Below are positions 1-64,000 of a DNA stretch of 64,000 nt, in pieces. This DNA comes from Aldrovandia affinis (Eukaryota > Chordata > Actinopteri > Notacanthiformes > Halosauridae), in contig JAINUG010000215.1 in NCBI GenBank assembly GCA_029706075.1, positions 62,001 to 126,000 of the forward strand, in the 5' to 3' direction. The translations under genes were made by a program, and so were the position numbers. Numbering within the stretch: position 1 is the stretch's first letter; the number at the start of each line of letters is the position of its first letter. Under the pieces are notes generated by a model. It was not told where the DNA came from, did no database searches, and saw only the letters and a program-made list of their open reading frames with translations.

Positions 1-195
1 TTTAAATTTTTTATAGCTCTTGCCTCAAGGTTATTACATTTGGCCTGGGATGTTAGTCTGTCCTTATGTCCATCCACATGCTGGTTGGTACTGGACTTTA
101 CCACCAGATGGCAGCAGGAAGACGAGGGTATTTGTAAGGGTAATGGATAACGCTGGTGATAGTCTGTTGTTTATGGTTAGTATTTGTTGTTTCAG

Positions 196-322
196 AGGCC
201 ACATCATGGGCGGGGAAAGGCACAGGGAGAGGTCATGCCCACGCTGGATATGACCCTCTTCGACTGGACTGACTACGAGGACATGAAACCAGTGGATACC
301 TGGCCGTCCTCTCGTAAGAAAG
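196..322 (+). CDS. draxin: draxin exon a (first visible coding exon)
   Basis: The acceptor is a T-rich tract ending in CAG at 193-195 and the donor is AAAG/GTGAC at 322/323. It encodes 42 codons plus one base and includes [21 protein letters not shown] second AG at 196-197 could shift the start by two bases, but frame continuity favours 196 or an exon that opens in this frame. Confidence 0.9.
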
Positions 323-3300
323 GTGACCCCTCCGTTAAAGACTGTCTGTGCCGGCTCACTCCTCTCAGGGCAATCTGAGACAATCTGGGGGAAGGGGAGG
401 GCAGGTGTAGTAGAATGGTCAGGGAACTACTTTTGTAAAGCAGAGGGTGCATGTTCAAATCACAGGTGGAGCACTGCCATTGTACCCTTGCGAATGGTAA
501 TTAACCTGAATTGTTTCAGTAAATATTCAGCTGTATAAACGGATAGTATGTAAAAAATGTAAGCTGTGCAAATTGCTCTGCATAAGGGCATCGGCAAAAG
601 CAAATAATGTAGTTATGCCTCAAGCTTTTTAAAGTTCAGTTGCCATATGACTTAAGGCCTCTGTATACTTAAAATTAAATCGAATATGGCGTGTTCGCAT
701 AGGCAAGATAGCAGATTTGCGACCAAAACGAAGTGCCGCATTTGGCTTTGATCGCTGCAGTGTGTGTAGGCTGGCTAGGCAAACTTGTCAAATTTTTCAC
801 ACAGCCTCGTTCACCGCCTCCCAATACACCGTAGCCTGCAATTAGTCAACAATGTCACGTCATTTTTATGTATGTCATTTGGGCCGCGTGTTACATCTTG
901 TTATCATCTTGTCTAACTGTTCCTCTACTTATGTCGTCGTTCGCTCTAGTTAGCTATATGTCTGTTGACAAGCAATTTTTTTTTCTGCAAATCTAGTTGG
1001 CAATTTTGCTCTTGGGGAAATGCACTGCTTTTGCACTTGGTACCAAAATCCTTAGTTATTTGGTGTTACCTATTTGACCTCAGTTCACCACCAATTGTGT
1101 GACATGGGCTAGCTGCTAATCAAGTTAACCAGCTTGCTAATTAGCTACAGTATATTAATGGATAGTCAGATAACATACCACTGATTGAAAGTTATCATTA
1201 AAATAAAATTAACCCTACTTAGTAGTGACAATTGCTGATACACAATTGTCTAAATGTAATATAACCCATGGTCTACTACATCAAAAAATAAAATTCACAC
1301 TGTCACTTGATACTATATACAACGTACAACGAGAAATGACATTTAGCAGTTTCTGGAGCCCACTTTCTTATGTCTGTTACAGGATCCTATGGTATGATGG
1401 TTTAAACTTTGGGTTATTTTGTATGGCTCAGATGGCTCACGTCCTGATCTCTGGTGTACTTCAATGTAGCATGTTGTGGGACTGAGTGTGAAGCAGTCAT
1501 AAATAATGGCCATTCTCTTCTGTGTGTGTGTGTGTGTGTGTGTGTGATGCAGACAAACGGCGCAGTAAGAACCTGAGCAGTGGGAACATGACGGTGGACA
1601 CAGAGACGTTGGAGCCATGTGACCACCACTTAGACTGTCTCCCTGGTCAGTCCACCTCCCTCTACCCCTCTCACCTTGTTAACACAGAGATCACAATGCT
1701 CTTCAATGTTTGAGATTCTCCCATTTCCAGCAATTATAGAACTCAAACTAATTACAGAACCTTATTTATTTTATTATTTCATTTAAGTTGCCTCATTATG
1801 TCAAGTTATTCTCGCTTACACATTCATAATAACTGTTATTGACTTGTGTAGTTGTGTGAGTCTGATAACCTTTGCAGTTAATTGTTGCTCGCTCTCTTAT
1901 TATTTGCAGTTGTCGTTGTTTGCCACTACAGCCTTGTAACTTGCTTCGGAAAAAACATGTCTGCAAAATGATAAAATGAATGTTTTATTTTGCCATAGTT
2001 GGAGGAGGTAAGGCTGTGTGGGATGTGCTGCTGATTGTGGTTATGTTGGGATGTAGCAAGGAGGCAGGGGTGGCCACCATGCCAGGTGGTGAGTGGATGA
2101 AAGACCAAACAAAAGATTCTGATAGGCAAACAGCCAATTTATTACCTTTTTTTTAAACAATTCAAACAAAACACGAAGATAAAGCATTTAACTCCAAAAA
2201 TTATGCAATAGAGGGAAACAGCAACAAAAACCCACACTTCTGCCTTCATGCCCCAAAAACTCTCCCCAGGCATGGCACACTGTGCTTTTATAATGGCCTA
2301 ACGAAGGCAATGGCTCACAGCTGAGTTGATCGCTCATTAGCCTCAGGTGAGCCTGCCTGTAGGTGAGGCCACTGCTGTCCAAGGCCCTGTAGTCCTCTCT
2401 CCAGGGTGTGGGAGGGGACAGGAATGCCCTCTCAACTCCTCCCTACACCTCTCCCTGTGTCACAGGATAATAATAATAACTGCTGCTGATTATGGGGATA
2501 ATAATAATAATTAGCTGATTATGGTTATGGGGATGATAATAATAGCTGTGCTGCTGATTGTGGTTATGGGGATAAGAATAATGTGCTGATTGTGGTTATG
2601 GGGATAATAATACTAACATTGATTCTGGCTATAGGAATAATAATAATAACGGATTGCATTATACAGCGCTTCTTCATGATCTCAAAGTGCTTTGCAGTGA
2701 AGTGGGGAAGCTCACCTGAGCTCACCACTAATGCGTAACGCCCACCTGAGTGATGCAGGGATGCAGGGCCGGAACGCTCACACCTCAGCCGAGGTGGAGA
2801 GGGAGGGTGTAATTCAAGCTGATGGAACCGTGGTGTTGGGCTGATCGGTGCTGTGGTTCGTCTCGTCCTCCCAGGCTCCTGCTGTGACCTGAGACAACAC
2901 GAGTGCAAAGCGCATAACCGCGGACTCAACAACAAGTGCTACGACGACTGCATGTGCGAGGAAGGTGAGGGCTCATCTCCGTGCCTGGACGGTGCACGCT
3001 GTCCACTCCTACGGAGGAGTTTCACACACCTGAGGAGGCTTTGGACACTTCAACGTCGGGCTGTCGTTGCTTAACAGCACTCATACATTTGACTTTTTAC
3101 GTGAATTTTTTAAAAACAAATTAAAATTTTGTTTCAGATTTTATCCCATTTTCTCCCCATTTGGTAGCCAATTAGACCTGCTGTTTTTATGTCAATCCCC
3201 CCCCTAGTAGTGTGAGTTCGCTGCCGTAGTCCTGCGACCGGTAGTGACAAAGGCGAAGTAACGCCTCCTTCGAGACGGCACTCGCCAAGCCGTCGACCGT

Positions 3301-4581
3301 AACCCGGTACTACAGGGCCACTCTTATGCGCAGTGAACGTCATGTCGGCTTCCCTCCCCCCTTCCTGGGGCGGACAGCCAATCGCCGCCCCTGGTGGCGC
3401 TCCCGGCTACATTTTACACTTTAAGCATTTAGCAGATGCTCTTATCCAGAGCGACTTACAAGATGTGCATTAATACATGGTAGGAACGATCAGAGTTCGC
3501 GCAAGAGATCAGTGCAGTAATGCAGTGATAGACATCATTGTAGGCAGCTGCGTACCATACCTGTAACACTGGGAAGGAAAAGGTTTTTTTATTTATTGAG
3601 TAAGCAGGGATACAAAGTGTTGAGCAAGTAGGCAGTGGTGATGACAATTATTCATATTGAGAAGAAAGTCCATAACTTTCACCACAGTGTTATACACACT
3701 GCATTTGACTTCTGCCATATAAATGAGACACTGTGCTGTGACAGAGATCCTGACCTGGTCAGAAATGGGTGAACAGAGGCCAAACTGTACTTCTCCACAT
3801 GGGATTTTCTGGAAGTCACAGCTAGCTTTGCTAAGAAAACCCCAAATTCTGCTTTAAAATGAATGAAAATGCCTGCATTTGAAGATTAAACGGCTACCTT
3901 GATATAGCTATAATAAAAGGAGAGTATATTATTTTATGGATCCTATATGAAGAGTGGCCCATTCGTCCAAGCATTCACTACCAGTACATTACAGTTCCAT
4001 ACATTAACACAATAATTCTGTCCCTGCCAGAACTGATAAGCCATAACAGGAACCTGAAGTTCATAATGTCCCAAGATTGGCTAGCAAATTAAATAAAACG
4101 TGAACCTGTTCTATATAATGTACTACTGTGGAATTTCATTCTGATGTTTAATAATTGTTGGCATAAACACTACACCTGCACAGTACACTACTTAAACAAA
4201 TGGGAAATTACAAAACACAAGGATTTAACACAAAGACAATATTACTGTACATGTTTATTTTAATTGAGTGGCATTGTCAAATCAGGGCTCTAGATAAGAT
4301 TATGAATCATGATTATGAATTCTCCCAAACTGTGTGCTTCTTTTTTCTGTTCTCAAAAACGTTGGAAGATTTTATTGCTATAACATATAATAGTATTTAT
4401 GAAATTACATTTATTTTGAAAAAAACAAAAAAACAAGATTATTCACAGTCCCTGTTCACCTTCCCCAGGGTTCCGCTGCTACGCAAAATTTCACCGGAAC
4501 CGGAGGGTGACTCGCAGGAAGGGCCGCTGTGTGGAGCCCGAGTCCGCCAACGGTGACCAGGGGGCGTTCATCACCATCTGA
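196..4581 (+). CDS. draxin: draxin, 3' part: last four coding exons (140 residues visible)
   Basis: Draxin is a secreted axon-guidance inhibitor that binds netrin and DCC. The coding pieces are 196-322, 1553-1645, 2875-2964 and 4469-4581. All introns are GT-AG and every junction is phase 1, so the reading frame carries through. The first piece holds the family signature [12 protein letters not shown] followed by DTWPSSRKK. The rest forms the C-terminal cysteine-rich domain with ten cysteines, including [34 protein letters not shown] and a basic [14 protein letters not shown] stretch, ending [15 protein letters not shown]. This matches vertebrate draxin closely to its last residues. The signal peptide and N-terminal half are left of the window. 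The next gene, agtrap, is on the same strand, as I recall it being in other vertebrates. The identification is from recalled family sequence, not from an alignment. Confidence 0.95.
1521..1546 (+). repeat. (TG)13 microsatellite at a splice acceptor
   Basis: An uninterrupted TG run ends six bases before the first base of draxin exon b, with no separate pyrimidine tract between. Confidence 0.95.
1553..1645 (+). CDS. draxin: draxin exon b
   Basis: The acceptor is GATGCAG directly after a (TG)13 run, and the donor is CCCTG/GTCAG. The first two bases finish an Asp codon. It then reads [20 protein letters not shown] and the start of the cysteine-rich domain, [10 protein letters not shown]. Confidence 0.93.
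2641..2800 (-). repeat. fragment of tRNA-derived SINE, family A (3' body)
   Basis: The stretch holding AAAGTGCTTTGCAGTGAAG and CACCTGAGCTCACCACTAAT, then CGCCCACCTGAGTGATGC, matches the body of the fuller copy at 40296-40692 in the same orientation. The tRNA head is missing. It sits in the draxin intron just upstream of exon c. Confidence 0.6.
2875..2964 (+). CDS. draxin: draxin exon c
   Basis: The acceptor is CTCCCAG/G and the donor GAAG/GTGAGG. It encodes [20 protein letters not shown] followed by [10 protein letters not shown], the most conserved part of the cysteine-rich domain. It lies just after a SINE fragment. Confidence 0.96.
3130..3411 (-). repeat. SINE, family B, truncated at the tRNA head
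   Basis: It shares GGGGCGGACAGCCAAT plus CGCCGCCCCTGGTGGC, the CCTCCTTCGAGACGGCAC block and an A-rich 3' end (read on the minus strand) with the copies at 21574-21875 and 24600-24943. It lies in the last draxin intron. Confidence 0.75.
3412..3560 (-). repeat. fragment with an L2/SINE-type tail
   Basis: TTTAGCAGATGCTCTTATCC followed by AGAGCGACTTACA is, read on the minus strand, the GTAAGTCGCTTTGGATAAAA-type 3' tail used by fish LINEs and SINEs. The head cannot be delimited. It abuts the family B SINE. Confidence 0.55.
4469..4581 (+). CDS. draxin: draxin last coding exon with stop
   Basis: The acceptor is TTCCCCAG/GG. It encodes [20 protein letters not shown] followed by [16 protein letters not shown] and a TGA at 4579-4581. 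The 3' UTR follows. No clear AATAAA is seen close by; ATTAAA at 5253-5258 is a weak candidate for its poly(A) signal. Confidence 0.95.
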
Positions 4582-5599
4582 GGGCATGGGGACATACCCC
4601 CTCCGGCACCAGAGCGCGCCCCCCGCGGGACTGCCGTCTGCTGTTTGTATTCACTGTCAGTTTGTCTGGCCTCTCCTGGCCGTTTGGGAATAATGTCACG
4701 TCAAGACCAATATGCGGTGGGTAGATTTGTGTTCATCTTTTGTGTAACCCGATAAAAACCCTGACGTGTACATAAATACCTTAACGACTGTCTTTTGTTT
4801 TGTTTTTTGTTTTTTGTTTTTTTTCCACGGGTTTGAAGAATGTGTTGATATTTAAAAGAACAGTGCTGCATACAGATTTTTATGCCATTTTATCTAAAAA
4901 GGGGAAAAAAAGATGCTTGATTTTATTGTGTATGTTTTACTCATGCGATGCCAAAACTGGACTTTAAAGGCCTATTTAACCCAGGAGTGAAAGATGAAAA
5001 TAAGTTGTAAAAACAGTCGTATGTGTTGAGACTGAGCGCGACGGAGCCCCTCTGTACGGCTGTAATCACTGTGCGCAGTATCATCTCTGCCACTGACAGC
5101 TATCGGAGGTGACGTCCTTGTCACTTTGATCACGTTGTCCTCGGGACTCATGTAAAATGTATTTACCCTCCCTGAACCTCGGAGTCCTGCTCGCATACTT
5201 ACATCTGCTCAGAAGAAAAGAGTAATGCCTTGTTTTCAGCTTTGATTTCATCATTAAATCCAGTTCAAGACTTTTCTCGACTCATTTCATTTCTTGTGCT
5301 AGTTCACTGATGTATAAGGAACGGAGTGCCGATTACGAAATGAAAGTTCTTATTCACAAAATGCCATTTATCAAGGCAGTCACGTGGCACAGTTCTTAGA
5401 GAACATGAGTTGCAACTGAAAGGTTGCAACAGATACAGTACCTAAGCTGAATGACGTCTGCACACTGCTGTAAAACTGGGTAATCAGTCAAAGAGCCCTT
5501 CTCTTGCAATGTGATTAAAACTTGGTTGGCCACGGTTAGTGCGCAGTCCAGAAACCTAAGACAACTAGGCTGCTGCTGAAAGTGGTATTCGTGGGCCAG

Positions 5600-5936
5600 T
5601 AGGGTGCAGGTTGATTAAACTGAGGTCTTGTCTCACTGAGGCCATTACAGATCCCATGGCACTGTTTGCTGAGAGCAACGGGTTCCCCAGTGTCTCGGAC
5701 AAATTCCCGCTCTGCCTTCCATCTGACCGTGCCCCAGTTTAACTGGCTAAATAAATCCTCCCTTCTCAAACTAAGTTGATCTGTGGTGAGAGTTCTAGTC
5801 CAAGATGGCCACCGCGCATCACCCTGGAGGGTGCCACACACTGGCAGTGGCTTAGATGAGTCACTCTACTCCCTCCCGTTTCACTGTAAAGCGCTAAAGT
5901 AGTTGAAAGGTGCTTTATAAATATAATGTAATGAAA
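5600..5936 (+). repeat. tRNA-derived SINE, family A, 3' part
   Basis: CATTACAGATCCCATGGCAC and a GTGTCTCGGACAAATTCCC block match, in opposite orientation, the copy at 40296-40692. It ends with the LINE-like tail GTAAAGCGC...GAAAGGTGCTTTATAAAT. The head is degraded. Confidence 0.6.
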
Positions 5937-7376
5937 GAATATGAAGCATCTCACTTGATGCGTCTTCTAAGCAAATTAATAATGTGACAATCTTGAGATA
6001 GTAGGGCTTTAAGAATATTACCCTGGACATGGACTGCACAGTCATATTTACATCACTCTGACTTGGCGTTGGCCAATCGTGACCTGCATCGCCGCAGGCT
6101 CCCGGCATTCCTGGCCGTTGTGCGGCTCCACCCATAGCCAATGGGATCTTGACTGCATCTTTTTACGATTCCGCTGAGTCGCAGACTGCGGCATCCATAG
6201 CAGTGCATCACCCGGCGTGTGACCCTGAGTCGGGGAATTAAAAAGTCAAATGAGCTTCATCTCTTCCAGGGGGATTACGAAGCGAGCTGTTTAAGGAGCT
6301 GAGCCTGCCAGTCAAACACCGGTGTGGCATCAGTGCTGGGAAAACATGGGCACTGTACGTGCCCTGTGGCCTGAAAACCTGGGTAGTGTACGTGCTCTGT
6401 GGCCTGAAAGCATGGGTACGTACGTGCTCTGTGGCCTACACCGTGCCAGCAGGTGAAACGAGGCATTTACTCGTTTCGCGGAATCAATTCGCCAGCATTT
6501 TCTGCACCATTAGCTTTGTAAGTAAGGATGTGTGACCTGTGTGTGGGCCTCTTTGGAAGCCTACATGCTTCACTTGTCCTGGCATACGCTCTGCCCATCA
6601 AACGCCCGCTGGGGAAATGGCCATTGGCGTCTTATTGATCTTCTCAAAACGCCTTTTATTTTTAAAAAAAGTTAATTCATGCTACTGAAGTCGCTATATC
6701 GGAAATCGACCATTTTCCCTCCCATAATTACCCATGCTTGGATCAACATTAACTTTATTATTAGTACTACTAATGCGATTTAGTCCAATGTCTGGTCTTG
6801 TACATAGACGTGGTGTGTAGCCCAGCACTGTAGATGAGAATTCCTTTCATTATGTATTCATTTAACTGCATTCAATGTTGTAGTAGCCCTGAAGACTCTG
6901 GCTTGATAGCCTCTGTGTATCTTGCCAGCAAATACTCACGTCATATGATTTAGTCCATGACAAATTGTTACTGGGACAGGACGTCATATTACCTTGCGAT
7001 ACAGGTGTAAATCAAGGGCTAATTAAAGGGCAGCACCACTCCAGGGTACATCAGCAATGCAGAGGGAATCCTGGGAATTTCATCGCAAGCTATTCAATTA
7101 TCAAACATCTGTTTAGGGGCGAGATGGTGACTTTTTTTTTTACCAGACAGGACAAAGGCAAAACAGGCCTCCGGAGCAGGGCCAAGCTATAGGCGCCTAC
7201 AAGACTGAAGGAAATATGATATTTATGTGTTTTATACAGCTGATAGCAGTGCTGGTATAGTGTATTTGGATACAAATTAGCGAAATCACAGTAGGTCTGA
7301 GAATATGCCATGTTTTAATATTGCATCTCTAAAACACTCAAGTAATTTAACTTACACAGGTTTATCCTGATGGCAT

Positions 7377-7378
<2 letters not shown>

Positions 7379-7420
<42 letters not shown>

Positions 7421-7581
7421 TAACATGGAGAAAGACACACACACACAAATACAACACACAGACACACACACACACAAATACAACACTCACACACACACAC
7501 AAAATACAACACACACACACACACACACACACACAAATACAACACACAGACACACATGTAGACACACACACACACACACAA
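7379..7581. repeat. compound (AC)n array
   Basis: AC runs are broken at intervals by AAATACAAC-type interruptions that recur several times, giving a weak higher-order repeat. Valine/cysteine- or threonine/histidine-rich open frames across it are artefacts. Confidence 0.9.
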
Positions 7582-8692
7582 TTCCTGTATTGCAGGTGCA
7601 CCTTTTAATGTAGTGACAGGTGAATAATGGGCAAATGTCTAATATAATGGAAACCGGTTCTAGGTGTCTTCCAATCTGCATTGAGATATATAACTATTTC
7701 TTGAGCTCAGAAGATAAATCACGCTTATGCCTATTTCCAAAGCGATGCTCCTAACAAAGGACAGGTATGGCACCATAGGAATTACAGCCGCTGTTTCCCT
7801 TGGAACCCTGATTTGATTCTACAGGCACAAGTAAATGAACAGATGGCTAGCCTCGGTTAACGGCTGGGAAAGGGATTGCAGAGGACCACCTGACCTTGCC
7901 TGAGTGTTCAGCATTCTGCTAAAGGACTGACAACTGCTGTTTTGTACCAGTGTGCCATAGTAGTTACTTAGACAGTTAAATATAGAAATTAGTGGAAAGG
8001 CCTCTATTTTTTTCTATATGCAAATTGGCCCCAGAGGTGCACAGCTGTTGGAATAGATCTGAATCCATAGAATGTGGCCAATAAAAACTGTCACATTAGC
8101 ACAGGCACAGAAACAGAGCCCTTACAGATAATACCATGGAGTGTACAAGAGTACCACAAATACGTGTACAAACAAACGGGTGCATGCTGTCTGACCGCTA
8201 TGGCTTTTTGTCCACTAAAACTAACAGTAATAAATCAGAGCACTCGTTTATTTATCTACTTATTTAATTGTTTAAATGTATGACTTCAGTTGTCATTAAA
8301 AAAAGCAAACAGAAAACACTTGCAAACTCAAAGTTAAGGACACAGCAATACATTTAGATAAATAAATCAGATCGATGCCACCCTCAGCCCCCTCTCTCAA
8401 GTCCAACTGTTTTTGTCTGCTTCACAATGGTGGGGCTCTTTAGCCCGCTCTTTACTGTTGTTACCGCCTGAAGAGAACCAAGACACTCTCCACTCAAACT
8501 GCAGAGTAATTGTGATGAATGTGTCTTTACCTAGGGGCAGCTGTCATGGGAACAAAGGTGATTGACTGGAAATCTATTTCTCCCGAATGCCTGTGTAGCA
8601 CTGTGTGCCCAGAGATTCTGGAACCTTCTGGCAGCCACTGTGTGGCAGTTCATTTGCTCTAGGACTGGAGCATGGTTTACCTGTGGCAATTT

Positions 8693-8748
8693 GTGTGTGT
8701 GTGTGTGAGAGAGAGAGAGAAGTGTATGTGTGTGTGTGTGTGTGTGTG

Positions 8749-8794
<46 letters not shown>

Positions 8795-8823
8795 TGTGTG
8801 AGAGAGAGAGAGAGAGAGAGAGT
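8693..8823. repeat. (GT)n/(GA)n compound microsatellite
   Basis: Alternating GT and GA tracts in several blocks, giving spurious open frames on both strands. Confidence 0.95.
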
Positions 8824-9038
8824 GTGCTTCTTCTGAAATAAATAAATACACCATTTCATGGAGCCGAAAGAAAGACTGAAAGAAAAAATCAATAGCACTA
8901 CTCACACGTAAAAAAGAAAATTAAACAATGCAATTGAATACTGAAAGTGGAATTTGATCCCGGGGGGTGGAATGGCATCTCTTCTTCTTTTCATATCCAG
9001 TTGACAGTCTTTCCCTGGGCTTTTCACAGCCGTGTATA

Positions 9039-10170
9039 CAGTACACTTCATAATTATCCACACCCTTCACAGCGATGAGCAAAAAAGGCTGTATAAAATA
9101 AATAATACAGATAATGAGCTATATTCCATGCGCAAATATTTATTTTATTAATACAGTAAAAGAAAAAATACAGCTCAGAACAATAGATGTCACAATCATT
9201 ATTTTTTGTATTATTATTTTAAAAAAATAAATCTGCATTAACATGCTACTTTTTCATTCATCTTAATCTTAGGAAACTGTATTGTGGCCTCCCATGGCAT
9301 CCTGTTTGACTGGGGTATTAAAATGTGGTAACACACAAATAAAATCCACTTGTCATCCATCACCAGGGGGAAAGGCAAAGAACTCTCAGAAGAAACAAGA
9401 CAAAGGTTTGTTGACCTTCACAAGTCAGGAGATGGTTACAAACTAATACATAAAAAATGGATAACTACAACTTTTCACTATTAGGTTTAAAGTTTAAAGA
9501 AGTTTAAAACCACTGCAACAGTTGTAAACCTGCCTGGTAGAGGACGCAAGTGAATCTTGCCCCCATGCGCAGTGAGGCAGATGGTTTGGGAAAGAAAACT
9601 CCAAGGGCCGCAGTTCCAACAACGCAGACCTGCTATCCATGTGAGCCGAGGGTGCACAAAATACTGAAAACATTTGTGAATAATTGTGACAAATATCTTA
9701 TTTCTTGGCGGCATGGTGGTGCAGTGGATAGCGCTGTCGCCTCACAGCAAGAAGGTCTCGGGTTCGAATCCAGGCCGGGGGCCTTTCTGTGTGGAGTTTG
9801 CATGTTCTCCCCGTGTCCGCGTGGGTTTCCTCCGGGTACTCCGGTTTCTTCCCACAGTCCAAAGACATGCACGTTAGGCTAATTGGAGAGTCTAAATTGC
9901 CCGTAGGTATGAGTGTGTGAGTGAATGGTGTGTGTGCCCTGCGATGGATTGGCGACCTGTCCAGGGTGTATTCCTGCCTCTCGCCCGGAACGCATGCTGG
10001 GATAGGCTCCAGCCCCCGCGACCCTGACCAGGAATAAGCGGCTTAGATAATGGATGGATGGATGGATGGATCTTATTTCTTAAACAAAATATTTTTCTCT
10101 GTTGAATTGCATTATAATAAAATAATATAGCTCACTACCTGTATGTTTATCAAGGGTGTGGATAATTCCA
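9039..10170. mobile_element. decayed Tc1-type DNA transposon carrying a SINE
   Basis: The left end reads ATAATTATCCACACCC...AGGCTGTATAAAATAAATAA...ATGAGCTATATT. The right end, AATATAGCTCACTACCTG...AAGGGTGTGGATAATT, is its inverted counterpart. Between them lie remnants of a Tc1-like transposase, for example a CTGCCTGGTAGAGGACGCAA stretch that resembles the linker between the helix-turn-helix and catalytic domains. No usable open frame survives, and most of the catalytic part is missing. A 364-bp SINE interrupts it at 9707-10070. A related terminal piece lies at 51379-51466. Confidence 0.75.
9707..10070 (+). mobile_element. 364-bp tRNA-derived SINE (family D) with target-site duplication
   Basis: The head GGTGCAGTGGATAGCGCTG resembles a pol III A box and GGGTTCGAATCC is a B box. 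The tail is (GGAT)n. An 11-bp target-site duplication, TCTTATTTCTT, flanks it at 9696-9706 and 10071-10081. A second copy of exactly 364 bp lies inverted at 13616-13979. These are SINE heads, not functional tRNA genes. Confidence 0.92.
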
Positions 10171-10173
10171 TTA

Positions 10174-10515
10174 AAAAAGTTTTAGAATACCACCATTTTC
10201 CAGTTTTTACTGAAATTTAAGCAGTCCAAGTCCAGTGAATAACCTGAAATGGTACAAAGGTAAGCGGTAAACTGCCAGAGGTTACCAAAAACGTAAAAAT
10301 AATGTAAATTCTTTGGCAGTGAGTAGTGTCCTACACCACAAAAGTAAACTGGAGGAAACTCTGACAGGAAGAGGTCTGGCAGACCCAAAGCCACAACAAA
10401 ATCATAAGACAGCTGAGAGTCAACAGCTTGCGTGTTATTCACTGGACTTGAACTGCTTCAATTTCAATAAAAACTGTAAAATGGGGGTGTTCTAAAACTT
10501 TTGACCGGTAGTGTA
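10174..10515. mobile_element. short non-autonomous Tc1-type element with inverted ends
   Basis: AAAAGTTTTAGAATACCACC and GTCCAAGTCCAGTGAATAAC at the left match, inverted, GTTATTCACTGGACTTGAAC and GGTGTTCTAAAACTTTTGAC at the right. The centre (about 180 bp) holds a piece of Tc1 transposase-like sequence, GGAAACTCTGACAGGAAGAG. The left-most bases corresponding to ACCGGTAGTG are lost at the junction with the previous element. An (AT)n run follows. Confidence 0.75.
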
Positions 10516-12402
10516 TACATATATATATATATATGTATATATATATAAATAGCTATAACTATAAGTCCAGAAGGGTCCATTGTGTTCTGGGGGTCAAGAT
10601 AGCAACCAGCTGAACGAGTCAGAGATCAAGATGGTAATATGACAGATTTAAAAACCACTGAGCGACTGTTCAAATCTACCTGATAAGAAACATGTCTACC
10701 CATCCATTCTGCACAAATGAAATACATATTTACTAGTATAAAGTTCATTTTTATCATCAAAAACTCTATGAACAGAGGATGTTTTCCAGAGGAAATTGAA
10801 AACCATAAAACCCTGAGCCATTCAGTGAGGAAGAAATGGGAATGTATTCCCTGACCCCAGAAAAGTAAAGAACCCCTCATCAACTACACTGAAGAAAAAT
10901 ATGAAACAGAATATATTCACTGGTCTACACTGCACATAACTATCTGAAACAGATAGGCACAAATGTTCATATCATAAATCACATTTTCATAATTTTGCAT
11001 TACAAAATATCCCACATTTTGGAGCTGAGCAGATGATGCAACAGTAGAATCTCATCACCAAAAACATTTTAGGTCATATTTAATGTTTTTTTCATTTTTT
11101 TAAACTTTATATTGGCTTTACAGTAATTAAAAGCTAGATGGAATGTGTTACTCTCTCTCCCAGCACCCATATACAGTGAGTCAATGAAAAGTCTTTGTAT
11201 CAAGCGTTCATTGCTGTCAATAAACATGCTGCATTACTGCTGATGGTGTTCGGACTGCAGCACAGTGTTGAAAAAGCAGTGGCGTCAGGAAAAAATTAAT
11301 TGGCCCAAGAGAAAACAACCGCCACAGTAAACAAATACACATCATTGTAAAAATGACACTTTGAAAAATGATGAACTAAAGAGTTATAAATAATGCATAA
11401 AAATCGGAGCGGCGTCTGACTAAAAATAATCGCAGTAATGGCGGTAATTGATGTGCGCACAATTTCTACGAGGCGTGCAATGCGCGACACAATACACAGA
11501 ACGCCAATGGCATTGTTCTGTGAGAGACTCTACTGCGAAAAAAAGCTTTGCTACAGACGCACTTTTCCATTAAAGGTGATTTGCTGTCTGCCCACCCACA
11601 CAATAAGCCACATTCAGGCCTCCGTGTTTCTGACGGTAATTATACGGTGAGCGTTTGTCTTCTGAGAGGCCAGGGTGTAGGCAGGACGCGGTGCAGGAAG
11701 CGTGATATGTCTCGTGTCCCTCTCGGAGGACTGAGGGGTGAAAGAGCAGTTGGTGGTTTTTTAAACTTGCTTTGTGATGCCTTTGTGATGCGTGAACACA
11801 TAATCTTCCTTTCATAAAAAACGTGACGAGATGACACAATAATGCCCCCGCTCTGGACCATGGTGAAAGGGCATGGCCTTTTTCAGAGAAAGAAAGGTGC
11901 TGCCACAACACACTGAGTGTGTAGTGTAATATAATTGTGTTGTGGTGTGCTAATACAATAAATATCTTGGTGGGGGAAAAATAGCTCTCATTTACAACAT
12001 GTTCTGGTCTTTTGACACCCTCTTTTCTGGGAGTCTACCCAGGAAGATACACTTAAGATACACTGTTATTTTAGCTGTCTACCACAGCATATTGGAGTTG
12101 AAATTAAATAATGAATATTATATATATGAGCTCAGAGTGCAGACTTTCAGCTTTAATTTGAGGGTATTTACATCCAAATCGGATGAACGGTGAAGGAATG
12201 CAACAGTGTACAGCACTTTTTATATGTGGTCTCCCCCTTTTTAAGGGACCAAAAGTAATTGGACAATTGGCTGCTCAGCCAGGTGTGTGTTATTCCCTCA
12301 TTATTTAATTCACTAGTAAGCAGATAAAAAGGTCTAGAGTTGATTAGAGTTGATTTCAAGTGTGGCATTTGCATTTGGAATCTGTTGCTGTTAACTTTCA
12401 AT

Positions 12403-13440
12403 ATGAAGTCCAACGAGCTGTCACTGCCAGTGAAGCAAGCCATCATTAGGCTGAAAAATCAAAACAAACCCATCAGAGAGATAGCAAAAACCAAATCAAC
12501 TATTTGGTACATTCCTAAAAAGAAAGAACGCACTGGTGAGCTCAGGAACACCAAAAGGCCCGGAAGACCACGGAAAATAACTGTGGTGGATGACAGAATA
12601 ATTATTTCCCTGGTGAAGAAAAAAAAACTTTCACAACAGTTGGCCAGATCAAGAACACCCTCCAGTTGGTAGGCGTATCTGTGTCAATGCCTACCAACTG
12701 GAGGGTTGGTAGGCGACTTCACCAGAGTAAATACAGAGGGTTTACCACAAGATGTAAACCATTGGTAAGCCTTAAAAACAGGAAGACCAGATTAGAGTTT
12801 GCCAAAAAACATCTAAAAACACCTGTACAGTTCTGGAACAACATCCTATGGACAGATGAGACAAAGATCAACTTGTACCAGAATGATGAAAAGAGAAGAG
12901 TATGGAGAAGGGAAGGAACTGCTCATGATCCGAAGCATACCACCTCATCTGTGAAGCATGGTGGAGGTAGTGTTATGGCGTGGGCATATATGGCTGCCAA
13001 TGGAACTGGTTCTCTTGTATTTATTGATGATGTGACTGCTGACAAAAGCAGCAGGATGAATTCTGAAGTGTATAGGGCTATATTATCTGCTCAGATTCAG
13101 CCAAATGCTTCAAAACTCATTGGATGGTGCTTCACAGTGCAGATGGACAATGACCTGAAGCATACTGCGAAAGCAACCCAATACTTTTTTTAAGGCAAAG
13201 AAGTGGAATGTTCTGCAATGGCCAAGTCAATCACCTGACCTGAATCCAAATGAGCATGCATTTCACTTGCTGAAGGCAAAACTGAAGGCAAAACATAAGG
13301 AACAAGAACAAGCAGGAACTGAAGACAGCGGAAGTAAAGGCCTGGCAGAGCATCACCAGGGAAGAAACACAGCGTCTGGTGATGTCTATGGGTTCCAGAC
13401 TTCAAGCAGTCATTGACTGCAAAGAATTTTCAACCAAGTA
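12403..13440 (+). pseudogene. Tc1-like transposase, broken
   Basis: Pieces of the DD34E transposase in order: the helix-turn-helix N-terminus (12403-12672), a linker damaged by a 17-bp palindromic duplication at 12658-12705, the catalytic core in a second frame (about 12706-13192), which ends at a stop after KATQYFF, and the Glu-containing C-terminal part in another frame (about 13194-13420). All three catalytic acidic residues can still be seen, but not in one frame. Confidence 0.85.
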
Positions 13441-13615
13441 TTAAAAACGACAATTTAATTTATGATTATGTTAGTTTGTCTAATTCCTTTTGAGCCCCTA
13501 AAATTGGGGGGGCTATGCATAAAAATTGTTGTAATTCCTACATGGTTCATACAATATTTTTAACAAAACCCTTCAATTAAAGCTGAAAGTCTACACTTAA
13601 AGCACATCTTGATTG

Positions 13616-13979
13616 TCCATCCATCCATCCATTGTCTAAGCCGCTTATTCCTGGTCAGGGTCGCGGGGGGGTGCTGGAGCCTATCCCAGCATGCGTTCCG
13701 GGCGAGAGGCAGGAATACACCCTGGACAGGTCGCCAATCCATCGCAGGGCACACACACCATTCACTCACACACTCATACCTACGGGCAATTTAGACTCTC
13801 CAATTAGCCTAACGTGCATGTCTTTGGACTGTGGGAGGAAACCGGAGTACCCGGAGGAAACCCACGCGGACACGGGGAGAACATGCAAACTCCACACAGA
13901 AAGGCCCCCGGCCTGGATTCGAACCCGAGACCTTCTTGCTGTGAGGCGACAGTGCTATCCACTGCACCACCGTGCCGCC
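13616..13979 (-). mobile_element. 364-bp tRNA-derived SINE (family D), inverted copy
   Basis: Reads on the minus strand from the GGCGGCACGGTGGTGCAGTG head to the (GGAT)n tail. The 11-bp duplication CATCTTGATTG flanks it at 13605-13615 and 13980-13990. It is nearly identical to, and the same length as, the copy at 9707-10070. It interrupts the right terminal repeat of the Tc1-like element. Confidence 0.92.
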
Positions 13980-15510
13980 CATCTTGATTGTTTCATTTCA
14001 AATCCATTGTGTTGGCGTACAGAGCCAAAATGATGAAAAAAATGGACTTGACCTGATAAATACAGCAAACCAAACACCATGGAGTATGAAAACCAATAAT
14101 ATCAAATGGACAAATGGAGTGCTTTTAGAAAATAATATTTGGGTGTAAAAAATATGTTTCCTTGGATGAGCTACAGTCTGGATCAAAAGTGCCGTTCAGA
14201 AAAAGAAACGGATAAAAAATTTGCAAAGCAGTGCATTCTGGGATACAAAGAGCAGGAAACTCCCATTCATCTCTATACTGAGGATGTGTAGGGGCCCCAA
14301 AGCTCAAGGGTAGCTGTCATATCTCCACCATTCTCCGACGCCCACACCCTTCAGCCTCAGTCACAGGGGGCCAGCAGGGTTATAGCTAAGCAACAGCTAA
14401 ACCCTGTGTGTTTGACTGCAGCCTGCCATCTGCTGCATTTGTGTAGCCAAACAAAAGGGGCTTCCAGGTGTGAGAGAGGGCAAAGGAGAGGACACATACA
14501 CTTTTCCACCTGCCTTAGAACCTGACAACACCGGGCCCCTGTCTCTCACCCAGTGATCTCAGATCAGCTTCAGATTCATCACTTCTTCTTTTTTTTACCC
14601 ATTGCCAAAGGATCCAACTGCAAACACTGAGTGATACTGTGTGAATGCCAAACCTGGCTGATGTTGTCATCAAAGACTAATATTTACCAGTCCTTTAAGA
14701 CTTAAGACTTTACCAGTTTATAAATGGTTAAAACCTCTGCAGAAATTAATGTCATCCTTTTCACATTTCATATAATGTCAATAATGATAATATTCATGGA
14801 CTCAGAATTGCATATGGATGTTGCAAAGGCTCTGGTTCGAACAGTGACCGTTGCAGCTCCAAGCAGTGACACTACATTCCCCCTTTACCCCGATCATGAA
14901 AAATTCACCTGTGACTGACACAGATGCAGATCTCTCACAGTTTATGATTAAACACCAATTGGTTCCACCTAGCAGGCGAGGATCAATCCAACCAGGCTAC
15001 ACCTGTAGACCAGATTGGGGCCAAACCACGTCTCAGAAGAGAGCCGGGAGGAGTCTAAACAGGAACATGGGTTCCAATGCTGCCCACCCAGTGCAAGGGG
15101 TCCTTTCAGAGAGGCATGACCTGGGGAGGCTCATCGTATCTGCTCGTGTCTCTCTTCAGAAGGGCAAAATGCACTGATTTGTGGTTCCATCACCAATAAT
15201 CACAATCTCCAAATGCAATTATTGGAGTTCATTCATAAATTCATAAAAAGTTATTTCACTAGGTATGTGCAACATAAACATGATCGGATAAAAAAAAGCA
15301 AGCATCAGCTGGTTTGACCGGCATATTCTGTGGGGCAACTTGTGTGCCAGGACTCCCAGAATGCAAAGCTGATGGATCACCCCAGTAAGAAAAGGCTTTT
15401 TCTGCAACTGCAAAAAATAAAAAGGCTCTGTGAGCGTGCCTCGTCGTGACAACGGGATCGTGTGCTGAAATGACAGGCACAGGTAAAGGAGAATGTGTGT
15501 GAGAATTGTG

Positions 15511-15680
15511 TGGTTCTGTGTGGCTCAGTAGGTAGAGCGTGGCGTTGGCAAAGCTTAGGTTGTGGGTTCAATTCCCACTGGGACCACATATACTGAAAAA
15601 TGTATGCATTCATAACTGTAAGTCGCTTTGGATAAAAGCGTCTGCTAAATAGCATATATCTACTAAATGGCATATATCTA
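15511..15680 (+). mobile_element. tRNA-derived SINE, family C
   Basis: The head is GTGTGGCTCAGTAGGTAGAG with B box GGGTTCAATTCC. The body is ACATATACTGAAAAATGTAT. The tail is GTAAGTCGCTTTGGATAAAA followed by GCGTCTGCTAAAT. Other copies are at 18129, 33548, 48594 and 61703. Confidence 0.88.
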
Positions 15681-16039
15681 ATTGATTAAGAGCCAGCCAT
15701 GGTCCTAGAGGCAGTACTGGCAGGGTAATGTGTCTTACCTTTATAGCCCACCCCACCATGGATGTGTGCCTGACATTCAAGAATCAGACCTGCTACAGTG
15801 CTGCCAGGTCAAACGTCATTGTCATTTGCACCTGTGGATAGAAAGTATGAATGTAGGTGAGGTCATCATATGAAAATAATATACTATATTACATAATTAA
15901 TTATCGTTTATCTATTGACTCCTCCCATTTAGCGTGCTTAGGCAAAGTCACGTGGGATGGGTCAGGCAGTGGTCACATGTTTTTGTGTTTGTTTGTTGAT
16001 CAGCAGGGAGGGAGGGGTCAGGACACTCGTGCAGGGAGC

Positions 16040-16140
16040 TGATGGTTTCTGTATGTTTGTACACGAGAGGAGATTGTCCGGAGGGGACTAATCAAAGTCG
16101 GCGCTGAAATTCGGCCATATTTCAAAGTCGGCCATAAATT
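16040..16140 (+). promoter_or_regulatory. presumed agtrap promoter-proximal region / 5' UTR
   Basis: This is the sequence directly before the agtrap ATG. It has no TATA box and contains a repeated CAAAGTCGGC motif (around 16093 and 16122). The transcription start cannot be fixed from sequence. Confidence 0.3.
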
Positions 16141-16167
16141 ATGGAAATCCCAGCCGTAAACCTCAAG
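16141..16167 (+). CDS. agtrap: agtrap coding exon 1
   Basis: ATG at 16141 opens MEIPAVNLK; the donor is CAAG/GTAAC. The same short first coding exon occurs in other vertebrates (MELPAVNLK in human). Confidence 0.92.
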
Positions 16168-17006
16168 GTAACTTACTTTGTTTGAGTTATACAGGCAGTA
16201 GGTCTTGTGGGAAATAAGAGCAAGGGAGATAGCCAGCTGCAGCATGTAAAAGTATTTGTTAGGACTTTAACTACAGCAGAAGGGATGGACAGTCTATCGC
16301 ACTATGGCATCATGATGTTGTTAACTTTAGTTGTTGCATCAGAATGTTATTTAAAATATATTATTCCGTTATTCGCCCGAGATAGTCGCCACGAATTCAG
16401 TTCTCAAAAGGACTAAAATGTTTTTTGCAAGCTAGTTACAGTAGCAACATTACAACGTTTTGAATTATGGAATTATTTGCGAGATATGCCGATAATATAA
16501 ATAAAGCAAGCGCTACCGTACCTCTCAACACATGTTGTTTTTCCTGTAGGCCATAGTTCTGGTGCACTGGCTTCTGACCACCTGGTGAGTAGGTTGGCTC
16601 CTTTTTGATTTGCCACGCACCTGTGGAATTTCACTTGTTGACCATCCCGGCCGAAGGGGCTGTCCCAACCGAGCAGTAGACGTGGAGGGAGATGCCTCAA
16701 CAAAGATTTTATTTTGTAACACATTCTTTCTCTCTCTCTTTCTCTCTGTATATATATATATTTAAATATATGTGTATATAAAAATAATAAACTTAAAATG
16801 TCCTCTCCGTTCAAAATACGCATGCACACATATTGGCCGTTGTTAAGTAAATAGCGAAGCCTCCTTTTAAAAATCAGTGTACAATAAATCCGTGTCCATA
16901 CTACTACCAGAACAAGCTCAGTATTTTGAGTATTGTAATTTCCCAATCAGGGAATTGTGCTGTATTAAGTGTGCCCATGTCAGTATATAAAACGTCACTG
17001 GAATGT

Positions 17007-17056
<50 letters not shown>

Positions 17057-17069
17057 TTTACATGCATGG

Positions 17070-17113
<44 letters not shown>

Positions 17114-20100
17114 ATGTGTGTGTGTGTGCTTCACAGGGGATTCATGGCCTGGCTGCCCTCCTCATATGCATGGGGAAACTTCAGTGTGCTGGGGGTGGGG
17201 GTATGGGCCATCGGCCAGAGAGACTCACTCGATGCTGTACTGATGGTGAGGGGAAAACATTTTGACATGCAGCATACAATGAACTGCACAGTAACTCACA
17301 AGTTCTGAAGTCAAGTAAAATGTTTTTTTTACATTTTATTCATACAAATATGGGATATATATATATATATGGAAGATACATATTTGGAGAAAACTGAAAG
17401 AAAGTAATGCTTCCAGAGCTGTTAGTGTCTTGTTAACAGCTACAGGTCACCTCTGTTCTGTATCTGAGCCATGGTTCTGAACAGCCCTTCCCCTCCCACA
17501 GTTCCTGGTGGGAATGACGGTGACGTTGCTGACGGACATCATTCATTTCGGGGTTTACTATCCCCTGGCGGAGGGTCTGGCTGAGAGGAACCGGGACACC
17601 TTCCGCTTCAGCGTGGGCATGGCCATCGTCAACCTGCTGCTCAAGCCTGTGTCCTGCTTCTTCCTGTATCAGATGTACCGCGAGAGGGGCGGGGAGTACA
17701 ACGTCAACTTCGGTAAGCAGACTGCCGGACAGGGGCGGGGGCTTGTGTCTTTACACCGCGACTTGCATTCTACAGAAAATTAGATCTGCATTCTCTCTCT
17801 CTCACCGCGATACAGTGTCCCAGTGGTCGATTCAGTCAGCACGCCGAACAAAAATGCCAATTGATTCAAAGGAGGGTCCGTGTCCTTGTTCATGGTTTAA
17901 TGTGCTCGCGGCGTTGGATGTTTCTCGGAGAGAGCATATGAAGACAGTGGATATTCGCCCATAACCAGTACAGTCCAGTTTTGAAACAATGTGCCATTTT
18001 CACTCCTGTAGCACTGAACGTGAAAGTGGACACATTTAAAACAGCCATACACACGGTCATTTCAAGTGGTTCAGCTAAACGAGTCCACGTCTGTCACAAG
18101 ATGTAAGCCCATGCACCTTATTTGGCTGTATTATATATGCCATTTATCAGACGCTTTTATCAAGCGACTTATAGTAGTGAATGCATACATTTTTCAGTAT
18201 ATGTGGTCCCAGTGGGAATCGAACCCACGACCTAAGCGTTGCCAACGCCACGCTCTACCTACTGAGCCACACAGAACCACAGGCTGTAGGTGAAACCAGC
18301 ATATGTGAGAACTGCAAAAATGGGTGAGATCTTCAACCAAGGAACATACAGATTGTGTGTAATAATTATGATTATTATAAGTACATTACTAAATTAAAAT
18401 GTTGTGGATAGTGTCACACTCTGATATCTTGTTCCTGGGGATGTGGCCTTGAACTAACTCACATTTCCATGAGCCCGTTCTGTCGATGCCATCAGAAATA
18501 GAACCGGTGATTATGACCAGTGCCATGCTGTTTGTAGGGTTTAAATGATACATTTTTAAATGAGAGATTTGCATACAAGGACAACGCTTAATAAATCCTA
18601 ACTCTTGGTGAAATGTTTTTAAATTTGACTGGCTAATTTTAGTTCCATCATTGGGTGAATGACGAAATACCGACTGAATTTGTGTTTCATTAACTCCGTT
18701 TTGAGGAGGAGTTAATGAATTGCAAGCAGAAATGTCGGGCAGGAGGTGTGATCAAGGGAGGTGATTATTGCAGCAGAGGTTATTGATGTTGGGGGGAGGA
18801 GGGGTAGGCTATTATTAATCAAAAACGATTTCAGTGCTTTGCAAATTGTACGTAATACAGGTAGTACATACTGTTTTGGAAGCTGGTTATATTTAGCTTT
18901 AATGTTAAAGGGAAATTTATAAGCATTTGCAGTCAGATAAGAGCAGCCCATATCTTCAAATCATGGCAGTGAGTAGCAACGACTGTCCTGTGTTATCGAC
19001 AGGTACACAATCCAGAACTAATTCTAGAAATGCAAACATGGGGTGAAACATTTAGGTGAATCCTTATAAAAAATAAAATGGCTGCCAATGTGCTAAGCGA
19101 CCATACGTCGCCATTTATCTTACAAAATGACATTAATTAACCATAGTTGAAATCGGTAAGCTGTGCACATGCCTGTGAATATCTCAAATACAAACACACA
19201 CGCACAAAAGTTATTTAAAAAAACCTAATAATATTCAAGCCCTGTTGTTAGGGTCTAAATCAAGCTTGTTGCTTATTCTGACAGGGAATTTATTATCGCC
19301 GTGATCTGCAGCAGTGCGACCTTTAGCTGCGCCTTCTCTGTCAAACATCCATCCAGTCCACAGGCCTCTAATTTATCACTTGAGTTGGTATTCTTTGTTG
19401 ATTTTGCACACAATTATAGCCCCCGCCACCCACCCCCCAGCCAAGGCCCCTTGCAGTGTCGCCCCACCCCCCAGCCAAGGCCCCTTGCAACTGCCATATT
19501 TTAGCTGCTACAATCACTGAGGGCCATCAAGGGATCTTAATTTAAATCTGGTAACCCTTACACACACCATTGAACCTCACAGGTTTTGATTAAAATTGTG
19601 ACACTGTTCATTTTTGAATGTATTGATCTTTTTAGGTGCATACTGAATAGTATTCAGGTTAGAATTAAGAAATCTAATTGAGTAAGTATATTCATGTATA
19701 TAATAGAGTATATCATTAATTTATCTATATGCATGTATTAGTTAAAGTCTCTATTTGTTTCAAAATATTTGTTTACTCATTCTCTTTTACTTGTCCCTTG
19801 GGATATTTAACCTACTTTTACAAAGGATAGTGGCACATCTTTACTGAGATATGTTGCGAATTTGCCTTGGTTTTTCCCAGAGACATGTTGTAAGACATGT
19901 TATGTGTGTGACAGGCTTGCATCGGCTCTCTCTGCACCTTCTGGCTTCCATTTCCTCCTCTTGGTTTGTGACCTCATTTCCTGCTCTTGGTTTGTGACCT
20001 CACCTCCTCTGTGTATGGTTGTGCCTCTCTCCCTCTGCTGACCCTGTCCTTTCTCTGTGTCTCTCTCTTTGGATCGGTCCCCACGTCCTGCATCTTGGCC

Positions 20101-23100
20101 ATCAGAGCTGGAGACGTCAGTGGACAGTCGGTGCACAACGGATAGTGCTGACAGTGCCCTGCCCATTCGCCGCTACTGAAACCCCCCAACGCCCACCACA
20201 CACAAAGACACACACACTATCCTCCCTGTCTTCTTCTGTGACCTCAATTCTGTAGCTGCTTGACGACTGCCTGACAACCACACTTGCACAGATCCACTGC
20301 GCGCTGTTCCCTTTTCCATTCATTTGCCCATTAACGATGTGTTAACAAACTTTGAGAAATTAAATAATTTAAGTAAGTGTTACGATGAAATCATTGTTGC
20401 TTTTTTTAGGTCATTGTTCTCATGCAGTATGCTGTGGGTGATTTTTACGGCATTGTGTGATCAATAAAAAAAAAATAATAAGGTGCAAGTTAGTAAAATG
20501 TTTATAATTACTTAATATTGAACCAGAGGTCCCAACGAGGAAATAAGAGTAGCAGTCGAGAATTTGCTAAATAACCATGATAAATCATTACACATTCCCC
20601 TATTCGACAGTTTTCAATCAAGTACAGAGTTCCCATCATATTTTGATGTCTGCTTTATCAATTAGAGAGTTCCCTTTCTTGTGTTACACATCTTTTCTAG
20701 TGTTTGTGTCTGTGCTTCTCTTCTCTTCTGTGTAAACTGCTCTGTTGTGTAAAGTCATCGTCAGAAGAATCACTCTGTCTTGTGTTTATAATTCACAGCT
20801 CTTGTGTTCTGGCTCATTCCTTTACCGCCAAAGAAATATGTCTGCTGTTGTCTTTTCTCATTTTGTACCCACCAGTTGTCTGATCCTGTCCTTGTATTTA
20901 AGTTTTAAATTATTATTTATTTTCTTGACTTACCCTATAATTTGTTTGGTCTTGTTCAGAGTAAAATAAATTGGCAGTTGTTTCAGACAGCCAAGTGCTG
21001 CATAATTTCTGTAACAGGCTTGAGGAAAAACACTTTTTTGCTTTTCTGGGGGGGTGGGTGGGTGGGGGGTGGAGTTTCTGACACTGTGCTTCAAGCAAGG
21101 GTAAAGGCTCTATGATTTTATTCATCTGATCCTATTAATCTGGAGTTATTTTCAGAAATATGAATGTAAAGATCAATATCAGTTAATCAATGCCGTAATA
21201 CCCGATGGATAAAATGATTTTAAAAAAACAGGTGTGTCCTTTACCATGGTGCATCTACTCCCTCTATCAGAAGTACTGACGAGTACTGCGTCTAAACCTT
21301 ACCTTGCCAAACAAACAAACAACATTTCCCTGAAACATTGATATTGTAACAGATAACAGATGTTTACTTTACAATCACTTCACATTGGTCTATATTACAG
21401 TGGAATCCAACATCTACTGCAGCCTTTTATCAGCAAAACAGACACAGGACAGAGTAGCTAGATAGATCCTTTACTTCACAAACTAGCAAGCTAGCTAACA
21501 AAGAGGTGCATTATCTAAGAAACGCTGAAGGAATAGATCATGGTCACTTTTCTCAATTAAGATTCTGAAATCGGGGCCTCCCGCGTGGTCTAGTGGTTTC
21601 AACGTCCGACGCTGGCCATGGCGACCAGGGTTCTATTCCCCATTGCGCCAGAGTCGGCTCTGGCCGGGAGTGCCACCGGGCGGCAATTGGCTGTCCGCCC
21701 CAGGGAGTGGGGGTGCCGGAATTAGTCGAAGCACGACGAGTGCTGTCTCGGAGGAGGCAGTGCTTTGCCATTGTCTCTGCCGGTCACAGGGCTAGTGGCT
21801 TGAACTAAGAATAGGGGAGTAATTGGCTACCAAATTGGGAGAAAAACGTGATAAAATCGTAAAAATAAAAAAATAAAGATTCTGAAATCGATGTTAAAAA
21901 ATCAGAAAGGGACAGTGAGACTAAGAATGATCTGAAGGGGATGTCTCTTACCTGAAGTGGGCTAGGACAGAAAGGATTACAGTTAGTAATTAGCAGTGGC
22001 TTATAGCCATTTTGTATATTTTGTCTTGGTCTTGACATGCCAATGTATTTTCTTTGCACTCATTGTGTCATCTCACCTCTTGTTGTCCTAGGGCATTCAT
22101 TGCAGGTTGTGTAACAAATTGTCCATTATAAACTACGCAAATTCAAAATCATTCTCTTCTACAGAAATAATGAGTTTTAACATTTTTTGACCAAAAGTGG
22201 TAGTCTGATACTGGCGCATCTTAACCACCGGGTTTTATGGCATGACGTAAATGTACAATAAATGCAAAATAAAGAAGGTGGAAAGCAAAATAAAGTATAT
22301 GTGTGATGATGTAAATGCAACTTTGAATTATGTACTATTTTAATTCATCCATAAGTATTTATTTTTGAATACAGAATGATGATTTGGCGTTGCATGATGG
22401 GGTGCAGCATCACTGTAATTTGACTTCCATCACATGAAAAGTTCTCCTGCCGCTCAGTGTGTGGAGAAACAGTATAATCCTATTGGTTTGTTTGCTTATT
22501 TACCGACCTGATTGTAAAATGGATCACGTCGGTTTTGTTTTAGACCAGGGCTCCCCACCTCAGCACTTAATTGATCAATTAAAGTTAATTCACCTGACCC
22601 GGTTTCTTAGGTTTGAATTGGTTGTTGATTTATGGCAACAACGAAAACCAGCCTTCTCCAGGACCAGGTTTGGGAGCCATGGTTTAGACAGTCAATTTGA
22701 GGGGGAATTCTGATCCTAAAGAGGTGGTGACACAGCAACGACAGAGGTGGCAGCACTTAAAAATTGTTTCTAGCTCCAGTTAATTCAATTAATTACTGAA
22801 ATGCTTCAGCCCTAGACAAAGGTTGAACTGCTTTCAGTTGTAATTCAATCTTTTAAGTGACATACAGTATATATTGGTGTGTGGGGGGGGGGGGGGTACC
22901 CAGCAACTTCACACAGGATTGGAGAGGACTGGAATCTCCCAACCAAATATGCATAAATAGAGGAGCTTGAGTATTTCATTGCTTACCATTTCTGCACCAC
23001 AACAGATCGCAGAATGAGTCCCACACAGGAAAATGGCAGAGAAAATGGCCAAACTGGCAGAACACCAGAGAAGAGGCTGAGCGAGGAGGAGTACAGTAAT

Positions 23101-26100
23101 CCCTCAAACGACAGAAGCGCAGTTGATATTAGTCTTTTGGGGGCAATCGATGAGAAACTCAACAAGCTTGACATCCTTGATCTGCTCAAATCAGACACGA
23201 TGGAGCTGAAGACAAGCCTGGAGTACAGTCACTACTTGATCGGAGAGCTGAGGACTGAAAATCACAGGACCAAAGGTAGCGTAAACCTTTTGAAAAGTAG
23301 ACTTTATTCCATTGGCCGAAAAAAGAAATCGGAGTTCTGGTTGAGACCAAGAATTGGAATCTTTGAGATGATTTCTGCATCGCTCATTGAAACCTTTTTT
23401 GGCCTACGGTAGCTTATGTTTAAAAAATGAATAAAATAACTTTATTAATAAAATGCTTTAATATTCAATGATGTTACGTGCTGTCGTTGTGCCTCACAGA
23501 CAAGTGATATCTCGTCAGGTGATATGCCAGATTTATAGTGCTTGTAAGTTACCATTATTATGCCATTATTATAATATTTTACACCGTACAGGCCACACAC
23601 AATACTACAGGAGAGCCAGTGACTATTTTACACCCTACAGGCCACACACAATACTACAGGAGAGCCAGTGACTATTTTACATCCTACAGGCCACACACAA
23701 TACTACAGGAGAGCCAGTGACTATTTTACATCCTACAGGCCACACACAATACTACAGGAGAGCCAGTGACTATTTTACATCCTACAGGCCACACACAATA
23801 CTACAGGAGAGCCAGTGACTATTTTACATCCTACAGGCCACACACAATACTACAGGAGAGCCAGTGACTATTTTACATCCTACAGGCCACACACAATACT
23901 ACAGGAGGGCCAGTGACTATTTTACATCCTGCAGTCAACACAGTGACTATTTTATACAAACAGGCCATACTACAGAAGAGCCAGTGGCCACACACAATAT
24001 TTTAGTGACATTTTACATCCTACAGGCCACACACAATACTACAGGAGAGCCAGTGACTATTTTACATCCTACAGGCCACACACAATACTACAGGAGGGCC
24101 AGTGACTATTTTACATCCTACAGTCAACACAGTGACTATTTTATACCCTACAGGCCACACACAATACTACAGAAGAGCCCATGACTATTTTATACCCTAC
24201 AGGCCACACACAATACTACAGGAGAGCCAGTGACTATTTTACATCCTACAGTCAACACAGTGCATTGGAGTGAAAGTCGGGGTGCCTGACGTGTTGGCAA
24301 TAGTTATTGAGATGGTAACCCAAGGAACCCTGGCCAGCTTAAACCCACCGTATTCCTGGTTGGATGAGTCCATAAGTCGGTGCATCGGTAATGAGCACAT
24401 GGTTTGTGTCAGTAATTGCGTCAGAAATTGTGTCAGTAATGAGCACATGGCTCGCATCAGTAATGAGCACATGTTACTGTCTTGAGATTGTCAGCAGCAG
24501 TAGTCCATCTGTACCTTGCATGTTTTGCATGTCCACAGTTTTGAGTTTTTTATTCATATACTGCAGCTACTAGCCATTGTTTTTTTGGGGGGTTTATTTA
24601 TATTTTTAGCAGTTTTTTTCCCCCCATTTTTTAGTATCCAAATCCCTCTCTCTTTTTTTGTGCCAATTATCCCCTCCCTCGTATGAGAACTCACTGCTGT
24701 AGTCCAGCCAGTAGCCAGCGCTGCACTGCCTCCTTCGAGCCAGTGCCCGCCTAGGCCAAAGCCTGTCACCGACGCATGACCACTCATATATGCAGCGAGT
24801 CTTTCCTTCGGCTTTTATCCCTCCCCCCAGGGGCGGACAGCCAATTGCCGCCCCCTAGTGGCACGGCCCAGCCAGAGCCGAAACTGGCGCGACCGGTGGA
24901 ATCAAACCCCAGTCGCCGTGGCTAGCGTCAAACGCGGGAGGCCAACTACTATCCATTGTTGATGCAAAATCCCAAATAATTCCAAACCTTTGATGCACAA
25001 TATGTCTTGACAGAGGTAAGAAAACAACCTGTGTGCTGGTATTTCTGAGCAATCTGATTCAAAATGATAAAGCACACTGACGCCTGTTGTGTCCACATTT
25101 CAGTCTAGCTACGCAAAAGTTTACGTATACGTTCATGAATTAGAAAACGCTTCAACATGACAGTTTCACACCCTATCACTGGAGAAAAGTTGATGGTAAC
25201 TTAAAAATGAATAACCCATTGTGTTTCGCACGCTAAGGCCTAGAAACACAAAGTGCAATTAATTTCCTTTTATTTGAACTAACTCATTGATTCCATTTTT
25301 TTAATGTTTTCCTGTTTTAAACAATGTTTTAATGCATTTCTTTAATCACCAAATTTGTTGTGTTAGATACAAAAAAAAATCATACTGTATTGTTGCAATG
25401 TACTGTATGTGATTATTGCTTGAGAATGGAACAAAAATGGTTATTAAAGAAAAACTGTAACGCATCGGGATCCATTCTCCAGTGGAAGGATCACCCTGGA
25501 GCTCACAGTTCCCATCGCGATACTGATCTGGGGGTCAGAATGATTGATGAATCATTCTTGAATAATAGTCATAAGGTCTCCTTGCTCCATGAGTGAACAC
25601 TGTTCAATAGTCCAATGGTAAAAATGACAGACTAATTATTTTCTGCAATGTATTTGCCCTCTTTGACTTCTTCCTAAGGGGTAATTTTTCTTCTTCTGTG
25701 ATCCAGGACTGTGTAATCCAATATACAGTGCTGCCTGGTTAGCTGGCTGGCCATTCCCTTTTCATTAAAATGGTTTAAATCTGCAGAAATCCACTGATAA
25801 GCAGAGTTGAATGTTCCTACCTTTTCAGCATTGTCACCGCTTCTGGTCACTTAAAACATTGGCTTCTCTAGACCCTAATTATAGCCACGGCTTCCATTGG
25901 CTGTTTCATAGCACCATAAACTACCATGCAAGATGAAGACCATGCAATTTCAGTCACCTGGTTACAAATGAGCAATGACAGATTTCTTTTACCAATGCCT
26001 CAGGCTCTGATGCCTCATAGGAACCGTAACATTTTTGCATCTGAATTCAGGGATGGGAGAGAGTGGCTTCCGGAATTTCCAAAACAACGAATTAATCTCT

Positions 26101-27391
26101 TTAAGGGACAAAATGTCTCCGGAATACGGTCCTTCAAACTGGAATAAAGGTTATTTTACTGTGAATAATTAAAATGTGTATTCCTAATGCTCTCACGCAC
26201 TGTTTGCTGGACTGCATTTAAAGTCAGTGTCCGTATTGAAACCTTGTCACTATTTGAAGCTGCACATGTGAAATATGATAATTGCATAATGTCACTTGGG
26301 AGAGAAGTTGAAAGCTTTACCTCGTATCGTTGATATGGGTTTTTTTTTACTGAATGCTTGAGTAATTACTGCAGGTCTTGACAATTCATGACAATAGTGC
26401 CTTAAAAGGTTTATTTAAATGCCCTATGGAGGCCTTTCTATTTTTCTAATTGCATCCATTTTTATGATATGGGTTACTGAGTATATCAACAAATGATAGT
26501 ATTTTTCTTGATCACAGGCAATGAATATAGCGTCATTCCTAAGGTGAAGGGGGTGCAGTACTTAAACTGAATTGCTTATGCAAATATCCAGCTGTGTAAT
26601 GGATGGCAATGGAAAGAAAGCACTTTGCTCTGGATAAGGGTGTTGCTAAGCAAATAATATAAAATAGTGTTCTACTACTAAATCGTTAGTAGAAATGTTC
26701 ATTAAAAATTAAAAGGGGTGATGTCCATTGATTTCATACGATATGACCCAACATAATTGTACGTTTCACTGGGTTACTGATGTATGTGTTTTTTGTATAA
26801 TGGTTTTGTATTGGAGGGGGGTTAATAGAAAATGGAAACCGCTGCGGTTCTCTCTCTGTTAGCTTGCTCTGCTTCATGAGTTCATGTGGGGGGAAGAGAT
26901 TCCCACCTCTGACATGTATTTTCTTTTTTCTGGTTCATCCCTTTTCTTCACACTGTTGTGAATGCCACCTGAGATATAAAGTCTCCGGGTGAGAAGAATG
27001 AGTCAAGTGTTGTTTTTGTTGCAGTGCGCTATGGAAATGCAGGTTCAGCCGCTACAATCCATATGGAGTCAAATGTTGGTATGCACTATTATATACTTAA
27101 ATAAAAATAAGTATAATAGGAAAAAACCATACCAGAATATTCCGGAGAACCACATAATCTCCTACGTACTCCCCTACGATTGATTAATTTCACTGTAGTC
27201 TTGTTTGACTCTGTTTTTTTGCTGCCTGAAATGATCGTTTGAAATCAGCCCCCTACAGCAGAGATCATTGAGTGAATCCTGTGTTTACGGTATGGTGTGT
27301 CCTCATAGGTGTCCCAGGCGGCAGGCGGGAAAGAGACTCCTACCAAACCGTCGAGCCGCAGGACCCGTCCACCATTTCAGCCAATCCCTGA
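16141..27391 (+). CDS. agtrap: agtrap, complete coding region in five exons (154 residues)
   Basis: Type-1 angiotensin II receptor-associated protein is a small multi-pass membrane protein that binds the AT1 receptor tail and promotes its internalisation. The coding exons are 16141-16167, 16550-16584, 17137-17245, 17502-17712 and 27309-27391. All introns are GT-AG and the phases agree at every junction. The protein starts MEIPAVNLK, continues AIVLVHWLLTTW and SSYAWGNFSVLGVGVWAIGQ, then RDSLDAVLMFLVGMTVTLLT, FSVGMAIVNLLLKPVSCFFL and YQMYRERGGEYNVNF, and ends RERDSYQTVEPQDP then STISANP. This matches vertebrate AGTRAP along its length (human is 159 residues). Three hydrophobic stretches are visible. 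The last intron is about 9.6 kb and full of repeats. AATAAA at 27561-27566 is a likely poly(A) signal. Confidence 0.95.
16550..16584 (+). CDS. agtrap: agtrap coding exon 2
   Basis: The acceptor is TTTTTCCTGTAG and the donor CCTG/GTGAGT. It encodes AIVLVHWLLTTW, the first membrane segment, and ends two bases into the Trp codon. Confidence 0.93.
17009..17128 (+). repeat. (GT)n array before agtrap exon 3
   Basis: GT repeats with a few interruptions (TTTACATGCATGGATG in the middle) end only a few bases before the CTTCACAG acceptor. Confidence 0.95.
17137..17245 (+). CDS. agtrap: agtrap coding exon 3
   Basis: The acceptor is CTTCACAG after a long (GT)n array. It encodes GFMAWLPSSYAWGNFSVLGV followed by GVWAIGQRDSLDAVLM; the donor is ATG/GTGAGG. 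Confidence 0.95.
17502..17712 (+). CDS. agtrap: agtrap coding exon 4
   Basis: The acceptor is CCTCCCACAG. It encodes 70 codons from FLVGMTVTLLTDIIHFGVYY to GGEYNVNF plus one base; the donor is TTCG/GTAAGC. GMAIVNLLLKPVSCFF and YRERGGE are the strongest family matches. Confidence 0.96.
18129..18281 (-). mobile_element. tRNA-derived SINE, family C
   Basis: On the minus strand it runs from GTGGTTCTGTGTGGCTCAG, through B box GGGTTCGATTCC, to the tail TGATAAAAGCGTCTGATAAA. It is the reverse complement of the 15511 copy. Confidence 0.88.
20463..20468 (+). other. AATAAA hexamer in agtrap intron
   Basis: AATAAA followed by an A-run lies 284 bases after the phase-compatible open stretch 20106-20179. 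It could support an alternative agtrap end, or be chance. Confidence 0.2.
21574..21875 (+). mobile_element. tRNA-derived SINE, family B, full copy with 15-bp target duplication
   Basis: The head is GGGGCCTCCCGCGTGGTCTA with B box GGGTTCTATTCCC. The body has GGCAATTGGCTGTCCGCCCC and the 3' end is A-rich. It is flanked by AAGATTCTGAAATCG at 21559-21573 and 21876-21890. Confidence 0.93.
22526..22690. repeat. possible degraded interspersed repeat
   Basis: CAGGGCTCCCCACC at one side and GGTTTGGGAGCCATGG at the other look like the partly inverted ends of a common fish interspersed element. The family is not recognised with certainty. Confidence 0.35.
22980..23412 (+). pseudogene. fragment of an L1-type LINE ORF1
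   Basis: A 133-codon open frame starts at an ATG at 23014 (MSPTQENGRENGQTGR). Its coiled-coil-like part, IDEKLNKLDILDLLKSDTME followed by LKTSLEYSHYLIGELRTEN, resembles the N-terminal half of fish L1-clade ORF1 proteins. After about residue 90 the similarity stops; no RNA-recognition-like domain, ORF2 or reverse transcriptase follows. I read it as a 3'-truncated or deleted LINE copy rather than a host gene. Confidence 0.55.
23581..24262. repeat. 49-bp minisatellite
   Basis: The unit is CCACACACAATACTACAGGA followed by GAGCCAGTGACTATTTTACA and TCCTACAGG. Near-perfect copies start at 23581, 23630, 23679, 23728, 23777, 23826 and 23875. Diverged and rearranged copies, with an insert CAGTCAACACAGTGACTATT, continue to about 24262. 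Confidence 0.96.
24600..24943 (-). mobile_element. tRNA-derived SINE, family B
   Basis: Read on the minus strand: GGCCTCCCGCGTTTGACGCT head, B box GGGTTTGATTCC, then CGGCAATTGGCTGTCCGCCC, and a T-rich end on the plus strand. More diverged than the 21574 copy. Confidence 0.85.
27309..27391 (+). CDS. agtrap: agtrap last coding exon with stop
   Basis: The acceptor is CCTCATAG. In the phase required by exon 4 it reads GVPGGRRERDSYQTVEPQDP then STISANP and TGA at 27389-27391. RERDSYQTVE aligns with DRSAYQTID of human AGTRAP, which is why I chose this exon over a phase-compatible open stretch at 20106-20179. Confidence 0.88.
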
Positions 27392-27560
27392 GGAGAGCAT
27401 GAGAACGGAGGAGAACCTTCTATTGGCTCAAGAGAGTGTGGAGGAGAAATATTTTTTCTTTTTTCTTTTTTCTTTAGAATGTTGGATGTGGATGCCAAAG
27501 TTTGATAACTTTTGGTAGAGTACCGTTCAAAGTCAATGGGCGTGTGCAAATTATGATTTT

Positions 27561-27566
27561 AATAAA
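27561..27566 (+). terminator. likely agtrap poly(A) signal
   Basis: AATAAA lies 170 bases after the agtrap stop codon. Confidence 0.6.
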
Positions 27567-30204
27567 AGGTTAAACATCTACAAAGTTGAGTCACCCAAGG
27601 TTGATGTAGAACATCCATAGCAATATTTGTATGCAGCATATTTTTTGTCAGTGTTGTCGATATTAAGATTTTTCTAATTAGACCAGGGGTATGGTTCAAG
27701 AAAACGGCTAAACAGATCGATTTGAGAATCGAGGAATATATTGTACAGGGCTATTTTATTGAGGAAAATAAGTATTTCACCCCCTAGAGTAGATTTGCGA
27801 AAGTTCAGCCAAATAGGCGATGAAACAGCTATGATAATGATAGTAGAATTTTGTGATTTTGAATGGGACCATTTTCAAAACCTGTAATAGATTAAAACAC
27901 CTCATTGGTGTTCAACCCTATTTTAGTGGTGATTGACAGATCGAAGTTGAGGAGGAAGGTGTTGGTTATGTATCAGTCTGAATCGTCTTTTGGAATTACT
28001 ATGAAAATGTTCTAGGTTGGTCAAATGCATAGTGCTAGAATTTCCATGGAATAAGCATGATTCTTATTTGTTATAGTAAATAGTTCAGAAAATGTCCAGA
28101 TTACAGGAAATTATATATGTATATACTATATACACACATATATACAGTATTATATACGAGCAAACACATTTATTTGCTTTTTATTTGTATTTATTTTCAT
28201 TTCTTATGCTCTTTCCTAGTATATGCTTAAATCCCTGAATACATGCTGTGTTTTTGTCATCCAATGAATTAATTTTGCTGACATGGATATCCAAGTAATG
28301 ATATCAGAGTACTTTCCCTTTTTTTTGTCCAGTGACTGGCAAAAAAACAACAACCATTCAGAGTAGTTCAAGGCCTTCCATATTCAGTTGGTAGGATAAT
28401 GGGCTTCTGTGCATTGGCAAGCACATACACACAGTAACCACAGAGATGAACAATGCTATGCTACTTGTGTAATACTAATATTCCTAACCATTGTCTTCCT
28501 AATAACTTTTCCTTAGAGCGCCCTGAAGCCTTTCCCCTTTCCCTGTAGACGTGTGTGGAAGTGAGGCTGTTCACATTTGATATGAGCTGTGGAACTGTGG
28601 AGTGGAGAGTGGAGAAAGTATTTGTCACATGAGGGAACTAATGCATAGCTAATGGAAATCCCCCAGTGCGGTATGGCTGAGAAATCCCACGACGCATTTG
28701 AAATATTAATGTGAACAGATCTCTCATTGTGTTGGTACGCTGTTTGTTGAGGAGCAATCTTTCACACGTAAACAGCATTCAGCTCGCACCATGTTAGCGA
28801 CTGTTACAGAGTCAAGGGCCTGGCACCCAATCATTTATTCAATTAATCAATACATTTTCCCCTATTTTGAATTGCTACTCTCTTTTTTTCAGTCCACAGA
28901 GAACTACAGAAGAGCTAGCAATTTGTATCTCTCGGTGCTGGCAGCTGGTAGCCTTGGCTACCTGTGTGCATTATCGGGAGGCGCTAATGGAACACACGGA
29001 ACCATGGCTGACTTTCTGACTTTAAGCCTACAGTTCCCCCCCATTTGAATGAAGCCAATTAAAGTCCCACTTCTCCGTACTCCCAGTCACAGTGGGCTAA
29101 CGATTTAACCCAGACTTGGGCCTGCAATATCTAGGCTGTATCGCCCAGCCTGTGCTTGTGAGGAAAGCCTCCATCCATCGAACCACCTCCACTGAAATCC
29201 ACTGCCTACTGATGACGGCTGTAGCCTAACACGTAACAGACATATTGAGGAATGGGCTGAATGCCTTGCTTGTGAAAGATAATGATGGCTATTCCAGTTA
29301 ATGAACTCTTGATTGCTTAGTCACTGCTTGTCAATCACATTAATTGTATACAGTATTCGATGTGTGGGCAAATGGGCAACTAGCAATTGTGTGTTGAAAA
29401 TATCAGTAGGTCAACCTTACAATTATAATTTATATATATATGCCCAGTATATATGGCAGGAGTTTTTAATTATTCAAAAGTTTATATTAAATTAAATGAT
29501 ATAAAATGTCCTGGGGGAATTAAAGGACCTTTTTAAATTATCCAAAGAGAAAAGTGTTTAGTTGAGCACAGCTCAATTAGTTGAGCACCTATTTTCTCAA
29601 GTCCTGGCTCTAGTGACAGAGATTTGGGGTTTTCTTTCTTATCTGTCTTTGGCGATAGGTTTTTTGGTTACTGTTACTTTCTTTTCTTTCTTTCTGTACA
29701 AAAGAAGTACAATTGGCTACCTAGGTATTATGTTTTTTAAACCAAGACTTCATTGGATCAAGTAACTCTTTTAAAAATATATAATTATTTGGTTCTTCTG
29801 AAGCAAAACATTTTATGTAATGAAATTATAATTTTTTTAAATCAGTTCTTGATGAATTTTGTATGTGATTTGTATGAGATTTATATGTTGGTCACTTTAG
29901 GGTTAAGCAGAACCTCCAAATATTAGGGAGATCCTATGCCATATTCACTGATGTGATTTTATGGGGAAGCTGGATGTCTCTGGTCCCCTAGTTGTATCTC
30001 ACCTAAACTGTTGACCCCGAAGAACCTCTTTGCACAGTGCTATGTTGACATGTCCAGTGCTAACGAGGCCTCTGTGGCTTTGAATCATTAGCTCTGTACA
30101 GCAGAACTCAGAACTTTGCTATCTGGTTTTGTTCTTGCTCATGTGCAATAAACTTCTACTGTTCTAAACCTGGAAATGTGTGTGTGTGTGTCAAGAGATT
30201 TAAA

Positions 30205-30290
30205 TCTTGTGTATATATATGCCACTTAGCAGATGCTTTTATCCAAAGCAACTTACAGTACTCAATGCATACATTTTTCGTCAACATTTT
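30205..30290 (-). repeat. SINE family C, 3' tail fragment
   Basis: GCCACTTAGCAGATGCTTTT followed by ATCCAAAGCAACTTACAGTA is the reverse complement of the family C tail. The head is missing. Confidence 0.7.
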
Positions 30291-31914
30291 TCGTCAGCAA
30301 CCGTCAGATGACGGATTCTTTTGGCCATTGAACTCTCTGTCTCAATCCTGAGCTTGATGTTTGAGATCAAGTCTCAATTAGATGCGCTGTGCGGAGCGCT
30401 AAACGCTAGCCTGTGACACACCACTAAGGCCAGACGCCCCTTCCTCCGAGACACAACCGATACAGCATCTTTAATACAACCGCAGGGCGAAGAAAACGAG
30501 CTGTTGCTAATGTTGACATTTCAATGTTATACGAAAATGAATGAACATTCACCTCACATTAAGAGGACTATAATTCAGCAGAGCATGTTAAAAAGTTTGA
30601 GCGTTTCTGCTTTTTTGTTTTAATTCTCTCTGGCGCTGTCAAGTGAAATTGCGTTCCACAAAAACATAATAGGCTAATCCTGCTCGACGTGTAGCCCCTT
30701 GGCTGTGCTAATGCATGCATTCTAGCTGACTTTTTTCTCATACTCCTTTTTACGGCAGACTCGATTGCCAGGTTTATCTGTAGACTGCCTTGAAATTGTT
30801 ATTAGATTCAAAGGCTGGAACAGTGGAGCTGTACAGTGGGATCTAATGAATTGGGACACTTGTGAGGAGAAGGGGAGGCTTACAGTCTGTAAGGTCAGTT
30901 TCATGCAGTCTGATTGTTTTTTCAGCAAGTTTCACCAAGCGTTATGCTATAGGCCAATGGCTGTGTCTGCATCTAACTGGAGTTCCACTTACACATAGAT
31001 TATGGTTTGTCAGGAGAAGTAACTGACCATTGATTTATTAACAAATCACATCCCCAGAAGTTAGGCTTATTTATCTGGCATCTGAGTGTCAACCTGGACT
31101 GATTCATAGTACCGTGGGGTTATGAGCCTGACAAGTGAGGCTACACAAACATTGTTTTATATATTTATATATATATATATATACTGTATATATATATACT
31201 ACATATATATTCATTTTATATATCAGTATATACATTCTCAACTGAATGAAGAAATGTGATTACACTGGCTGGGTTGTCAGATATTGATATAGGCCAGCAT
31301 TCTGAAAGCTTGTTTATAGATTTAAAGATTTTGTTGGCATGGCAGAGGACAAAAATGTAATATTGAAATCCTTTTTTTGGCTCAGATTTGACACTAGAGG
31401 ATAATTCCTGTATGGAATATGTGGGGAGTTTTTAAATATAGAATGTCATATCTAATTAAGCATGCAAGCCTGATCTGGGCCAGCATCCATTGTGTGCCAG
31501 AAGGAAAGGCAATTTGTTTTTATGAAATCCAAATGACCAGCGCACACATACAGTAATACATGCTCATAAAATGCTGCGCTGACAGGAATCGTATGAAGCA
31601 ATTTTTTTACATCACTTTTTTGAATACAGCCATTCTTATCCCGCTCCTGTGGTTCTCCTGGTGGAATTAGTATGAGAATTAGAAAATTAATTGCCATTTC
31701 CTTCTGACACACATGCCCAATTTGTGCTCTACAATGTGCCGGTGCCTGCATCCCTTTGAAAAGGAGGCTGGTGTAAAGCCTTAATCATGCCAAACAGGCT
31801 CCTTAACAGGGATGGACTGGCTGAACAATGAGAGTCACTGACCTTTACAACAGCACTTGCCTTTCCACTGATACAGTACAGACACATCAGGCATTGTTTT
31901 GGTGTGTCTGTTAT

Positions 31915-32110
31915 TTTTTCGTGTCATAGGCATATCTGTTTTTACTTTGGCCAACTTAAACCACCCTACCACTGGCAGGACGAGGCCGATTCTGGGCCAC
32001 CATTTTGGACACCTGCTCATAGTTGGCTGATGAAATAGCCAAGGCCGAGGCTCGGACACACATCTAGTGCCCAGGCTCTTTACTAATTGAGCCACCTTAG
32101 AGCCCAGAAG
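31915..32110 (-). repeat. possible diverged SINE
   Basis: The end GCTCTTTACTAATTGAGCCA, reversed, looks like a tRNA-type A box. A GGCCAACTTAAACCACCCTA stretch resembles sequence near 24331. The family is not certain. Confidence 0.3.
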
Positions 32111-33284
32111 GTAATCCATTCTGTTCTTTATGTATTCTTTGCAAGCTCACAAAGACATTATTAGTCCATCACAGCGCTGAACTGAAATTGATGTTCCAAA
32201 TGTATTTATTTTTAATGGGATTGATTTTTCTTCCCTTTTCCCCATTGAACTGAAACGCATTCAGAAATTCTCATTTCATTTTGTAAGCCTCCAAGAATCG
32301 CAGCCCATCAACAGTTCGAGTTCCCTCTCAAAAAAGTGCCAGGAGTAAAGCCGTCTCCAGCTCACCGTAACTCTTTTGTGACAGGTGTGCAATAATGCTT
32401 TGCAAATATTGCAGACTGCGGGTAAAATTCCACTGAGTGTACTTGCAGAGATGACAGTGGCGCTCCGCATTAAAAGGCTGTGTGCTGGAGAGACGATAAC
32501 TCTTCTGATGTGGATTAGGAATCGTCCATCCGTTTGTCTGTGGTAGCTCGCCTCGGTAGCTGTCAGGAAGGGCCTGTGTTCATTATTGTAAGGTACAGGC
32601 TGATTAAAAGTGTTGGCTGCCCTGTACTTCAGTTACAATTGTAGGGGAGCTGAGGAGGGTAACCCAAACGATGTGCCAGTCTCACATTTCCTGCATGTTT
32701 CATTTAGTTGCTTCCCTGCGACAGAATACTGCTGACATTCCAGTAATGACCAGCTCCAGGCCCAGCTGCAAGAGCGCGCCGGTGTAGAGAGTCTGCATAA
32801 ACATAATTGTGTCATAATGGGGGGAAAAATGCAGAGTTCAATATCCTAGACGCGAATTATACATCAATGCAATCTTGGATCGCCCCTGCTGCGGACTATA
32901 CTCTCATTTTTACATTATTGTTATTGTGACAGCTCCTAGCTAAGGCAAATCAGAAGGCAGCCAGCCGGTGCTAAAGTGATGCTGTCAATTTAGAATTCTC
33001 CGTGGTTGACAGAAACCGCTGATATCGTACTGGCAGGCCTCATTTAACCTAACAGCCTTGGCCTTGTCCTTGTGTTGCAAGAGAGTGAATTTTCTCATAT
33101 TTCCAGGCTCTCTGCCTCAGCTATGCCCAATGATGGAATTCTGGAGAGTCCAGCTCAGGTAAAATAGGGAGGGACAGAGATTAATAAAAAGAGAAAAATT
33201 TTGATAAATGATTAGAACTAAGGTGCTGATACATGACCATGTGAAAAAGCCTAATTGAAGATTATTAAATAGTGCCGTTTACTA

Positions 33285-33390
33285 ATAGTAGTAATATAGC
33301 AGTAGTAGGGGTGGTACTGGTAGTAGTAGTGGTGTAGTGGTAGAGGTAATAGTAGTTGCTGTAGTAGTTGTTGTCAGTGTTGAGAGTAGT
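33285..33390. repeat. degenerate (AGT)n tract
   Basis: Imperfect AGT/GTA triplets over about 100 bases. Confidence 0.8.
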
Positions 33391-33547
33391 AGTGCTTTCT
33401 GAGTAACCACATTGCTGTGATTGCTTGCTGAAAAACAGCAAGGCTGAGAGGTGTAATGTGATCTTGTATGAATATTTAATTAATTACGAGGGCGTAGAGC
33501 ACCCAGCGCCTCACCTTTATTAAATATGCTATATATTATTATACTGT

Positions 33548-33688
33548 ATATGCCATTTAGCAGACACTTTTATCCAAAGCGACTTACAGTAGTGAATGCA
33601 TACATTTTCCAGTATATGTGGCCCCAGTGGGAATCGAACCCACAACCTAAGTGTTGTCAGCGCCATGCTCTACCTACTGAGCCGCACT
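33548..33688 (-). mobile_element. tRNA-derived SINE, family C
   Basis: The reverse complement of the 15511 copy: tail TTTTATCCAAAGCGACTTAC, B box region GGAATCGAACCCAC, head ending at TACTGAGCCGCAC. Confidence 0.87.
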
Positions 33689-36199
33689 TTATCTCTGCCA
33701 AATTTGGCTTCTGGGGCCACAGGGACTATTGAACCTCACCTCCCTGATTTTATGGAACCTGTCAATTTGCCCGTCAGTCAATGTCAGTGTTGATCCAGGA
33801 CCAGGAGTGGGCAAGAGGGCACTGGACCCAGGACTGATGGAGATGCAATGCCACGGCGAGAGGAAAGACAGATGAGCGGGCTATGTGGAAAGGATGCTCT
33901 TACATGGTATGGGTGTGTCAGATGATCCAAACTCTCAGCACGGTATTTATCAGCTCCTTAAGTTTGTTCCATTGTATTATGGTAGAGCCATGTGCAGTAA
34001 TGGTGGCTGACAATATGCAAGAGGTGACAATCAAAATATTTTGGCACATTTGGCAGAGAATTTGGTGGGGGGCTTCTGCCCCAAAATCGCCTGTGAGGTC
34101 AGTGAGCTCAACATCCCCACTGCCTGTCTCTCCATCCTGCTCTCCATTTTGTCTGACCTCTGAACTCTCAACAGCATTATCATCTCAACTGATTGAGTTG
34201 CACTGTGTGACATTGTGAAGGGTGTGTGTGTGTATGTGTGTGCGTGCGTGTGCTTGCGTGTGTCTGTATTTTATGTGTGTTTGGAACAGTGTGTTTACTG
34301 GCACGCTCACAGTGCACACATTCCTAATAGGATACATGCCATTGACATGTTGTTGTTTTTTGCAGACGCTCATGACAGTCACTCGTCACAAGATACAGAC
34401 AAGAAGAACAGTTAAAAGCAAAATGGCTGCCCTTGGATATTATGGAGGGAGAGATTAAATTCATTAGTGACTAAACCCTGCTAAATAACACAGTCTCCCA
34501 TAGCTATGGCAGGCAGTTTTTTGCTTTTTCCAAGAGCAAATTAATTACAGCAGAATGGTAAAGTCTGAGAATGAGCTGTAATCCTGTGTGTCAGTTCCTT
34601 ATCATTCTGAAACCACTGTGAGCATAATTGACTTCCACTAGCATCAGACTCTCTGGGGGCGGCCAGCCTTTGTCTGCATTTTGAATGAACAATCCGCATT
34701 CATTATTCCGCCTGCTCCCATCTTCCTGGGCAAGGTCAGTGTTGGCATTGTCTTGACGGGTGCATTTCTGTTTCTGTCAGGATGCTGCTGTCATGTATGA
34801 ACCAGCCCTGCGCTGCACTGTCGCTTTCTGTGATGTGTAACTGGTGGTTGACAGGCTTTTACAAATGCAAAGGAAGACAGCGAGAAAATAAAAACAGAAA
34901 GAAAGAGACATGTTCGAATGTCGTGAAGTCGTGGATAGTGAACAGTTAACTCCCGTGTAGGCTTGGCTGTTCACAGGAGTCAATTTAAGACGAGGCGTCT
35001 CTATTCAGTGGCTCTGGCGCCCGGCCACGCAGGCTGCGTTGATGAATGTAATTTATGAGGACGATCGGTGAAGCGGGTCAATGCGGCTGTTGGATAATGA
35101 CCGTTGATTCCTTCGTAGTCGGTTCACAGGCGTGGGCACCCTCTGCCTGACTAATGGACACATCTAGTTATTGAATAACCCGGAGTTCATAATTAGACCT
35201 CTCTGTCTCCGTGCAACCAACCGACGCTATGTGGGGGTGTTGCCTGGTTACTGACCTTCCACGCTGTCACCGTGGGCACGTCGGCCACTTGGATTATTTT
35301 GCTTCGTTTCTATTAATTGATTCAGGTTTTAACTACCGGAGGGAGGATGAATTGCGGTATCTCAAAAGCCTCTCTTTTGTGCCCTCGGACCAGTTTACAA
35401 GAAAGACTGTTTAAAGGGAGAAAACCCCGCCAAAGCCTCACAATGATAACATTCAGTCTGTGGTCTCGGGATAAGGCTCTGTGCAGTTCCATGTGTCCCC
35501 CCGACAGGAAGCACACTTTTGAGACGCGGCGACATTAAAGGAAGGGACTTTAGAGAGTTGTACAAACAAGAAGACTGTTATAATTTTTTCTGGGAATGCT
35601 CTGGTGGTCAGGAATTACCAATGTCCAACGCTTTCTTCTCTCAGAATGGCAGCGCGGCTTTGCCGAACTGGCACAAAAGGAACTGGCGCGCGAGGGGGGG
35701 TTCTTGTGGTCCTTTATTAAAACTCTACAGCCCAGCATTAAAACCGTCCCGTAGCTAAAGTCTTAATCACTCCACTGCAGCGCTGCGAATTCAGACAGCT
35801 GGAATAATGACTTTCATCTCACTGCCAGCAGGAAAGAGCCAAGGATCAGCCGTTAAAAGAAGGAAAAAAAATGAAATTAGCTCAACTTGTTCCAACACTC
35901 CTTAACTGCCATTGTCTCGGCTTTCGGATTGGGCCAGTGATCAGGATGCCCAGGGGAGAAAGCACTGTCTTTGAAAGATTCATCACCGCCACGGACATTG
36001 CATTAGTACATCCACGGCTACCCTGTCATAACTTGCAATGCATGCAAACTATTGACAGTGTGACCCTCCGATGCGCAGAAGTGTCTTTTTAAAAGTTGTG
36101 GGATCGTGAGAGTCATTTTAATACAGCCCCGGGGGAGTCTTGCATAGTCATAGAGCAACACAATATAATTGCAGATTATGTGTATGTGTTTGTGAATGT

Positions 36200-36262
36200 T
36201 AGAGAAAGAGAGAGAGAGAGAATACAGAGAGAGATGAGAGAGAGGGAGAGAGAGAGAGAATA
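36200..36262. repeat. (GA)n microsatellite
   Basis: Interrupted GA runs. Confidence 0.9.
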
Positions 36263-39200
36263 GAGAACACAGAGAGAGATGAGATAAAATGAGTAAGTGG
36301 GGGGTGGAATCTTTTATGAAATCTTTTATCACAGTTCCAAACTGTTTATTCACTGGCATAAGTTTAGTGCACGTACAGCTCAAGCCAGGTTTTGCAAACT
36401 TTTTACAAACTTTATCAGCCAAGGTTGACAATGAGTATTTAACACCCCCCTTCCCTTCAACAATTAATTGAAAATGTTTTTTCAAGTATACATGTTGGCA
36501 GGTATGTACTGTAGCCTACTGTAACCCCTTCCCCCTGGAATTCATTCCTGGCTACAGAGCTGATGGCAACACTGTCACATTAGGGATTGAGAGATTCTGA
36601 GATGACAGGGCATTAATCTCCTTTATACTTCAATTGAAAAGGCAGACCAGAGGTCTCTCTCTGCCAGACCGGAGATTTCCATTCTAATCGGTCAGTTGTG
36701 TTTGATATATTCTTTGTGAAGTGCAAGGTTTTGTGAAATGAGGAATGCGGAAACGAACCTCGCAACGAGGCGTCTGATGGTGGTAGGCGAGGTGTGGCGC
36801 AGGAGAACTGAAGGATGACGCACAAGATAGCAAACATAAAGAGTGCTTTTAGCTAAAAGTCACGAGCCACAAAAGAATAAACATAGGCTGTGCTCCTATA
36901 TGCAATATTTCTTTAAAAGGCTCTTAAATGGCTACGCTGACCTCTGAAATGAAGGGTTATTGGCATCAATCCTCAATTGAACTCCTGTGCTTTTGAGCTA
37001 GGAACTCACCCAGCTGTACGACTGAGGAACAACATACAAGTCAGTCACTCTGGACAAATCCAGCTGCCATGCATATTAATAATGTAATTTGATGCATTAA
37101 TTTGCTGACTATTCAACCATATTGTATATAAGAGTGGAAAAGTACAACAATGTCACTGGACTAATCAGCCAATTAAACCTTGGAGGTCAGCACCACCTAT
37201 CTCTTAATCATTCAATTTATCAGGCTATTAAGCAAGTCAGTCTGTCCAATCAAAACAATCTTCAACTCTCGCTGGACTGAGGTCACACACAAGTGGTCAC
37301 AAGAGGTCAAGACAGCCGGTGTCAAATCAGTTAACCTTCATTTGCGTAAAAATGTGTGACAAAAGTAAAGTAAAAAATGTAGAAATTATAAATGATATTG
37401 TGCTTTTATATCACAAATCTTCTGCTTTTGTTTCATTTTATGATTTTACTTTTCTGTTGTTGAATCACAGAAAATTTGCATGCTATAATTTTGTGGCCCT
37501 TTTATGAAAGTAAATTTTTGTGACCACCAGTTATAACCATAAGGCACATGGAGGTGACCAGCCTCCCTGTTAAGGAGTTATTAGATGTTTTATCTTCTCA
37601 GGGTTCTGATAAACCATATTACTGAAAGACAGTGGTACAAGTTGAGGAAAAATAATGTACCCATTCCAATATACTGTTTAAATGAGCTTTTGGGACTTGT
37701 TTTGCATTATTTTATTACCCTGCACCTGTGCGTATTACTGGATGTACTGTATATTCATCTTTTCCTTTTAAAGAGTTAGCAGTGTACATGTAAACAACAA
37801 GTGGATTGATTATTGTGCTGTTTGAGGTAACCATTGAAAAAAATGGCCTTTTACTTCTGGGAGTCTGCACAACCTACTGTATCTGCCAATCAAATAATAG
37901 CACATCACACACCCACAGAATCTGTAGTAAAAACGGAATGTGAGGTGTGTGCGGTTGGGTCGAGCTAGCAGTTGCCTTCTACTTACAGTACTAGAGAAGT
38001 AAAGATATTCATGGGAAGGAAAGGAAACCTGTGAGAGCTTTTCGAAGGTGAGCTGTGGGCGCGGAGCCCCGTTCCAGTCAGAGGGATGACGGGGGAGTTG
38101 TGAGCTCTCTGAAGGAGAGCCTGATGGCCAGGCAAAAGGGGGTCGATGATTTATGATCGCGGGGATGCGGAGGCCAAAGCGTTCATAAATGAATTCGTTC
38201 CTCGCTTCCACAAATGGATTTTTAATGAGACTGAACCCCCTGACCTTTAACATAGAGGAGACACTATTTTTAAACGCCGCAGGTTTTCAGCCCGATCGCC
38301 AAGGTGTTCCCCTCCCCGCTAACGGCTCTCACCTTACACGGGTGATTTATAGTGCGCGCCTTCTCCCGTGCGGTATGGTGACCTCCTTGCCGTGTTTCTG
38401 AATGCTGAGGTGCGGAGAAGTGCGGCGCAGCCTGTCTGAGAGGCTTGTCTACTTGTTCGCTGGCCAGCAGAGGACAAAAAGGCCACCCATTTCCAGGACC
38501 GGATGATGGGAAAGTAGCCTCCATCTACCGTGCACCATAACCTTTTGGACTGTCTATTGCATTTGGAAAAGAGAGCGGCGCTTCAGTTTAAAGAACGGAG
38601 CATGCAGAAAACATACATACCTGTGACCTACATTGTGTTTGAAGCGGGCGCAAACACATATACACACACGGAGAATTCAAGAACATTTGAAGGTTAGAAG
38701 GGAGATGGAAGTAGAGAGGGAGAAGAGAAGAACAACTATAGAGAAGAGAGAGTAGTAGAAGTGTGTGCTGCCTCGTGGTTTCCCTGTGTGTGCAATACTC
38801 CAGAGAGTACTGCTGACACAAACAAATGCGCCGGAGGTGGAATTGGGACCAAACAATGCATATATCCCAGGCAGAAGAACAGAAGGTAATGAGCTGACCT
38901 GTGTTGTAGAGGCAAGGGGAGGGGAAGGGGGGTGACAGGAGCCCAAGTCATTTTATGGATGATGTGATGGTCATGCATGGTGGGACAATAAATAAATAAA
39001 GTGACTTAATCTGTGAGGCAATGGTGAAATCCCACTATCAATTGCAAAGTGTTTTCCTTTTGAGATCATAGACATATTTCAAAGATGGCAGGTAAGAGTG
39101 GTTTAGCCTATTCCACACGCATTCTACTTACTTTTTTGCTCATGGCTCCCCCTGGAGGTGAGTACAAATAACTACACATTTCTATATATTGGTTTATACA

Positions 39201-40295
39201 CGTTTATAGTTATGTTACTAATTGCTAACTGATTATATGCAGAATGCACCGTAGTTCATTTTGAAAATCCAGCGGTGCTGTGCCACGCCTTCACAAAGAG
39301 GCCATGGGCTCCATGTAACATGGAATGGAAAGAAGAACAATATAATCTAAAACCTCATTTGAAATGAACTTAATATGAATCTACAATACATATTTATAAT
39401 TTTACCAGATTTTAAAAAAGGATAAAATACTATTTAAATATGTAATGTTTATTTGTGTGTATTTTGTACTGAATTAACATCTTTTTTATTGGATGTATTA
39501 TTGAATTGTCACACTGAAATTATTTTTAAAGAAATTTAAGATTTAAAATTGTACCCCACCATATGGAAATAACAACAGCAATAACACAAACGGATAGGTT
39601 GTTTGTATTCTCAGAAATTGGTTGTAAACTTACCGTGCCATGAATATCTGTAGGTTTCCATGGCAATACCTCCATGGAAGGAAACATTCCATATCTCCTA
39701 CTGCTGTAGCATGCAACTTTGAATGAGTCTGATTGGTCTGGAAAAAATAAAGTAAAATGATAGATCATGGATATTTGGCACACAACATGGTGGGGGGAGG
39801 GGACAACATTCAGGTGAATCTATCAGTGCAGGATACACACAGATGGTAATAGGCTACATCGCAGCCAAGTACCTGTTGCGTGCTCTGTTGGACATGATAA
39901 CACGAAGTCACGCTCTGCCCAGCCTTGCAGTGTCTCCTCGGCACCTGCACACTGGTAAACAGAATAACTGACAGGCTGCACGGTTCATCTGCTGTTGTCA
40001 CAGTTTCATGTATCATTCTGTCACTAGGTGCTTAGGGTGAAGCTAATGATATCTGTAGACTTCCTGGGGCAACTGATTTGTACTAAACATAAGAGAAACA
40101 ACGCAATAAAAAATGTTATTTCCTTGTATAAAAATTGCATGCTTATACAAGAGGTAGATGACAGCATTTTTTAAACCACGTATCAAACAATTATCAAGTT
40201 GCACCACCCCAGTTATCAACATTGATCAATTAATTTCCACTAATTAGGCACAGATGATGATTGACAGCAATGTTTACATTGAATTTAATTGAAAA

Positions 40296-40692
40296 TTGGA
40301 TTTATATAGCTTCTCAAGGAACCCAAAGCACTTTATAATGATAGGAGCAACTCACCTCAACCACCACCAATGTGCAACACCCACCTGGGTGAACGCAACG
40401 GCAGCCATAGTGCGCCAGTACAAACTCACCACACATCAGATACACAGTGGAGAGCCGAGGAGGGAGGGAATGAATTGTATATATATTGTCTGGGTTGGGA
40501 ATTTGGCCAGGACACCGGGTTAACACCCTACTCTTTTTCGAGAAGTGCCATGGGATCTTTTATGACCACAGAGAGTCAGGACCTCGGTTTTTACCATCCC
40601 ATCCGAACGACAGACATGTAGTCCCGTGGGATCGAACCCACAGCCTTGGCATTGCCAGTGCCATGCTCTACCAACTGAGCTACAGAACTACT
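40296..40692 (-). mobile_element. tRNA-derived SINE, family A, near full length
   Basis: On the minus strand the head TAGCTCAGTTGGTAGAGCA has a good A box and GGGTTCGATCCCAC a B box. The body follows, and the 3' end TTATAAAGTGCTTTGGGTTC...AAGCTATATAAATCC resembles the end of L2-type LINEs. It lies just upstream of the L2 element. Confidence 0.85.
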
Positions 40693-41199
40693 ACATTCCA
40701 CGCTGTCATGTGTTGAATCGCATACTGGTGGTATTTTGAAACGCCGTGCATGACTATGCTGTTGTTTGAAGCTGTGGGAAATAGCCTGCTCACATTAAAA
40801 AAGAGTGCAGTTATATAATATTTAACCTGCACACAAATATATCAATAATATTCATAATAATAAAATACTTTTACTGCCTGCAGCAAGGGCTATTAAAAAA
40901 CCCCAAATTAAATTACAATTGGTGAATGTCATAAAGGCTACACAGATCAAATGGAAATTTGAGGTTCTTTGATTAAATTTGATCATGGTCAGTTGTTTGA
41001 CAGTTTCTTCTGTCATGGACTGTCAATGCTGGGCGAAAACATGAACCTTATGAAGAGTCAGGTACAATCTGTGAGCAAGAATGACTTTAAAATCAACTGT
41101 GATGGATTGTTCTTGCAGAACAAATAAAATAGGCTATGTAAAACTGTAATTGTCTGTCCCATCTGTTGATTCGTCTGTGACCACAGATATGCGTGTCAG

Positions 41200-43008
41200 T
41201 TGTTGACAACAGCCAGTTCCTCTCTGCTCAGTATGGCCGCGCCTGTGTCGGCAGCTAGTCGTCTGAGTTGGCTTCTCGTTTTGTTTGTTCTGTCAGTATG
41301 CTCGTTGTTATGTGTGAGCAGTGTAAAACCGGGCTTAAAATATGATCGACTTACCCTACTGGACATTGGTGCCTCGGTGGTGAGTTCACTGTCTCGCCAA
41401 TCTGATCAGCGAAGCTCCCACCAGGATCTGCGCCTCCATATCCCCGGGACGATCTGGGCGCTTGCCTGCTGTTGCCCACGGACGAGACGGACCAGGAGAC
41501 GGGGTAGACGAGCTGGGGCTGCGGCAAAGCTCCGTAGGCTACCTCGAGGCCGTCCCCCGCCCTCACTCCAGTCCATCTCCACGGCCAATGGCCCCGGTGT
41601 GAGGAAATCCTTCCTCCGGCAAATTGTCCCTGCGTCTCTCCCGGATCAACTGCTACCGGCCTCTGCTCATGTGAACCAACATCGACTCCACCCGAGTGTG
41701 GCTTCAGTGCCTGCGGGTAGGCGAGCTGAGAACCGCCATCCCCTCCGCACGAGTGTGGCTTTGGTGCCTGCGTGCAAGCGAGCTGGATTTCGACCGGGGT
41801 ATCTACGCTCCCTGCCCCGAGCCTCATCCTTCGGCAGAGCTGGCTCAGATTCCATCTGTGTTGGTCTGTTAAACGCCAGATCAATAACGAACAAATCGTT
41901 TGTCCTGAACGACTTCTTTGTATCGAAAGATTTGGACTATTTACAGATTTCTGAGACCTGGCAGAAGTCGGATGAATTTGTCCACTTAAATGAACTCTGC
42001 CCACAGAACTGCGCTTATTCCTGCGCCCCCAGATCCGCGGGCCGAGGGGGAGGACTGGCAGTTGTGTACCGGGACTGTCTCTCCTCATGTAAGGTGAGCA
42101 CTGGAACTTACTCATCCTTCGAGGTTCTCATGAATAAAGTTGGACGAATAAATCCCTTTTACTCTGTCCTGATCTATCGTCCTCCCGGCAGAAATGCGTC
42201 TTTTCTGACAGAGTTTGGTGAATTTCTGTCTTCTATCATCCGCCTGGACAGAATTCTTTTGGTTGGGGACTTTAATATGCATGTAAATAAGATTTCTGAT
42301 AACTTTGCAGTTAACTTTACAAATGTTACCGAGTCGTTCCACTTCATCCAACATGTAACCGGTCCCACTCACGTAAAAGGCAACACTTTGGACCTTGTGT
42401 TCACAATTGGGCTTAATGTCTGTAATGTCCGTACCGAGGCTTTGACTGTGTCCGACCACAAATGTGTTTTATTTGAACTGTCACTTGACGACGATTTTGT
42501 TCCAACAAAGCGCATAAAAAGCTCACGCATTTTAAATAGCCTAGCTGTAGAAAATTTCACTGCTAGTTTTAATAGCATTGTTTTGGTGTCCCCCAATGAT
42601 GACGTTGACAGTCTGACTGACGTTTTCAACATGCATTGTTCAGCCATTTTAGATGACGTAGCACCCATAGTCACTCGCTCTGTCCGCCCTGTAAACTCCT
42701 CCCCATGGATGAACGATGAGATCAGAGAGCTGAGACGCAAGTGTAGAAAGACAGAGAGGCTCTGGAAATCTTCCAACCTCCAAGTACACCGCCTGTATCT
42801 CAGAGAGCTGATTTTTGATTTTAACATCTTAGTCAAAAATGCTAGGGCAGCTTACTTTTCCAACCTGATCTCCTCTTGCAAGCACAACCCTAGAGTATTA
42901 TTTAGCACCATTAACTCCTTAGTCAATCCACCTCCCCCATCTGTACCTGTTTTTTCAGATAATGATTGTAATGGTTTCCTTTTGTTTTTTTGTCAACAAA
43001 GTGGCTGA
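41200..43008 (+). pseudogene. L2 LINE 5' frame with endonuclease domain
   Basis: After an N-terminal stretch with GLKYDRLTLLDIGASVVSSL and a basic proline/arginine-rich linker, the endonuclease domain begins at about residue 225: GLLNARSITNKSFVLNDFF, DYLQISETWQ (catalytic Glu), GRGGGLAVVYRD, SVLIYRPPGRNASFL, RILLVGDFNMHV (catalytic Asp/Asn), GNTLDLVFT and SDHKCVLFEL (terminal SDH motif). The frame is lost soon after VPVFSDNDCNG, before the reverse transcriptase. Confidence 0.88.
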
Positions 43009-43125
43009 TGTCAGGGCGAGCATAAACCCCTCCCCCTCCCCCTCTCCCTTCCCCTTTCCTCTCTGCCCAGTCAATTCATCTCTGAGTAGCTTCTCCACCA
43101 TCTCCTAAACACCCTTACAGACCTA

Positions 43126-44651
43126 GTGAGCTCTATGAAGTCCTCCTCAAGCCCCCTAGACATTCTACCTACATCTCTGTTGAAGGAAGTCATGAGCTCT
43201 GTGGGCCCGAGTTTACTTTCCATCATAAACAGGTCCCTAGTTTCAGGCACTGTACCATCTTATTTTAAGGAGGCGGTCGTTCAGCCCCTCCTTAAAAAGC
43301 CTCATCTAGACCCCTCCCTTCCCAATAACTATAGACCCATCTCTAAGCTCCCCTTTGTTTCAAAGGTGCTAGAGAAAGTGGTAGCCAGTCAGCTCACTAC
43401 CTACTTGTCAACCCATAACATCTCAGACAAATTTCAATCAGGTTTCCGTAAAAACACTCCACTGAAACTGCCCTACTCAGAGTTGCAAACGACATTATGA
43501 TGTCCTCTGATGCCGGCAAATGCACAGTCCTGGTCCTCTTAGATCTCAGCGCCGCGTTCGATACTATAGATCACGGGATCATGTTAGATAGGCTTAGGGA
43601 GTGGGTAGGCATCTCAGGGAGCGCCCTAAGCTGGTTTGCGTCCTACCTCAAAGAGAGGCTTTTCTCTGTCGCCGTAGGCCCATTCAAATCAGACTCCTCC
43701 CCCCTTACGTGTGGCGTGCCACAGGGTTCTGTGCTGGCACCATTGCTTTTCGCCCTTTACATGCTTCCCCTAGGACTCCTAATCAGTTCATTTAAAGGCA
43801 TCTCTTATCATTGCTATGCAGATGACATCCAGCTCCAGTTTTCATTCAAGCCTGACAATTTGGAGGGTCTCAACATCCTACACCAGTGCCTTTCCTCCAT
43901 TGAGCAATGGATGGAGAGTAACTTTCTCCAACTAAATGCAGGAAAGACAGAAGTGCTGATCATAGCTACTGACAAGATAGCAACCAGAGTGGCTGATCAT
44001 ATGGGGTCTCTTAAGGGAAATATACGCCCTCACTTAAGAAACCTAGGTGTCATCTTTGACCAGTCCATGCTTTTGGACAAACATGTCAAATCTCTCACCC
44101 GCTCCTGCTTCTTTCACCTCAGAAATATCGCCAAACTACGGTCCATCATTTCACATGCTGAATTAGAAACCTCTGTACACGCTTTCATTTCATCTAGACT
44201 GGACTACTGTAACTCTCTGTTTACCTGCCTTGACAAAGGTTATGTGGACCGCCTTCAACTCATTCAAAATGCTGCGGCAAGACTACTCACTAGATCTAGG
44301 AAGTCGTGTCGCATCACCCCCATCCTAGCCTCTCTGCACTGGCTCCCAGTACACTTCAGGATTCACTTTAAAGTCCTGGTGTTCACCTACAGAGCCCTCC
44401 ACGGTGACACCCCTGCTTACATCTCCGAGCTTCTCCATCGGTACTCGCCCAGTCGTTCCCTGAGGTCCTCCGACTCGGAGCTCTGGCGGTGCCCCGGACC
44501 AGGTTAAAAACCAAGGGGGACAGAGCTTTTGGGGTGGTTGCCCCAAGGCTCTGGAATGCCCTCCCCCAGGACTTGAAAACCTCGCCCTCTGAACCAATGT
44601 TCAAAAATCTGCTAAAAACCCACCTGTTCAGACAGGCATTTGACAATATTT
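43126..44651 (+). pseudogene. L2 LINE reverse transcriptase and C-terminal part, broken
   Basis: The pieces in order are ILPTSLLKEV, NNYRPISKLPFVSKVLEKVV, QSGFRKN, LVLLDLSAAFDTIDHGIMLD (first catalytic Asp), CGVPQGSVLAPLLFALYMLP, ISYHCYADDIQLQFSF (YADD catalytic motif), LNAGKTEVLI, NLGVIFDQSM and the C-terminal ITPILASLHWLPVHFRIHFK with SLRSSDSELWR. A frame change after QSGFRKN and another near 44500 interrupt it. The motifs are standard for the L2/CR1 group. Confidence 0.88.
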
Positions 44652-45384
44652 AGCCTAGTTTGCTGCTGCTTGAAACGTTGTCACGTCTGTTGTCTGTATT
44701 GTATCGTTAAGTGTGCACCCTTTTTTTTTTTTATCTGAGTACTGCTGATTTGTGTTTTAATTGTATTTTTACTGCTGTGAAGCACTCTGTGCATTCGTGC
44801 TATGAAGGGCGCTATACAAATAAATACTTACTTACTTGTTTTGATCAGCTCTTTTATTTTAATTTTATGCATTTCAGCAGTCTGCGGCACAGACTTCTGT
44901 CGAAGCTGTCTAGCGGATTGAATTGGCCCGCCGTACGTGCTTGTTTAAAAATGCACATCATTTGGGATTATACATTTTTTCTAATGGAATATTTGAGTTT
45001 AAGAACGCATCTGTGAAATCATGAATGAGATCCAGCCATCGCTCAAGGCCGTCTTTTCCCCTGCTGACAGGCAATTCCCCCTCAAAGGCATGTTTTTCGT
45101 GTTTTTGATACAAATCAACATGTTAATGTTGCACATTTGGCTATTTTGACCTTTGATCCCTTGAAAATGACTTTAAGATTCAAAATCAAGGATGTCATCT
45201 GCCCTCATCTTGTTCATAATCCTAGGATTGTTTGATCTCGCATGGATGACAGCTAGTAACAAACGATGCCGTCAATTGTATTTTTCTGAAGTTCTTTTCC
45301 AACTTTGCCTGGTTTATTATTATATGTTCAACGAACGCTTCACATACATCTTCAGGATCAGCAACCGCGGGCCAACTCTAATCT

Positions 45385-45459
45385 CACCACGCAGAGTGTA
45401 GCGGGAGGAGTCACATTAGCAAGTATCGCGATGCTTCAACATAGTTCCAGTTTTCCAAC
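45385..45459 (+). promoter_or_regulatory. presumed icmt 5' UTR / promoter-proximal region
   Basis: The sequence directly before the icmt ATG includes GCGGGAGGAGTCAC and TATCGCGATGC. No TATA box is seen. The start site is unknown. Confidence 0.3.
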
Positions 45460-45678
45460 ATGGCAGGCAGTAAGTTAGTGTTGGAGGGGCGAGTTAGCAT
45501 TACAAGCTTTATTTTGGGATTGGGTTTTGTGATAATTCCTTTCGTTGTATCGGTAGGATCACACATTGATTTGGTCTTCGATTATCTCAATGGAATTAGG
45601 GGGAAAATTGCAATTGCAATCTACCTAGCGGTCGCTAATGGCTTCTTGCTACTCATGTACAAAGGACCTCTCTATCAG
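45460..45678 (+). CDS. icmt: icmt coding exon 1
   Basis: 73 codons from MAGSKLVLEGRVSI to YKGPLYQ; donor CAG/GTAAGA. It encodes two hydrophobic segments, FILGLGFVIIPFVVSVG and IAIAIYLAVANGFLLLMY. The N-terminus is poorly conserved but the LYQ/VAVRACFLGF junction matches RYQ/IAIRACFLGF in human. Confidence 0.92.
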
Positions 45679-47409
45679 GTAAGAGGCTGGATGGCACTAC
45701 CCAAATCATCTTTATTTATATTTGTCCAGTGCTTGGTTCTTGAGGACGATCCCCATTCAGGCACTAAACATGCCCTCATCGTTTTCCCGAATGTTACATT
45801 CAAAGTTACACTTAAAGCGATTTAACACCGCGTGTTTGTACTTGTAGGCAGTTGTTGGTTAGGCATGATATATCCTATTAGGATGTGGGTCAGGGATCTG
45901 TCATCCCACATCGCTAATAAATTCTGACACCGATGGCCGGCTTAGGCAACCTTAGCCAGCTCCAGGGAATTTCCTAAGCAGTTTAAGTTTACCAACAAGC
46001 TAACATTAGCTAGCCGAAAGACGTCGGTAGTTGCATTTATTGATTTACAGTTCTTTCTCGTCTTAGTTATAGTCAAAGCACTTTCCCTATAGTTCTCGAT
46101 TTAGTGTACCTTGAACGCGATTGCTAGCTAGCGCATGGTGCGTCCACTATGGTTTGATGCCTAGTAAGCCATTGCATGGAGGCTTATTAGCTTATAGTCT
46201 TAGAGTGGCTGGATACTTTTCCACACTATTTTTGATAGCTGACTAACCAACAGTACCACTACGCTGTCTGTGACCCTGCATGTTATGGAGTTTATGATAT
46301 AAGGTATAAGGATGTATCCTGAAAGTAAAACGAAACGAGACACTGGAATAGAAACGTCAAAACGCTCAAAGGAAATTCAAAACAGAAAGAGAAAAAAAGA
46401 GCAGGGTTATTCATTGTTCAGTTTTCTTGTAGACTAATAATTTAGCATTTATTTTAGACTAGTTTTACACAACAGGTGACCACATAAGGTGGATGCTAAT
46501 AAAGTATATATGCAGGTAACTGCCAAAGTAAAGCTGACGCTTGAATAAATGTAAGGGTTATGGCAGTTCTGTTATGGTGTGGGGTGCACTTCCATGGTTT
46601 AGGTCCATTCAACCACATAGAGGGCAAGATAACCACCAATAAATACAAAGCCATTATGAGTGATCACCTTCATCCTATGGTGAAGCATTTCTATCCTGAT
46701 GGGAGTGGTCTCTTCCAGGATGACAATGCCCCCATCCGCAGGGTGTCTGCCAGTGATGGGAGACTGACTGCTCACGATGAACCCAAACATGGGTGCAGCG
46801 ACACTGAGATGTCAAAACATGTCTGCAGGAACAACCTTTAAAGATCTCACTGCAAAGCACTCTGGTTAGTCCAAATCAAGGTGTATTTGATGGAACACAA
46901 TGTTTTTGTTTTTCTGTGGGAAAGGCTTACACGCAGTGAGATTGTAGCACAGTGTATTAGCAGCGTTTTATAAGGAACACTGTGTACTGCAGACTAGGCC
47001 TAAATACTCAACACTAAGTGGCTTCCTTGGTTATTAAAAATATATGTATATTAGATGCAGTGGCCAGTGCAGCTGTAACAAAAGGTTGGTCGATCTATGA
47101 ATAAAATGATTGGTATGGCTTGCTACACCTGTGGTCTGAAGCCTTAAAGGGGCACTCCGACCAAAATGCATAATTTCATGATGTACTACTACTCCCTATA
47201 TGTCTTGTCGATCCATCCACATGGTTCTGTTGATACTTTTGCGCTTATGTCCGTTTCTGTGTTAGTCCTGAGCGTCCAAACGGCAAATATAATAGGAGTC
47301 AATTGTCAAATAACTGCCACAGTAAGTAGTAGGCTACATCATGACATTGTGGGTTTTTGGTCAGAGTGCCCCTTTAAGGATGTGTGTTGTGGTTTATCGT
47401 GTCACCACA

Positions 47410-47447
<38 letters not shown>

Positions 47448-50400
47448 TCTCTCTGTCTCTCTGTCTCTCTGTCTCTCTGTCTCTCTGTCTCTCTGTCTCT
47501 GTCTGTTTCTCAGGTTGCAGTGCGAGCCTGCTTTCTGGGCTTCACGTTTGGGTGTGGCCTGTTGATAAGCTTTGGTCACACTACGTGGACGCACTTTGGC
47601 TGGTAAGCTGCCCGCTCCTGTTTCTGTGACCTGCATTTGAGTTTTAGCTTTCTGCTATGATTAATACCATTTTTATTTGTATTCCACCCGGCTCACTACG
47701 TTTGATAAATGCAGGGATGTTCCCATTGGACACAGGTTTAACATTAAAATAACCTTGATCATTGATTCAGCTGTTTTCTTTTAAAAAAACAGAATCAGTA
47801 TTCTATTTTGTCATACAAGACGGGGGTGTCATGTTAGGCTAAGTCTCCACTAAAACAATAAATCTGTAAATCATGTAGGCGATGTGCTGTGTAATCATAG
47901 TGGACCATTCCTGTAAAAGAAGAAGGGTCAGAAACAGGAGTAACACAGCCTAATGAAGGGTTCTACATGAAGCTGAGGCTGCAGCAGTGCACTTTGGAGT
48001 TGATGGGATCTCTGGGTGTGTCCGATGTGACACATCTGTCACTGTCATAGCACATTTTTTTCATTTTCTTGAAACCTTTTTTTTTTTTTTTTTTTTCTCT
48101 GAAAAAATAATAATTTAGCCGGTTTTCACTGCTGTTAAACTTTTTTTTTTCTCTTAAGAATTTGTTTCTGATTTTATCCCACAGTCTTTTTTGACCAGAG
48201 GAAAACACAAGGGTTTTAATAGGCTTGAGTTCTGCTGCGGAGAGGAAGGTTCTTAAAATAAAAAAAATCTGGATTCATGTTGACTGCGCTCTTGATGCTC
48301 TTGTGTGTCTGCAGGTACATGTGCTCCCTGTCCTTATTCCACTACTCGGAGTACCTGGTGACGGCCGTGATTAACCCCCGCACCCTGTCCCTGGACTCCT
48401 TCCTGCTCAATCACAGCGTGGAGTACACCGTGGCAGCCGTGTCCTCCTGGGTGGAGTTCATGGTGGAGAAACTGCTGATCCCAGGTCAGTCCACGTCGCG
48501 CCCCACGACCCCTCAGCCACAGTGTTGCCAGCCATTGCGTCCTGGGTTGCAAAATGAGGCACTTTGTTATTTATTAACATTTTGTAGTTCTGTGTGGCTC
48601 TGTAGGTAGAGCATGGCGCTGACAACGCTTAGATTGTGGGTTTGATTCCCATTGGGACCACGTATACTGAAAAATGTATGCACTCATTACTGTAAGTCGC
48701 TTTGGTCTAAGTCACATCTGCTAAATGGCATATATATATACAGTACTGTGCAAAAGTTTTAGACAGGTGTGAAGAAATGCTGTAAAGTAATGCTTTCAAA
48801 AATATAAATTTTTATTGTTTATTTTGATCAAATCAATGCAAAGTGAGCGAACAGAAGAAAAATCTAAATCAAATCAATATTTGGTGTGGCTACCCTTTGC
48901 CTTCAAACCAGCATCAATTCTTATAGGTACACTTGAACAAAGTCAGGGATTTTGTAGGATTATAGTCAGGTGTATGATTAACCAATTATACCAAACAGGT
49001 CCTAATGATCATCAATTTCATATGTAGGTTGAAACACAGTCATTAACTGAAACAGAAACAGCTGTGTAGGAGACTTAAAACTGGGTGAGGAACAGCCAAA
49101 CTGCTACTAAGGTGAGGTTGTGGAAGACAGTTTCATGTCACAGGTCATACACCATGGCAAGACTGAGCACAACAACAAGACACAAGGTAGTTATACTGCA
49201 TCAGCAAGGTCTCTCCCAGGCAAAGATTTCAAAGCAGACTGGGGTTTCAAGATGTGCTGTTCAAGCTCTTTTGAAGAAGCACAAAGAAACGGGCAACGTT
49301 GAGGACCATAGATGCAGTGGTCGGCCAAGGAAACTTAATGCAGCCGATAAAAGACACATCATGCTTACTTCCCTTCGAAATCGGAAGATGTCCAGCAGTG
49401 TCATCAGCTCAGAACTGGCAGAAACCAGTGGGACCCAGGTACACCCATCTACTGTCCGGAGAAGTCTGGCCAGAAGCAGTCTTCATGGAAGAATTGCAGC
49501 CAAGAAGCCATACCTCTGACGTGGAAACAAGGCTAAGCGACTCAACTATGCATGAAAACATGTGCAGAATGTGGGGTGCAGAAAAATGTGCAGAAACAGG
49601 TGTTCTGGACTGAAGAGTCAAAATGTGAAATATTTGGCTGTAGCAGAAGGCAGTTTGTTTGCCGAAGGGCTGGAGAGCGGTACAATAATGAGTGTCTGCA
49701 GGCAACAGTGAAGCATGGTGGAGTTCCTTGCAAGTTTGGGGCTGCATTTCTGCAAATGGAGTTGGGGATTTGGTCAGGATTAATGGTGTCCTCAATGCTG
49801 AGAAATATAGGCAGGTATTTATGCACCATGCAATACCATCAGGGAGGCGTTTGATTGGATCTTCCATTGAACTATCTTCAGCGTAAAGAAGAACAAGGAG
49901 TCCTGGAAGTGATGGTTTGGGCCCCACAGAGCCCTGATCTCAACATCATCGAGTCTGTCTGGGATTACATGAAGAGACAGAAGGATTTGAGGCAGCCTAC
50001 ATCCACAGAAGATCTGTGGTTAGTTCTCCAAGATGTTTGGAACAACCTACCTGCCGAGTTCCTTCAAAAACTGTGTGCAAGTGTACCTAGAAGAATTGAT
50101 GCTGTTTTGAAGGCAAAGGGTGGTCACACCAAATATTGATTTGATTTAGATTTCTCTTCTGTTCATTCACTTTGCATTTTGTTAATTGATCAAAATAAAC
50201 TATTAACACTTTTATTTTTGAAAGCATTCTTACTTTACAGCATTTTTTCAAACCTGCCTAAAACTTTTGCACAGTACTGTATATGTATATATATACAGTA
50301 TATATATATACAGTATATATTTTTTACTTATGGAATTTAATTCTAATATGATATTGATCTTCAATTTTCATTCAAGTGCTCAATAAATGGCCCAAAAAAA

Positions 50401-51263
50401 GATTTTATTCAAATGTTTGAAAGCATTGATGTTTTTCGCCCATCACCAACCATCAGAAAGGAGATCGCTGAGATGTTAATGGCCTTTAAATATTTCAATT
50501 TCAAATAATTTATCGAGCGAGTGTTACCTTTTTTTCACATTTTTGTGCCATATTGTGCTGTAATATATAGAGACTGGGGGAGTGTGAGCTACGCAGTTAC
50601 GCACTTCTTCTCCACAGTGGGATAATATAAAATAAAAGTACTGTCCTTGACCAACATACTTAACCTGAACTGCTTCAGTAAACATCCAACTGTTTAAAAT
50701 AAATAATATGCACAAAAACAATGCTATGTAAGCTATCTAAGCTGCCCTGTATTAGGGAATCTGCTGTATATACAGTTGGTATTACAAAAAAAAAAAAGCA
50801 TTGGCATTTTTCAAAGATTTTTGCGCATTTTTAGAGACTTACTCAAATAGACTCGCAGCTAAAGGTGCTTCTAGCAAGTATTAAGTCAAGGGGGAGGTTA
50901 ATACTTATGGAATCAATCATTGTCTGTTTTTTTCCATTTGTAATGAAATGAAGTTTTCATGCCAGCTGTGAATGGTGATGCTGTAACGCTCTCTCTCCAG
51001 AGCTGAAGCAGCTAACCTGGTTCAGTGTTGCGGGCCTGCTGATGGTGCTGTTTGGGAGTGCCTGCGCAAGTCTGCCATGCTGACCGCCGGCTCCAACTTC
51101 AACCACATTGTCCAGAACGAGAAGGCCCAGAGCCACGTGCTGGTCACCACTGGGGTGTACTCCTACTGCCGGCACCCCTCCTACGTGGGCTGGTTCTGCT
51201 GGAGCGTGGGCACACAGGTACGGGCACACTGGGCAAGCGCACGCACACACACACATTGCACTT

Positions 51264-51305
<42 letters not shown>

Positions 51306-51800
51306 CACACACACACACACATACATGCATACACACACACAAACAAGCACAAACACACACACACACACGTATGCATATATAGTACCCTCCAAAATAATTC
51401 ACACCCTTGATAAAGATAAGCAAAGAGGGCTGCATAAAATAAACAATACAGGTAGTGAGCTACTGTATACACTGTATATGTGTGTGTGTGTGTGTGTTTA
51501 TTTACTTGGCTTCACTCTTGAACATATGCACATATTCAGTTGACACTGAAATTATGTGTATGTAACCAAATGTAGGTACTTATTTAGAAGTATTTGTTGG
51601 TATAAATATAGTGACAAGAACATGTAATTTAGCCCATTATAGCTTTTAATTTAATTATAATCTAGAGTGATTCCACCTCTCACCGTCTAGCATTGGTATC
51701 GTAGTGAAATGTGGATATCTTGACGATGCTGTCCTCTGATTCTATGTAATTCTATGAGCTCAACCAGGTCCTTCTACTGTTTTGAGTTTGGAAAGTAAGT

Positions 51801-51841
<41 letters not shown>

Positions 51842-52061
51842 GTGTGTGCGTGCGTGCGTGTGTGTGTTTGTGCTCCAGATAATGCTCTGTAACCCTGTAT
51901 GCCTGGTGGGCTACACGCTGGCCAGCTGGCGCTTCTTCCGGGAGCGCATCGAGGAGGAGGAGATCACGCTGATCCACTTCTTCGGGGAGGACTACCTGGA
52001 GTACAAGCGCAAGGTGCGCTCCGGTCTTCCCTTCATCACGGGCATCCGGATGGGCTCATAA
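45460..52061 (+). CDS. icmt: icmt, five coding exons, with an apparent 1-bp deletion in exon 4
   Basis: Isoprenylcysteine carboxyl methyltransferase is an ER multi-pass enzyme that uses S-adenosylmethionine to methylate the C-terminal prenylcysteine of CaaX proteins such as Ras and lamins. The coding exons are 45460-45678, 47514-47602, 48315-48484, 51001-51217 and 51879-52061. The protein matches the family along its length: ACFLGFTFGCG, YMCSLSLFHYSEYLVTAV, LNHSVEYTVAAVSSWVEF, TAGSNFNHIVQNEK, the catalytic RHPSYVGWF, WRFFRERIEEEEITLIHFFG and EDYLEYKRKV. Full length would be about 292 residues (human 284). Exon 4 is one base short of what both neighbouring splice phases require, so the sequence as given would stop after about 186 residues. 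All introns are GT-AG. Confidence 0.95.
46500..46850 (+). pseudogene. Tc1-like transposon remnant in icmt intron 1
   Basis: VLLWCGVHFHGLGPF, a KYKAIMSDHLHPM stretch and GLFQDDNAPIRR correspond to the second-Asp region of a Tc1-type transposase (QDDNAP). A GGTAACTGCCAAAGTAAAG stretch upstream looks like terminal-repeat sequence. Neither complete ends nor the helix-turn-helix part remain. Confidence 0.65.
47148..47373. mobile_element. 226-bp MITE with TTAA target duplications
   Basis: The inverted ends are AGGGGCACTCCGACCAAAA at the left and TTTTTGGTCAGAGTGCCCCT at the right, with further inverted similarity inward (CATGATGTACTACTAC against GTAGTAGGCTACATCATG). TTAA flanks both sides (47144-47147, 47374-47377), which suggests piggyBac-type transposition. 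It has no coding capacity and lies 140 bases upstream of icmt exon 2. Confidence 0.8.
47411..47505 (+). repeat. (TC)n/(TCTG) microsatellite before icmt exon 2
   Basis: TC repeats with periodic CTGTCTCT interruptions merge into the pyrimidine tract of the exon 2 acceptor. Confidence 0.95.
47514..47602 (+). CDS. icmt: icmt coding exon 2
   Basis: The acceptor TTTCTCAG follows a long (TC)n run. It encodes VAVRACFLGFTFGCGLLISF followed by GHTTWTHFGW; the donor falls inside the Trp codon, TG/GTAAGC. Confidence 0.95.
48315..48484 (+). CDS. icmt: icmt coding exon 3
   Basis: Encodes YMCSLSLFHYSEYLVTAVIN, PRTLSLDSFLLNHSVEYTVA and AVSSWVEFMVEKLLIP; acceptor GTCTGCAG, donor CCAG/GTCAGT. Highly conserved. 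Confidence 0.97.
48594..48740 (+). mobile_element. tRNA-derived SINE, family C, in icmt intron 3
   Basis: The head TAGTTCTGTGTGGCTCTGTA, B box GGGTTTGATTCC and GTAAGTCGCTTTGG tail match the other family C copies. Its (TA)n tail is interrupted by the Tc1 element that starts at 48741 and resumes at 50280. Confidence 0.88.
48741..50279 (+). mobile_element. complete-length Tc1-like transposon (1539 bp), inactive
   Basis: The terminal inverted repeats begin CAGTACTGTGCAAAAGTTTT and are mirrored at AAAACTTTTGCACAGTACTG. A TA duplication flanks it (48739-48740, 50280-50281). It sits in the (TA)n tail of a family C SINE. The ends are still well matched, so both boundaries can be set to the base. Confidence 0.93.
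49154..50139 (+). pseudogene. Tc1-like transposase, broken
   Basis: The first piece (49154-49519) opens MARLSTTTRHKVVILHQQGL and carries two helix-turn-helix units and a GRPRKL hook, ending at a stop after RIAAKKPYL. Later pieces are in shifted frames: VFWTEESKCEIFG (the family's first catalytic Asp, WTDE, is Glu here) and the C-terminal SPDLNIIESVWDYMK with the catalytic Glu, ending KAKGGHTKY. The expected second-Asp motif is not recognisable. The transposase cannot be functional. Confidence 0.88.
51001..51217 (+). CDS. icmt: icmt coding exon 4, one base short
   Basis: Acceptor CTCTCTCCAG, donor CACAG/GTACGG. It reads ELKQLTWFSVAGLLMVLFG, after which the frame shifts. The family continues ECLRKSAMLTAGSNFNHIVQ, visible in the next frame. 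The run GGGAG at 51054-51058 has three Gs where four would keep frame. The exon is 217 nt where the flanking phases need 218. Read as given, translation ends at TGA 51081-51083. It may be a homopolymer sequencing or assembly error, a polymorphism or a true inactivation. Confidence 0.93.
51243..51368. repeat. (CA)n array just after the icmt exon 4 donor
   Basis: CA repeats with a few interruptions start about 25 bases into icmt intron 4. Confidence 0.95.
51379..51466. repeat. Tc1-type terminal fragment
   Basis: AATTCACACCCTTGATAAAG followed by GGCTGCATAAAATAAACAAT and GGTAGTGAGCTACTG matches the end of the element at 9039-10170. Only one end is present. Confidence 0.7.
51805..51868 (+). repeat. 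(TG)n-rich stretch before icmt exon 5
   Basis: TG repeats with TATG and TGCG variants end about ten bases before the TGCTCCAG acceptor. Confidence 0.93.
51879..52061 (+). CDS. icmt: icmt last coding exon with stop
   Basis: The acceptor TGCTCCAG follows a (TG)n-rich stretch. It encodes IMLCNPVCLVGYTLASWRFF, RERIEEEEITLIHFFGEDYL and EYKRKVRSGLPFITGIRMGS, with TAA at 52059-52061. The cofactor-binding C-terminal segment is intact. Confidence 0.96.
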   Translation: MMLCNPVCLVGYTLASWRFFRERIEEEEITLIHFFGEDYLEYKRKVRSGLPFITGIRMGS

Positions 52062-55000
52062 TCCCCCAGGGATAAAAATTCAGGAATGTAAAATAACATT
52101 TGGAGATCCTCCACAGACTGGTGCATTGAGAGGGGCAGTAGCCTGGTGACACTGTAGACTGCCCCCTGGCAGCCTGGAGGACCAACGTCATAGCTGCACA
52201 CAAAGACACTGACATTCTAAGCACTGCAGAGCCCCACCATGGCCCCTGACAGACAGACCGACATACAGACGCCATGCCCCTCACACCAGCCTTGTTCCAA
52301 CAACCACATGTTTAGCATTCCCTGTTTTGATTTAGACAAGATTCAGTTCTGTCATGTGCTGTTAAAAATGTCCCAAAATTTTCTTTGTTTCCTACACACA
52401 GGGATCATTTTAATTGCTGCAAGACAATATTCAGATTAAGTCAATTAATTTATGATATTTTTAAACTTGAAATTCATTACTTGATTGAACATGAAAACAT
52501 AAATGCTGACAGCCTAGCCACAGTGAGTCTATGTGACTGAAGGACTCAGTTTCCCATGGTTCCACTCTTGGTTCCTTGGCTTATCATATGCCACTTCCCT
52601 ATCCACCATAAACCCAAGTGTGTAAACCACAGTAAGTGTGGAGTGTGCACTCTAACCTGCTCAGGTGTGTGATCACTGACCTGCAGCTGCTATTATCAGG
52701 CTGTTTTTTTCCAGGTGATATACGTGTCTGCATTTTGGTCTTCCATCCATGGGGGGTGACCAAGTCAGGTCTTAAACTTAAGTCTCCTCAGTTACCTCAC
52801 TGGTCTGGCTCATAAGCTTATGGTAGTTTTAGGTGCTAATGTTCTCTTCTCGCATCCCCATTTCGATTGACGGCAATGGGTTAGTCACATGACGCAGAGT
52901 ATCAGTCCTGCATTTTCAGCAGAGAATTTCACTCACACCTGGAAGAGAGAGCTTTATTTACAGTTTACAAACGATACATTCAGGAAGTGCCACTGGCCAT
53001 TCAGAACCATGGTTTTGGTGTCTCTTCACTTGTTAATCCAGCTGTGTGTCCAGCTGTGATGTGGACACTACTCCCGTCTTGCGAGGCATGCGACGGGTGA
53101 CAGTTTGATGCCCTGCATTGATCTGCAGCATCTCAAATAACGCACCCAGTTTACAATGCTGCCCTCTCTGTTGCCTGAGGAATTGAGGCAAAAGTATTGC
53201 ACATCTGATTCAAGTATTCTAGGCATTTAGCAAATTCAGCAAAGTCAAGCTGGTTGACTGTTCCAGGATTCATCATTGCTAAAAAAGAAAGAAAAGGCGA
53301 ACACGTGCAATAGTACCGGCACGTGTTCGCATGAGTTTGTTGGCAGAGGGCATTATTTCTCACTTCAGTAACAAGAAGAAAAAATGTGTTTAGTTATTGC
53401 TGCTCTGTGGATGTTGGAACAGATGCACATGTTTTCCTGCGTCCTTTTTATGGGAAAACACCATGGCTTGAATGAAGACCTTGCAATTAGAATATTGAAA
53501 TTTTGTAGCAGAGTATAATGCCCTGACCTGAATCAAAATCCACATCTGCCAAAAAACACATTTAAATTACAATGGCTTATTACCATCATAATAACCATTA
53601 TCGGCATGGAGGGAAAGCATGTACAAATTAGCCATTTTGAAATTGAGTGCATCCCTGCCATTAAAATAACATTTGAATTCTTCAGAGAAGCATCTCGCTA
53701 ATATTTATGGTTGTCTGACTCGTGGTGTTCCATTGCTGTGAGCCAGCATGTAATTTGCCAGTCGATTCAGTTCTTAGTTAAACTAATTGCAATGATAAAA
53801 TGGAAGTCAACAGAATATCAGGATAGCAAACTTTCAGTGGATGTAATGGAACACAGAAATTTGGGAGTTTAGAAACTTGAGTTGATTATTGTAGCTGAAG
53901 TTTGACCGCAATACATAGTCACAGTATTTGTCTTTGGAATAACAGTGTTATGCAGTGTGACCGATAACAGCAGGTGTTACACAAGAAGAATTGAGAAAAC
54001 ATAAACTGGGGAAAAAGAGGCTTGCTTACTTACTTGGGATCACACGTTGAAGCTGAAGGTTAAGTTCTTAACCTGTTTGCAGTGTGACTAGTTAGCTGTG
54101 GCTTAACACTACAGCTGTGGCTTCCTCTTAGTTCAGTTAACCTGTTACACATCACATCAGGTCTTCGTTCACCTTTAGACATTCATCGTGAATGCTGACA
54201 ATCAGTAAAGTAAACTTTTGTATCACCCGACATTCATATGTAGAGAGTCTGCTTTTAAGCTGTGATGTTCTTTGTTCATAGTGACATTTGGAACATATTA
54301 ATGGTTCTTATCTGAAATACCTCCTCGTTCCAAGCTTGGCTAGCTGTCTTTGTTTTATATAGTGTGTTGTTTTTTTATTTTATATATACACACATTGACT
54401 TTAAAATGTGTACTATGTGTAAACACAGTGAGGATAGTAAGTGGTAGACTGCACCCCCGTCTCCCAGTGCTGTCAGACAGCCCTCTGTGGCTCACGGGCT
54501 GCTCACAAGCCAAAAATGTTTGTGATATCTGAAAGGCTGTGGACACTGGCCCACTGCTCACGGGAGTGCACATGAAACTGATGTAGCTGCTATCTGTGGG
54601 GTTCCACCTTAAATAAAAATCATTTACATCCCTTTTTAATTCAGAAAAAGTCATGCAAAGCACTGGAAATATCACTGTCTTTGAGCTTCAGGGCATTGCC
54701 CAAACCTAAATTTAGAAACGCATACATCTTTTGTCTTTATCACCAACACATGACACACTAGCTTCATGTAATTTACAATCAGGTATGGCAATGCATGCTG
54801 ATGTTGCTAATAAGTTGGGCTAGCTCGCTGGCTTGCACATTAACCGTATGATCTCATGTTAAAACATGGTGCAGGGGGATTTAATTATTGAAGCAATAAA
54901 AGTAATTGGAAAAACCTTCTTAAAATCATAATTGAAAAGTCTGCAAAATATATTCTTGGAAAGTATGCGATCTTGGGAAGCCTTTGTCTGTCACCTCTCC

Positions 55001-55420
55001 CCTCTTCTCTCCCCCTCTCCTTTTCCCACTACTCTGGCTGTGCACTCAACCAGCTGAAAGTGACAGGGGCTGTATCGTACTGCAACACTGTTCCTGGCTT
55101 TAAGAGACTAACAGGAAAATGGCAGTGAGATGAAATTTATCCGGCGTGTGTCCATCTTTGGTTGGTTCACTGTGCATTCTACTTCTAGCTATACATTTTA
55201 AAGCACTTACAAATCATACAGTTTGCTGTTCGCAAATATGTGAAATCACTTTGTCACATTCCCCCTTTGAAACACAATCCTTTTATGCTTTAATCTTCAG
55301 ATTTTATTGTACATATGTATTGTATTGGGAAGAGTTGAATTGTGTTTTTATATATTGCACTTTATTAAAGGTTCATAGGTTGGGGCATATACTGAAATAA
55401 ACTTGCTTGAATTATTGGCG
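52062..55420 (+). other. icmt 3' UTR (presumed) and following sequence
   Basis: No other gene was recognised. AATAAA at 55396-55401 would give a 3' UTR of about 3.3 kb; I recall a long ICMT 3' UTR in mammals. Earlier AATAAA at 54612-54617 would give a shorter form. Confidence 0.5.
55396..55401 (+). terminator. possible icmt distal poly(A) signal
   Basis: AATAAA in ACTGAAATAAACTTGC, with T-rich sequence downstream. Confidence 0.45.
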
Positions 55421-55469
55421 GCTTCTTTTTGACAGTGAAATGGTTAAGTGCGTAATTTGTAACGCGCAT

Positions 55470-55560
55470 GCACACACTCACGCCCGCACACACACTCGCG
55501 CACCCGCACGCATACACACACACAATCACACATACAGACCCACACGCCGCACTCACTCAC
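55470..55560. repeat. degenerate (CA)n/(CG)-rich tract
   Basis: Imperfect CACAC/CGCAC repeats between the two convergent genes. Confidence 0.8.
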
Positions 55561-56042
55561 ACATACTTTGAATATTAATATGATTTTCTGAAATGGGAAA
55601 GCTTGCTTTACACTGATAAATGAGAACACAAATGCAGTACACCACACCTCATTAACAATCACTCAAGATGTATCCAAGCTCAACACTATATTGTGTTGAA
55701 ATTGGAGTTTCACTTCAATATACAGCCTTACTGTTTGAGTTGAATGACTAGTGATATATAGATACAGCTTCAACATCTCTCTACATTCCCTAATGCACTA
55801 TAGTGTAAACGTAGCATGTATTTCATAGTAAAACATTCAATTCAATTGTAACACAGCTATTACAAGCCCTTGATAACCCAAGATAAGTCTGCAGAGTTCT
55901 GAAGTCCTTCCGCTTGCAGGAATCCGAGCTTTCAGTCTGATTACATTGGACTTGGCATTGCACTTTTGCGAAGGCACTTAACAAGAATGAAGTAAACCAT
56001 AACGCATGGAAAAGGTTAGTGTTCTGGGGTGATACGGATGCG

Positions 56043-56048
56043 TTTATT
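56043..56048 (-). terminator. likely rnf207 poly(A) signal
   Basis: TTTATT on the plus strand is AATAAA on the minus strand, 237 bases past the rnf207 stop codon. Confidence 0.5.
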
Positions 56049-56284
56049 CTGCCCTACGATCCGAGTCGGGTGAATAAATGTAGGCTGCAGTGTGTTCCAG
56101 GCTGTCTGCTGTAGATGCTTGCGGCCTGTGACTCCACTCAACAGAGTATCTGTGAAGGTGATCAAGGTTTGTCCCACAGCTCTCGCAGCGATGAACGAAC
56201 ACAGCTTCTTTTCCAGGGGTTGGTGCAGGATGGTGCAAAGGCTTGGTGCCCCTAGATGGCACTGTGTTAAAAAGGCACCCTGAT

Positions 56285-56450
56285 TTATAGCGGCAGCTCC
56301 TTGCGATTGGGCGTCTCGGTGGCGTTCTTCTGCTTCCCCGTCCAATAGAAATCCTTGCTCTTGAGCGTGGTCTCGTCGGACAGGATGTTGAGCGAGCGGT
56401 TGTCCAGAAGCTTCTCTCGGTTGTCATCTGCGCCGCAGGTCAGGTCGTTC
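56285..56450 (-). CDS. rnf207: rnf207 last coding exon with stop
   Basis: Acceptor GCTTCCACAG. Encodes NDLTCGADDNREKLLDNRSL, NILSDETTLKSKDFYWTGKQ and KNATETPNRKELPL, then TAA (56287-56285). The tail resembles human LKN...KQKNGGDVPTWREHPT in layout rather than exact sequence. Confidence 0.85.
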
Positions 56451-59400
56451 CTGTGGAAGCATGAGCCAGACTGTCAGAAGTCAGCTAACTTCGAGAATTG
56501 CTATGGAAATGATAGTATATAATTGCCTATTGCTTAGCTGCTATTGCACACTGTTGTAGCAGTAACAGTGGTTCTCAAAGGGTTATGGCCCTGTTGTGTG
56601 TCGCAAAAGATTGCGAAGTGGGTCACTAATTTAATTCCATGATCTGGAATTTGAAATTTGAAAGAGTTTCTAAATTTCTATGGCTTTGACACATTTCCTC
56701 TCCTGTGATACATAGTTTGACCACAGCAGGCATTATACAGGCCAGCAAATGCATTGCATTTAGCAACGTTACTATCCATGTAGCAATGAAGCTAAGTTAA
56801 GTAGTTAGTTACTTCGTAAGCCAAAGTGAGCATGTGTGAAACGGATCTAAAGTAGAGCGGATTGGCTGTGTGAAACGGAAAGATGAGCATGTTGGCTGTG
56901 TGAAACGGATCTAAAGTAGAGCGGGAGACTGGGATTGGCTGTGTGAAACAGATCTAACGTAGAGCAGGAGACTGGGATTGGCTGTGTGAAACAGATCTAA
57001 AGTAGAGCGGGAGACTGGGATTGGCTGTGTGAAACAGATCTAAAGTAGAGCAGGGAGACTGGGATTGGCTGTGTGAAACAGATCTAACATAGATCTAGAG
57101 CGGGAGACTGGGATTGGCTGTGTGAAACAGATCTAACGTAGAGCGGGAGACTGGGATTGCCTGTGTTGAGTCTCAGTGCCCATGGTCGTGTCCTCGTAGA
57201 TCTTCAGCATCGTCTCGGTGCGGTCATCCTGCAGCTCTTTCGGCTCCTTCAGCCTGTCAGGGGCAAAGTTACAGCTGTTTAAATTACAGGTGTTTAAGTT
57301 ACAGCTGTTTAAATTACAGGTGTTTGTAAATTGCAGGTGTTTGTGAATCGCAGGTGGGAATCCAGCAGACGTGCTAGGGATTAAACAACAAATTTACAGT
57401 TTTACCTGAGCAAGATCATTCTCAGCACAAATGATGTAATCGCCCAGAGCAATATGATGCTGAATATGATTTCAGAATTTACGCCTTATGGCACGTAAAT
57501 ATGGACCATTTTGTCTTTTACTTTTGTTTCCATTTTTCCTCAAGTTCCTCCGACATTCGTCCTCCGTGACTTTCACAGCACGCAGCAGTAACTCAAATTT
57601 ATTGGTGACTTTTACAGTGTTACAGTTGCTGCCGCGCAGAGCTATAACCCTCAATTTATTCCTTAATTTTACTGTGATACAATTGGTGCACAGCCTGCCT
57701 CGGTGGCACACGGTGATTCACTGCACAGAAAGCTTACAATTAGGGCTGAAATTAGTGCACCCAAGGCATCCATAACCGCAGAGCTCGGAGGAAGGAGGAG
57801 ACAATGAGCTGAGAGAGAGAGAGAGAGAGAGTGGGCGAGCGGCGGCTGAGGTATCCCTACTTTCATGCAATGCTATAGTTCTCGGGCAAAACCTTTTTGG
57901 AATCAATTTATTTCCAATTCTGTGGTAGATAGTTTGTATTACAGTATTCATTGCTTTAATAGATGAAGAGAGGTGGAACAAACCAATAACTGGAACTAAA
58001 GAAAAATACTGTACTATTCCAAAAGACCCTTTTTAGGCCATCTAAATGAGTACCCTATGGGCTGTCAGGCTATTAAAATACTATAATAATTAAACAGGTT
58101 TTGATAAATCTATTGTTTAGTTTTTTTAAATAGTTGTGATTAGAAAATAAATTATTTGAATTGAATTACTGGAATTTAATCCCCCCTATTAACTACTATT
58201 TTTACTTTAATCAGTTACACATTTACTTCATTTTTTAATTATTTCTTAATTAATTAATTGCATTTGAGTGTTTTTTAATTGTATTCATGATTCTATGATA
58301 GGAATTGTGAGGAAATGTTGGTTCTAGTTTTTAAAAATCTCCTTTTAAAATTCCTGTGTTTCATGTTTGACAGAACACCAATCATCACAAATTGTTACAC
58401 GGAAATACCTGGTCCAACCAAATGCACACTCAAACACATCATGCAAGTATCAATCATATTTATACCTAGTATCTGCATAACACTAAAAGAACAATGAATC
58501 TAGAAATGTTAATATATAAAATCTAAATTCCATTCTGACGTATGAAATTGACAATTCCAAATCCAATTCCAGTTTAAAATGTTGAAGTTCCAATTCAATT
58601 CCAACTCCAAAGACTGAAACGTTCACCCTTCCAATTCAATTCCAAATTGAAGAATCTGAATTCCAAATCATGAATTGGAATTACAAGAATCGTTCAAATT
58701 TCTTAAGATTTGAATTGTATTTCTCCCACGAATTTCAATGTATAGAATTGAACTGAATTGACCCCAACCATGTTCACAAATGGTTAAGAATAACTTGGGT
58801 GAAGATTACCTGGGCTCCAGGCGTTCCTTCACCTTGGCGATGGAGCGGATGTAGGGCCCAATCTGTCGAGCGATGGTGGTCAGGTACGTGTTCTCCTGCT
58901 TTAGCTGCAGTAGGTCGTGCAGCTGAGCTGGAAACGGAACACAAATACCACGTCAAGGCAAGTTCTCACCACACGCACCTGAATCAAGATCATGTGTCCA
59001 GCGGTCCCTCTTACCTTCGTAGATTTCCTGCTCATTCGCCACCCTCTGAAACGTTTCTTCCCAGATCTACAAAGGGAGGGAGGGGCGACAGAAACACTCA
59101 CCCTGTTAGACTAACTGTCTTTGCTCCTGTTGAAAGGCAAATGTTCAAACACAACCTCATCTGTGCATGCGAGGGCAACTCTATACTCTCCTCCCCACCC
59201 CTTTGAGTTACACCTCAAATATGCCTCATCTCCTCTCCGCTCCTGTTTTCTACACCTCCTCAAACACGCCCCTTATCCCCCACTTGGAGCCTCTCTCATC
59301 CCCACCTCCTCAAACACGCCCCTAACTCCCCTTGGAGCCTCTCCCATCCCCACCTCCTCAAACATGGCCCTCATCATCTCCACGGAGGAGTACTCGGAGG

Positions 59401-60108
59401 CGATCTCTCCGTCCATGTGCATGGACCTCTCCAGTATCTCGCCCATGGTGTCCGTCTTTATGAGCGAGTGGTGCTTGGTCAGGTCCCTGTGGATCTCCTG
59501 CACCTGGTCCTTCAGCTTCTGGATCTCTGTCTGCAGAGTCTGGGTGGAGACACACACGCGCACACGCAACACGTCACGCCCTGGATACACGCTGCAGGTG
59601 GACGGATCATGTAGGATCATGCCATTTCCTGACACCCGCCCACACACCCGTTCTTGTACTTTGAATACTCAACGTGTAGCTGTTCCATTTGGTAGTTGGA
59701 CCATTTGCCCTGTAGCTGCTCTTGTAGGAAGAGGACATACCCTGTAGCTGCTCTTGTAGGAAGAGCACATACTCTGTAGTTGCTCTAGTAGTAAAAGCAC
59801 ATACTTTCTAGTTCTCTTGTAGTAAAAGCACATACTTTCTAGTTCTCTTGTAGTAAAAGCACATACTGTCTAGTTGCTCTTGTAGCAGTAGTACGTACCC
59901 TGTAGCTGCTCTTGTAGTTTGAATACTCACCCGGTAGCTGTTCTCGTAGTTGCGGCAGTGCTCAGTGAAGGGCGTTTCCCCACCCTCGGCCAGCAGGACC
60001 TTGGTGCTGATGTAGCGGTGGGAGGTGGGCTTGCGGACCGCCGAGGTGCCGAGGGACATGTCAATGGTGGAGGGGGAGTGGCAGGGCACAGACAGGGATG
60101 ACTGAAGT
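56285..60108 (-). CDS. rnf207: rnf207, 3' part: last six coding exons (263 residues visible)
   Basis: RNF207 is a RING/B-box protein of heart muscle, linked in human to the QT interval and to HSP70-assisted handling of the hERG channel. Minus-strand coding exons in order are 60108-59931, 59539-59354, 59066-59015, 58927-58810, 57253-57161 and 56450-56285. They cover the C-terminal coiled-coil region: YISTKVLLAEGGETPFTEHC, LKDQVQEIHRDLTKHHSLIK, WEETFQRVANEQEIYEAQLH and IRSIAKVKERLEPR. These match human RNF207 (634 residues) strongly and the tail more weakly. The RING and B-box exons lie right of the window. It is tail to tail with icmt, as I recall in human. Three introns start with tandem copies of their own splice junction, and one donor is GC. 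Confidence 0.95.
56835..57170. repeat. 43-bp minisatellite starting at the rnf207 exon E donor
   Basis: Plus-strand unit: GGCTGTGTGAAACAGATCTA then ACGTAGAGCAGGAGACTGGG then ATT. Copies start at 56937, 56980, 57023, 57067 and 57116. The last partial copy starts at 57159, exactly on the splice donor, and its matched GTGT extends into the exon. More diverged copies run left to about 56835. Confidence 0.95.
57161..57253 (-). CDS. rnf207: rnf207 exon E with a GC donor
   Basis: Acceptor CCCTGACAG. Encodes RLKEPKELQDDRTETMLKIY followed by EDTTMGTETQH and ends two bases into an Arg codon. The exon's minus strand contains no GT. The only junction that fits the phase of the last exon is CACAG/GCAATC, a GC donor. 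It gives QHR/NDLT where human has QAR/NNPG. The donor lies in the first unit of a 43-bp tandem array. Confidence 0.85.
57268..57355. repeat. short tandem repeat before rnf207 exon E
   Basis: Alternating TTACAGCTGTTTAAA and TTACAGGTGTTTAAG units, then TTGCAGGTGTTTGTGA units. It lies in the intron directly upstream of the exon E acceptor. Confidence 0.85.
57812..57832. repeat. (GA)n microsatellite
   Basis: An uninterrupted GA run in the rnf207 intron between exons D and E. Confidence 0.9.
58540..58765. repeat. AATTC-rich degenerate repeat
   Basis: Many irregular copies of CCAATTCAATTCC and its complement over about 220 bases in the rnf207 intron between exons D and E. Possibly a decayed MITE. 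Confidence 0.5.
58810..58927 (-). CDS. rnf207: rnf207 exon D
   Basis: Acceptor CGTTTCCAG. Encodes AQLHDLLQLKQENTYLTTIA then RQIGPYIRSIAKVKERLEP; donor CCCAG/GTAATC, phase 2. Confidence 0.95.
59015..59066 (-). CDS. rnf207: rnf207 exon C
   Basis: Acceptor CCCTTTGTAG. Encodes IWEETFQRVANEQEIYE; donor GAAG/GTAAGA. Followed by a short 87-bp intron. Confidence 0.95.
59252..59365. repeat. tandem copies of the rnf207 exon B/intron junction
   Basis: On the minus strand ATGTTTGAGGAG/GTGGGGATGGGAGAGGCTCC is followed twice more by GTGTTTGAGGAG/GTG, at 48 and 50 bases spacing (plus-strand starts 59354, 59306, 59256). Both extra copies keep the GT. Confidence 0.92.
59354..59539 (-). CDS. rnf207: rnf207 exon B
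   Basis: Acceptor CTCCACCCAG. 62 codons, phase 0 at both ends: TLQTEIQKLKDQVQEIHRDL, TKHHSLIKTDTMGEILERSM, HMDGEIASEYSSVEMMRAMF and EE. Donor GAGGAG/GTGGGG. A coiled coil, strongly matched to human. Confidence 0.95.
59653..59949. repeat. 32-bp minisatellite made of the rnf207 exon A/donor junction
   Basis: The minus-strand unit is a 19-base exon-like part, CTACAAGAGCAGCTACAGG, plus a 13-base donor-like part such as GTATGTGCTCTTC. The real junction is CTACGAGAACAGCTACCGG/GTGAGTATTCAAA. Plus-strand unit starts are 59918 (real), 59886, then at 31-32 bp steps down to about 59695, with a diverged unit beyond. Confidence 0.95.
59931..60108 (-). CDS. rnf207: rnf207 exon A (first visible)
   Basis: Acceptor CTCCTGTAG; one base then 59 codons, LQSSLSVPCHSPSTIDMSLG to TEHCRNYENSYR, with the conserved ISTKVLLAEG. 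The donor is CCGG/GTGAGT, phase 0. The last 19 bases of the exon are repeated with the donor in the array that follows. Confidence 0.93.
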
Positions 60109-61304
60109 CTACAGGAGCAGAGAATGGAGGGGGGAGACACCCGCATCACGCCTGTGTTATCCCAAAACATCTTACGGAACACTGTGACCTTCAGTATCGT
60201 AGAAGAGCCTTTAACTTCTCAGACCCTAATGAATTCATTTCCTAGGCCTCTGATTGTGTCCAATCTATCTGGAATGTGCTTTGTCCCAAACTAAAGAAGT
60301 CAAGGAAGTGTCTTTCTTTGTTTCTTTCATGAGAGAATTTAATGTTGACAGACTATTTAAAATTTGGTACTAACTGAACATTGCGGTTAGAGTGAATACA
60401 GACCTTAGTTTGTTGGCCGGTATTCCGCATTATTTGGGCTGGTTTGTGGTTAATATGAGAATATGTTTTATCTGATTCTATTGCCCCCTACACCTGATAT
60501 CCTGAACTGATAACTGAACTGCCAAGGACAGCTGTCAGCCCTGTTCTTTTCCATTCCCTGTGTCAATGTATTGTCATGGTGAGGCCCTCTGTCTAACCGT
60601 GAGGGCCAGTGTTGACCCAGCATGGATTTGGGGAGATTCGGCTGTTTTGCCCGGTGGCGCACCTGTTGAGGGATCACAGCACTCGTGAGCCTTGCTAAGC
60701 CTCTAATCTAAAGATAACAGTAGCGGTGCTGTGAGCTGAGGTTCCGGGAATTCCGAGCGGAACAATGACGTTGCTCCGCTGCGTGTATCGCGGAGCGGCC
60801 CCGTCGGCCCGATAACAAGGTCACTCCTGTGGGAGGAGCCTGCCCCAGGGGGGGGGGACGTGTGTCCCCTCCCGGCATCTACCCTCCCTCGCTCCTGGAA
60901 AGAGCGCTATTGCTGGCCGAGTCCACCGAAGCCCTGGACACCAGCGACTGCAAATAACTGAAAACTAGCCCGCAGTTCACGACACCCTTACACAGAGAAA
61001 GCACTGGAATCAATAGAAACGGGCCGGTATGTGTTACAAAGTGCCCAAGCCGGGAACTAAAGCAGTAAATGGAAATCAATTCTCACTTGCCAAAATCAAC
61101 CCGTAAACAACGATTTTAACTTGACTAGGAGACTACGTGGAAGATGGGTTAGGAGGATGGCAAGATATGCCATACAAAATTAACAGGAGGGGCTCACCAC
61201 CCCATCGATAACTAACCGAACAGATTCGGATGCCTGAAAGCCCACTACGAATGGAGTTGTTAAGACAGTTCAACTATTGATCCATCTGCAACCCGAAACC
61301 TAAG

Positions 61305-61680
61305 TGTAGAGACGCACACGGACGAAGAGTCAACGTTTTCTAGAAGTTTATTGTGCAAGGAGAGAGGGCTTCACAACGTCATTCCCATCATTGAGCAAAA
61401 TGCTGCTGATCTTTATACCCAGCAGGACAATGATTGTATAACACATTGTACAACAGCAGCCTCAGAGATGGACGATGCTGTCAATAAGAAAGATGTTGCC
61501 GGTTGCCTTGACCTTACTGGGAGAAAAAACTGGGACGCCAGACTGAGTCAGAGACATCTCAGGTAGACAGCGCAGACGTCTGTCTGTATGACATACACGT
61601 CTATGGGAACCTTTGCTCATTAGAGACAGACAGTGTTGTTTTAGAGAGTGCCTTGGGGAGGCCTAACGGACAGGAAATCA
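61305..61680 (-). mobile_element. possible solo LTR (fossil)
   Basis: Read on the minus strand, the end has CTCTCTCCTTGCACAATAAA followed by a short stretch closing in GCGTCTCTACA, which looks like the R-U5 part of a retroelement LTR with its poly(A) signal. No internal coding region is recognised, so it would be a solo LTR of unknown family. The other end is approximate. Confidence 0.35.
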
Positions 61681-61702
61681 TAAAGCATCTACTTAAAGCA
61701 GT

Positions 61703-61870
61703 TGTGGTTCTGTGTGGCTCAGTAGGTAGAGCATGGCATTGGCAACACTTAGGCTGTGGGTTCAATTCCCACTGGGACCACATGTACTGAAAAATGTATG
61801 CATTCACTACTGTAAGTCTCTTTGGATAACAGCGTCTGCTAAATGGCATACACATATATATATATATAAG
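61703..61870 (+). mobile_element. tRNA-derived SINE, family C
   Basis: Head GTGGTTCTGTGTGGCTCAGT, B box GGGTTCAATTCC, tail GTAAGTCTCTTTGGATAACA and GCGTCTGCTAAATGG, ending in (TA)n. Confidence 0.88.
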
Positions 61871-64000
61871 CATAGAGGAATGTATGCACTATCATTACCC
61901 AAATACCAACGTCGAATTTCCACTCCTACAGAGTCAAATAATTATCCTATATCCACCAACGAAGAAGAGGAAAGGTTGCGATTTTACCTTCGCGGCGAGG
62001 CAGGTTCTCTCTTACTGGCACGACGCACAATCCGTCCAGTGACCAGGAGACTGTGTCCCTCACCCTTCCCTTCTCATTTGTGTTTCATACATCTGCTCTC
62101 CATCCCACAGCCCATACCAATTTAAGACATTGGCACAGTGTGTGACACACCGTTACATGGAATACAGTGCCCCAGCGCCCCCCGACCGTGTTCCTGTCTG
62201 CGAGATGAATCCTGGAGAGTTCTGTGAAATTCTGATAAAAATAGTGCCAGACTGCAACAGCCCCTCCCACTCCAAATCCAGCCAATCGGCTGGCGGAAAG
62301 GGCCAGAGGCAGGCATGGGCAAACAGCTGAGTAATTGAAATGGAACTTTGATGGGGGGGCATTTATCTGTCTGAAGTCCCCCTCCTCTCCGCTGTGTACG
62401 CGTTACGTAAGGACACGTGTGCACTGTACCGAAAACACACGTCTATGTTCATAATTAAAACTGTTTTGATGTCCCTAAAGAGGGCGCAGGTGAAGAATGT
62501 GTCCATTTAAAATCTCTGACGGACACATCCAGTCCATAAGGCAAGAGGACACCTTTTTAAAAATATTAGCCAGTGACAGCACTGACTGACACCAATAACT
62601 TAAGGAGTGATATTGCACAAAATGCTTTGACAGTCTGTAAAGGCACTTACCAAGAGCACAGGCCGAGCCCTATACTCATGCGACAACAATGCAAGTTTTA
62701 GTCGGGGAGATGTGAATAACTGTCTGCACCAATGAGACACACAGCCTGGGTATAGTGGGCTTAAGTAGGCCAGGGTGTCAAAGGTCACTGCTGCATGAGA
62801 TCCCCCCTAGCTACTCACCAAGTGCCTATAGGTAACCAAGTTTTTTTGAAAAAGGTAATCAGGTGACATGTGCCTCTCCTCCAATTGGCACCAGCTCTCC
62901 TGGGAAATAGTAATTGGCCCACAAGTGAGTGTCACAGGTGCACTTGCACTGCAGTGTACATGACTGTTCATGTGAGAGAACAGAACAATTTAAAATTCAA
63001 ATGAGAGAAAACGTAACGAGGGACACCCTCAAACTGCCATGAGAGTCACGCCATAACCTCACAGCACTCCCCGGTGAAGGCTTTGGCAAGATGCGTCAGA
63101 GTTTAATCGTCCATTACCACTTCCCATGTAATAAAATACATTTCACTATTCTTTTCACCATAGAAGAGCGCCTTTTTTTTTGCTTTCTAGTTTACTTGCC
63201 ACGCTGCCTTTGACCCTGAAGAGCTTAGGCGTCGGCTTCCTGGCTCTCTGTGTTTCACAGATTCAGTTTAAATGCTCAGGTTGTTGTCCTTGCCTGTCGC
63301 TTGTTAAACGGTGGATTTAAGTATAGAGGGACGCCATAGCCACTGTAACCCCTGAGGCATTCAGCGATGCGGTTTCCCAGAAGTCCAGCTCTGTATCTGC
63401 CGAGGCCACGGTTATCAACACTTGTGCGGAGAGAGGACAAACACTAACGCTAAAACAGGAACCGGGCCGCCTGGCTTACAGAGAAGGTGTAAGCCACCCG
63501 TTATTGTGTTTCAATTGATAACGAACCTTCACTGACGATGGCCCTTCCTCTTCACCACTGTTTGCCATTTGCTCAGCACCCCTGATCTCTGGTCTAAGTG
63601 CTGACAGCATGCAGGAACCAGGTCTTACGTGCACCTGTGGTTTATGGGCTTTGAAATACGCACATGTTTGTGTTGAACAAAGGGACTTCTGTTGCTTATG
63701 CAAGCTCTTATTGTGTGTGTGTGTGTCATTCATCTTCCTCATGCAACAAAAGTCTGTTTCAAGAGCACAAATTGTATTGAAGTGGCATACTTCACACATG
63801 CGATCTGTAAACACATCTGTACCTTCAGAGCCTCAAAAGCCTTCTCCTTTAAGAGTTGAAAAAAATCTTCAAAAAAAAGGGCCATCATACTGGATCAAAG
63901 ATTTACCAAGCGTATCCTTTGTTTGGAGGATACCGTTCAATGAGGGCCAGCAAAATTCTCATTAATCTCCCTGGAAACACACGGATCAGTGCCCTTGCTT

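Follow-up and report, generated by a model that had tools for sequence, protein, structure and literature searches.

The rnf207 locus

The window, meaning the whole 64,000-nucleotide stretch of Aldrovandia affinis DNA under analysis, carries draxin, icmt and agtrap, whose names are backed by Pfam, together with the 3′ part of a gene that we take to be rnf207 from the human sequence only (the Pfam hit, to AIP3, falls short of the cut-off). Its six exons and the tandem arrays at their boundaries are given below, with exon and intron numbers (E1–E6, I1–I5) that apply within the window; E1, E2, E5 and E6 are based on translation and the joined frame.

59931..60108, minus strand: exon E1, ending CGG/GTGAGT
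59661..59952, minus strand: I1 array of 32-bp units with 22 exonic bases (59931-59952), made up of seven copies (c1-c7) plus, at 59661-59698, a far-end copy that has diverged
59354..59539, minus strand: exon E2, ending GAG/GTGGGG
59253..59371, minus strand: I2 array, 48-bp unit in 2.4 copies by Tandem Repeats Finder (TRF), with 18 exonic bases
59015..59066, minus strand: exon E3, followed by an intron (I3) without an array
58810..58927, minus strand: exon E4, its donor without an array
57266..57356, minus strand: array at the 3′ end of I4, with 15-, 30- and 17-bp units, 12 nt before the E5 acceptor (TRF)
57161..57253, minus strand: exon E5, ending CAG/GCAATC
56832..57166, minus strand: I5 array of 43-bp units with 6 exonic bases only (ACACAG), seven of its eight copies reading CC where the donor has GC
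56285..56450, minus strand: last coding exon E6, holding the stop

Joined, the six exons give a single open frame of 263 residues with a stop at its end, and we regard the model, with minus-strand donors at 59931, 59354, 59015, 58810 and 57161, as sound; in their matched stretches, E1 and E2 are 66% and 59% identical to the human protein. By our reading of the sequence, I5 would be a GC-AG intron, whose donor CAG/GCAATC keeps the frame into E6. Donors were scored with a 5′ splice-site matrix and acceptors with an acceptor score. Two or more exons of rnf207 escaped detection (5,000 N lie within the gene; coding stretch from 69374 to 67303), and the 13 rnf207 donors tested are accordingly not its full set; the junction at 70341, which on our reading breaks the frame at the following exon, was tested as the likeliest site. 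In icmt, exon 4 has a one-base frame break near 51056. A search for a second rnf207 copy for comparison, in which the best candidates were scored, found none, the six matches listed all lying in the rnf207 locus, and a search for its relatives in viral contigs likewise found none.

Arrays across the donors of I1, I2 and I5

A first-pass annotation of this DNA had noticed that three of the five visible rnf207 introns begin with tandem repeats at the junction, and we found this to be so: the 30 bases centred on the junctions of I1, I2 and I5 recur at offsets of 32, 48 and 43, with matches of 20/30, 27/30 and 21/30, respectively. Copies of at least 20/30 are thus present at 3/5 rnf207 donors in the window, vs. 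0/11 draxin, agtrap and icmt donors, which had correctly been described as free of such repeats, and 0/16 acceptors. In a separate test of the 20 exonic bases alone against the adjacent intron, two icmt donors reach nominal p-values of 0.017 and 0.035 (32 junctions tested). The three units, earlier put at 32, about 49 and 43 bp, measure 32, 48 and 43 bp and are, as had been stated, of different sequence; they show no similarity to one another, nor does the rest of the window hold a copy of any of them. A shared transposon-like unit was rejected on this ground and on that of a genome search with the I5 array, which matched only at its own place (the search skips very common words).

The further claim that each unit derives from its own junction is supported for I1 and I2 and only weakly so for I5. 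The I1 unit holds 22 exonic bases and the I2 unit 18, and in both the 20 exonic bases match the adjacent intron better than shuffles do (p 0.0005 and 0.001). These exon tails recur in the introns, and both exons match the human protein; the direction of copying at the two sites was therefore probably from the exon into the intron. In I5, the in-register exonic share is only the ACACAG hexamer, and the exonic 20-mer does not rise above shuffles (p 0.34), which makes an exon origin a weak suggestion here; with so short an exonic share, the origin of this array may lie within the intron itself.

By TRF, the I1 array spans 59710-59918 (unit 32 bp, 6.6 copies) and the I5 array 56892-57166 (unit 43 bp, 6.2 copies). 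Both are diverged towards their edges: I1 copies c1-c7 are 63-96% alike, with the far-end copy the most diverged (32-46% to c1-c7), and the inner I5 copies u2-u5 are 93-100% alike, with flanking copies at 40-79% to them, a pattern that resembles minisatellite turnover. The donor GT is kept in 8/17 array copies overall, namely in 6/7 of I1, 2/2 of I2 and 0/8 of I5; at the junction position of I5, where the real donor is itself a weak GC site, seven copies read CC and the last, diverged one reads GC.

Arrays at other boundaries, local density and controls

Besides these three, we found the I4 3′-end array, absent from the first-pass annotation, an array 39 nt before the rnf207 acceptor near 65478 (an acceptor that reaches a nominal p of 0.02 when its exonic bases are tested) and a fourth donor-side array after donor 64454, which begins some bases into the intron, with its TRF edge 9 nt from the donor. 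The upstream introns, whose inspection had been proposed, thus supplied one further donor-side array, but no copy of at least 20/30 at their 8 further donors and 7 further acceptors (best 17). Altogether, four rnf207 boundary arrays lie beside donors and two beside acceptors. Those that span the junction are all at donors, and a bias towards donors may therefore exist within the gene. Elsewhere in the genome, a chaperonin-family exon (C2467) displays a 28-bp duplication across an acceptor that is script-called and predicted, and fits the frame, and a symporter-family donor (C2021) has an array beginning 14 nt after it. Boundary arrays are hence not strictly limited to donors or to rnf207.

It had also been argued that one chance event would not explain three arrays. 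The 20/30 test is passed by 4.0% of non-simple window positions vs. 22.9% within the rnf207 3′ part, and at this local rate three of five donors are not remarkable by themselves; arrays of the same lengths placed randomly over the gene touch at least three of the five donors in 2.9% of trials. If each is placed randomly inside its own intron, a start no more than 10 nt from the donor is reached by all three with a probability of 1.5e-4. Minisatellites cover a fraction of 0.195 of the rnf207 3′ part, vs. 0.022 of the window outside it and 0.040 of the control loci.

Control donors were called in two sets of matches, the families being named after the Pfam model searched. For the first, 67 matches were listed and 3 dropped for long, single-exon-like frames (one in C890, two in C1513), and the 64 used plus 14 further matches make 78, of which 9 lay outside the fetched loci; the remaining 69 yielded, by script, 50 donors and 59 acceptors. 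For the second, 80 were fetched among 108 matches listed, with 54 donors called and 26 uncalled. Two control acceptors were flagged for an array; C2433 was set aside as misplaced after reading of its sequence and C2467 was kept. An array lies within 15 nt of 4/13 rnf207 donors vs. 1/115 control donors (Fisher p 3e-4), a post hoc count, the gene having been picked after the pattern was seen; the donor caller requires GT and a score of 6 and would miss GC donors such as I5, without which the rnf207 count is 3/12. By the 20/30 measure, the figures are 3/13 vs. 2/115 (Fisher p 0.007), both passing control donors being counted although one lies in a GT microsatellite and one was judged miscalled. 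Were donors independent at the control rate, about 0.1 gene of this kind would be expected among 25,000, so some cause of clustering is needed; 'hot spot' describes this clustering rather than explaining it.

Interpretation of the arrays and alternative explanations

We consider it likely that the I1, I2 and I5 arrays are mirage minisatellites, that is, tolerated short tandem duplications that straddle an exon-intron boundary or start at it, in a local minisatellite hot spot, formed with no dedicated process. All three are minisatellite-sized tandem arrays that start at such a boundary, the units of I1 and I2 contain exon sequence (that of I5 shares only six exonic bases), splice signals are kept in many but not all units, and the rnf207 reading frame is intact provided that the exon-side donors are used. 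Slippage or unequal exchange would have duplicated a segment covering the exon end and the adjoining start of the intron, and the slippage at the exon edge that had been suggested earlier fits the arrays. With a full donor left at the exon edge, splicing would leave the protein unchanged, and the duplication would not be removed by selection; the new copies inside the intron would be free to expand and homogenise as in any minisatellite, and the exon-side copy would be held fixed by selection on the protein. The presence of several arrays would reflect short 3′ introns that form the local hot spot.

The arrays could instead be ordinary intronic minisatellites that grew or rearranged up to the exon, with the junction as end point and not seed. 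The I5 array speaks for such an origin, with its six exonic bases, its non-significant exonic 20-mer and copies that carry GATCTGTTT where the exon has different bases, and so does the array that begins some bases into the intron after donor 64454; as the I1 and I2 arrays contain 22 and 18 bases derived from exons with a match to the human protein, we nevertheless judge it unlikely for the set. A mutational process aimed at the 5′ splice sites of transcribed rnf207, by R-loop-linked or transcription-coupled repair, would agree with the donor enrichment and with the placement of all three junction-spanning rnf207 arrays at donors. That count is post hoc, however, two rnf207 arrays adjoin acceptors, the chaperonin-family duplication also lies at a predicted one, and the sense-strand GC skews of the three arrays (0.0, +0.74 and -0.47) differ in sign and indicate no common R-loop tendency; we hold such a process to be very unlikely, and the R-loop component of the proposal finds no support here.

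Selection might keep the extra donor copies as U1-binding decoys, another earlier suggestion, or to allow regulated alternative splicing, and the retention of GT in most I1 copies and both I2 copies would be in line with this. In I2, the copy donor at 59306 (+48) is in frame and shares its 9-mer with the real donor, and because the two are equally strong (7.6 each), it is uncertain that splicing takes the first; if used, the +48 donor is predicted to yield an isoform with 16 extra in-frame residues and no stop (insert VGMGEAPRGVRGVFEE). Against this, GT is present in none of the I5 copies, GC occurring only in the diverged last one despite the weak GC of the real donor. The I1 copy donors score at most 7.3 vs. 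10.3 for the real one, 5/6 of them are out of frame, the sole in-frame one carries a stop, and conservation of the donor columns does not exceed that of the remaining columns of the array (0.84 vs. 0.86); such selection strikes us as highly improbable, and the suggestion finds no support. False tandem duplication in the assembly, to which the nearby icmt frame break and the 5,000 N in rnf207 might lend some colour, is scarcely credible: the three units are unrelated, identity occurs only among some inner I5 copies, and the divergence of the I1 and I5 copies exceeds that expected for false duplication of one stretch.

Within the mirage reading, we further entertain, though we think it improbable, that rnf207 donors have been a repeated target of junction-spanning duplication in this lineage, with independent mirage births in at least two, probably three, introns. 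If true, the gene could show how splice sites duplicate, how copy number shifts donor choice (as with the I2 donor at +48) and how a vertebrate gains new exon ends. Models of exon extension and intron gain assume junction-spanning duplications as raw material, and a vertebrate gene that carries several, including one with an intact in-frame second donor, offers a natural test of spliceosomal choice between near-identical donors and of how such arrays persist.

Comparison with known systems

The rnf207 arrays are best read as needing no new mechanism. The first-pass annotation knew of no described system of this kind, but one has been published for amphioxus (lancelets), as mirages, minisatellites spanning exon-intron boundaries on both the 5′ and 3′ sides (PMC3087553; see also PMC3902484). 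The genes concerned are Adh3, the globins BflGb6 and BflGb9 and TnC, with PGBD5 compared with them, and the authors report no apparent interference with splicing. The literature that we searched yielded no vertebrate mirage under that name, an absence that does not rule out published examples. Two cases are partial likenesses. In Sparus aurata, intron 1 of myostatin-2 has at its 5′ end a polymorphic block of about 150 bp in one or two copies (PMC3045353), which resembles the rnf207 arrays in being a repeat at the 5′ end of an intron in a fish gene, but its unit is longer, there are at most two copies, and exon bases in the block are not stated in that part of the report. Intron gain in potato (PMC4974935) similarly involves a short tandem duplication across splice signals that is accommodated by splicing; there a new intron arises, whereas in rnf207 the copies stay within an intron. 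The amphioxus mirages are closer: as in rnf207, their units span the exon-intron boundary, splice signals are present in many but not all units, and copies within a cluster are reported to evolve in concert and those at its boundary not to do so. They differ in that allele length differences and RT-PCR were shown for them, whereas the rnf207 arrays are known from one assembly, and in that rnf207 is a vertebrate gene with three such arrays, and a fourth near by, in one gene and at donors.

Tandem arrays at the splice junctions of rnf207

The minus-strand rnf207 gene lies at the right end of the window, where six exons (E1-E6 as numbered within the window, separated by introns I1-I5) join into a single frame of 263 residues with a terminal stop. 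The gene reaches approximately 81468 in window coordinates, i.e., past the window end, and 8 more donors and 7 more acceptors could be placed in 30 kb of extra upstream sequence taken almost wholly from outside the window. The I5 donor at 57161 (CAG/GCAATC) reads as that of a GC-AG intron, and with a T at +2 it would be identical to the E4 donor (CAG/GTAATC).

Exons and junction-associated arrays of rnf207 (window coordinates)
60108-59931, minus strand, exon E1, joined frame
59539-59354, minus strand, exon E2, joined frame
59066-59015, minus strand, exon E3, joined frame
58927-58810, minus strand, exon E4, joined frame
57253-57161, minus strand, exon E5, joined frame
56450-56285, minus strand, exon E6, joined frame, stop
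Start of intron I1, minus strand, array of 32-bp units
Start of intron I2, minus strand, array of 48-bp units
Start of intron I5, minus strand, array of 43-bp units
57266-57356, minus strand, acceptor-side array at the 3' end of I4, 15/30/17-bp units, 12 nt before the E5 acceptor
64232-64445, array in an intron lying past the window end, 26-bp units, 9 nt past donor 64454
65517-65815, array in an intron lying past the window end, 65-bp units, 39 nt short of acceptor 65478

As the first-pass annotation had reported, three of the five visible introns (I1, I2 and I5) open with tandem arrays. The placed part of the gene displays six arrays with units of at least 15 bp, four donor-side and two acceptor-side, and the three that cross a junction all do so at a donor. 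The array at 57266-57356 was absent from that annotation; E5 thus has arrays on either flank.

To recover junction copies, a 30-base segment with the splice junction at its midpoint was taken for 16 donors and 16 acceptors in four genes and compared with the sequence 16 to 120 bases away, with 20/30 identity as the pass mark. Such copies were found at 3/5 rnf207 donors (20, 27 and 21 of 30), at none of the 11 draxin, agtrap and icmt donors, which were indeed said to be free of them, and at 0/16 acceptors; the upstream rnf207 introns likewise yielded none (0/8 donors, 0/7 acceptors). Much of the donor excess is explained by local repeat density, as 22.9% of positions in the rnf207 3' part pass the same mark versus 4.0% of the non-simple window. 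When 20 exonic bases alone were compared with the adjacent intron against shuffles, I1 (p 0.0005) and I2 (p 0.001) stood out, and two icmt donors gave nominal p values of 0.017 and 0.035 among the 32 junctions tested. Accordingly, the proposal that each unit matches its own boundary is borne out for I1 and I2, which are clearly junction-derived, but only partly for I5: its array begins at the junction, with a common stretch of 6 exonic bases plus the intron's first bases, but the exonic match is at p 0.34 and it may have been seeded inside the intron. Random placement of three such arrays over rnf207 touched at least three donors in 2.9% of trials, and the probability that three random donors out of 16 all fall in rnf207 is 0.018, the gene having been chosen post hoc.

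Comparison with other genes of the genome

Control exons were obtained from the 1.22 Gb genome through family searches (chaperonin PF00118, aldehyde dehydrogenase PF00171 and neurotransmitter symporter PF00209), giving, with the 11 non-rnf207 donors of the window, 115 control donors. Arrays within 15 nt were seen at 0/50, 1/54 (symporter family) and 0/11 (window) of these, the sole positive (contig C2021:177980-178460) having 15-bp repeats about 14 nt past the donor, followed by 42-bp repeats. Nearby arrays are enriched in rnf207, marking 4/13 of its donors versus 1/115 controls (Fisher p 3e-4), but with the control rate known to a 95% interval of 0.02-4.7%, independence predicts anything from far below one to dozens of such genes per 25,000. 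Among control acceptors, 1/59 showed a boundary duplication (chaperonin family, contig C2467:3387835), in which two like copies of 28 bp lie across the predicted acceptor of a gene unrelated to rnf207. Minisatellites cover 19.5% of the rnf207 3' part and 5.3% of its middle part, against 2.2% of the remaining window sequence and 4.0% of the control loci; the 3' part is a local minisatellite hot spot.

Elsewhere in the window, a big array of 49-bp units (at least 11.5 copies) occupies 23575-24259, past the agtrap exons found. Two minus-strand tRNA-Ala calls (18203-18278 and 40617-40691) may, at a guess from their flanking sequence, be pieces of tRNA-derived SINEs. In icmt exon 4, a one-base frame break at 51050-51062, relative to the human protein, could be either an assembly error or a genuine change.

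Origin of the arrays

The most likely account is a tolerated duplication across the donor, followed by intronic expansion. A tandem duplication across a donor, presumably by slippage or unequal exchange, would leave the exon edge with an intact donor of its own. Splicing from this first donor, which we infer to be the one used, would leave the protein unchanged and the duplication tolerated, whereas an exon would in many cases not tolerate an equivalent duplication inside it. Once intronic, the copies could expand and homogenise, which fits the likeness of the four inner I5 copies (93-100%, the flanking copies being less alike) and the greatest divergence of the far-end I1 copy. The best I1 copy scores 7.3 as a donor, below the real site at 10.3; the first I2 copy equals its real donor (7.6) and is in frame, its use being predicted to add 16 residues with no stop.

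Two other processes had been suggested. For R-loop-linked repair, we find no common R-loop tendency, because the sense GC skews of the three arrays differ (0.0, +0.74 and -0.47). Selection for extra U1 sites left no sign either: GT is kept in 6/7 I1 and 2/2 I2 copies and in 0/8 of I5, where seven copies read CC at the junction position and the diverged last one GC, and the I1 donor columns are conserved at 0.84 versus 0.86 for the remaining columns. Divergence among the copies argues against an assembly artefact, although this assembly does carry the icmt frame break.

Relation to known boundary repeats

The first-pass annotation knew of no described system of this kind; however, the literature already describes amphioxus "mirages", tandem repeats over exon-intron boundaries in Adh3 and two globin genes, with more loci cited (PMC3087553). 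These occur at both boundaries, carry splice signals in many, not all, units, apparently leave splicing unharmed and vary in copy number among haplotypes (PMC3087553); TnC was added to the mirage loci and PGBD5 duplications were likened to them (PMC3902484). In a fish, the 5' end of myostatin-2 intron 1 has a block of about 150 bp in one or two copies, varying among individuals (PMC3045353). Given these precedents, we file the rnf207 arrays with the already described boundary-spanning repeats, from the amphioxus examples of which they differ in their vertebrate host gene and in the unusual occurrence of several in one gene.
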